A DNA stretch of 35,541 nucleotides from a virus. Below the pieces are notes generated by a model. That model did no database searches and had not been told where the DNA came from. It saw nothing but the letters and a program-made list of their open reading frames with translations. The position numbers and the translations under genes were made by a program. The number at the start of each line of letters is the position of its first letter. Within the stretch, counting starts at the first letter, position 1. Positions 1 through 35,541 of this stretch are shown piece by piece. Location of the stretch: the IMG/VR virus record IMGVR_UViG_3300005470_000012, positions 1-35,541 of that record; one strand, given 5' to 3'.

Positions 1-18
1 TAGTTCGTTTTTATTCAT
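1..18 (-). CDS. Start (first six codons) of the membrane protein that continues at 35541..35170
   Basis: Read leftward, bases 18..1 give ATG and five more codons (MNKNEL). They continue in frame into base 35541 if the molecule is circular. The SD sequence AAAGGAG lies about 7 bases before the ATG, and the ATG overlaps the stop codon of the gene at 11..295, as is usual for coupled phage genes. The gene is described in full at 35170..35541. Joining the ends is an inference from frame, SD and family motif. Confidence 0.75.
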
Positions 19-295
19 CTGTAAACTCCTTTGTTAAGATATCAAGCATTTCATCATCAAGAGCATATAAAAGAGCATAAAGTCTTTGTCTACCTATATT
101 TGGGTAGCCTCCTCGCCAGTTTCTTAGCGTTGATACATCCACTCCGAATGTATCAGCTATTGCCCTTATCTTTATATCTTTGTTTGTTTTACCACCTGTT
201 CTTGAAGATACGCCTACTTTTACTTCTTTTGTTTCTTGTATTTTTGACCTTATAAGCTCTCTGAGTTGATTATGGTTTTTGCTTATCAGTTTCAT
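11..295 (-). CDS. Small helix-turn-helix DNA-binding protein
   Basis: This gene encodes about 94 residues. The middle (roughly residues 43-75) reads as a helix-turn-helix: KIRAIADTFGVDVSTLRNWR, with the second helix and an NWR pattern like phage or Cro-type regulators. The N-terminal third is basic and may add DNA contacts. I chose the ATG at 295 because it forms an ATGA overlap with the stop of the upstream gene; a GTG at 304 would add three residues. The gene is the second of the leftward unit that starts from the control region at 562..1036, so a role as early or late regulator is plausible. No partner or ligand domain is visible. It is the best candidate for a transcriptional regulator here, but its target is unknown. 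Confidence 0.65.
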   Translation of the reverse strand: MKLISKNHNQLRELIRSKIQETKEVKVGVSSRTGGKTNKDIKIRAIADTFGVDVSTLRNWRGGYPNIGRQRLYALLYALDDEMLDILTKEFTDE

Positions 296-552
296 GATAT
301 ACACCCATTCTTTATATCATCTATCATCTGCTCAGAAATATCAAAAGCACCACATAGGTCGTTATCTTCAACTTCAAAACTCTGAAACATTTTTAACATG
401 TATGGTCGTCCGCTTTGGATGTTTATGTTTCGGCTATGGTTGTTTAGGGGATTCGTGCATCTAAGAGACGCATCAAAATCTAAATCACTTCCATCTTCAA
501 GTTCGGGAATTATCGCCCATTTGCATAATTCACATCTTTTGTTTTTTTTCAT
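292..552 (-). CDS. Small cysteine-containing protein of unknown function
   Basis: This encodes about 86 residues from the ATG at 552. An upstream ATG at 561 has its SD touching the start codon and is less likely. Near the N-terminus is a CELC pair, followed by single cysteines in LRC and LCG. The four cysteines could hold one zinc ion, but spacing is not that of a standard finger. The central part is acidic (LEDGSDLDFD). It is the first gene of the leftward unit and its stop overlaps the start of the HTH gene at 11..295, so the two are probably co-translated. I do not recognise the family. Confidence 0.6.
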   Translation of the reverse strand: MKKNKRCELCKWAIIPELEDGSDLDFDASLRCTNPLNNHSRNINIQSGRPYMLKMFQSFEVEDNDLCGAFDISEQMIDDIKNGCIS

Positions 553-582
553 CCTGTCCATCCTTTTTGTTTTTATACCCTA

Positions 583-588
583 ATTATA
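583..588 (-). promoter_or_regulatory. -10 box of leftward promoter
   Basis: Read on the minus strand this is a perfect TATAAT, about 30 bases before the ATG at 552. No good -35 box stands 16-18 bases upstream; the flanking sequence is T-rich instead. It would start the leftward unit that on a circular map leads into the late genes. Confidence 0.5.
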
Positions 589-629
589 TACTAAACTAAA
601 AACTATTTCCTTGACCGATATCAATTTCT

Positions 630-651
630 CGAAACTTTTGCAACTTTTGTT
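630..651. repeat. Left arm of 22-bp inverted repeat
   Basis: This arm contains two copies of ACTTTTG (634..640, 643..649). Its reverse complement matches 861..882 at 20 of 22 positions. The two arms bracket the AT-rich tandem repeat. It may be a protein-binding site for replication or control. Confidence 0.55.
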
Positions 652-731
652 TTTTACAAAGGTTTTACAAGAGTTTTGACAAAAGTATAAGTCCCATGGG
701 TAGGGGAGAATAGAAATTAATGTAATTATTG

Positions 732-765
732 TATATTATATATTATATATTATATATTATATATT
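732..765. repeat. 7-bp tandem repeat, all A and T
   Basis: The unit TATATTA is repeated four times exactly, followed by six of seven bases of a fifth copy. It contains only A and T and lies in the middle of the divergent region. It would melt very easily, as expected for a DNA unwinding element, but it could also be a variable low-complexity tract. Confidence 0.75.
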
Positions 766-782
766 CTATTTTCTTCTCTATC

Positions 783-797
783 CCCCTACTATAGGGG
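783..797. repeat. Short GC-rich hairpin CCCCTA-CTA-TAGGGG
   Basis: A perfect 6-bp stem with a three-base loop sits just right of the AT repeat. T-rich sequence follows only about 12 bases later, so it is not a standard terminator. A related but imperfect G-run (700..716) stands on the other side of the AT repeat. Confidence 0.45.
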
Positions 798-860
798 TTA
801 TTCTATATTTTTTTTGTATTTTTTATATTGATTAAAATATATATTATAAAGGGAGGTAGC

Positions 861-882
861 AACAAAAGTTACAATAGTTTCG
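861..882. repeat. Right arm of 22-bp inverted repeat
   Basis: It pairs with 630..651 with two mismatches. It ends in GTTTCG, and the 11-mer GTTTCGAAAAA beginning at 877 recurs at 3641 in front of the Sak4-like gene. Confidence 0.55.
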
Positions 883-922
883 AAAAAGCCCTATTTTACG
901 GGGTTATACCCTTGTAAATCGG

Positions 923-941
923 TTTGCAAAACTTTTGCAAA
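923..941. promoter_or_regulatory. 19-bp palindrome, candidate operator or iteron
   Basis: TTTGCAAAA-C-TTTTGCAAA is a perfect dyad around one central base, and its right half repeats the AAACTTTTGCAA found at 632..643. It lies about 60 bases upstream of the rightward -10 box, where a dimeric regulator could act. The regulator is unknown; the HTH protein at 11..295 is a candidate. Confidence 0.5.
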
Positions 942-999
942 AGAAAAAAACGACAAAGGTTTCTCTATTTTCTTAAGATTATTCTTATTATTTTTGTTA

Positions 1000-1005
1000 T
1001 ATAAT
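1000..1005 (+). promoter_or_regulatory. -10 box of rightward early promoter
   Basis: A perfect TATAAT stands about 31 bases before the ATG at 1037, preceded by a T-rich stretch (TTTTTGT). There is no convincing -35 box at normal spacing, which resembles sigma70 promoters of Campylobacterota. It would drive the early unit. Confidence 0.5.
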
Positions 1006-1036
1006 TTTATTATACATTAAAATAAAGGATGAAAAA

Positions 1037-1258
1037 ATGAGTAACCCATTTGAAGACCCAAAAAAACTTTATAGCCCTACTGAAAAAATCAGAGAAATTC
1101 TAAAAGATAAAAAAGCAGGCGATTCTTTTAAAGTTTATGTACCTGAATATGATACAAGAATAGTAAGAGCTATAATAAGCAATATATGCAGAGCAAACGG
1201 TATAGAATATAAAACGCTAACAAATGAGAACGGCGAACTCTATATGAAAATTATGTAA
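1037..1258 (+). CDS. Small protein of unknown function, first early gene
   Basis: This encodes 73 residues with a clear AAAGGA SD about 8 bases before the ATG. The sequence is charged, with a lysine-rich centre, and has no cysteine cluster or membrane segment. The pattern of a helical N-terminal part followed by a compact part ending in ENGELYMKIM resembles small phage proteins with a beta strand at the C-terminus. It is ten bases upstream of the replication gene and probably co-transcribed with it. I do not recognise the family. Confidence 0.65.
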   Translation: MSNPFEDPKKLYSPTEKIREILKDKKAGDSFKVYVPEYDTRIVRAIISNICRANGIEYKTLTNENGELYMKIM

Positions 1259-1268
1259 AGCTAAAATT

Positions 1269-3536
1269 ATGTTTTATAGAGAATTTAACGAAAACGGTTA
1301 TCCCGTTTTTGGATTGCACGGCGTTACAAGAGACGGTTTTTGTGAATGCCTAAATCCTAAGTGCGAAGCATTATATAAACATCCAAAGACCTCCGCGTGG
1401 CAACACACTCCTGTTTGGGAAGAGGATCAACTCGAAGTTATGGAGCTTACCGATTCTTTTAAGACCGGTTACGGCGTTCTATGCAAAGGCTTATTAGTTG
1501 TAGATGTGGACGCTCGTAATGGTGGCTTAGACTCTTATAATAAGCTTATACAAGATTGTCCTGAAATTCTAGAAGCGGGTATGATTGTAGAAACTGGAAG
1601 TGGAGGCGGATCTAAACATCTGTTTTTTAAAATAGATAAAGATTTAAAACTGCAACAACATTTAAAAAAATACCCCGGAATAGATTTTAAAAGCAGCGGT
1701 TTTGTAGTAGGCGCAGGCAGCAAACATAAAAGCGGAAATCTATACAAATGCGTTTTTGGTTCGCCTGATGAAATAGAATATGCTCCCAAAGAGATTTTAA
1801 GCCTACTAGAAGCCAAAGAAACACAAAAGCATACCTCAACATACAATGGCGAATCTTTAGAGCTCACAGAGGCTCAATTTGAAGATATTTTGGATTTTAT
1901 TCCAAACGATGCTTCTTTAGAATATGATGAGTGGATTATGGTTGGTATGGCAATACACGAAGCAACTCAGAGCGGAGGCTATGATTTATGGGTTAAGTGG
2001 AGTGAAAAAAGTCCTAAACATGACGACAGCCAAATGCTTATGAAGTGGAAGAGCTTTGGCAAAAATCCAAATCGCTACACAGTCGGGACCCTCATACATC
2101 TTGCAAAAGAAAATGGCTATGAATTTAAGCACGATGTAGATATGCAAGAGCTTGATAGCAACATAGATTGGAGCAAAAAGCCTGAGCCAAAAACTGTAGA
2201 ATTTGATCCTCTTAATCCTCCATTTCTTGCAGGTGATATTGCAAAATGGATTAATAGCAATAGCTTTTATCCTAGAGAGCGTTTGGCGGTTGCAAGTGCT
2301 CTTATGGCTATAAGCAGTGCATGTGGCCTTAGATATCGAGGCTATAACGATACGACTGCAAATATGTTTATGTTTTGTGTAGCCGGCTCTGGTACGGGTA
2401 AAGAATCTATTATGCAAAGCTACACGAAGCTTCTTAAAGAAATAGGTATAAGTCAAGCGATGCACGGGGGAATTATTTCCGAGCAGGAGCTTACGAGAAA
2501 TATAGTGGACCATCAAGCAAGTTTTTATACAATAGATGAGTTCGGAGAGATATTGTCTAAAATACAAAATGCAAGAAAAAAGGGAACAGGTAACAGCCAC
2601 CTGGAGGGAATAGTTGGCTCTCTTATGTCTATATTTTCTAAAGCTAACGGTATCTATCTTGTACCTCAGACACATAAAAAAGCATTTCGTGAAAACTTAA
2701 TAAAAGAAGTAAGTAAAATAAAAATGCGTATAGATGAAAATGAGCAATTGCCAACCGATGAAGCAGAACTTGAAAGATTAGGTAAGCGTCTTGAAGAGCT
2801 TGAAACTGGAATATTAAATCCTTATATAAACATCCTTGGTTTTAGTACTCCGGAGCGTTTTTCTACGCTTTTAGATGAAGATATGGCAGACAATGGATTC
2901 TTTGGGCGTGCTTTAATAGTACGGGAAATGGACGACAATCCGCGTAAAAATGCTAATTTTGGAACGGCGAACGAAAGTGACTATAAAGTAATAACAAACA
3001 GATTATTTAATCTTTATGCAGGCGGAACGACACCAGTGGGCAGAGTGGAGCAGTTGGGAAATATAATAAATATTCCTTGCAACGAAAAGGTAACTGCCCT
3101 GCTTGATCAAATAAGTGAAGAGTTTTGGAACATAGGAGAGGAGCAGAGAGAAAATCAAGGCTTTTTGGCTTATGTTAGAAGATGTGCAGAGCTTGTTAAT
3201 AAATTATCTTTGGTTTTGAGTGTGAGCGAGGGTGAACTAAAAGAAGAGGCGGTTATGTGGGCATATCACTTTGTTAAACAAAATTTATATGACAAAACAG
3301 TTATGACTAAAGCAAATGTACAAACAGGAGCAGCCGATAAGCTTATAAACAAAATATTAAGCAAACTCGATAAAGATGCGGGAGTTTCTATCGGTGTGCT
3401 AAAAGGTAAGCTTAGAAGTTTCAAGCCTGAAGATATTGAGAGCGCGATTAAGTATCTCGTTGAGAAAAAAATAATCTTAGGAAAAGAAGAACAAGCAGCA
3501 AGAGGACCGATTACTATTAAATATTATAAAATATAG
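1269..3536 (+). CDS. Replication protein: prim-pol primase, PriCT-2-like linker and P-loop ATPase (helicase-like)
   Basis: This encodes 755 residues. The N-terminal part (about 1-180) has the signs of a bifunctional DNA primase/polymerase: two acidic metal ligands in VVDVDARNGG (D79, D81) and a later SGGGSKH with the conserved histidine (H117). Residues about 203-285 match the primase C-terminal (PriCT-2) pattern DEWIMVGMAIH...WKSF. Residues about 315-640 form a P-loop ATPase of the DUF3987 type, with Walker A AGSGTGKES (K378) and Walker B SFYTIDEFGE (D423). Such proteins prime and unwind phage or plasmid DNA at the origin. It lies next to the repeat-rich control region, which supports an origin there. 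The SD is weak, so translation may be coupled to the preceding gene. Confidence 0.88.
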   Translation: MFYREFNENGYPVFGLHGVTRDGFCECLNPKCEALYKHPKTSAWQHTPVWEEDQLEVMELTDSFKTGYGVLCKGLLVVDVDARNGGLDSYNKLIQDCPEILEAGMIVETGSGGGSKHLFFKIDKDLKLQQHLKKYPGIDFKSSGFVVGAGSKHKSGNLYKCVFGSPDEIEYAPKEILSLLEAKETQKHTSTYNGESLELTEAQFEDILDFIPNDASLEYDEWIMVGMAIHEATQSGGYDLWVKWSEKSPKHDDSQMLMKWKSFGKNPNRYTVGTLIHLAKENGYEFKHDVDMQELDSNIDWSKKPEPKTVEFDPLNPPFLAGDIAKWINSNSFYPRERLAVASALMAISSACGLRYRGYNDTTANMFMFCVAGSGTGKESIMQSYTKLLKEIGISQAMHGGIISEQELTRNIVDHQASFYTIDEFGEILSKIQNARKKGTGNSHLEGIVGSLMSIFSKANGIYLVPQTHKKAFRENLIKEVSKIKMRIDENEQLPTDEAELERLGKRLEELETGILNPYINILGFSTPERFSTLLDEDMADNGFFGRALIVREMDDNPRKNANFGTANESDYKVITNRLFNLYAGGTTPVGRVEQLGNIINIPCNEKVTALLDQISEEFWNIGEEQRENQGFLAYVRRCAELVNKLSLVLSVSEGELKEEAVMWAYHFVKQNLYDKTVMTKANVQTGAADKLINKILSKLDKDAGVSIGVLKGKLRSFKPEDIESAIKYLVEKKIILGKEEQAARGPITIKYYKI

Positions 3537-3617
3537 TAATTTAATAATTTTATAAGCTTTATAATATTATAATACTGTATCTAAAGAGATTAAAGCCTTT
3601 AGAAATAACAATGTTAA

Positions 3618-3646
3618 TCCCGCCGAAACAAGGCGCGGGAGTTTCG
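3618..3646 (+). promoter_or_regulatory. Two overlapping hairpins in the leader of the recombination genes
   Basis: A GC-rich hairpin (3618..3624 with 3632..3640, one bulge) overlaps a second possible hairpin, CGAAAC 3624..3629 with GTTTCG 3641..3646. They share a base and cannot fully coexist. The SD of the next gene (AAGGA, about 3652) follows at once. No T-run follows, so this looks more like a translation-control or mRNA-stability element than a terminator. Confidence 0.4.
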
Positions 3647-3662
3647 AAAAAAGGATTGAATT

Positions 3663-4439
3663 ATGAGTATCTTAGAAACCATTTCTAAGCCAAATGATAG
3701 ACCGGTAATAGCTACTATTACGGGTGACGCGGGAATGGGAAAAACTAGCCTTGCAGCAACTTTTCCAAGGCCTATTGTAGTAAGATCTGAGGATGGATTA
3801 CAATCTATTCCTATTGATACAAGACCGGACGCTTTTCCCGTAATTAAAAAAGTAAATGACCTATGGGAACAACTAAATGCGTTAATTAACGAAACGCATG
3901 AATATAAAACCGTGATTATAGACAGCGTAACAGCGTTAGAGCGTCTTTTTATACAGCATGTTGTAGAGAGCGACCCTAAACAGCCAAAGAGCATAAATCA
4001 AGCTTTAGGCGGATACGGCGCAGGACTACAGGCGGTAGCAGGCATGCACGCAAGAGTTAGAAAAGCAGCCGGCTTTTTAGTGGAAAAAGGCATGAACGTT
4101 GTTTTTATAGCACATGCAGACACAGAAACAATTGAATTGCCTGACACTGACCCTTATACTAAGTATAGTTTACGTTTAGGAAAAAAAAGCGTAGCTCCAT
4201 ACACAGATGACGTTGATTTAGTTGGCTTTTTAAAGTTGGAAACTTTTACTACCGGCGACGGAGAGCGCAAAAAAGCGTTAAGTGATGGAACTCGTATACT
4301 TGTAACATACGCTACTGCTGCAAACGTATCTAAAAATAGATATAGCATAGAAGAGGATTTAGTTGTTAAAAAAGGTGAAAATCCTTTAGTTAATTTTATA
4401 TCAAGTTTAAAAACACAAACACAAAAAAAGGATAAATAA
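3663..4439 (+). CDS. Sak4-like RecA-fold ATPase (AAA_24 type), recombination mediator
   Basis: This encodes 258 residues. Walker A is TGDAGMGKTS (K27, T28), and the hydrophobic strand KTVIIDSVTALE (D87) is Walker B. Later motifs (VVFIAHADTE) fit a RecA-like core. Phage proteins of this AAA_24/Sak4 class load onto single strands and promote annealing together with a phage SSB. The next gene encodes just such an SSB-like protein, starting in the last base of this gene's stop codon (TAATG), and a YqaJ nuclease follows. The order is typical of a phage homologous-recombination cassette. The SD AAAGGA is well placed for the ATG chosen. Confidence 0.85.
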   Translation: MSILETISKPNDRPVIATITGDAGMGKTSLAATFPRPIVVRSEDGLQSIPIDTRPDAFPVIKKVNDLWEQLNALINETHEYKTVIIDSVTALERLFIQHVVESDPKQPKSINQALGGYGAGLQAVAGMHARVRKAAGFLVEKGMNVVFIAHADTETIELPDTDPYTKYSLRLGKKSVAPYTDDVDLVGFLKLETFTTGDGERKKALSDGTRILVTYATAANVSKNRYSIEEDLVVKKGENPLVNFISSLKTQTQKKDK

Positions 4440-4981
4440 TGAGTACATTTTGGCTAGAAACTAACACAGAAGAAGAGAATATCGGCAATTTTGCTATGAC
4501 TGTAGAGATGGAGCCTATTCCCTCTAAAACACTATGCTTAGCTTTTATAGAAGAGGCGAAGTGGGACAGCTATGAAGAAGAAGAGTATATATCTTTGAGA
4601 TGGAAAGTATTACAACCGAGTGATTATAAAAACAGAGTAATTTTCCAAAAAATTAAAGTTTATGATAAAGACAGCAAAAAGTCCGAAAAGGCTAAAAAAA
4701 TGCTTATGGCTATTGATTTTAATGCAAAGGGCGGCCTTGCAAAGAGCGGTAAAGTTCCTACAACTGAAATATTACAAGGCAAATTATGTAATAAACCTAT
4801 GAACATTATGGTAATGATGTGGGCCATGGAAGATCAAATTACGGGCGAAACTCGCAAAGGAAACTGGATTAGTGCAGTCTCTCCAAAGGGCGATAATGTA
4901 CCTGAAAGAGTTGTTAAGGTAGAGAGAACAGAAGTGCCGATGATGGATGAAGATGACGACGACGCGGAGCTAATGTTTTAG
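4439..4981 (+). CDS. Single-strand DNA-binding-like protein (DUF669-like) with acidic C-terminal tip
   Basis: This encodes 180 residues. The body has the DUF669-like pattern: an N-terminal strand region, then EEEYISLRWKVLQP...NRVIFQKIKVY, then a C-terminal block with GKLCNKPMNIMV. The end is a run of acidic residues closing in a hydrophobic tip (MMDEDDDDAELMF), which is the hallmark used by SSB proteins to recruit partners. Its position right behind the Sak4-like gene matches known Sak4-SSB pairs. I infer a role in covering single strands during replication and recombination. OB-fold membership is not proven from motifs alone. Confidence 0.75.
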   Translation: MSTFWLETNTEEENIGNFAMTVEMEPIPSKTLCLAFIEEAKWDSYEEEEYISLRWKVLQPSDYKNRVIFQKIKVYDKDSKKSEKAKKMLMAIDFNAKGGLAKSGKVPTTEILQGKLCNKPMNIMVMMWAMEDQITGETRKGNWISAVSPKGDNVPERVVKVERTEVPMMDEDDDDAELMF

Positions 4982-4983
4982 CC

Positions 4984-5850
4984 ATGGTGGCAACACAAAG
5001 AAGCCCTGAATGGTTTAAGCAGAGGAAGGGGCGAATAACCGCCTCCGCTGTCGGTGCGATAATGGGATTAGCACCATACCAAAAACGTAAAGATGTTATG
5101 CGCCGCATGGTTAGAGAATACCACGGGCTTGAATCTGAGTTTAAAGGCAACTCTGCTACAGAGTGGGGAACTTTTAATGAAGATGGAGCGCTGGTAGAAT
5201 TTGAAATGGAGTTAAATTTATCAGTAATCCCTGCTCCGTTTGTAGTATCAAATAAGCACGATTGGCTCGGGGCGAGCCCAGACGGGTATACGTCAGATGG
5301 CTGCATTATAGAAATAAAATGTCCTTACGGTTTACGTGATGGAGAGGGCGAATTTAAAAGCATAAACGATCAAGAGCATTACTATGCGCAAATACAATTG
5401 CAACTTTTATGCACAGATAAAGAAAAATGCTATTTCTTTCAATGGTGTCCGAGCGGCACAAAACTGGAAATAGTAGAACGCAGTAGCGAGTATATAGCAA
5501 GGATGGTTAGAGAATGCGCTACTTTTTACGAAGAGTATTTAATCGAGCGAGAACTGCCAAATGCTAAAAAGTATCTTGATATCGAAGTGGATGCTGAGCT
5601 TGAAGAGATGATGAACGAATATATATCTCTAAAAGAACAAAAAGCAGAAATAGAAACTAAACAAAAAGAGATTTTAAGCGGAATGGTAGCACTCACTGAT
5701 GAAATAGGCGGTGAAATCGCAGGACATAAACTTTATAAAGTAGAGCGTAGCGGCTCAATTTCTTATGCAAAAGTAGTTAATGATTTACTGCCAGATGCTG
5801 ATTTAGAACCATACCGTGGTAATCCATCGGTGTCGTGGGCGGTTAAGTAG
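4984..5850 (+). CDS. YqaJ-type (lambda exonuclease-like) recombination nuclease
   Basis: This encodes 288 residues. The N-terminal 200 hold the full set of YqaJ/lambda-exonuclease motifs: RKGRITAS (R17), WGTFNE (E66), GASPDG with D100, EIKCP with E110 and K112, and YYAQIQLQ (Q136). These form the metal-dependent PD-(D/E)XK active site that resects DNA ends 5' to 3'. Residues about 205-245 are helical and charged, probably a coiled coil, as often seen in this family. With the Sak4-like ATPase and SSB-like protein it completes an exonuclease/annealing set. It starts two bases after the preceding stop. Confidence 0.9.
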   Translation: MVATQRSPEWFKQRKGRITASAVGAIMGLAPYQKRKDVMRRMVREYHGLESEFKGNSATEWGTFNEDGALVEFEMELNLSVIPAPFVVSNKHDWLGASPDGYTSDGCIIEIKCPYGLRDGEGEFKSINDQEHYYAQIQLQLLCTDKEKCYFFQWCPSGTKLEIVERSSEYIARMVRECATFYEEYLIERELPNAKKYLDIEVDAELEEMMNEYISLKEQKAEIETKQKEILSGMVALTDEIGGEIAGHKLYKVERSGSISYAKVVNDLLPDADLEPYRGNPSVSWAVK

Positions 5851-5852
5851 TT

Positions 5853-7658
5853 ATGCAATTAAGACCATACCAACAAGAGTGTGTAGATACTTGCATAAAA
5901 CACATTATGCAAAGCACGCTCCCGATTGTTGCAGAGCTTGCAACTGGGGCGGGCAAATCTATTATTGTGGCGGAAATTGCAAGACAAATACATAGCTTAA
6001 GCAGAGGAAAACATATCCTCTGTTTAGCGCCGAGTGCCGAGCTTGTACACCAAAACAGAAGCAAATATTTAGCAACCGGTAATCCTGCTTCTCTTTTTAG
6101 TGCAAGTGCGGGTGGCAAGTGTTTAAAGCATCCAGTTGTTTTTGGAACGCCACAAACTGTAGTGAATGCACTCGAACGTTTCGGTGATAAATTTGCAATG
6201 GTCATTATAGATGAGGCGCACGGACTTACAAAAAGCGTTAAAAAAATTATAGATACTTTTAGAGAAAAATATCCAAAGCTTAGAGTTTTGGGTTTGACTG
6301 CTACTCCTTACAGATTGGGGAGCGGATATATCTATGAAACAGATACAAATGATAAACAGATGGACCCTGAACTTGCAAGAGAGCCATATTTTCATAAGCT
6401 CGTTTACAAACTAACTGCACATGAACTTATAAAGATGGGTTTTTTAACACCTCCAACGATCGGTGAGCTGGGCGGAGAGCATTATGAGACAATGCACTTA
6501 GAGCCAAATAGGATGGGTAAATTTAATGCAAAAGAAGTAGATCAAGCGTTTGTAGGGCACGGACGAAAAACTGCTTATATTATAGCCGATGTTATTGAGA
6601 AGAGCAGAGATAGAAAAGGTGTTATGTTTTTTGCTGCTACAGTAGAGCACGCGCATGAAATCATGGCCTCTCTCCCGCAGCACTTAAGCGCTTTAGTAAC
6701 AGGAGAGACTCCAAAAAAGGAACGAGAAAAAATACTAAAAAAGTTTAAAGCACAAAATATAAAATATCTTGTAAACGTCGCTGTCCTGACCACTGGTTTT
6801 GATGCCCCGCACGTGGATGTTATTGCACTGCTTAGAGCAACTGAAAGTGCAGGATTGTTGCAGCAAATAATAGGACGCGGGTTAAGACTAAGCGAAGATA
6901 AAAAAGATGTTTTACTTCTAGATTATGCACAAAATTTAGAGCGACACACCCCTGACGGAGATATTTTTAATCCAAAAATAACAGCAATAAAGGGCGGGTC
7001 AACCGCACCAATGGAGCAGATTTGCCCGACATGTGGACATACAAATATTTTTAATATGCGCAAAAATAAAGAGGGTTATAAAATAAACAAAGATGGCTAT
7101 TTTACCGATTTGGCGGAAATAGCAATAAAAACAGAAGAGGGACATCCTCTCCCTGCGCATTATGGCAGAAGATGCACAGGATATGTCAAAAACAGTAAAG
7201 CAGTTGAAGATTGGGTTAGATGTTCGCATCGGTGGAGCATGAAAGTATGTGAGGCGTGCGGAGCTGAAAATGATATTGCTGCTAGAAAATGCACAAATTG
7301 TAAGGGCGAGCTGATAGACCCGAACACAAAACTGATTTTAGAATTTAAAGCCCTTAAAAAAGATCCGACGCGGATACAAATAGATGAAGTTATAGATGTA
7401 AGCTTTAGAAATACGTTAAGCCAAAGAGGGAACGAGTGCATAGTTGTAGATTTTGTAACGCCATATAGGAAGTTTAGAATTTGGTTACAAAGAAATCCTA
7501 AAAACTCAAGAGCGGCAGGTGATTTAAATATGTTTTTAAATGCAAAAGATAGTATAAAAACAGTAGAATATGTAAAAGAAACAAACGGATTTTATAGAAT
7601 ATTATCTTATAATAAAGAGGTACAACAATGCGAGATACAGAACACATACACCAAGTAA
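5853..7658 (+). CDS. SF2 DEAD/DEAH-box helicase with C-terminal zinc ribbons
   Basis: This encodes 601 residues. It shows Walker A ATGAGKS (30-36), DEAH (120-123), LTATPYR (motif III region, 148-154), TTGFDAPHVD (motif V, about 313-322) and QQIIGRGLR (motif VI, 337-345). After residue 385 come cysteine pairs CPTC (391/394), single C441 and C457, and CEAC (466/469) with CTNC (480/483), consistent with two zinc-binding modules. ATP-driven remodelling of branched or duplex DNA in phage replication or recombination is the likely role. Its 3' end overlaps the VRR-NUC gene by 31 bases, suggesting the two act together. Confidence 0.88.
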   Translation: MQLRPYQQECVDTCIKHIMQSTLPIVAELATGAGKSIIVAEIARQIHSLSRGKHILCLAPSAELVHQNRSKYLATGNPASLFSASAGGKCLKHPVVFGTPQTVVNALERFGDKFAMVIIDEAHGLTKSVKKIIDTFREKYPKLRVLGLTATPYRLGSGYIYETDTNDKQMDPELAREPYFHKLVYKLTAHELIKMGFLTPPTIGELGGEHYETMHLEPNRMGKFNAKEVDQAFVGHGRKTAYIIADVIEKSRDRKGVMFFAATVEHAHEIMASLPQHLSALVTGETPKKEREKILKKFKAQNIKYLVNVAVLTTGFDAPHVDVIALLRATESAGLLQQIIGRGLRLSEDKKDVLLLDYAQNLERHTPDGDIFNPKITAIKGGSTAPMEQICPTCGHTNIFNMRKNKEGYKINKDGYFTDLAEIAIKTEEGHPLPAHYGRRCTGYVKNSKAVEDWVRCSHRWSMKVCEACGAENDIAARKCTNCKGELIDPNTKLILEFKALKKDPTRIQIDEVIDVSFRNTLSQRGNECIVVDFVTPYRKFRIWLQRNPKNSRAAGDLNMFLNAKDSIKTVEYVKETNGFYRILSYNKEVQQCEIQNTYTK

Positions 7659-7966
7659 GCTTTGTAAATTGGTTTAGGAGTAATTATCCTGAGGCACTTA
7701 TTTTTGCAATACCAAACGGAGAGCTTAGAGCTATAAGTGTAGCGAACAGATTAAAAGCTGAGGGCGTAGTTAGCGGTATACCTGATCTTTGTATATTATT
7801 AGAAGAAAAAACAATCTGGATTGAAATGAAAAAAGCGAAGGGCGGACGTGTATCCAAGGTGCAAAAAGAGATACATACTAAAATGCAAAGCCTAAAACAT
7901 GAAGTTTATGTTTGCAATGGATTTGAGGAGGCTAAAGCATTAATGCTTAGTATCGCCTCCAAATAA
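7628..7966 (+). CDS. VRR-NUC domain nuclease
   Basis: This encodes 112 residues, a stand-alone VRR-NUC protein of usual phage length. Seen motifs are IPNGE (28-32), SGIPDL with D53, WIEMKKAKGG with E66 and K68, and SKVQ with Q79, i.e. the PD-(D/E)XK core of this family. Members cut branched DNA such as Holliday junctions or flaps. The start at 7628 has SD AAAGAGG and lies inside the end of the helicase gene, a translational overlap. A hairpin follows 11 bases after the stop. Confidence 0.9.
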   Translation: MRDTEHIHQVSFVNWFRSNYPEALIFAIPNGELRAISVANRLKAEGVVSGIPDLCILLEEKTIWIEMKKAKGGRVSKVQKEIHTKMQSLKHEVYVCNGFEEAKALMLSIASK

Positions 7967-7976
7967 ACCCGCCAAA

Positions 7977-8004
7977 AAGAGCTTGTAGTTTTTGCAAGTC
8001 TCTT
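7977..8004. terminator. Hairpin between convergent VRR-NUC and RHH genes
   Basis: AAGAGCTTG (7977..7985) can pair with CAAGTCTCTT (7995..8004) with one bulged base. It lies between two convergent genes and may end transcription in both directions. There is no strong T-run on either side, so strength is doubtful. Confidence 0.4.
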
Positions 8005-8034
8005 ATGCTGTTTGATAAAATAACGCCCTTGTAT

Positions 8035-8208
8035 CTACTTCTTAATTCCCATTTCATTATTTTTCCTTACAGCTCTTTTAGCTTTGTTTATGCTTGCTTC
8101 TAAAATAAAGCTAGATAAAGATACGCCTTGCTGTTCTGCTGCTTCTCTTATTAACTCTTTGTCCTCATCTTTGATTCTTATTTGAAGTAATTTATCTTTT
8201 ACTTTCAT
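8035..8208 (-). CDS. Small ribbon-helix-helix type protein, lone leftward gene in the early arm
   Basis: This short ORF encodes 57 residues, beginning MKVKDKLLQIRIKDEDKELI. The pattern is a short strand with alternating residues (LLQIRI), helix, turn (QQGVSLSSF) and second helix, the classic CopG/Arc or DUF1778-like ribbon-helix-helix fold that binds DNA as a dimer. A consensus sigma70 promoter (8236..8264) stands in front of it. No second gene follows on its strand, so a toxin-antitoxin pair is not supported. It is the only minus-strand gene inside the rightward early arm, so it may be expressed separately, for example as a repressor or maintenance regulator. Function is inferred from fold only. 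Confidence 0.7.
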   Translation of the reverse strand: MKVKDKLLQIRIKDEDKELIREAAEQQGVSLSSFILEASINKAKRAVRKNNEMGIKK

Positions 8209-8235
8209 TTTACACCTTTTTAAATAAACATAGGA

Positions 8236-8264
8236 ATTATAACATTATTAGATTTGTTTGTCAA
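8236..8264 (-). promoter_or_regulatory. Consensus sigma70 promoter of the RHH gene
   Basis: On the minus strand TTGACA (8264..8259) and TATAAT (8241..8236) are separated by exactly 17 bases; both hexamers are perfect. The predicted start of transcription is about 8229, some 20 bases before the ATG at 8208. The hexamer ATTTGT (plus strand) occurs in the spacer (8252..8257) and just upstream of the -35 box (8268..8273), possible operator half sites. Confidence 0.8.
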
Positions 8265-8295
8265 TACATTTGTAATTAATAATACTTTAAGTTTT

Positions 8296-8478
8296 GCTCT
8301 GGTAAACTGCTCTTATCGGTTTGAAAAAACCAAGTTTATTAACTTACCAAAAATCCTTAAAGGTAGAGTTTGCAAGGCTTCTCTATAAAAAAGAAATGCA
8401 AAAGATTTACAAGAGCCGATCAATAATTAATCTTAGTATTAGTTATGCACATCTATTCACTGCAGAGTGCCGGTTCTT
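8296..8478 (+). ncRNA. Candidate structured RNA with two mutually exclusive folds
   Basis: No ORF fits this stretch. Fold A: 8296..8306 pairs with 8406..8416 (10 Watson-Crick pairs, one G-A mismatch), enclosing hairpins 8318..8331 (GGTTT-GAAA-AAACC), 8332..8345 (AAGTT-TATT-AACTT) and 8369..8402 (TTTGCA with TGCAAA plus an inner TTCT/AGAA). Fold B: 8411..8418 pairs with 8471..8478 (AAGAGCCG with CGGTTCTT, one G-U), closing a three-way junction with stems 8424..8445 and 8447..8470. Bases 8411..8416 are needed by both folds. It sits just before the gene at 8516, so it may be a switch-like leader or a free RNA. AT-rich DNA folds easily, so this remains a candidate. A weak promoter (TTGTCA 8258, TAATAC 8280) precedes it. 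Confidence 0.45.
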
Positions 8479-8479
8479 A

Positions 8480-8494
8480 TAAGTTTTTGACTTA
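8480..8494 (+). terminator. Small hairpin upstream of the 8516 gene
   Basis: TAAGT-TTTTG-ACTTA is a 5-bp stem followed by ATTT. It stands between the candidate structured RNA and the SD of the next gene. It is too weak to call a terminator by itself; it might be part of a switch. Confidence 0.25.
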
Positions 8495-8515
8495 ATTTAA
8501 AAAAAGGATGAAAAG

Positions 8516-8752
8516 ATGGATATAGATGAAAAAGCAGCGATGCGAGAAGATATGTTAATGGATCAAAGGCACGAATGGATTATGAGAAACGATATAGAGT
8601 ATTTTTGCGAGCACACGCTTGAAAACTTATATATCACGCCTGAAAAAACAAAGGGCTTGTTTTTATTTGATGTGGTGAACGAGATAAGAAAACATTGTGA
8701 TAGATACGAGCAAGATTTTAATGAGTTTTTAGATTATTTAAAGGAGGTGTGA
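8516..8752 (+). CDS. Small acidic protein of unknown function
   Basis: This encodes 78 residues with an AAAAGGATG-type SD. It is acidic and helical, with no membrane segment, no cysteine pair (single C48 and C63 regions) and no motif I know. It is the first gene after the foldable segment at 8296..8494, so its expression may depend on that RNA. An unusually strong SD for the next micro-ORF lies in its last codons. Confidence 0.6.
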   Translation: MDIDEKAAMREDMLMDQRHEWIMRNDIEYFCEHTLENLYITPEKTKGLFLFDVVNEIRKHCDRYEQDFNEFLDYLKEV

Positions 8753-8753
8753 G

Positions 8754-8813
8754 ATGAAATTACTAGATAAATTTGAAGAGTGGTGCGAAAAAATGGCTAA
8801 GAGGTGGTTTTGA
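8754..8813 (+). CDS. 19-residue micro-ORF with strong SD
   Basis: MKLLDKFEEWCEKMAKRWF is encoded between two genes. AAGGAGG ends 6 bases before its ATG, the best SD in the early arm. Its stop overlaps the next start (TGATG). The peptide would be an amphipathic helix with aromatic and lysine residues. It may be a real small protein or a leader whose translation opens the start of the next gene. No relative is recognised. Confidence 0.5.
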   Translation: MKLLDKFEEWCEKMAKRWF

Positions 8814-9106
8814 TGAAAACTGAAGAGAAATTCCTTGACTGCGATATAAGAGATTTGCCCGCTAGTTTTGTTGAGAAAGAGCTAAAGAGCAATAAGTACG
8901 ACAGACTGATGATAGGCAAAGACAAAAACAGCTGTATAGTTGATGTTTATGACGTGCTAAAAGCTTTTGAGGTTACTAATCCAGCGATGCAACATTTAAT
9001 CAAAAAAGCGTTATGCGTCGGAATTCGTGGACATAAGGATGCAAGTGAGGACTTGCAAGATATAATAGACTCTGCGATAAGAGCTAAAGAATTAGAAGAA
9101 AATTAA
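8813..9106 (+). CDS. Conserved phage small protein with DVYDVLKAF...IKKAL...RGHKD pattern
   Basis: This encodes 97 residues from the ATG at 8813. A GTG at 8804 is possible but less likely because the TGATG overlap couples the ATG to the micro-ORF. The block VDVYDVLKAFEVTNPAMQHL followed by IKKALCVGIRGHKDASEDL is one I recall from many phage early proteins of unknown function; that recollection is not checked here. The C-terminal helix is charged. The role is unknown; the early position suggests takeover or DNA metabolism. Confidence 0.65.
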   Translation: MKTEEKFLDCDIRDLPASFVEKELKSNKYDRLMIGKDKNSCIVDVYDVLKAFEVTNPAMQHLIKKALCVGIRGHKDASEDLQDIIDSAIRAKELEEN

Positions 9107-9107
9107 A

Positions 9108-9590
9108 ATGAAAGTTTTACTTTTAACTCTGTTTACCTGTTCATCTCTATTTGGTTTAGAGAGAGAGTGGGCAGAGATGAACGATAGACAAAAAAACAAT
9201 ATTCTTATGGCTTATACAAAGTCTAAAGAATTTGATTTAGGTTATACAATGGCTGCGATTATGTGGCAGGAGAGTCTTGGAGGTAAATATAAAGTAAATC
9301 TTCAAGACCCTAGTTGTGGAGCGTTCCACAATAATATAAACACGATTATGGCGAGACATTCTATCGAGAATACATCTTTTAATAGAAATAGAATCTGCCA
9401 GATGCTTATAGATAATACCGATATGGCTCTAGCGGAAGCCATAACGGAAGTTCAGTACTGGTTGCAAGAGAGAAACGGCAGCTTTATTGAAGCATGGGCT
9501 TCTTATAATGGCGGCTGGAAGATGAATAAATCTTATGCGGAAAGTATAAGAAAAAAAATTGTATTTTTAAAAAAGATAATGAAGGATTAA
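9108..9590 (+). CDS. Secreted lytic transglycosylase-like (SLT fold) protein
   Basis: This encodes 160 residues. The first 16 (MKVLLLTLFTCSSLFG) look like a Sec signal peptide ending before LEREW. The body has the marks of an SLT/goose-lysozyme fold: MWQESLGGKY with the likely catalytic glutamate E55, and AWASYNGGW (Y133-N-G-G) near the end. The usual GLMQ is replaced by CGAFHN, so this is a divergent member. It would cut peptidoglycan glycan strands in the periplasm. Unusually it sits in the early arm, far from the late holin and endopeptidase, so it may serve lysis timing or another envelope task. Confidence 0.7.
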   Translation: MKVLLLTLFTCSSLFGLEREWAEMNDRQKNNILMAYTKSKEFDLGYTMAAIMWQESLGGKYKVNLQDPSCGAFHNNINTIMARHSIENTSFNRNRICQMLIDNTDMALAEAITEVQYWLQERNGSFIEAWASYNGGWKMNKSYAESIRKKIVFLKKIMKD

Positions 9591-9593
9591 AAG

Positions 9594-9680
9594 ATGAAAA
9601 ATGATTTTATTTTATACGCGTTAGTGGTTGCAAATGTTGCTTTAGTAGTGATACTTATTTTAGAGGGGATATCAAAATGA
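9594..9680 (+). CDS. 28-residue single-span membrane peptide
   Basis: The ORF reads MKNDFILYALVVANVALVVI and ends LILEGISK. Almost the whole peptide is one transmembrane helix. An AAGGA SD lies upstream, and its stop overlaps the next start (ATGA). It follows directly after the secreted transglycosylase-like gene, so a holin-like or helper role is possible, though it is much shorter than known holins. The arrangement, not sequence similarity, supports it as a gene. Confidence 0.55.
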   Translation: MKNDFILYALVVANVALVVILILEGISK

Positions 9681-9916
9681 AGTTATTAAGAGTGTTTAAA
9701 GATGAAGACTTAAAGAGAAGCTCAAGACAAAATCTTGAGCTTAAGTTGGCTATGGTTGAAACAAGTGAGGATTTAACAAGAGAAGAGAAGGAGTTGAATA
9801 TAAAAAAGATTCGCTTTTATATGAATGGGTGCGTGCATTATACGCCTAAAGAGATATCGGATGATATTGCAGCAGGTAGCGCTGATATAGATGATATTAA
9901 TAAAAGTTGGCATTAA
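9677..9916 (+). CDS. Small charged protein of unknown function
   Basis: This encodes 79 residues, coupled by ATGA overlap to the membrane peptide before it. It is rich in lysine, glutamate and arginine, probably mostly helical, with the segment TREEKELNIKKIRFYMNGCV in the middle. No motif is recognised. The next gene starts two bases after its stop. Confidence 0.55.
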   Translation: MKLLRVFKDEDLKRSSRQNLELKLAMVETSEDLTREEKELNIKKIRFYMNGCVHYTPKEISDDIAAGSADIDDINKSWH

Positions 9917-9918
9917 GT

Positions 9919-10368
9919 ATGAACGATAGAAATACAGGAATAGCAGTAGTAGTAGGCTCGCAGATTTTAGGACTATTAAATATAATGCCTAGAGAAGAAC
10001 AAGTAAAGGGTGCTTTTGTAAACTATACGCAATTTATGAGAGCTAAAATACATAAAGTTAAAAGCAAAAAAAGAGAAAAGTGGGCGCTTGTTTGCAAGAA
10101 TTCTTTGATGAGTTTAATGGGAAAAGGATTCGATAAAGACATTACAATGTCTACTCTAGTTGAATCGCTTAGTTTTACTTTTGAGAAGGAACTTGTAGCG
10201 TTCTATGGGAAAGATTATTTCCCGCGCATGATGAGATTTTGCGACAAACATAGTCACGATTACACGTCTCAATTCGCCTCTGAAAGCTATAAAGTTGCTG
10301 ACGCTTTGGCTGATGCTGTTCGTAAAGAGTTTTTTGATACTTTTAAAAAACAGGAGCAAATATGTTAA
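9919..10368 (+). CDS. Protein of unknown function
   Basis: This encodes 149 residues from the ATG at 9919; a TTG at 9907 would add four residues but overlaps the previous gene. The N-terminal third is weakly hydrophobic (IAVVVGSQILGLLNIM), followed by a basic stretch (RAKIHKVKSKKREKW). The C-terminal half is helical with DYFPRMMRFCDKH. No family is recognised. It overlaps the next micro-ORF by seven bases. Confidence 0.55.
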   Translation: MNDRNTGIAVVVGSQILGLLNIMPREEQVKGAFVNYTQFMRAKIHKVKSKKREKWALVCKNSLMSLMGKGFDKDITMSTLVESLSFTFEKELVAFYGKDYFPRMMRFCDKHSHDYTSQFASESYKVADALADAVRKEFFDTFKKQEQIC

Positions 10369-10451
10369 AGAATTACAAATATGAAATAATATACGGTACT
10401 GTTATTATAGTTACATATATAACAACATATTTAATAGTTAAATTTAGTTGA
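10362..10451 (+). CDS. 29-residue single-span membrane peptide
   Basis: MLKNYKYEIIYGTVIIVTYI and a further nine residues form one hydrophobic helix with basic residues at both ends. GGAG stands in the codons before its ATG as a likely SD. It is the second such tiny membrane ORF in this operon (see 9594..9680), which makes chance less likely, but no relative is known to me. Confidence 0.5.
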   Translation: MLKNYKYEIIYGTVIIVTYITTYLIVKFS

Positions 10452-10461
10452 GAAAACAGAT

Positions 10462-10743
10462 ATGTTTAGTATGTATGACTTAAGAAAATATACCGAAAAT
10501 GCAAAAACTTTGCATAATTATATAAGAACTAGAATGCAAGCAAAATATAAGCAAATGCAGATAAAAAGCGTTTTTAACGGTAAAGAAAAAACGAGTGTGC
10601 TGAAAGTTCCGCATTACGGTATAGATGATTGCATAAATGAGGCAAAAGAAGTTATACTTAAAAACAGAAACAAACGCGTAAACATAGCAATATGGACAGA
10701 AATAATAGATGTACTTGAAAGGATGAAAAATGAGCGAATTTGA
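10462..10743 (+). CDS. Small basic protein of unknown function
   Basis: This encodes 93 residues, basic and tyrosine-rich in the first half (YTENAKTLHNYIRTRMQAKYKQ), then VPHYGIDDCINEAKEVI. It overlaps the next gene by 14 bases. The pattern could suit a nucleic-acid-binding protein, but no motif is recognised. Confidence 0.55.
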   Translation: MFSMYDLRKYTENAKTLHNYIRTRMQAKYKQMQIKSVFNGKEKTSVLKVPHYGIDDCINEAKEVILKNRNKRVNIAIWTEIIDVLERMKNERI

Positions 10744-10954
10744 AGAGGTATTTGGAGAAAATCCAATAGGTGATGAAATTCCTTTGGATGAACTAATAGT
10801 AACAATAAGAGATAAATTCCCGGAGATGATAAACCATTATATTCCAGTATCGAGTATGGCATCTTCTCCCGAGTGTGTGTTGTTCGCAATTTATAAACTG
10901 CTAGAAAATGACATAAAAAATAAAAAATTTACAAGTTATGAGGACGAGAAATGA
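10730..10954 (+). CDS. Small acidic protein of unknown function
   Basis: This encodes 74 residues, acidic at the N-terminus (MSEFEEVFGENPIGDEIPLD) and helical after that. The SD GAAAGGA lies inside the preceding gene. The stop overlaps the start of the MazG-like gene (ATGA), suggesting co-translation. No family is recognised. Confidence 0.55.
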   Translation: MSEFEEVFGENPIGDEIPLDELIVTIRDKFPEMINHYIPVSSMASSPECVLFAIYKLLENDIKNKKFTSYEDEK

Positions 10955-11475
10955 GAGAAATAATTAAAACATTAGAGACATGGCGTGAAGCGAGAAATAT
11001 GCAGGATAATGAGTTTTTTGTAGAAGAGCAGGTTGCTAGTATGACTGATGAGTGTACAGAAGTGTTGCTTGCAAAAACAGTAGAGCATAAAGCTGAGGAA
11101 CTTTGTGATATAGCTATTTTTGCTATAAATGGATTAGGTTTATTGAAAATAGAGTATAAAGCCAAAGCTACAAAATGGAGCGGTTTACCGTCGATAATGA
11201 GAGCATTATCTAACATCTTAGAAGAAAATAGTGAGCGTATGGCGGGTGTAGAGCTTAACTACATAATCAAGTTTTGTGAAAATACAGTTAATGAACTCGG
11301 CTACAACTTTAAAAAAATGATGATGGAAAAAATAAAAGTGATAAGCAGTAGGATGCAAGACCCTGATCAAGCTAAGGACTGGGAGCTAAACGGAGCATCT
11401 GGGAAGTGGAAAAAATGGGAGTTGCAAGATAAAAACACTATTTATGATGCAAACTTTGAAAGTTGTAGACTATGA
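10951..11475 (+). CDS. MazG-like nucleoside triphosphate pyrophosphohydrolase
   Basis: This encodes 174 residues. The all-alpha NTP pyrophosphohydrolase signature is present: E34-x-x-E37 in TDECTEVLL and E50-x-x-D53 in EELCDIAIFA, which bind magnesium. The C-terminal part contains DPDQAKDWELNGASGKWKK and ends in DANFESCRL, an ending I recall from phage MazG proteins. These enzymes hydrolyse (d)NTPs to monophosphates and pyrophosphate and can change nucleotide or alarmone pools during infection. It is tightly packed between small early genes, with ATGA overlaps on both sides. Confidence 0.75.
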   Translation: MREIIKTLETWREARNMQDNEFFVEEQVASMTDECTEVLLAKTVEHKAEELCDIAIFAINGLGLLKIEYKAKATKWSGLPSIMRALSNILEENSERMAGVELNYIIKFCENTVNELGYNFKKMMMEKIKVISSRMQDPDQAKDWELNGASGKWKKWELQDKNTIYDANFESCRL

Positions 11476-11759
11476 TAATAACAAGAGCAGATATTGAGAA
11501 AGCGGGGTACTCTAAAGAACAGGCCGCGGCTTTTATAAACAGCGCTTTGAGAAATGGCGCCACAAACGGGTACTGTTTAAAAATGGGCAGAAATATAAAA
11601 GGAGATATCGCCAGTATAGGGCATTTTGATTTAGATAAGTTTATCGAGGCGCAACGCTTAAAACTTGAAATAGCGAAACCAAACAATACAAAGCTTGTTA
11701 AACAGCTATTCGACAAACTTGTACTACTTAAAAAGAGGATAGGGGAGAGGGATGAGTAA
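11472..11759 (+). CDS. Small protein of unknown function
   Basis: This encodes 95 residues, with an ATGA overlap to the MazG-like gene. The first half (RADIEKAGYSKEQAAAFINS) is helical and could hold an HTH-like unit; the second half is basic with a leucine-rich helix (LVKQLFDKLVLLKKRI) that may form a coiled coil. No family is recognised. Confidence 0.55.
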   Translation: MIITRADIEKAGYSKEQAAAFINSALRNGATNGYCLKMGRNIKGDIASIGHFDLDKFIEAQRLKLEIAKPNNTKLVKQLFDKLVLLKKRIGERDE

Positions 11760-12000
11760 GATAGATCTAAAAGTAAAAATTGATAAAGATTCTTTTGAAT
11801 TAATACAAGAAGCTTTATTGGAAAACGGTGTCTATTGGGACAGCTCTGGCAATATAAAAAAAGAATATTCTGAAAGCTTTTTTTGCCTATACTATAGAGC
11901 AGAAATAAATGCTTTGCAATATGGGATGTATAAGTATAATTTTGAAAGCGATGCGGCTAAAGAAGTTGATGTAGATACTTTTTTAAAAAGGATTGTTTGA
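11752..12000 (+). CDS. Small protein of unknown function
   Basis: This encodes 82 residues. A strong purine-rich SD (GGGGAGAGG) stands just before the ATG, inside the end of the previous gene. The C-terminal part is DAAKEVDVDTFLKRIV. No motif is recognised. Its stop overlaps the next start (TGATG). Confidence 0.55.
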   Translation: MSKIDLKVKIDKDSFELIQEALLENGVYWDSSGNIKKEYSESFFCLYYRAEINALQYGMYKYNFESDAAKEVDVDTFLKRIV

Positions 12001-12332
12001 TGAGTAAGAAAATAATAAAAAGATTAGCGTTTAAGCGGAAGGTGATAAACCAATGCCACGACAACTATTTCTTTTTAACTAAGCATATGAACGACCACAC
12101 GCTTGCGCTTGCTTTATCTCTTACAAAAACTAAACGAACAAAAGAAAACTGGGTTGTTTTTATAGCGAGAGATTTGTTTATGATTCCGACCAAAGGAGAG
12201 GCTAATTTTTATAAGATTGGCGAAGCAGTATGGGATTTTTTTAGATTAACAAATAGTATAATAAATTATATGTTTTATAAGTGCGGAGTCAAAAGAGAGG
12301 ATAGAGATTTAGAGAGGTTTTTTACGGCTTAA
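12000..12332 (+). CDS. Last early gene, basic protein of unknown function
   Basis: This encodes 110 residues from the ATG at 12000, with AAGGA about 8 bases upstream; a TTG at 11997 would add one residue. It is basic with aromatic-rich helices (YFFLTKHMNDHTLALALSLT, AVWDFFRLTNSIINYMFYK). No motif is recognised. Its last 11 bases overlap the end of the convergent late gene at 12322..12732, so the two transcription units meet tail to tail. Confidence 0.6.
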   Translation: MSKKIIKRLAFKRKVINQCHDNYFFLTKHMNDHTLALALSLTKTKRTKENWVVFIARDLFMIPTKGEANFYKIGEAVWDFFRLTNSIINYMFYKCGVKREDRDLERFFTA

Positions 12333-12345
12333 AAAGCAAAACCTC
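12314..12345. terminator. Hairpin at the convergent junction of early and late units
   Basis: GAGGTTTT (12314..12321) pairs with AAAACCTC (12338..12345), and inside it GCTT (12327..12330) pairs with AAGC (12334..12337). The structure covers the stop codons of both convergent genes. It is symmetrical enough to act in both directions, but lacks a clear T-run after either arm. Confidence 0.4.
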
Positions 12346-12732
12346 ATCTCTGCTTCTTGTATCTATATGCAACCATGTTATATCGGTTTCGATTCCTTTT
12401 ACATGCAGGAATAGTTGTGGATTACTAATTATAAAGCTTCTTACCTCATCGGCAGTGTATTGGCTAAAAACAGCATCTATAGCTTTACCATAAGAGTGCA
12501 TGCTTTTTAAAGAGTAATATTTACTATTTGGAGTTCTTAAACCGCTCCATTCCCTATTTCCGCCCCAAAACCAATTGTTTATCGTCATAGTTCCGTGTGG
12601 GAATTGTTCTTTTATAATATCAATTGTTTCGATTATATTCGGATCAAATATTTCCCATACTTTTGCATCGCTCATTTTTTTATAATCTTCTCTACTTACG
12701 AGTTCATATGCTTTAAAGTATTTACTTTTCAT
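12322..12732 (-). CDS. Peptidase M15-type endolysin
   Basis: This encodes 136 residues. The metal-site motifs of the M15_3 (D-Ala-D-Ala carboxypeptidase/endopeptidase-like) family are visible: MHSYGKAIDAVF with H79 and D86, and TWLHIDTR with H122. It has no signal peptide, so a holin would be needed to reach the wall. It is the last gene of the late unit, behind the holin (13144..13563) and the coiled-coil membrane protein, which fits the lysis cassette. It would cut peptide cross-bridges of peptidoglycan. Confidence 0.85.
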   Translation of the reverse strand: MKSKYFKAYELVSREDYKKMSDAKVWEIFDPNIIETIDIIKEQFPHGTMTINNWFWGGNREWSGLRTPNSKYYSLKSMHSYGKAIDAVFSQYTADEVRSFIISNPQLFLHVKGIETDITWLHIDTRSRDEVLLFKP

Positions 12733-12733
12733 T

Positions 12734-13093
12734 TCATCCCCCTTTTATAACTAAAGAGCCTAAAGCTAGTATAACCATTCCGATAATAGTCCATGCTATT
12801 TTAGCTTTAGCGGCTTCTATTTTATCGATTCTTCTTCTCTCTACTTCTAAATCGATGTACACTCTTTTGCGCTCAGCTTCTATATCCGCGTAGATTCTTT
12901 TTATAGTTTCGGCTTTAGCGCGTCTCTCTTCATCTTGCGCTTGTCTAAGCAAACGAATGTCTGTCATTATGTCGTTCTGTTTTTCTAAAGAGGCTTCCAT
13001 TTTGGATAAGATTTTCCCAATCTGCCCTAATTCTGCCGCTACTAAAGAGTAACTGTTTTCTAACTTCAAAATTCTTTGCTCCGCTTCAACCAT
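12734..13093 (-). CDS. Coiled-coil protein with C-terminal membrane anchor, lysis cassette
   Basis: This encodes 119 residues. Residues 1-97 are a long charged coiled coil (for example DIEAERKRVYIDLEVERRRI); residues 98-116 are one hydrophobic span (IAWTIIGMVILALGSLVI). The shape resembles XhlA-like or accessory holin proteins. It lies between holin and endopeptidase. An extended -10 promoter (13126..13134) stands just upstream. A spanin role is possible but there is no lipobox or outer-membrane partner. Confidence 0.6.
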   Translation of the reverse strand: MVEAEQRILKLENSYSLVAAELGQIGKILSKMEASLEKQNDIMTDIRLLRQAQDEERRAKAETIKRIYADIEAERKRVYIDLEVERRRIDKIEAAKAKIAWTIIGMVILALGSLVIKGG

Positions 13094-13125
13094 ACTGCCC
13101 GCTCCCGCCGTGTTTTTATGTTATT

Positions 13126-13134
13126 ATTATAGCA
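13126..13134 (-). promoter_or_regulatory. Extended -10 promoter before the last two lysis genes
   Basis: On the minus strand this reads TGCTATAAT, in the 50-base gap between the holin and the coiled-coil gene. The same nine bases occur in two other late gaps (29312..29320, 34821..34829). No clear -35 box. Confidence 0.5.
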
Positions 13135-13143
13135 TGTTTTATT

Positions 13144-13563
13144 TTATTTCTTAACTATCTGAGATATTTTCTCTAGACTTCTGCCACCAAAATAGAAACT
13201 CATTATTAACATACCCCATTGACCAAGAAGTTCTACATAGCTCTCTGTTACATTGAACTCAAAGCCACTCGATATGCTTAAAAGGGAGTACATCGTTAAG
13301 ATGTATATTAACGCCAGGGGTCTTATGTTTTTAGATAACCAACTATCAGACTTCATATCGTTTGCATGTCGTTCTGTTATCTGTTTGTTAAACTCTAAAT
13401 CCAACTCTTTAGACTTTTGCTCCGCATCTTGTTGGATTTTAATAAGTTCGTTTTTTAGTTGCAGTCTCTCTTCATCACTCGTAACCAAAGAGTCTACAGC
13501 TACGCCCACTTTTTCAACAACCGTTCCGACACTACTTGTAAACAATTCACTTATCCAACTCAT
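13144..13563 (-). CDS. Holin of the 3TM/GTA-holin type
   Basis: This encodes 139 residues. Residues about 1-70 are a helical, charged region; then DSWLSKNIRPLALIYILTMY begins the first hydrophobic span (81-98), and a second span covers 112-126, ending in the conserved FYFGGRSLEK. This matches the family called holin of 3TMs (GTA_holin_3TM). It would form membrane lesions that release or activate the endolysin. SD AGGAGA precedes the ATG. Confidence 0.82.
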   Translation of the reverse strand: MSWISELFTSSVGTVVEKVGVAVDSLVTSDEERLQLKNELIKIQQDAEQKSKELDLEFNKQITERHANDMKSDSWLSKNIRPLALIYILTMYSLLSISSGFEFNVTESYVELLGQWGMLIMSFYFGGRSLEKISQIVKK

Positions 13564-13572
13564 CTTGATCTC

Positions 13573-14157
13573 CTATTTGAATTTTAGTGCAACTGTAAAC
13601 CTGCCATTTGTATCAGCATTCCAGCCATAATAAAAAGTAAATGGAATCCCTAGCCATAAGAAGTTTTGAGAAGCCACGCTAAACAGATATGTAGTCCTAT
13701 CGTCTGCCCTCGTCATCCATACAAACTGCGCTCCATAATCTCCATTGCTTGCACGAAGTTTTCTATTCCAATCATATTTGCCAAAAACTATCTCATAGCT
13801 TACTATCGTATTAGGATTAGATAGATAGTAATAGTTTACATTATACGCACTATTTCTCCACCCGCTCCAAGCATAAGCACATTTAAATTTTTCCCATTTT
13901 GTTTTAGGTACGTGTCCTAATAGTTCTATTGCATACCATATAGGATAACCCTCTGGTTGATCGTCATCTAGCCATATCCAAAGCAGCCATTTGATCCAGC
14001 TATCTTGAACACCTTTAGGCATAGTGTAGTTTTTAATAACGTCATTGCCATATACCCAGTCTTTAGCCAGATATGCAAACGGATATATAATCCATGATAA
14101 CGGCTTTTTAATCGCTAAAACTATTCCATACCATAGGCTTAATAGTATTGTTTTCAT
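13573..14157 (-). CDS. Conserved phage protein of unknown function with N-terminal hydrophobic region
   Basis: This encodes 194 residues, tryptophan- and tyrosine-rich. The first 35 residues hold one or two hydrophobic segments (LSLWYGIVLAIKKPLSWII). The block KCAYAWSGWRNSAYNVNYYY and the DWNRKLRASNG segment are ones I recall from a conserved phage family placed between tail fibre and lysis genes (DUF7338-like), but the label is from memory. It may be membrane-associated. Its start abuts the stop of the fibre-assembly gene. Confidence 0.55.
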   Translation of the reverse strand: MKTILLSLWYGIVLAIKKPLSWIIYPFAYLAKDWVYGNDVIKNYTMPKGVQDSWIKWLLWIWLDDDQPEGYPIWYAIELLGHVPKTKWEKFKCAYAWSGWRNSAYNVNYYYLSNPNTIVSYEIVFGKYDWNRKLRASNGDYGAQFVWMTRADDRTTYLFSVASQNFLWLGIPFTFYYGWNADTNGRFTVALKFK

Positions 14158-14510
14158 TATTCTACTACAAAATCATCTTTAGTTTTAGTACTATCTAGCT
14201 CTAAAGCATCCGACTGATTTTTAATATTTGAAATAAAAGCAGTCATCTCATCTACATAAGCCTGCTCATAAATACCTAAAGTTGCATTTCTTTGTTTGTA
14301 CTCAGGATATCTTTCAAGAATGATTTTTCCTGCTTCTGCTTTGATGCTAGACACTCTTTGAGCTTCTAACTCTTCTGGTGTCTTAGGAGGGCTTGCAATC
14401 TCCATAGCCTCTGCCTCTGTTATGGCTATTAAGTCTTTACCATAACCTTGTTTTACTTGCTCATCATCATAAGCAAAGATTTCGTTGTTTTTGTTTTTAA
14501 AGTATTGCAT
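14157..14510 (-). CDS. Tail fibre assembly chaperone-like protein
   Basis: This encodes 117 residues. The opening MQYFKNKNNEIFAYDDEQV followed by ITEAEAMEIASPPKTPEELE is the usual start of phage tail-fibre assembly proteins, which help the fibre trimerise. The second half is a helical region. It directly follows the fibre gene (14521..15477), the expected position. SD AAGGA is present. Confidence 0.7.
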   Translation of the reverse strand: MQYFKNKNNEIFAYDDEQVKQGYGKDLIAITEAEAMEIASPPKTPEELEAQRVSSIKAEAGKIILERYPEYKQRNATLGIYEQAYVDEMTAFISNIKNQSDALELDSTKTKDDFVVE

Positions 14511-14520
14511 TATTTATCCT

Positions 14521-15477
14521 TCATCTTAGTTCGAACCATAAATTAAATGCTGTACCAATTCCAGATGTTTTCGTGAATGAGTACGTTGAGTTGCTTGGGA
14601 CTATGAAGCTACCACCATTACTTGTAGTTGTGGTAGCTTCAGTAAAAACCCTAATAAATAGACCATCTACGTAAAAGTAAGCATCCCCTGTTGTTCCGTA
14701 TGCTTGCCCTATACAAACCATTATAGGCTTACCAGTAGTATTAGTATAAGTAACTCCAGCACTTCTACTAGCTGTAACATCTTGCCAAGTTTGATTAACT
14801 CCTATCTCCTGAGAGCCTATTATTACATCAGTCCCATCACAAAGCAACTCAACCTTAGAGCCTGCCAAAACTGCCACCCCTGTTCCTGCGCTTGTCTTAA
14901 CCGTTGCAGTATATGAGCCTGCTGAGTTGTCAACTATAAAGCTTCTCTCAGTATCATTTACTATGATGTTATGAGCGGAAGTCCAGGAACCATCTGCTAG
15001 GACCAATCTACCGTACTTATTTTGTAATGCAGTTAACGTATAATCTGCATCTTCCGACGGTGTTATAGTTACGGCTTCTTTAGAGTAAGGATTAGAATGT
15101 ATCTTCCAAGTTGTACTATCTGTTTCCGCAATCGGATCTGTCCCCGTATTGGAATCTATAACGCTTTGATAAAGTATGCCATCAGAACCAAGTGCAACAC
15201 CGCCAATATAATACTCTTGATTAGTATTCCACTCCGCTATACCATGCTGATAAAGATAAGCTGCTAAAAGAGAATTGGTATAAGCCATAGCGTTAAAATC
15301 TTGTTTTGTTGGTGCTTCACTTGGTCCTACAATTTCCCATCCTGTGAGAAAATCTGATGTTATGTTGTCATCGATGTCATCACTCTGTGCAACATCACCA
15401 AAAACAGTTCTATTCGTTCCCGTAGCACTTGATGCAAACGGGAGCAAATTACCGTTATATCTGTTTAATTCTGCCAT
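14521..15477 (-). CDS. Tail fibre protein
   Basis: This encodes 318 residues. The N-terminal part has a pattern common in phage fibres: GWEIVGPSEAPTKQDFNAMA...QHGIAEWNTNQEYYIGGVA...GILYQSVIDSNTGTDP. The middle (about 140-225) resembles a beta-rich repeat domain (KYGRLVLADGSW...NSAGSYTATVKTSAGTGVAV...LLCDGTDVI). The C-terminus is a beta domain ending FNLWFELR, likely the receptor-binding tip. It follows the baseplate genes and precedes its chaperone. Confidence 0.78.
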   Translation of the reverse strand: MAELNRYNGNLLPFASSATGTNRTVFGDVAQSDDIDDNITSDFLTGWEIVGPSEAPTKQDFNAMAYTNSLLAAYLYQHGIAEWNTNQEYYIGGVALGSDGILYQSVIDSNTGTDPIAETDSTTWKIHSNPYSKEAVTITPSEDADYTLTALQNKYGRLVLADGSWTSAHNIIVNDTERSFIVDNSAGSYTATVKTSAGTGVAVLAGSKVELLCDGTDVIIGSQEIGVNQTWQDVTASRSAGVTYTNTTGKPIMVCIGQAYGTTGDAYFYVDGLFIRVFTEATTTTSNGGSFIVPSNSTYSFTKTSGIGTAFNLWFELR

Positions 15478-15486
15478 TTTTATTCC

Positions 15487-16185
15487 TTATATTAATTTTG
15501 ATGCGAATGTGCCGCTTCCAAACCCTTTTGAATTTAGATTATCTGAAAACCCGAAGGTGTTGTCTTTTGAATATTGAATTATAACCTCATATCCCACACC
15601 GTTTGGTTTGGGCAATAGATCAAGTGCTTGTATATATGTAAAGATATCCTCGTCCAGTGAATAATCAACATACAAAGCTAAATTCATATTGTATTTATCA
15701 ACTATATAAGCATTACCACTAAAAGCAAATTGTATCACATCTTGGATGGACGTTCGTTCATCAGATGCCATAACTGCCGCAACTGTATTTTTTGCAATTT
15801 TAAGTTTTAGAAAAAATCTATAATCGTGATCTGATAATTCCGTATCGGTGTAAGCTGCGCCAAATTTATCGCGAAACGGATAGGTAACAATACTGCTATT
15901 GAATTTATCTGCAAACTCATAAGCATTAGGATTGTCGCTAAAACCAAAGAATTTTTTTGGAATTACAAGAGGTACAATACGGCTTAAACCTACAATCTTA
16001 CCGATTACATCAAGTTGCACACCTTCAGCTGTATCCAAATCGAATGCGCTTTCAAAACTTGTTAGTAGCGAGTAACATTTTTCCCAAGTTGAAGCAAGTA
16101 GTTCAATCTCTGCTTTTGCTTTTGGTTTTTCCCAGTATTGCTTAATAAGTAATAAAACATACTCATTAATAAATTGCTGATTCAT
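15487..16185 (-). CDS. DUF2612-type baseplate protein
   Basis: This encodes 232 residues. The segment DTAEGVQLDVIGKIVGLSR near residue 60 is the signature of DUF2612 proteins, which occupy the place of Mu gp48/P2 gpI in the baseplate. A second feature is the repeated FGFSDN motif (FFGFSDNPNAYEF and NTFGFSDNLNSKGF), probably surface loops. It overlaps the gpJ-like gene by one base, as in other contractile phages. Confidence 0.78.
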   Translation of the reverse strand: MNQQFINEYVLLLIKQYWEKPKAKAEIELLASTWEKCYSLLTSFESAFDLDTAEGVQLDVIGKIVGLSRIVPLVIPKKFFGFSDNPNAYEFADKFNSSIVTYPFRDKFGAAYTDTELSDHDYRFFLKLKIAKNTVAAVMASDERTSIQDVIQFAFSGNAYIVDKYNMNLALYVDYSLDEDIFTYIQALDLLPKPNGVGYEVIIQYSKDNTFGFSDNLNSKGFGSGTFASKLI

Positions 16186-17363
16186 TAGATAACTTCCGTT
16201 ACAGTTACATTTGCAGAATCAATCGTAAACTTATCATTAAGTCCTGCTTCAATTCTGCCGTCTGTATAAGTTATATCATCGTCGCTTATTTCTAAGTCGG
16301 TTAAGATAAAATTATTTCCGGCTTCGTATCCATTAGAATATAAAAAACCTGCTTGCAAGCTCTCTCCGATACTGAATTCATAAGCAGCTATTTTTTGAGC
16401 AATTAAAACAGTATCGACAGGCACGCCCGCATCTTTACGAGTAGCTGTAATATTTACATAGATATCAACGCTATTAGGTCTGTCAAAATTCATAGTATGC
16501 GTTATTGTAAACGTTGAACCATCAGGGCGCGTTATAGTCTCATCATAAGTTTGTGTAACACTTCCCTTTGTTGCAGTTCCCGCAGTTTTTTGTTTTGTCA
16601 TTGTTTCAGCTATGTCTGCAACGTCTCCGCCCTCAACAACAATCCAAATTGTATGAGCGTTTATATCGGTTGTTGCATTATAGGTATCTGTATCATTCTC
16701 ATAAGCGACAGCATCAGTAACGTTTGCAACTGCTAGAATATTAGACAATATTGAACCTAAAGTAGATTGAGCCGGTAACTCCAAAGAGCTCGCTCTTTTT
16801 TGTCTAAATTTAACGTCAGTCTCTTCTGCTACTCCAACAGTTGCATCGCTTGCATTTGTAACAGATACTATTCCAATCTCAACATCGACCGGCTCCGTAA
16901 TTGTTCCAGCGGAGGCAGTAACCGCTCCAAAGGTTTGAGAAAATACCGTTACTGTATTTGCGCCCGATACCAAAATAATGTCTGATGTTGTTTCCCATAT
17001 TTGACCGAGCGTGTCTTGGACTTGATAGCCAGATGCTAGCGCTATTGTTCTATCCGCTGTTATTGTTAAGTCAACTTGAGAGCGTGTAGCGGGTCTTCTG
17101 TAAATGCCGGATAGTTTTCCTATTTTTTCTATAGACAAGCCCGTTGCCAAATCCGGGTCAAAAGAGTTATATAATGCTAAGGCATAAGCCTGCATATCCA
17201 ATCTTGCTTTTGCTTCAATAGCTACTCTTTGACCGTCAGGTGATTCTTGCGCCAGATTAATGTCTGTTCCGTAAATTCCCTTATATCCATCAACTAGCTC
17301 TTCGAAAATATCGTCAAACGTTTGAATAGTTATACCGGTATTAGTAATCTCTGGAACACTCAT
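16185..17363 (-). CDS. Baseplate gpJ/Mu gp47-like protein
   Basis: This encodes 392 residues. The opening (PEITNTGITIQTFDDIFEEL...YGTDINLAQESPDGQRV) and the inner IASGYQVQDTLGQIWET region are typical of Baseplate_J (Mu gp47, T4 gp6-like) proteins, which form the wedge ring. ITEPVDVEIGIVSVTNASDA and later KFRQKRASSLELPAQSTLGS match as well. The gene sits between the gp25-like gene and the DUF2612 gene, the standard order. Confidence 0.88.
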   Translation of the reverse strand: MSVPEITNTGITIQTFDDIFEELVDGYKGIYGTDINLAQESPDGQRVAIEAKARLDMQAYALALYNSFDPDLATGLSIEKIGKLSGIYRRPATRSQVDLTITADRTIALASGYQVQDTLGQIWETTSDIILVSGANTVTVFSQTFGAVTASAGTITEPVDVEIGIVSVTNASDATVGVAEETDVKFRQKRASSLELPAQSTLGSILSNILAVANVTDAVAYENDTDTYNATTDINAHTIWIVVEGGDVADIAETMTKQKTAGTATKGSVTQTYDETITRPDGSTFTITHTMNFDRPNSVDIYVNITATRKDAGVPVDTVLIAQKIAAYEFSIGESLQAGFLYSNGYEAGNNFILTDLEISDDDITYTDGRIEAGLNDKFTIDSANVTVTEVI

Positions 17364-17716
17364 AGCTCAATCCCTGCATTGGTCAAAATTTCATCATCAA
17401 AGATGGTTAAAAAACGTAACCTAATTATAGCATATCTGCTCACTACTTCATCAACGCTAATCTCTAAGATTTGCATGACTCCATCCGTTGCTAACACAAC
17501 GCGTTCAATCTCGCTAAGTATTAGCCCTCTGTTATTTTTTTGACCTAGGTATGTAATCCAATCTATATTCGCATCGGTGTCTAAAAACCAATCGTTTGCG
17601 AACGATTTAATGCGCGTTTCTACATTTTGTCGTATTGCTTCGCTGTTCGATATGTAATCAGACAGACCATTTCCAAAACGCCAATCTTTGTTGCTGTCAA
17701 GTGCTGATACTTTCAT
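17360..17716 (-). CDS. gp25/gpW-like baseplate wedge protein
   Basis: This encodes 118 residues. The layout LSDYISNSEAIRQNVETRIK...DWFLDTDANIDWITYLGQK...LSEIERVVLATDGVMQILEI corresponds to small baseplate wedge proteins of the gp25/gpW group, which join the sheath to the wedge. The gene overlaps the gpJ-like gene by four bases. The assignment rests on order and pattern. Confidence 0.7.
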   Translation of the reverse strand: MKVSALDSNKDWRFGNGLSDYISNSEAIRQNVETRIKSFANDWFLDTDANIDWITYLGQKNNRGLILSEIERVVLATDGVMQILEISVDEVVSRYAIIRLRFLTIFDDEILTNAGIEL

Positions 17717-17728
17717 AATTTATTCTCC

Positions 17729-18292
17729 TTAATTTGGCGAACTGGTTGTCCCGCCACTATCGCCAGCGTGGGTGTGATTTTTAAGTGATATACCACCACC
17801 TATCACATCAATATCTGCCGTGATAGTACCCGTAACATGTAAATCCCCGTTAATGACCACATCGCCGTTTATTATTAAATCACCCTGTATTGTTGTTGTT
17901 TCAGGTATTGTAATTGCAGAAGCTAAAGGATTTACGCCAACCAAAGCAAAAGCATCTGAATAATCGTGCATCCTCATTTCTAAAGGCTTTTGGAAGTCTT
18001 GCCCTGCATACCATCTATCGAAACATCGCTCCGTGAAAAGCAATAAGCAATAATCACCGACCGCTATTGGATGCGCCGTGTAACTTGCCCCGCCTTGTAG
18101 AAATATTGGAGGCACTTTTATAAACTCAGGTAAATCTACTTTTTGCCCATCAACTACACGCGATATTGTAGGACGACAACTTATTGTTTTAGTTCCAACT
18201 TTTGTAATCTTAGCAATCGTTATCGTATGCAAATCGGCTAAAGATGAATATATTGCATCATTTATGATTTCATATAGTTCAACTTCTCTCAT
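17729..18292 (-). CDS. Membrane-puncturing spike (Gp138 N-like/gpV) with H-x-H tip
   Basis: This encodes 187 residues. The N-terminal 100 residues form the OB-like domain seen in Gp138/gpV spikes (HTITIAKITKVGTKTISCRP...YTAHPIAVGDYCLLLF). Then a triangular beta-helix repeat follows (IQGDLIINGDVVINGDLHVT). The C-terminus contains NHTHAGD, where H173 and H175 form the H-x-H that in related spikes binds an iron ion at the tip. It would pierce the outer membrane. It overlaps the hub gene by four bases. Confidence 0.85.
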   Translation of the reverse strand: MREVELYEIINDAIYSSLADLHTITIAKITKVGTKTISCRPTISRVVDGQKVDLPEFIKVPPIFLQGGASYTAHPIAVGDYCLLLFTERCFDRWYAGQDFQKPLEMRMHDYSDAFALVGVNPLASAITIPETTTIQGDLIINGDVVINGDLHVTGTITADIDVIGGGISLKNHTHAGDSGGTTSSPN

Positions 18293-19113
18293 TTTAAAAC
18301 CTTATAATCAGATGATAAAAAGCCGCTAATAGATTGAATCCAATCGTCACCGTAGTTATCACCTTTATAATTAATTGTTTCTATCTTGTAGATACCGCTT
18401 AAATGAGGAGCTGTTTTGCTTATAAGCTTACAAAGTCCACCAATCTTTAGAGATGGATTCATTATTGTATTAAACGTTATCTTTTTTAAATCATTCTCAG
18501 GTGTGTTTAATAGTCCCGTATCTGAGCTCACAACGGGAGTTAGTGCAGATACAACCTCACCGTCTTTAATTATATACAACTGCTCGTTATCGATATACCA
18601 TGTTTCATCATCGCCTACAAACTGTTCTATTAGTTTGGTTGTGTTACCCACTAAAACTTTTGGGCGCGTAAGTGCTTGTATATCTGTTATTTTTCCTTTT
18701 GCAGTATTTGGCAAATCTTGTAAAAGTGAATCTATCACGTTGCCGCCGTCTACTGTTTTGGATGTGTGGGCAGTTAAATAATCAGTCCCGCCGTCCTGGC
18801 ATTCGATATAACTTTGGTATTCTGCGCCCTCGCGAATATTTCTACCTACAAAAACAGAGCCTTTGAAGATGGTTTCAAGTCTATCTGCGTATCCTACTTT
18901 TAAAACAAGTGGAATGTAGACATCGGAGTCCTCTTTGTCTTTTATAAGTTTTAACCGAGTGCCCTCTTTTAAGTTATACACTTTTAGAGTTATTTTATTG
19001 AGACCACCATTGATAGATTTGCAAGCATCAAAAACAATTCGAACAGGAGGCTTAATAACTACTTGCTGTGCTCCTATTCCGATAGTTAGCTCATAATCTC
19101 TGTTAAATCTCAT
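18289..19113 (-). CDS. Baseplate hub protein (gp27/gpD-like position)
   Basis: This encodes 274 residues. It lies between the plug protein and the spike, where the hub is expected. Visible pieces are DYELTIGIGAQQVVIKPPVR, the strand-rich DVYIPLVLKVGYADRLETIFKG, ETWYIDNEQLYIIKDGEVV, and the C-terminal GIYKIETINYKGDNYGDDW, resembling hub proteins of Pam3-like and KPP10-like myoviruses. The hub trimer carries the spike. The four-base overlaps on both sides indicate coupled translation. Confidence 0.7.
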   Translation of the reverse strand: MRFNRDYELTIGIGAQQVVIKPPVRIVFDACKSINGGLNKITLKVYNLKEGTRLKLIKDKEDSDVYIPLVLKVGYADRLETIFKGSVFVGRNIREGAEYQSYIECQDGGTDYLTAHTSKTVDGGNVIDSLLQDLPNTAKGKITDIQALTRPKVLVGNTTKLIEQFVGDDETWYIDNEQLYIIKDGEVVSALTPVVSSDTGLLNTPENDLKKITFNTIMNPSLKIGGLCKLISKTAPHLSGIYKIETINYKGDNYGDDWIQSISGFLSSDYKVLK

Positions 19114-19445
19114 ATCGACACGGGCGCATCACGCACCGCCTCCATTTCTTCTCTAGTAACCAAATAAAGCTTATATCTGCCCGCAGAAAAATCCGTTGTT
19201 CTAAAAGGATCGATTCCCTCTGTCGTAGATACTACAAAATCGAATGGAAAGTTCTGGCTTCTCATGTGTAAAATACCTGCGGATAACTTTACACCTAATA
19301 CACTTTTCTCCTTATAGGTTGCATCAAAACACCATATTTGCACAGTAGGGTAAAACCTCAATGACAATTCTATAACATCCTCTTCAAACACTATCGTATG
19401 ACTTTGATATGCTTCGTTTGTTATATTTTCAATTTGTAGTGCCAT
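19110..19445 (-). CDS. Baseplate plug protein (Pam3 gp18/DUF6983-like)
   Basis: This encodes 111 residues, mostly beta. The layout matches small plug proteins: ELSLRFYPTVQIWCFDATYK, then GVKLSAGILHMRSQNFPFD, then AGRYKLYLVTREE. In cyanophage Pam3 such a protein closes the baseplate centre. Its place between the Dit-like gene and the hub supports this. The naming is from family memory. Confidence 0.65.
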   Translation of the reverse strand: MALQIENITNEAYQSHTIVFEEDVIELSLRFYPTVQIWCFDATYKEKSVLGVKLSAGILHMRSQNFPFDFVVSTTEGIDPFRTTDFSAGRYKLYLVTREEMEAVRDAPVSI

Positions 19446-19454
19446 ATCAATTCC

Positions 19455-20213
19455 TTAAAATAATGAGCCTATAAAAGCGGCTATTGATTTTTCTTTAGTG
19501 GGTGCCTGCACACCTTTATCTGATTTATTTGAGAGCTGATCTTTAACTGCTGGCGCAGGTTTCTTTTTTAGAAGTTGAATATCTGTATAAACTAGCTCCG
19601 CAATTCTAACTTTTTGCAATGTCATGGAAAATCTAATAACTTCGTCTTGGTTGTTTCGCTCTATTGTCAAATCTGTTATTGCCATATTTGCATGTGTTCT
19701 GTATGGCACGCTCACAGATATAAGCTGTTTGCCGTAATAAATAGCTTCTATAAAATCAATAAACTGCTCTCTGTAAGTCTTGCTTGTTGTAGCATTATTC
19801 CCAAAAAAAGAAGAGGCTTGCTTTCCATCTGCTATTGCTTTGTCAATTTGCTTTATTTTGTCTTGAGCGTCATTAACCAATGCGTTTACTCTTGATATCT
19901 GAGTTTGTGTTCTTGACGGTAAATATTGAGTAACATTTCCAACTTGAGCGGATACTGTTTTTTGAAGTTCCGTGAAAGTTGACGGGTTGACGATGATATC
20001 TGAAACCTCTCCCGTAATGCTTATTGATATAGGCTCGTTTACAATGTGATCGTTTGCAAAACTTCCATCTTCTAATGGATAAATTGGTGCTTTTGCTTTG
20101 TATTTCGTACTATCCGCGACAGTTGCATAAGTTGTAAATCCGCCAATCCCTACACGTTGTTTTGATTTGCCTGCTAAGCTTTCTGCATATCCTGCAATAA
20201 ATTCTTGTATCAT
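19455..20213 (-). CDS. Dit-like baseplate/tail tip protein
   Basis: This encodes 252 residues. The segment VNEPISISITGEVSDIIV around residue 65 and SVSVPYRTHANMAITDLTIE...VIRFSMTLQKVRIAELVYT around residue 160-205 are typical of the phage Dit-like family. A helical insert (about 95-150) is rich in lysine and glutamine. The C-terminal 40 residues are low-complexity and charged. It links tail tube and hub. The stop overlaps none of its neighbours, but the start overlaps the tape measure gene by four bases. Confidence 0.72.
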   Translation of the reverse strand: MIQEFIAGYAESLAGKSKQRVGIGGFTTYATVADSTKYKAKAPIYPLEDGSFANDHIVNEPISISITGEVSDIIVNPSTFTELQKTVSAQVGNVTQYLPSRTQTQISRVNALVNDAQDKIKQIDKAIADGKQASSFFGNNATTSKTYREQFIDFIEAIYYGKQLISVSVPYRTHANMAITDLTIERNNQDEVIRFSMTLQKVRIAELVYTDIQLLKKKPAPAVKDQLSNKSDKGVQAPTKEKSIAAFIGSLF

Positions 20214-21790
20214 CTGCCGCCTCGTTTAAACTGAGTCTGTGCATCTTGCATTTGATTCTGCAAACTGTCTTGTACCGCCGTACCTGCTCTAACAGGGTCG
20301 GACGTTGCAATGTTAATGCTAATGTTTTGGTCAAGATTGTTAACCTGAGAAGATGTTTTAGTAGCTCCTATTGCTTGCCCAGCTGGTATAGTTGTTTGCA
20401 CTGTTTCATTGTCTCCGAAAATAAAAGAACCAAGTACATTGTCTAAGACAGATGAGGTCGCATTACTTATATTTGAGCCAATATCGCTAAGGCTTGGCAT
20501 TTCAAAATCTGTAATTATTTTAATGCCGTCTATAATTGGCTGTATATAAGTCATTATGCTATCAAATACAGTTTTGATTGGATCTAACAATCCTTGAAAA
20601 TTTGTTGTTGTTTCGTTAATCCACTCGCCAAAACTAATATCATCTGTAAATAATTTAAAAGTGTTTTTTATGATATCAAAAGTACCAGCAAATATATCAC
20701 CAATATAATTAAGTACATTTTTCGCTACATCCATGAGTTTACTAAATCCATCAATTATATCTTGCAAATAAGATCGAATATCTATTCCAAAAGCGCTCTC
20801 AAAGAAGTTTGCTATTACGGATTCGCCACCTTGAAACGCTACTATTAAATCATCCACAAACAATATGGCCGCCGCAATTGCTGCTGTGATTAAATATACA
20901 GGTGAAAATATTGTACCCAATACTGTAGCGAGACCTAAAGATGCAATCTTCCAAGCGGTAAAAGCCGCTCCCACTCCTAAAATAACAGGGGTTAGTCTTA
21001 CAATTGAATTAACTAAAACGCCGACAGCTTCACCAAATTTTGTTATACCATTTTGGATAGTATCCTTGTTTACTTCCAAAAAAGTAATAAACTTCTCTGT
21101 TAATGCTTTTAGTTCAGGAGCGAATCCAACTGCTATAATATTTTGGAGCCCATTAAAACCGAATTTTAGAGTAGTTATAGAGTCGTTATAGTCTGCTGTA
21201 GCATCAGCCTGCTCTTGTGTTATTACACCAAGATTTTTAGCTTTTTCTCTTAGTGAATCCATCTCGCTACCTGTTCTACCAAGAAGTTGAATCAAAGATG
21301 GATCTATGCCTAAAGACTGCGCAAAGCTTTGTTGTTCCTGCATAGATAAACCAAGCCTTTTAAAACTACTAGATAGTTCTCTTAATATAACATCCGCTGT
21401 TTTCACTTGACCGTTTGCGTCACGAACACTTATACCAAGACGTGAGAATTCTTCACTTCCAAATTGAGCGGCTTTTCCAATAGTTTGCGATAAACCTGCG
21501 ATTGAAGATTGTAGTGCTTGAGCGTTTGAACCGCTAACCGAAGCGGCATAGCTGAGCTCTTGTATGGCTTCTATGGCTACGCCCGTTTCACGCGATAATT
21601 GTATCATGGGATCAATAGAAGAAAGTGTGCTATTTACCCATCCTGCAAAAGCACCGGCCGCCGCCACAGTAGCAACTCCAAAACCTGCAAGAAGCTTAAT
21701 GGAACTATTTAAGTTTTTATTGAAGTTCTCTTGAGGTTTTAAATCACCGGCAAAAGAAAACTTTGTAACAACTTCGTTTATAATTGCCAT
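20210..21790 (-). CDS. Tail tape measure protein
   Basis: This encodes 526 residues. Signs are an N-terminal hydrophobic glycine-alanine span (LLAGFGVATVAAAGAFAGW), then a long helical part with GVAIEAIQELSYAASVSGSN and QSSIAGLSQTIGKA typical of tape measure proteins, and further hydrophobic spans around 240-310. It follows the tail assembly chaperone frameshift pair. By the known ratio of about 0.15 nm of tail per residue, the tail would be near 80 nm. Its ATG overlaps the stop of the frameshift product (TAATG). Confidence 0.9.
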   Translation of the reverse strand: MAIINEVVTKFSFAGDLKPQENFNKNLNSSIKLLAGFGVATVAAAGAFAGWVNSTLSSIDPMIQLSRETGVAIEAIQELSYAASVSGSNAQALQSSIAGLSQTIGKAAQFGSEEFSRLGISVRDANGQVKTADVILRELSSSFKRLGLSMQEQQSFAQSLGIDPSLIQLLGRTGSEMDSLREKAKNLGVITQEQADATADYNDSITTLKFGFNGLQNIIAVGFAPELKALTEKFITFLEVNKDTIQNGITKFGEAVGVLVNSIVRLTPVILGVGAAFTAWKIASLGLATVLGTIFSPVYLITAAIAAAILFVDDLIVAFQGGESVIANFFESAFGIDIRSYLQDIIDGFSKLMDVAKNVLNYIGDIFAGTFDIIKNTFKLFTDDISFGEWINETTTNFQGLLDPIKTVFDSIMTYIQPIIDGIKIITDFEMPSLSDIGSNISNATSSVLDNVLGSFIFGDNETVQTTIPAGQAIGATKTSSQVNNLDQNISINIATSDPVRAGTAVQDSLQNQMQDAQTQFKRGGR

Positions 21791-22352
21791 TATCGCTTCC
21801 TTTCAGCTTCGTAAATCTCTATATCTGTTCTAATCATTTCAAACTCTATTATATCAAGATATTCGGGAGTGTCTAAATTTTTAAGTTCTTCGAGAGAGCC
21901 ATAGCCCGCTCGAACAAGTGCGAGTAATGTAAACGTATCATCGCTTACATTGGTTTTGATAATTTTTGACTCGCTTTCGCTCCGTCTTGGGATTGAGAGC
22001 CGGTATCGCTCCCGCGCAAAAAAGGGTAACTTATCACCCCCAAAGCCGTACTTATAAACGTAATATAGTCTTCTGGATACTCATCCCAATGCTCAGGTAA
22101 ACGAGACAAAGCGCTTCCATTAAATATAACGACGTCATTAATAATTTTTTCAACAGAGTTAAAAGCCGGAGTATCTAAAAACGAAAAACTACCAGTCTGT
22201 AATTGACCTGCAATACTAGTATAGAATGCGAATACACTTCTGCGCTTGTTATGTCTCATTTTAGAAAACTCATAACTTCTGCCGTTTATTTCAGCAACAC
22301 CGTCGTCATAGACGGCTTTTATCATTGCTAAAGCTTCATCTTGTGCGCTCAT
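21790..22352 (-). CDS. Tail assembly chaperone, long form made by -1 ribosomal frameshift
   Basis: The short ORF (21945..22352) contains the heptamer T TTT TTG at 22023..22017, in the correct phase (codons 111 and 112). Shifting by -1 opens a second reading frame that runs 75 codons to the stop at 21792..21790, giving about 187 residues. The added part includes DDTFTLLALVRAGYGSLEEL and EYLDIIEFEMIRTDIEIYEA, typical of the second half of such chaperones. A hairpin (GGGAGC with GCTCTC, one wobble) starts three bases after the heptamer and could stimulate the shift. P2 and many phages use the same T TTT TTG. The stop overlaps the tape measure start. Confidence 0.82.
21945..22352 (-). CDS. Tail assembly chaperone, short form
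   Basis: This encodes 135 residues ending at TAA 21945. It begins MSAQDEALAMIKAVYDDGVA, with SD AAAGGA. The middle (FAFYTSIAGQ...FNSVEKIINDVVIFNGSAL) is a pattern of P2 gpE or lambda gpG-like chaperones that coat the tape measure. The last 23 residues after the slippery site are low complexity (GSDTGSQSQDGAKASQ), as usual when the zero frame is not conserved there. Both forms are expected. Confidence 0.8.
   Translation of the reverse strand: MSAQDEALAMIKAVYDDGVAEINGRSYEFSKMRHNKRRSVFAFYTSIAGQLQTGSFSFLDTPAFNSVEKIINDVVIFNGSALSRLPEHWDEYPEDYITFISTALGVISYPFLRGSDTGSQSQDGAKASQKLSKPM
22017..22023 (-). promoter_or_regulatory. Slippery heptamer T TTT TTG for -1 frameshift
   Basis: Plus strand CAAAAAA, minus strand TTTTTTG, in phase X XXY YYZ with the short chaperone ORF. 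A 6-bp hairpin lies three bases downstream, and a G-rich SD-like stretch (GGGGGTG) about 13 bases upstream; both are known types of stimulators. Confidence 0.82.
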
Positions 22353-22362
22353 TTATTGTCCT

Positions 22363-22794
22363 TTATAGTGCGCGTTGTGCGCTTCTAAATCTAATAGTGT
22401 ATTCTACTAAACCGTTACCATCTTGGTTATTTTTTGTCTCAGTTGGGCGTGTAGTGATCGAACCATTTTGCAAAGTCCATGTTTCCACTCCGTCTGTTCC
22501 ATCTTTAGTGAAGTTGTCTTTTGCAGAACCATTAAATAAAACCGGCACTTCTTGATTAATAGCCGAATTCATAAATACATCGCTGTCGCTAAATTTTTGA
22601 ATCCTAAAAAGCAAATCGTAAACATCGCCGTCGATACGCTTATTAATATTTACTCCACCGTTCGCGCTATTAGTGTGAGATGTTAGAGCATTTGCAGGAG
22701 TGAGTGTTAAAAAATCACCCTCTGCAAAGTCAAGAATTGTTGTTCCGTTTAATGTTAATGTTGTACTATCTGCTGCTAGTGTAATTGTTGCCAT
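22363..22794 (-). CDS. Tail tube protein (DUF3277-like)
   Basis: This encodes 143 residues from the second of two adjacent ATGs, which has the better spacing to AAGGA. It follows the sheath gene and has the usual tube length. The pattern ATITLAADSTTLTLNGTTIL...GDFLTLTPAN, then NINKRIDGDVYDLLFRIQKF and a C-terminal YTIRFRSA, fits the DUF3277/KPP10 tube family of contractile phages. Tubes form the inner channel of the tail. Confidence 0.8.
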   Translation of the reverse strand: MATITLAADSTTLTLNGTTILDFAEGDFLTLTPANALTSHTNSANGGVNINKRIDGDVYDLLFRIQKFSDSDVFMNSAINQEVPVLFNGSAKDNFTKDGTDGVETWTLQNGSITTRPTETKNNQDGNGLVEYTIRFRSAQRAL

Positions 22795-22803
22795 CATCTA
22801 TCC

Positions 22804-24306
22804 TTATATATTGAAATTAATTATTACATCAACTTTATGAATTGCACCAGCGTTTTTAACTGCTCCCTGCAATACCGGCGATTTTCTAAGCGCTCTGTCT
22901 GCCTGAGGTTGATCTGCAAGAGAACCGGCTAACCAATAGAAACCAAAGTCAGATATATTACGTTTAAACGTATCTATGTTTCCGAAACTATCAGGACTCG
23001 ACCATGTACCAGGAGCAAATACACCCGCTCTTACAAATCCGCGCGTTGTTTTCTCTGCTTGATCTACAAGCTGATTTACGCCTCTTACTGTCTGAGGTAT
23101 TTTTGTACCTGTTTGTTTTAGTAGATTGTACAAGTCTGTTTCAACCGCATCTACGAAAGCGATTAGATTATAAACGTTGTCCACAAAGTCATTCGCAGGA
23201 CTTGTTAAAACAATCGCCGTGTTTTTAATAGTTGTATATAAGTCAAGGCCTACATTGTAAGCTTTGGTTATTTCTGTTTGCGTATAATCTTCGGCTGCTA
23301 CTGCTAATTCTTTCAAGTTCATAGTAATAGCGCTATTTTCTGCATTAAAATTAACCGTATGAGCGCGTGCCATATATGAAGCCGCTAGTTTTCTGTTTCC
23401 AGCTTTAGAGTAAAGCATTCTAAATGAATCTTGACCTGCAAGCTTAACAGTCCATACAGGATTAGTAGCGTCAATGTCTAAATAATCAGAGCCACTAAAC
23501 ACATTGTACATAAGCATCTTGTTTGCTTGAACATATTCAGCCAAATCTGGAACTTCAGCATCAAGAACCGCATCAATGAAACAAACACCTTTAATATTGA
23601 TATCTGACTTAACCGCTGTAAGACCTGCTAATTTAGTCTCTGCACTAAGTACAGATGAAGCCGCACCTTGAGTAAGTGTTGCGCCTGAACCTGTCGCAAT
23701 TTCTAAAAGGTTGCCAACAAATGTGCCTGTCGCTCCCTCAGAAGCTACTGTTAATAAACTTGTTGCGCCTGTCGTGTCGCTTACAATTGAAAGACTTAGA
23801 TTGTCTATTGTTACAGTTGCTCCTGTAATTCCGCTAACCTCGTTATCAAGTAGAGTTGCGATATCTTCAAGTGTTGTTACTGTTCTAAAATCTAAGCCTG
23901 TTACATTTACCGTCACGCCGTCTACATCGATATCAAACGAACCGTCACTAATTGCTTGAAGCTGTGGGATTAGAGTTGATTCCGCTAGTTGAGGACTAAC
24001 CAAAGATGCCGCCGAAGCTGCAACTGTTTCATCTACCGCGCGGTGATAACCTATTACCAAAGAGCCGCCAAAGTTAATAGCGTTTGGAGTCGTTCCAAAA
24101 ACTGCATTTGCGTATGATGATACATCAGAACTTGTACCGAAATCAGAAGCAACGCTTGCCGCATCTGTATAAATTCTATATCTTTCAGCCGTTGAAAGTA
24201 CGTTTGTATCGCTTGTCATAAGACAAATTACATTCATGTTGTCACGCGATGCTGTTTGCCCCTCTGGAATGAGTGCGACATTTATTACATTAGATATGTT
24301 TGCCAT
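22804..24306 (-). CDS. Contractile tail sheath protein (DUF3383)
   Basis: This encodes 500 residues. It shows the DUF3383 sheath pattern: N-terminal NVINVALIPEGQTASRDNMN, then ERYRIYTDAASVASDFGTSS and AVFGTTPNAINFGGSLVIG. The inner part (about 95-215) is an inserted beta domain with GVTVNVTGLDFRTVTTLEDI. The C-terminal half contains FRMLYSKAGNRKLAASYMAR and the closing ALRKSPVLQGAVKNAGAIHK. It shows that the phage has a contractile tail. SD AAGGA lies upstream. Confidence 0.9.
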   Translation of the reverse strand: MANISNVINVALIPEGQTASRDNMNVICLMTSDTNVLSTAERYRIYTDAASVASDFGTSSDVSSYANAVFGTTPNAINFGGSLVIGYHRAVDETVAASAASLVSPQLAESTLIPQLQAISDGSFDIDVDGVTVNVTGLDFRTVTTLEDIATLLDNEVSGITGATVTIDNLSLSIVSDTTGATSLLTVASEGATGTFVGNLLEIATGSGATLTQGAASSVLSAETKLAGLTAVKSDINIKGVCFIDAVLDAEVPDLAEYVQANKMLMYNVFSGSDYLDIDATNPVWTVKLAGQDSFRMLYSKAGNRKLAASYMARAHTVNFNAENSAITMNLKELAVAAEDYTQTEITKAYNVGLDLYTTIKNTAIVLTSPANDFVDNVYNLIAFVDAVETDLYNLLKQTGTKIPQTVRGVNQLVDQAEKTTRGFVRAGVFAPGTWSSPDSFGNIDTFKRNISDFGFYWLAGSLADQPQADRALRKSPVLQGAVKNAGAIHKVDVIINFNI

Positions 24307-24788
24307 TAGTTATCCTTAATTATGTCGATTTGAGCCACGTCAATTCGTAGCGTATCTATTGTTAAAGTATTACAGTATTGTACCGTAAACTCGACTTGTA
24401 TCTGATTCCCGTACTGTTGTCCTGTAAGTGCTTTGACATCAGTAAAGGCAGATATACCATATACGCTTAAGCCCAATGTTTTTTGAAGCTCATAAGCACT
24501 TTGTGTTCTTAGTGACATCCTAAAAAGCTCAGCGTTTGAGTACGCATCCGCCCCGTAGAAGTCAAGAGTTATGGGTTGTGATACTCTCGCGCCAAAAGAC
24601 TGCTCCTCAGCATCCCCATCATATGTTTCTAATCTTGAAGTAGGAAGTGCCGCGCCGATACTATCAACTACTATGTAATTGTTTTCAAACTCTTTGCGCT
24701 CAAAATTTTGTCTACCTATTCGAATAAGATTTTCGTTATAAAACAGTAGATCTCTCACAAAAAGTGCTACAGTTTTTAAAACATTCAT
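24306..24788 (-). CDS. Tail terminator/neck protein (gp12-like)
   Basis: This encodes 160 residues. It lies between connector genes and sheath, where the tail terminator belongs. The pattern IGRQNFERKEFENNYIVVDS...DFYGADAYSNAELFRMSLRT...VQYCNTLTIDTLRID matches proteins called phage neck terminator gp12-like. It would cap the tail so it can bind the head. It overlaps the next gene by one base. Confidence 0.72.
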   Translation of the reverse strand: MNVLKTVALFVRDLLFYNENLIRIGRQNFERKEFENNYIVVDSIGAALPTSRLETYDGDAEEQSFGARVSQPITLDFYGADAYSNAELFRMSLRTQSAYELQKTLGLSVYGISAFTDVKALTGQQYGNQIQVEFTVQYCNTLTIDTLRIDVAQIDIIKDN

Positions 24789-25129
24789 TCTGTACTCTCT
24801 ATTGCAGGTTGTTTTGTTTGCTCTGCTATTACTTCACTATAACCATAAAGAGCGTAGTTGCCGTCTTCTATTATTTTATAGTCTTCGCCATTATAAACTA
24901 TATATTCACCATTGCTCAATTCTGTAGTAGTGTAAACTTGCAAGTAATCAAGTGACCAGTCTATTTGGGCAGAGTTTAGCTTTTGTTTATTTGCAGGCTG
25001 TATAACTGCTTTTATGATATCTTTAATAACAACTATCACCTCTTCAAAATCAATTGTTGATCGTGTTATGGTTTTTCTAGTATATGGCAGAGCCCATTCT
25101 GTTAAAACATCAGACATATCAGGAATCAC
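24785..25129 (-). CDS. Head-tail connector protein of unknown family
   Basis: This encodes 114 residues. It begins MIPDMSDVLTEWALPYTRKT, with a strand-rich C-terminal part (SNGEYIVYNGEDYKIIEDGN...YGYSEVIAEQ). The pattern of a beta-barrel head-closure protein (SPP1 gp16/lambda gpFII-like) is plausible from position and strand content, but no diagnostic motif is seen. It overlaps both neighbours. Confidence 0.55.
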   Translation of the reverse strand: MIPDMSDVLTEWALPYTRKTITRSTIDFEEVIVVIKDIIKAVIQPANKQKLNSAQIDWSLDYLQVYTTTELSNGEYIVYNGEDYKIIEDGNYALYGYSEVIAEQTKQPAIESTE

Positions 25130-25589
25130 GTCGCACGCTCCATGTTATAGAATTTCTTAAAGTACCCGTATCTATTAGAGTTTGGTTTGAACCTTTTGCG
25201 AGTGCTGTCGCGGGTTTAATCGGCGTCCAGCTCCCATAACCCAAAGTAGTAAACGCCCCCTTGGAAATATTTGTAGCTTTTACGCCTATAAGATTAAGTG
25301 CTGTTTCTGCATCCTTACCCTTTTCAAATATCGCTCTCCATTGATTGTCAATAGTTTTTACAATATCGGCTTTTTTTGTATTAAAGGGCTCTCTTAAAAA
25401 TGAACGCTTTGGTATTTTAGAAGTTCCAAATTCGTGATAAGCGCCTATCTGTATAATATTTTGACCGTCGCCGTATATCTCGCCACCTACTTTGTCTTTA
25501 GGTAGTCCCACAAACGCAGAATGTTTTTTAGCATGACGTAAATTATCCAAATAGTCATTCATTTTATGGATTGTTTCCTCGGGAGTCAT
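25119..25589 (-). CDS. HK97 gp10-like/Mu gpG-like tail completion protein
   Basis: This encodes 156 residues. The motif IIQIGAYHEFGTSKIPKRSF followed by LREPF is diagnostic for HK97-gp10-like or Mu virion morphogenesis proteins. The C-terminal RNSITWSVR is also usual for this group (ending DTGTLRNSITW). It completes the neck so that tail and head can join. Confidence 0.82.
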   Translation of the reverse strand: MTPEETIHKMNDYLDNLRHAKKHSAFVGLPKDKVGGEIYGDGQNIIQIGAYHEFGTSKIPKRSFLREPFNTKKADIVKTIDNQWRAIFEKGKDAETALNLIGVKATNISKGAFTTLGYGSWTPIKPATALAKGSNQTLIDTGTLRNSITWSVRRDS

Positions 25590-25936
25590 ACGAAATATCC
25601 GCCCATATTTTTACGTGTGAGCATTAAGAATCTTTGCCCGTATTTAGAAGTGTTAAAAAAGTCTGTATTGGAATTACTAACGCTTGATGCCACATAAGAC
25701 ACCGATACGCTTCCGACTGCTTTTGATGCCACACCCTTTATGCTTGCAGAGCTTGTAGAAGTCTCGCTTAAGAATAGATGTGCCAGCAAATTCAGTATTG
25801 TTTCTTTATCGCAGTCCTGAGTATAGTCACCGCCATAATAGCAATCCCATAAATCAGCAATAAGAGGAAATGACGCATCGACAACCGCTGTGTCAAATTC
25901 TGGGAATCTGCTTTTAAAGTCGTCGATAAGTGCCAT
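25586..25936 (-). CDS. DUF4054-type head-tail adaptor
   Basis: This encodes 116 residues. DFKSRFPEFDTAVVDASFPL...LLAHLFLS...GVASKAVGSVSVSYV...FFNTSKYGQRFLMLTRKNMG is a clear DUF4054 pattern, with the conserved end GQRFLML. These proteins bind the portal and form the first adaptor ring. Overlaps by four bases with the gp10-like gene. Confidence 0.82.
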   Translation of the reverse strand: MALIDDFKSRFPEFDTAVVDASFPLIADLWDCYYGGDYTQDCDKETILNLLAHLFLSETSTSSASIKGVASKAVGSVSVSYVASSVSNSNTDFFNTSKYGQRFLMLTRKNMGGYFV

Positions 25937-25937
25937 T

Positions 25938-26180
25938 TTATACCTCTTTAATTAATTTTATTTTTAATGCGTGATTGATTTTACGCATAGTTCTCTCGTT
26001 TTCTTCACCTGATAAAATTATCTCGCCCTTTGCAGGGATAAAAACTCCGCCTAGCTCAAGAGAATGAGAAGAAAGGCTTTTGATAGTCATAGGTTTAATA
26101 ACCTCTTCTATCTTTTCAACTTGTACTTCAACTACCTCTTCAGGAGTTTCAACAACCGTTGCTTTTTTTCTTTTTGCCAT
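25938..26180 (-). CDS. Small protein between capsid and adaptor genes
   Basis: This encodes 80 residues. The N-terminus is basic (MAKRKKA), followed by valine/glutamate repeats (TPEEVVEVQVEKIEEV) and a C-terminal beta part (HSLELGGVFIPAKGEIILSG). Similar short proteins often follow the major capsid gene in phages and are of unknown role. No family named. Confidence 0.55.
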   Translation of the reverse strand: MAKRKKATVVETPEEVVEVQVEKIEEVIKPMTIKSLSSHSLELGGVFIPAKGEIILSGEENERTMRKINHALKIKLIKEV

Positions 26181-26206
26181 TTTTAATCCTTAGTTACTAG
26201 CAAGTC

Positions 26207-27160
26207 TTAAAGACCTGTTAGTAATCTACCCGCTGTATTTTCAAGAACATCTATACCTGCGATACGGTATTTTGAATCAACATGGAAGTCAAAAGAACCT
26301 TTTTTGATAATCTCTCCGATAGTGAGAGGCTCAGGAATACGCATAACCATCGCTTCGCTATTGTTACAGTATGCAACTGTTACAGACGAACTACTTACAC
26401 TCTCTGCTCTAAATGTAGCATTAAATGTAATACCAGGGTAGTTATCTTGTAATGCTTTTAAAACAGTAGAAGAACCATTTGCAGTATTTAACATAGTGTT
26501 TGCATACTTATTATATACAGTTACAGGCATATCAACACGATTAGCCATATACTCTGCAGTATTATAAACACCATTATGTTGATCAGTTATAAGGCCCGCG
26601 ATTTCGTCATACATTTCTTGAGCAGTTAAATTCTCAACAGCATCAGAAGCCGCACCAGAAGTGAATCCCGCATGGTTAAGAAGACCTGTTTTAGAATCGA
26701 TACCAACATAACCGATCTCGTCTACTTCACGAAGATAGATTTTGTTATGAGAAGCAATATAATCAGATACAAGATTGATTCCTTGAAGTTCTGCTTGCTT
26801 AACATTTGTATCAGTCCAGTTAGATTCAGCTTCACGCTCGATAACTTTTAAGAAGCTATCTTCTGCTGTTAAACTAATCTTACCTTTATTTCCAGAAGCA
26901 TCACCTGCAGTTTTAAACGAACCTTGCTCTAATAGTCTTAGAGATTGAATACGTTGTGCATATCCGCCCGTGTTGTTTGCTTCGATACCACTATTTACAA
27001 AAGATAGTTCAGGGTATTTTTTTTCAAATACTCTTGGGTCAACTGCTGTAAGGTTACGAGCTAGTACTGTACCTGCATATGAATCTGAAAATCCGGCTTT
27101 TTTGCCAGACTTCAGAAAACTCTCAAATGAATCTAAATTATATAAGTTTCCGATTTTCAT
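26207..27160 (-). CDS. Major capsid protein (DUF2184-like, HK97 fold expected)
   Basis: This encodes 317 residues. The pattern TAVDPRVFEKKYPELSFVNS...YAQRIQSLRLLEQG...NKIYLREVDEIGYVGIDSKT...GLLNHAGF...AEYMANRVDMPVTVYNKYAN fits the DUF2184 capsid group. It follows the decoration gene and protease/scaffold in the usual order. It would form the icosahedral shell. Confidence 0.85.
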   Translation of the reverse strand: MKIGNLYNLDSFESFLKSGKKAGFSDSYAGTVLARNLTAVDPRVFEKKYPELSFVNSGIEANNTGGYAQRIQSLRLLEQGSFKTAGDASGNKGKISLTAEDSFLKVIEREAESNWTDTNVKQAELQGINLVSDYIASHNKIYLREVDEIGYVGIDSKTGLLNHAGFTSGAASDAVENLTAQEMYDEIAGLITDQHNGVYNTAEYMANRVDMPVTVYNKYANTMLNTANGSSTVLKALQDNYPGITFNATFRAESVSSSSVTVAYCNNSEAMVMRIPEPLTIGEIIKKGSFDFHVDSKYRIAGIDVLENTAGRLLTGL

Positions 27161-27173
27161 CTAATTACTCCTA

Positions 27174-28094
27174 TTAAACTGTTGTTAGAGCTGCGCCGTC
27201 ATTTACAATTACGCGCCATACAGGAGAACCTGCTACTTGAACCGAAGTTAATACTACTGTATCACCTGCATCACCAAAAGTGATTGTATTGTTACCAGTT
27301 TGGTTAAAAGCTGTCGCTACAGTTACTACTGCATCACCGCCACCATCTACATCATGAGATACTGAAAGTGTTAAACCAACGCTCCCTGGATCTGCGATAG
27401 TGCGAGTTTCACCAGCTGCACCAGTTGTTAATGCACAGTTACCTGAACGAATAACAGGAATAGCACCAGCATCACCCGGATCAGCAATAGCCGCAATTCT
27501 TGGAGTTGCAGGTAGCATCTCTTGAGTTACTGTTTCAACGTTTATATTTGCAGTAAGCCCGCCAGCGTCAGCGATTGAAATAGCAGAAGCCGCATGTGCA
27601 CCAGTTGCATCAGCGATATGTGTTGCTACATCACCAGGTGCAGGTGTGATATATACCATCCAAATGTTAGTATCTACTTCCTCAATAAACTCAGCGTTTG
27701 CATCAATGTCTGTATTTGTTGCAGTTGCAAGACCATCGTTTGCATCGCCGTCATTAGAAATATAAACTCTTCCGAATTGAGCCGGAGTCTCACCTGATTT
27801 AACCTCAACAGTAACAAGACCTTGGCGGATATATTCCACTTGTGAATACAAATCGCTGTCAATTACGCTGTCATCTTCTACAGGGTTCGCAACATTTCTA
27901 AGAACAACACCGGCAACTACAGGAGTTGCAGAACCATCAAAGTTATCAATAGAACCCGTGTCTAATTTTGCAAATCTACCTACTTTTAAACTGTCTTCAA
28001 AAGTTGTTGCAGATAAAACTAAAACGGTGTCGCTGTAACGCTCACCACTTCCTACTTTATTAGGATCGCCTAATACGCCAGTTGTAAAAGCCAT
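27174..28094 (-). CDS. Capsid decoration/head fibre protein
   Basis: This encodes 306 residues. Residues 1-150 look like a structural-cement (DUF2190-like) beta domain: KVGRFAKLDTGSIDNF...VVAGVVLRNVANPV...VEYIRQGLVTVEVKSGETPA. After a linker (ATHIADATGAHAASAISIAD), residues about 205-306 form a beta domain like those of phage head fibres, and contain a short internal repeat (AIADPGDAGAIPVI and TIADPGSVGLTLSV). It lies between the protease/scaffold and capsid genes. It may clamp the shell and project outward. Confidence 0.68.
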   Translation of the reverse strand: MAFTTGVLGDPNKVGSGERYSDTVLVLSATTFEDSLKVGRFAKLDTGSIDNFDGSATPVVAGVVLRNVANPVEDDSVIDSDLYSQVEYIRQGLVTVEVKSGETPAQFGRVYISNDGDANDGLATATNTDIDANAEFIEEVDTNIWMVYITPAPGDVATHIADATGAHAASAISIADAGGLTANINVETVTQEMLPATPRIAAIADPGDAGAIPVIRSGNCALTTGAAGETRTIADPGSVGLTLSVSHDVDGGGDAVVTVATAFNQTGNNTITFGDAGDTVVLTSVQVAGSPVWRVIVNDGAALTTV

Positions 28095-28095
28095 C

Positions 28096-28647
28096 TTATA
28101 GCTCCTTATCTTTTAATTTTTCAAAACTTCCGACTTTTTTGTCTGCAAAGTTTGTATAATCTGATGTCTTTTTAAGCATTTTGAATGCTATAGACAACTC
28201 CTCGTCGCTAAATTCCTGCTTCCCGTGTTGGGTTGCGAGTGCGTCACGCATAATTTGACAAGTTTTTTTGCCAGTAAAATCATAACTTTCATCTACAAAG
28301 CTTTTGGCTTTTTCAATTACTTCACCGTGACGCTTAACAGCTTCACCAATACCTTTAGCAAGAGCATCTTTAAACTCTGCGCTATCAGTAACAGATATTT
28401 TTTCCTCTGGCTCTTCATCTTCAATTGGCTCTTCCGGTTTCTCTTCTGGCATTTCTTCCGATTCACCCTCTGGCTCAATTTCAACACCTGCCGCGTTAGC
28501 CGCTGCAACAAGTTCATTAACCGCCGGCATTATTTCTTGAAGTTTGTCAAGAGGTACGCTCTTAATAACCTCTGGAAGTGCCGTAACGGCTTCGACGATT
28601 TGTTGCATATTCAACTGACCGTCTTCATCGTGAAACATTTTTTTCAT
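28096..28647 (-). CDS. Nested scaffold protein from an internal start
   Basis: Inside the protease gene, ATG 28647 (residue 205) has SD AAAGGA exactly 6 bases upstream and is in frame. The product would be 183 residues, starting MKKMFHDEDGQLNMQQ, with the acidic linker and the helical C-terminus. Lambda gpC/Nu3 uses the same nested arrangement. Seen: SD, frame, domain boundary. Inferred: that both products are made. Confidence 0.6.
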   Translation of the reverse strand: MKKMFHDEDGQLNMQQIVEAVTALPEVIKSVPLDKLQEIMPAVNELVAAANAAGVEIEPEGESEEMPEEKPEEPIEDEEPEEKISVTDSAEFKDALAKGIGEAVKRHGEVIEKAKSFVDESYDFTGKKTCQIMRDALATQHGKQEFSDEELSIAFKMLKKTSDYTNFADKKVGSFEKLKDKEL

Positions 28648-29259
28648 TGGTTTTCCTTTATTTGATTTGAGTTCATCTGAAAATGAACAGATAGACCCGC
28701 ATCGCCCACGCTCTACTAAAGCCAGGTGATGAGGTATCACATTTATCTGCTCAAAATCAAAATCACCGTCGTGTGGTACAACATCGGCATAATAGCCAAG
28801 TGAAAACTCCTTATGCTCGATATTGTGCGCGTCATCTTCTAAAGATAACTCATTTTCTACTGCTGTAGTGGTATAAGTTGCTTCGTCTATTACATTAATA
28901 ACCATTTGAGACTTTACGCTTCCAGACGGTGATATCGGAGCGTCGCTTAAAGGAACGTGTCCTATTGTTAGCGGTATTCCTTCCATTCGTGAAGCGGCAT
29001 TTATTATTGTTTCAGCTGAGCGATACACTTTAAATATTTTCGTAGCAGGTTCAAGCCCTAATTCTTGCCCGAGATATTCTTGAAAGCCGTCTCTTATAGA
29101 GATACACTTTTTGGTTTTCTCATCATAGGAAATAGAATCATTAAAAGTAAAAGTAGTGCCCGTGTCATTTATCGAAGCATTGCAAATAGCATACGCTTTA
29201 TCTTCCGGCCACCCTTGCGATTGTACTTTTTTTACACATTCATCTAGTTTTTTTGGCAT
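28096..29259 (-). CDS. Prohead protease (DUF2213-like) fused to scaffold domain
   Basis: This encodes 387 residues. Residues 1-195 hold the DUF2213 protease marks: PLTIGHVPLSD (H101), EHKEFSLGYYADVV (S153) and INVIPHHLALVERGRCG (H178). After residue 205 comes a helical, acidic scaffold part with a glutamate/proline-rich linker (MPEEKPEEPIEDEEPEE). The N-terminal KVQSQGWPEDKAYAICNASI is a small helical unit common in such proteins. It cuts scaffold and capsid ends during maturation. An internal start at 28647 could make the scaffold alone. Confidence 0.82.
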   Translation of the reverse strand: MPKKLDECVKKVQSQGWPEDKAYAICNASINDTGTTFTFNDSISYDEKTKKCISIRDGFQEYLGQELGLEPATKIFKVYRSAETIINAASRMEGIPLTIGHVPLSDAPISPSGSVKSQMVINVIDEATYTTTAVENELSLEDDAHNIEHKEFSLGYYADVVPHDGDFDFEQINVIPHHLALVERGRCGSICSFSDELKSNKGKPMKKMFHDEDGQLNMQQIVEAVTALPEVIKSVPLDKLQEIMPAVNELVAAANAAGVEIEPEGESEEMPEEKPEEPIEDEEPEEKISVTDSAEFKDALAKGIGEAVKRHGEVIEKAKSFVDESYDFTGKKTCQIMRDALATQHGKQEFSDEELSIAFKMLKKTSDYTNFADKKVGSFEKLKDKEL

Positions 29260-29277
29260 ATTTTTTAAACCTGCTTG

Positions 29278-29302
29278 TGATTAAAAATTAATCATTTTTT
29301 TT
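29278..29302 (+). terminator. Plus-strand hairpin followed by eight Ts, antisense to the late unit
   Basis: TGATTAA-AAA-TTAATCA (29278..29294) is a perfect dyad followed by TTTTTTTT (29295..29302). In the plus direction this has the shape of an intrinsic terminator, though the stem is AT-rich. It would stop antisense transcription; it could also serve as a protein site near the -10 box at 29312. Confidence 0.35.
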
Positions 29303-29311
29303 CTATGCTGA

Positions 29312-29320
29312 ATTATAGCA
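29312..29320 (-). promoter_or_regulatory. Extended -10 promoter before the protease/capsid genes
   Basis: Minus strand TGCTATAAT, in the 67-base gap between the Mu F-like gene and the protease gene. Predicted start near 29305, about 46 bases before the protease ATG. It would boost capsid gene expression. No clear -35 box. Confidence 0.5.
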
Positions 29321-29326
29321 TATTCT

Positions 29327-30130
29327 TTAATCATCGATATTCTCCTCATCAGGGAGAATATACTCAGCTATGCAGCGACACGCAAAGTCCGTTCCGGGGA
29401 TTAAAGTCTTTTTGTCACATGAGGAGTATAACCCTTCAGACAAATCAAATTCTTTACCGTCTCTCTGAGCGTGACACGGTCGTACTCTTTCATCTTTTGA
29501 GGTGCGCCATATTGCTTTGGTTATTCCTAGCTTTTGCGTACGTAATTTTGAGCTGATCGCATTGAAGTTTGCTATTTGATTTCGCGCCGTGAATTTTGCA
29601 TGATTTTTTCTCTTCTCTTCCATCCCTGAAAATTGAGACATTATATCTTCTAAAGAATCACCTTGAGTCATAGCTCTTAGTGTATTAGCTGTATACATTT
29701 CAATAGTTTCATCTCTTAGTTTTTTTGCCCATTGCGCAGTTTCTAACATCAAAGCGTTTGTTTGAAATGTCATTCCCTCATTATCTAAGAGGCTTTTAGA
29801 GCTTATTCCTATTTCGTTTTCAAGTCTGCTATAAAGTTGTTTAGAGGAGACTGTGTTTGTTTTATTAAGCACTTTACGAGTGAACTCTTCTAACCTCTTA
29901 TCGTCGAATTGCTTAAGCATTTTCTTTTTAACTTTGTTTGCTAAGCCTAAAAAGATGTTTGCATAGTTGCCGATTTGAGCATCAGAGAATTTTTCAATAG
30001 TGCCCTGATTTAATTGTTTAATGGCCTGATTTTTAAATCGCTTGCTTATGGTATCTATCATATAAGACATTGCCTGCTCATATTCTCTCTCATGAGATTT
30101 TTGATACACAGGTTGCTTAATCGTCTTCAT
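29327..30130 (-). CDS. Phage Mu gpF-like minor head protein
   Basis: This encodes 267 residues. The C-terminal motif is diagnostic: RTSKDERVRPCHAQRDGKEF ... LIPGTDFACRCIAEYILPDE, the Phage_Mu_F (head morphogenesis) domain with its cysteine pair. The rest is helical. Such proteins sit inside the head near the portal and may be ejected with DNA. It overlaps the portal gene by 14 bases. Confidence 0.88.
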   Translation of the reverse strand: MKTIKQPVYQKSHEREYEQAMSYMIDTISKRFKNQAIKQLNQGTIEKFSDAQIGNYANIFLGLANKVKKKMLKQFDDKRLEEFTRKVLNKTNTVSSKQLYSRLENEIGISSKSLLDNEGMTFQTNALMLETAQWAKKLRDETIEMYTANTLRAMTQGDSLEDIMSQFSGMEEKRKNHAKFTARNQIANFNAISSKLRTQKLGITKAIWRTSKDERVRPCHAQRDGKEFDLSEGLYSSCDKKTLIPGTDFACRCIAEYILPDEENIDD

Positions 30131-31298
30131 CTATTATATTCTCAAAAAACGAAGCTATGTCATCGCCGATATTGATATCTTTATCCGCTAAATAAGCTTT
30201 GTAATCTTCGCCAATAGAAGCAAGTTTAAGCGCATTATCTATCGCTTTAGTCTCAAACTCTAATCTACTCAAAGGTGTTGACCCTTGATTGTCTTTAAAC
30301 TCAGGAGGTAGTTTACCTAGTTTGCGGTGTAGCTCTGTAATAGGCTTTATCAAGTAATCACTTTGATAGTTTTCGATAGTATCTTGAAACGCCACGCGCT
30401 CTTGATCACCGGAACTATTTAAGCCCTTGACATTTTCGCCTACTAATAAAGCAAGAGGTATTCCTGTAACCAAGGCCAAGCGTCTTAAAGAGATAGTATC
30501 AACATCTGCAAGATTAGATAATGTTTGATTAACTGTTTCTATTTGGTCTTCCATGTCTAACAAGCCAGCGCCATAAACAGAGCGAGCATCTTCTATTCGA
30601 GAGAAGTATTCTACAAGTTGAGATTCTTTTTTATTTTGCATCATTGCTTTGAAGTCTTTAACTTTGTAAAAAATAGTTGAGTTTTTCTCAATTATTGCGA
30701 CAGAAGAGTTTTCGACAATTCCAGCGTTTATCAGTTGCGCATATACTAACTCTGTTTCGCTTATTCCGCCATAGCGATAAGTAGGCATATCAACTTCAGC
30801 TGGCTCTACATATGTAAAATCAATGATTCTTGAGTGATGAAATACACTTCCATAGATATTGTATGTTTTTGGCTTCCAGTAGTGTTCGCTATTAAGGTCT
30901 CTGTCTATATCTCCGATTGCTACAACATCGCCGCTGAAAACCTGTAATGTGTATTTATCAGGAACGCCTTTCATCGGGGTTGATAAATCAGCGCCTTGTT
31001 CTGCAATAACAATAACACCGCGCCCAAAGCCAAGCTGATACTTAGTTGCTTTTTTTATCTTATCGGCGAGCCTAGCTTCATAAAAATCTCTGCCAGAAGT
31101 GTCTTTAAACTGCAAAGTGTCATTAAGGGCATAGCCTGTTTTAAGCCTAATCACTTTTGACATTACGCCCGTGATAAAAGCCGCTTTTAGCTCAGTATCA
31201 CTTACTCTGTCAACTGTAATAATATTTGTTGCAGTCGCTTTTCGTCTATTCGATAATGAGTTTGTTAAGGATGTAATTCCATCAAATATTTTTTTCAT
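30117..31298 (-). CDS. Portal protein (DUF1073-like)
   Basis: This encodes about 393 residues from ATG 31298; a TTG at 31304 is possible. Signs are LGFGRGVIVIAEQGADLSTP, FHHSRIIDFTYVEPAE, MEDQIETVNQTLSNLADVDT and LALVTGIPLALLVGENVKGL, followed by GDQERVAFQDTIENYQSDYL, all typical of the DUF1073/Phage_portal_3 group. It forms the ring through which DNA enters. A promoter-like -10 box (31305..31313) lies just before the start. Confidence 0.85.
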   Translation of the reverse strand: MKKIFDGITSLTNSLSNRRKATATNIITVDRVSDTELKAAFITGVMSKVIRLKTGYALNDTLQFKDTSGRDFYEARLADKIKKATKYQLGFGRGVIVIAEQGADLSTPMKGVPDKYTLQVFSGDVVAIGDIDRDLNSEHYWKPKTYNIYGSVFHHSRIIDFTYVEPAEVDMPTYRYGGISETELVYAQLINAGIVENSSVAIIEKNSTIFYKVKDFKAMMQNKKESQLVEYFSRIEDARSVYGAGLLDMEDQIETVNQTLSNLADVDTISLRRLALVTGIPLALLVGENVKGLNSSGDQERVAFQDTIENYQSDYLIKPITELHRKLGKLPPEFKDNQGSTPLSRLEFETKAIDNALKLASIGEDYKAYLADKDINIGDDIASFFENIIDEDD

Positions 31299-31304
31299 GT
31301 TCAA

Positions 31305-31313
31305 ATTATATCA
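31305..31313 (-). promoter_or_regulatory. Extended -10-like box just before the portal start
   Basis: Minus strand TGATATAAT. Only six bases separate it from ATG 31298, so transcripts starting there would have almost no leader. It may be used for leaderless expression or be chance. Confidence 0.35.
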
Positions 31314-31318
31314 TATCC

Positions 31319-32740
31319 TTAAAGTAGTTTTGAATAGTCAATCTCTTGAGTCATATATGCCAGTTCTACTGCATCCATAACGGTATCGACAATATCATCA
31401 TGCTTATAGTTAGGAAAGCTTTCATACTCTGCTATAAAGTCATTTAGGCTTGGCAAGTCTTCGTTTACATATAATCCATAAGTTTCAATATACGGACTTA
31501 TATTTTCCGCTCTAAAAACTTTATCCGTATTTCTTTCAACTTCATAAACCATAAAACCGTTATCTTTCATTCTTTGAAACAAGTCTATACCTGAGGCTTT
31601 TTGCTCTATGTGCATACCGCTAAAAGGATATGAGCTATTAGTATTATAAAAACTCTTTGCAGTTACCTCTCTCTCTTTACTTCTTGGTTTGCCTCTAAAC
31701 ATATCTATAAAGTAAAGTTTCTTATCATATACACCAAAGGCACTATAAACCGTAAAATCATTTTTCTCTTTATCTTTTAGTGCGGTATCTACTGTTATGA
31801 ACCTCTTGTCAAACTTTATGCTGCTTATAAATTCTCTCTTGACATACCTTATCCATTTTGTTTGAAATAAATTACCGCCTCTTATTACGGGGTTTTGCTG
31901 ATAAAGTGCCTCAAAATTTGCCCCCATTATCGCTTTGCGTTCTAATAGAAACTCTTTTGATTTATGTTCTGGTATAAGTGCCTCGCCCTGTTTTCTATGT
32001 TTTTCATCTTCCTCTGCAAGAGCTTTATATTTTAATACCGTAACTCTAGAATTTTGTTCTATTAGTCTGGCTGCCGGATCATCTATATGCCATCTTGTAA
32101 GTATCATCAAGAAGCCTGCCTGCTCGCTAAAACGAGTAAAGAAGTCATCAGTGAACCATTCCCACGTCTTGTTACGTGTTGTAGCGCTATTTGCAGCTTC
32201 ACGCCCTTTTAATGGATCATCAATAACACCTAGATCTAAACTCTCCCCTGTGATACTCCCTTGCACAGTTGTATTACGAAAAAAACCCTCTTTTTCAACA
32301 TATTCTAATATCTCCCTGTTGCGTAAATAATTAGTACCCGTTACCACGTTTTTAGAGTTTATCTGTGTACCTGGGAATATGTCACTATAAACTTTTTTAG
32401 TATACAATCGCTGTAATTTAAGATTTGCTCTAACGCCTAGACGTTCACTAAACGATGCATATATTGTTTTTATATTCGGGTTTCGTCCAGCTGTCCAGCT
32501 TATAACGTCTGTAATTGCTTCACTTTTGCCATGCTGCGGCGGGGCTTCTATAATCAGCATAGGCTTTTTGCAGTTTTCCAAATCAAAAACAAACTGCTGT
32601 AGCTTATTTGCCAAGTCAATCCCAAACCAATTTATTTTTAAAGATGGGTTAATTAATTTTCTGTACTGTAAGAAATCATTCCTTGCTTTTATTACTTTAA
32701 AGTTATAAATTGCTTGGAGTTGTTCTGCTGTGTATTTCAT
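31319..32740 (-). CDS. Terminase large subunit
   Basis: This encodes 473 residues. ATPase: Walker A APPQHGKSE (66-74) and Walker B LDLGVIDDP (D174, D175). Nuclease (RNase H fold): FITVDTA (D318), MHIEQKASG (E379) and HDDIVDTVMDAV (D448/D449, D452). It is full length for the family. It pumps DNA into the prohead and cuts it. It overlaps the small subunit gene by four bases. A headful (pac) mode would agree with the circularly permuted ends. Confidence 0.93.
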   Translation of the reverse strand: MKYTAEQLQAIYNFKVIKARNDFLQYRKLINPSLKINWFGIDLANKLQQFVFDLENCKKPMLIIEAPPQHGKSEAITDVISWTAGRNPNIKTIYASFSERLGVRANLKLQRLYTKKVYSDIFPGTQINSKNVVTGTNYLRNREILEYVEKEGFFRNTTVQGSITGESLDLGVIDDPLKGREAANSATTRNKTWEWFTDDFFTRFSEQAGFLMILTRWHIDDPAARLIEQNSRVTVLKYKALAEEDEKHRKQGEALIPEHKSKEFLLERKAIMGANFEALYQQNPVIRGGNLFQTKWIRYVKREFISSIKFDKRFITVDTALKDKEKNDFTVYSAFGVYDKKLYFIDMFRGKPRSKEREVTAKSFYNTNSSYPFSGMHIEQKASGIDLFQRMKDNGFMVYEVERNTDKVFRAENISPYIETYGLYVNEDLPSLNDFIAEYESFPNYKHDDIVDTVMDAVELAYMTQEIDYSKLL

Positions 32741-33258
32741 ATTAAAGCTGAAAGAGGCACTCCAAGTTCTAATGCTTTTTTCTTCGCCTCGTCCTCTGAT
32801 AGTTCAATACTTGTATTGCTATGCATATTATTTTGAGTATTTACATTTATATTTTGGTTTGAGTGTCTTTGTGATACTCCGAGTGTTATTGAAGCCTTAT
32901 CTACTGCATCCACTAAATGTTTAAGATCTTGAGGCACATCTATTTCATCCAACATCTTTCCCGCCTTTGCAATTGCTTTTTCTTGCACGCCGTATACTAG
33001 ATTTTTTCTTCTAAGTTGGTTATTCACTTCTTTATCGAAACATTCACTTTGGTATTCACTTTCCTCTGCAAGTTCCGACTTTATGGCCACTACAGTATTC
33101 ACTTTATCTTTGTATTTTGGCTCTATCCCCTTGCAAATTTTATTTATTGTTGCAGGACTATAGTTATAATCTTTTGCTAATTGGTTTTGGCTTTTGCCTA
33201 TATGATAATCTGCTAAAATCTTATCTTTTAAATCATCAGTTAATTTAGTATATGCCAT
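32737..33258 (-). CDS. Terminase small subunit
   Basis: This encodes 173 residues. The N-terminal HTH reads LKDKILADYHIGKSQNQLAK followed by DYNYSPATINK. The middle is a helical oligomerisation part (NNQLRRKNLVYGVQEKAIAK), then NQNINVNTQNNM and a C-terminal SEDEAKKKALELGVPLSALI that likely binds the large subunit. It recognises phage DNA for packaging. The SD AGGAAA lies in the end of the broken HTH gene in front. Confidence 0.82.
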   Translation of the reverse strand: MAYTKLTDDLKDKILADYHIGKSQNQLAKDYNYSPATINKICKGIEPKYKDKVNTVVAIKSELAEESEYQSECFDKEVNNQLRRKNLVYGVQEKAIAKAGKMLDEIDVPQDLKHLVDAVDKASITLGVSQRHSNQNINVNTQNNMHSNTSIELSEDEAKKKALELGVPLSALI

Positions 33259-33259
33259 A

Positions 33260-33395
33260 TTATTTCCTATTTCTTCTTAATATCTCTATTTGCTCTTTTG
33301 TAAGTTTAAACCATTTTTACAATATCTGCTTGAGACATTCCGGCTTTATAATGTTTCTCTATATCATTCCAATCATACTTTGATGGGCGTGCCAT
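33260..33395 (-). pseudogene. Small HTH gene broken by one extra A
   Basis: From ATG 33395 the frame reads MARPSKYDWNDIEKHYKAGM then SQADIVKMV and stops at 33306. Removing one base of a run of five A gives an uninterrupted 44-residue protein ending KWFKLTKEQIEILRRNRK, whose stop (33262..33260) abuts the small terminase start. The opening resembles HTH starts of terminase small subunits and similar regulators. The frame break is either a mutation, a homopolymer sequencing error or, less likely, slippage on the A-run. SD AGGAG precedes the ATG. Confidence 0.55.
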
Positions 33396-33397
33396 TT

Positions 33398-33664
33398 CTA
33401 ATACTCTCCTATAAAATCAAATATTGTTAACTGTTTGCCGGTTGATTGACTATCTATATAAAATTTTTTAAGAGTTTTATGCTGCATACTATACAATTGA
33501 TTCAATTCACTTTCTATTGTATTTAAGCACAAAGAATCAAGCTTTACCCTGAGGGCGTTTCTTTTATACTTTGTATCTGTTAATTTTAGAATAGCATCTA
33601 ATGTTATTTCTATTTCATCATTAAATATTTCCGAAATATCATAATAGATGCTTATTAAGTCCAT
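33398..33664 (-). CDS. Small protein of unknown function upstream of the terminase
   Basis: This encodes 88 residues. The N-terminal part is acidic and isoleucine-rich (MDLISIYYDISEIFNDEIEI); the C-terminus ends STGKQLTIFDFIGEY. QLTIFDF resembles short protein-interaction endings, but nothing certain. A TATAAT (minus, 33675..33670) lies only five bases before the ATG, and no SD is seen, so a leaderless transcript is possible. Confidence 0.5.
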   Translation of the reverse strand: MDLISIYYDISEIFNDEIEITLDAILKLTDTKYKRNALRVKLDSLCLNTIESELNQLYSMQHKTLKKFYIDSQSTGKQLTIFDFIGEY

Positions 33665-33669
33665 GCACT

Positions 33670-33675
33670 ATTATA
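33670..33675 (-). promoter_or_regulatory. -10 box directly before the gene at 33664
   Basis: A perfect TATAAT on the minus strand with the ATG five bases downstream. An A/T dyad (TTTTTTATAAAAAA) lies just upstream. The start of transcription would fall on or next to the ATG. Confidence 0.35.
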
Positions 33676-33704
33676 ACCAATTTTTTATAAAAAAGCATAA
33701 TTTT

Positions 33705-34520
33705 TTATTCTACATCCACTAATAATATATCTAAGAAGCAACTTACTGCTACAGGACTATCTGCTTCTGCTTCTATAAACAGATCTGTTCCGGGAGGTAT
33801 TTTTATGGGAACTGTAAATTTTCTTTCAATGAAACTAGTGCCGACAGCATTCAGAGTAGCTTCTCCTGATGTTGTAAAAACTGAACCTGGCATTCTTATT
33901 TTTATTCTTGCACTTATAAATGCAGATTGTTTATTAGCTAAAGAAACGGCTTGAGTTAAAATATATCCGTTTTTACCTGCGGGTATTGTATAAGCGCCAA
34001 TCGTTGTGGCATTATATCCAGCGGGTAATACTGCGAAGATGTTAGCTGTGGTTATACTTTGCGCTATTGTTATATCGCCTTGGTTTTGCCCGGTCGTTCC
34101 GGCTGTTAATCCTCTTGAAATATCTAATCTTAAATAGCTTAAGGTAGAAGTGACTGGAGTTAAGCCATCTAACTCAATGTCTTCTGTTTGCTCCAATAGA
34201 TTTTCATCTAAACCATATAATCTTAATGTTCTTAAGCCTGTTCCGCCTGCGGTGTCTAATTCGCTGTCGGATACTATGGTTACAGATTCGGCTTCTGTAG
34301 CATTAAATCCAGAGTAAGCGCCACCACCATTCCAGATAGTTTCAAAGCTGGTACCGACATCTGTATTTTTACCAAATTTATGGACAATCTTGCTTCCTGG
34401 TATTTTTCCTTCAGCGATTCTTAGAAAATATTCGCTTGTGTTTATAGATCCATTTTCTGAGCCGATAGGGTTCTTGTAAGCATCAAAAATAGAAACTTTA
34501 TTGGTTGATGTAAAATCCAT
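33705..34520 (-). CDS. Virion structural protein, head- or neck-associated
   Basis: This encodes 271 residues. The part IPGSKIVHKFGKNTDVGTSF followed by ETIWNGGGAYSGF, and later AGTGLRTLRLYGLDENLLEQ-like text, is a pattern I recall from virion proteins of many marine phages. The C-terminal half is beta-rich (YTIPAGKNGYILTQAVSLAN, FTVPIKIPPGTDLFIEAEAD). It lies upstream of the terminase, away from the tail genes, so it may be a capsid fibre or neck protein. Function not proven. Confidence 0.62.
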   Translation of the reverse strand: MDFTSTNKVSIFDAYKNPIGSENGSINTSEYFLRIAEGKIPGSKIVHKFGKNTDVGTSFETIWNGGGAYSGFNATEAESVTIVSDSELDTAGGTGLRTLRLYGLDENLLEQTEDIELDGLTPVTSTLSYLRLDISRGLTAGTTGQNQGDITIAQSITTANIFAVLPAGYNATTIGAYTIPAGKNGYILTQAVSLANKQSAFISARIKIRMPGSVFTTSGEATLNAVGTSFIERKFTVPIKIPPGTDLFIEAEADSPVAVSCFLDILLVDVE

Positions 34521-34521
34521 C

Positions 34522-34788
34522 TTATACCCTTGTTATAGCTAGAACAACAGGCTCTTCGACAGATGCGGACAAACACTTAACGTAAATATTATAATCAAAA
34601 ATTGAAGTTTCAAATGGCAAACGCGCTGTTATTTCTTCAAATTCATTTGTACTAGACCACTGAATACTCACAGGTCTAGTATCTACTCTATCTAAAAACA
34701 TTTTAATGTATCCATCTATATCTGGATCTAGCTCTATTAGATTCACATCTGCATTTGTGATTGTAAAATTGACTCTTGATTCTGCCAT
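34522..34788 (-). CDS. Small beta-rich virion-like protein
   Basis: This encodes 88 residues with alternating hydrophobic strands (RVNFTITNADVNLIELDPDI, FDYNIYVKCLSASVEEPVVL). It precedes the virion protein at 33705..34520 by one base and is likely its partner. No family recognised. An extended -10 promoter (34821..34829) stands upstream. Confidence 0.55.
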   Translation of the reverse strand: MAESRVNFTITNADVNLIELDPDIDGYIKMFLDRVDTRPVSIQWSSTNEFEEITARLPFETSIFDYNIYVKCLSASVEEPVVLAITRV

Positions 34789-34820
34789 TTTTATAAGCCT
34801 TTATGGTTTATGATTTCAAT

Positions 34821-34829
34821 ATTATAGCA
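34821..34829 (-). promoter_or_regulatory. Extended -10 promoter before the virion-like gene pair
   Basis: Minus strand TGCTATAAT in the 49-base gap before ATG 34788. Same nine bases as at 29312..29320 and 13126..13134. Confidence 0.5.
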
Positions 34830-34837
34830 TTTTGCAA

Positions 34838-34999
34838 CTACTTCTTAAAACCGTCGCCCGTTCTTATTCCAAAGAGCTTAAACACTCTTATCATGTACTT
34901 TCCGCACTTCTCGCAGGTCTCTTGTTTGTGCGCGTCTTTCATATCTTTTTCAACTATTCGCTCTTTGTTACAATTAAGACATTTATATGGATAAAACAT
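34838..34999 (-). CDS. Small zinc-ribbon protein (FmdB/Com-like)
   Basis: This encodes 53 residues: MFYPYKCLNCNKERIVEKDM then KDAHKQETCEKCGKYMIRVF and a short tail. Two CxxC pairs (C7/C10 and C29/C32), about 18 residues apart, form a zinc ribbon of the FmdB or Com-like kind. In Mu, Com is an RNA-binding translational regulator; here any regulatory role is only a possibility. It overlaps the end of the small ORF upstream. Confidence 0.65.
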   Translation of the reverse strand: MFYPYKCLNCNKERIVEKDMKDAHKQETCEKCGKYMIRVFKLFGIRTGDGFKK

Positions 35000-35078
35000 C
35001 TCTAATCCTTTGCATCTCTGCTTTACTCAAACATTTAGCTTTAGACTTTAGCATTAACTCGTTTAGCTCTAGTATCAT
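34983..35078 (-). CDS. 31-residue ORF with good SD
   Basis: The ORF reads MILELNELMLKSKAKCLSKA and ends EMQRIRDVLSI. AAGGA lies 6 bases before the ATG at 35078, and the ORF overlaps the zinc-ribbon gene by 17 bases. It would be one helix pair of an HTH-like or helical peptide. Support is SD and packing only. Confidence 0.45.
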   Translation of the reverse strand: MILELNELMLKSKAKCLSKAEMQRIRDVLSI

Positions 35079-35099
35079 CCATAATCCTTTTTTTTAGAC

Positions 35100-35155
35100 T
35101 AAATGCAACCGCGCAGAGAAGAGATTGGATGAAAAAACTCTCGCGGCTGTATTTA
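35100..35155. repeat. Long GC-cored hairpin between the junction gene and the zinc-ribbon genes
   Basis: The arms 35100..35118 and 35138..35155 pair over 18 positions with one mismatch, one wobble and one bulged C; the core is CCGCG/CGCGG plus AGAG/CTCT. The 19-base loop includes a run of A on the plus strand. There is no T-run after the right-hand end in either direction, so it is not a standard terminator. It may protect or process the leftward mRNA or bind a protein. Confidence 0.6.
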
Positions 35156-35169
35156 ATCTAACTGTAACA

Positions 35170-35541
35170 TTATACCATCTTTTGCATAAAATCTTCCATA
35201 TTCTCATCCCATTTCTCTAACTTTACGAACCATTTCCCGCTGCCATTACAAAACGGCTCTCTCTTGCATATCCATTGCGTGCCATCAGCATCGGTTGCTA
35301 ACCAAGTGCCGTTATTTAATTTCTCTAGATATAGCAACCTTTTGTTTTTTTTATATCTCTTCGCTTCTGCTCGTCTTCTTATTGTATATATCCGCACACT
35401 AGAAGATATAAAAAACAAGATTGTAGATATAGTAGCCACCCAGTGCTGTGCTAAGTGTTGAAAGAGCGGAAATATAAAGTAAACTATCATCCACCCAACC
35501 ACGACGCCTACCCACTGATTATGCACTACTTCTATGAAGCT
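35170..35541 (-). CDS. Two-span membrane protein, cut by the window ends (continues at 18..1)
   Basis: The frame is open to base 35541 and, if the ends are joined, continues to ATG at 18, giving 129 residues. The start MNKNELSFIEVVHNQWVGVV crosses the junction. Two hydrophobic spans follow (GVVVGWMIVYFIFPLF and VATISTILFFISSSV), then SVRIYTIRRRAEA and a basic tail. I recall a widespread small phage membrane family (DUF7220-like) with the same order: S-(L/F)-(V/I)-E start, G-rich first span with FPLF, second span, then R-x-Y-x-(L/I)-RR. The second domain (about 75-129) is a beta-rich part with tryptophans. Without the join the only starts inside the window would be a GTG at 35526. Confidence 0.75.
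   Translation of the reverse strand, partial: SFIEVVHNQWVGVVVGWMIVYFIFPLFQHLAQHWVATISTILFFISSSVRIYTIRRRAEAKRYKKNKRLLYLEKLNNGTWLATDADGTQWICKREPFCNGSGKWFVKLEKWDENMEDFMQKMV

Follow-up and report, generated by a model that had tools for sequence, protein, structure and literature searches.

The region around positions 8296-8478 of the window, the 35.5-kb phage record in IMG/VR that was analysed here, is part of a non-coding 5′ leader (about 8292-8515) of a phage operon whose first gene encodes a 78-aa protein. Our preferred reading, which we hold tentatively, is that it could be a modular, cis-acting leader of the antitermination type whose 3′ junction shields the downstream RNA or is processed, rather than a two-state switch. 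The 78-aa gene was found on only two other contigs: L002 (IMGVR_UViG_3300035039_000043; 83% protein identity) and L013 (76% protein identity; contig JAPHSW010000214.1 of a MAG that carries the label Gammaproteobacteria). The leader family, which is absent from Rfam, has three known members. The features to which we refer are as follows.

8035-8208, minus strand: ribbon-helix-helix regulator of 57 aa, TacA1/RHH_1-like (Pfam TacA1, E 1e-10)
8236-8264, minus strand: divergent sigma70 promoter of the ribbon-helix-helix gene, TTGACA-17-TATAAT, matching the consensus at 12/12 positions, with TG ahead of the -10 box
8258-8286, plus strand: candidate promoter of the leader, TTGTCA-17-AATACT, matching the consensus at 9/12 positions
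8292-8332, plus strand: 5′ module in common with L013 7818-7858 (37/41 identical)
8308-8315, plus strand: boxA-like TGCTCTTA; L013 has TGCTCCTA at this place
8318-8331, plus strand: boxB-like hairpin GGUUU-GAAA-AAACC, identical in L013, with a pair probability of 0.93-1.0 at all transcript lengths tested
8352-8357, plus strand: AUCCUU, the predicted partner of the Shine-Dalgarno sequence AAGGAU (8504-8509) in the fold of the full window leader, a pairing not seen in L002
8402-8487, plus strand: predicted three-way junction, with a closing stem (8402-8418/8471-8487, one mismatch) and two inner hairpins
8501-8512, plus strand: Shine-Dalgarno region AAAAAGGATGAA of the 78-aa gene, identical ahead of this gene in L002 and L013
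8516-8752, plus strand: 78-aa gene, first in the operon

A preliminary description of this DNA, made from the letters alone, placed the segment between a divergently oriented regulator gene and a small-gene early operon, and the gene map agrees on the arrangement: a plus-strand run of small genes extends from 8516, headed by that of the 78-aa protein. The leader transcript is expected to start near 8292, as judged from the candidate promoter. The divergent regulator is different in each phage. In the window it is a ribbon-helix-helix protein (Pfam); judged by eye, its counterpart in L002, another small protein, resembles a ribbon-helix-helix, and that in L013 a helix-turn-helix. The 78-aa protein has no match in Pfam or NCBIfam, and its predicted fold is all-helical, at low confidence (pLDDT 72). 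The statement that the segment holds no ORF needs to be amended, as short ORFs at 8254-8388 and 8321-8482 cross it, but the underlying judgement survives: coding is unlikely because a 2-nt indel relative to L002 disrupts every reading frame while the flanking DNA is still conserved. We also considered these overlapping ORFs as Ash/Icd-like proteins and set the idea aside, with no match in Pfam, PHROG or tblastn. Directly after the 78-aa gene, at 8754-8813, lies a 19-aa micro-ORF, MKLLDKFEEWCEKMAKRWF, which is kept in L002 and L013 as a 17-aa form, MLEKFEEWCEKMA(E/K)RWL. Further along, positions 8930-9090, within a 97-aa gene, have 72-74% DNA identity to uncharacterised Klebsiella and Citrobacter phage genes.

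Rfam searches of the window and its relatives, at the gathering score and at E 10, returned nothing of note, and no tRNA or tmRNA was detected in the window or L002; the segment, as had been supposed, matches neither a known riboswitch nor a tRNA. Collections of phages and plasmids, searched at both the DNA and the protein level, yielded no relative of the leader or of the 78-aa gene. Pattern scans of viral contigs with GTTATGCACATCTATTCAC and with the GGCGAGAGCC pattern returned L002 only, and a scan with ATTTACAAGAGCCGAT returned L002 and 19 others, none of which is matched by the junction model. The single match to CTGCTCYTATCGGTTTGA in viral contigs (L017) was dismissed as due to chance, and another contig, L003, proved to be a spurious relative of the 78-aa protein. 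A NinB alignment search added one 4-kb contig, with the match close to its end. Among genomes related to the MAG that contains L013, 24 from its order and 369 from its class hold no further copy.

Compared by sequence, the three leaders are mosaics of exchangeable modules: a 5′ part with a boxA-like site and a GNRA hairpin, a middle GNRA tandem present in the relatives, and a 3′ stem-loop adjoining the Shine-Dalgarno site. What the window has in common with L002 runs from 8402 to the gene start, with nothing alike immediately upstream, and the 5′ module is the part that the window has in common with L013. The middle module, GGCGAGAGCC..TAAATGAC..GGGG, is common to L002 and L013 and absent from the window. 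It consists of tandem GNRA hairpins, an arrangement that was found in 1/1000 shuffles for each leader, and one of its hairpins carries two compensatory changes between L002 and L013 while keeping a GNRA-type loop in both; these changes provide modest evidence, drawn from two sequences only. The window has one GNRA hairpin, which does not stand out by the same count (109/1000 shuffles). At the 3′ end, the window and L002 agree in 94/107 columns from the junction through to the Shine-Dalgarno site and in 57/78 third codon positions within the 78-aa gene; the former region is thus the more conserved (Fisher p 0.013; p 0.003 with gap columns left out). L002 has, in addition, two long near-perfect hairpins between its middle module and its junction (4766-4880), absent in the window and L013, and its leader reaches a folding z-score of -4.0.

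The 5′ module has possibly a nut-site layout that has not been reported before, with a boxA-like octamer and a GNRA hairpin at 8308-8331, right downstream of the predicted promoter. BoxA is the binding site of NusB and S10, and boxB that of N (PMC4807359); the loops of boxB are of a GNRA-like type (PMC12550061). The window octamer matches lambda boxA, CGCTCTTA, at 7/8 positions and is largely free of pairing in the fold of the full leader, but it departs from the longer consensus of the rRNA type, which in gammaproteobacteria is GYTCTTTAANA (PMC5725501). As in the lambda nut site of the pL leader before N, and in P22 nutL, the octamer is followed by a small GNRA-type hairpin, and the pair comes soon after an operon promoter, ahead of the first gene and beside a divergent regulator. 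The geometry differs, with a 2-nt spacing and a 4-nt loop in the window as opposed to 8-9 nt and a 5-nt loop in lambda. When applied to lambda 34-40 kb, our scan for boxA plus hairpin recovered both nut sites and nothing else, and on 16 kb of P22 it recovered nutL and two further sites but missed nutR. In its strict form, it finds only the site at 8308-8331 in the window and only the corresponding one in L013. Such a pair occurs in 28/4000 shuffled leaders, a figure that flatters the motif because it was noticed by reading, after the fact; about one is expected per shuffled 35.5 kb. The predicted transcript of L002 has no boxA, and the small ORFs of the window, L002 and L013 include no convincing candidate for an N-like arginine-rich protein. 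Because an N protein with its arginine-rich motif was not found, we do not file the leader as a member of the lambda-type nut family. The HK022 put RNA is likewise structured and lies just after an early promoter, where it forms two long stem-loops side by side within about 70 nt (PMC9378689); such a pair is not seen in the fold of the window leader.

The compact three-way junction of the preliminary description, with a closing stem reaching 8471-8478, holds as a prediction. In the full leader, the closing stem (8402-8409 with 8480-8487 and 8411-8418 with 8471-8478) has pair probabilities of 0.69-1.0, and the junction folded alone has an energy of -20.0 kcal/mol and a z-score of -3.47, with 2/200 shuffles equally good. 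In a genome-wide scan of 2630 windows of the same length, its fold strength ranks about 50th. Checked against shuffled controls, as had been suggested, the folding energy of the entire 8290-8500 (211 nt) does not go beyond chance (z -1.59; 11/200 shuffles equally good), and 8290-8420 alone has a z-score of -0.80. A model of the junction, R1, has strong-score matches only in the window and L002, where the predicted pairs fit the two sequences in 95% of cells, as against 38-50% when the structure is slid along them. The sequence of the predicted junction is conserved in this one relative, but base-pair changes are not: no compensatory change separates the window from L002. A simpler AU-rich stem takes the place of the junction in L013.

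If the preferred reading is right, the boxA and hairpin would act like a lambda nut site, through which NusB/S10 and an RNA-binding factor would be loaded onto RNA polymerase; the loaded polymerase would then read through downstream terminators. The 3′ junction might either shield the first cistron at its 5′ end or undergo processing there, as the structured leader ahead of lambda N does. The antitermination mechanism is tentative because an N-like protein was not found and boxA is missing from L002. Should it be correct, nut-type control of phage operons would extend beyond the lambdoids, with another spacing and no recognisable N, and the leader could be tested by moving it into reporter strains.

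The preliminary description had proposed a new cis-acting leader or a phage small RNA, working as a switch in which one strand is required by two folds. A cis-acting leader without an Rfam match is what we find, and both folds are indeed predicted, one replacing the other: 8406-8416 can pair with 8296-8306 instead of forming its strand of the junction, and this long-range stem has a probability of about 0.8-0.98 in transcripts ending at 8420-8470 and is fully replaced once the transcript reaches 8482. The switch would consist of the move of 8406-8416 from 8296-8306 to 8471-8483 during transcription, controlling the operon, for example, via the pairing of 8352-8357 with the Shine-Dalgarno site; the predictions have this site base-paired in the free fold and open in part once the long-range stem is imposed. 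The competition itself is no more than chance would give. Complementarity like that of 8291-8306 with 8406-8421 is equalled in 43% of shuffled pairs, and when the upstream part was shuffled, 23/200 sequences paired with the same strand equally well. In L002, which retains the junction, the natural upstream sequence pairs with the strand worse than most shuffles do (92/120 at least as good). The long-range stem is absent from L002 and L013, the latter being altered in both arms, and forcing it in the window yields a fold that is 10.8 kcal/mol worse. No terminator-like site was found in window 7900-8800, and no ligand-binding family matches. The switch function is unsupported because the competing stem does no better than chance, neither relative keeps it and a terminator is absent, and the segment thus lacks what would mark it as a riboswitch. 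An on/off platform at the Shine-Dalgarno site has no comparative support either, because the pairing with 8352-8357 is absent in L002; the site in L013 is predicted to be paired, but with a different sequence. We therefore regard a cis-acting switch as very improbable. In AT-rich DNA, two competing folds can look striking and yet be no more than chance.

There are three further explanations. The junction might be only an RNA-processing or mRNA-stability hairpin, e.g. an RNase III site, with an accidental boxA and no antitermination. This would suit a closing stem of 16-17 pairs that adjoins the Shine-Dalgarno site and is conserved in L002, and the AU-rich stem that L013 has at that position, but it leaves the conserved 5′ module unexplained, and we think it unlikely. 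That the segment has no function at the RNA level, being AT-rich intergenic DNA with a chance fold and similarities due to recent shared descent or to DNA conservation (an operator or promoter), is a more doubtful proposition. It draws on the z-score of the whole segment, the rank of the junction among genomic windows, the small number of relatives and the missing compensatory changes in the junction; it is countered by conservation in excess of that at third codon positions and by the two compensatory changes in the GNRA hairpin of the sister leaders. P1 C4 and P4 CI are antisense RNAs that are cut from a leader, pair with targets in their own transcript and silence the operon. The junction resembles them in its topology, a long closing stem with two hairpins, and in lying downstream of the promoter but ahead of the first gene. 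The Rfam C4 model (RF01695) scores 68.8 bits on P1 and 74.9 bits on P4 but matches none of the window, L002 and L013 even at E 10. Unlike C4, the window junction is AT-rich and has no identified target pairing: the complementarity of its a′/b′ segments to targets was neither significant nor conserved across phages, although the known P1 seeds were also non-significant. Excision of the junction as a C4/CI-like silencer of its own operon is improbable in our view.

Beyond the preferred reading of the window leader, we can envisage, with rather little confidence, a new family of leader RNAs in phages with uncultivated hosts, having promoter-proximal GNRA hairpins, an exchangeable middle and a 3′ junction ahead of the Shine-Dalgarno site, preceding more than one gene, and acting on polymerase or on RNA processing without an N-like protein. 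A leader before more than one gene is seen in L013, which has a second, stronger one.

This second leader of L013 (11685-11945) is much more strongly structured (286 nt, z -6.27, with zero shuffles as good). It has its own TGT-TATAAT promoter, precedes an 83-aa gene at 11951 and has no Rfam match; its 3′ closing stem is a weak match to the junction model (E 0.014 in L013, 0.2 over all loci). Elsewhere in the window, an AT-rich intergenic region ahead of the replication operon (561-1036) holds the two arms of a long inverted repeat, at about 699-716 and 765-790, and positions 622-702 have one of the best fold z-scores in the genome.
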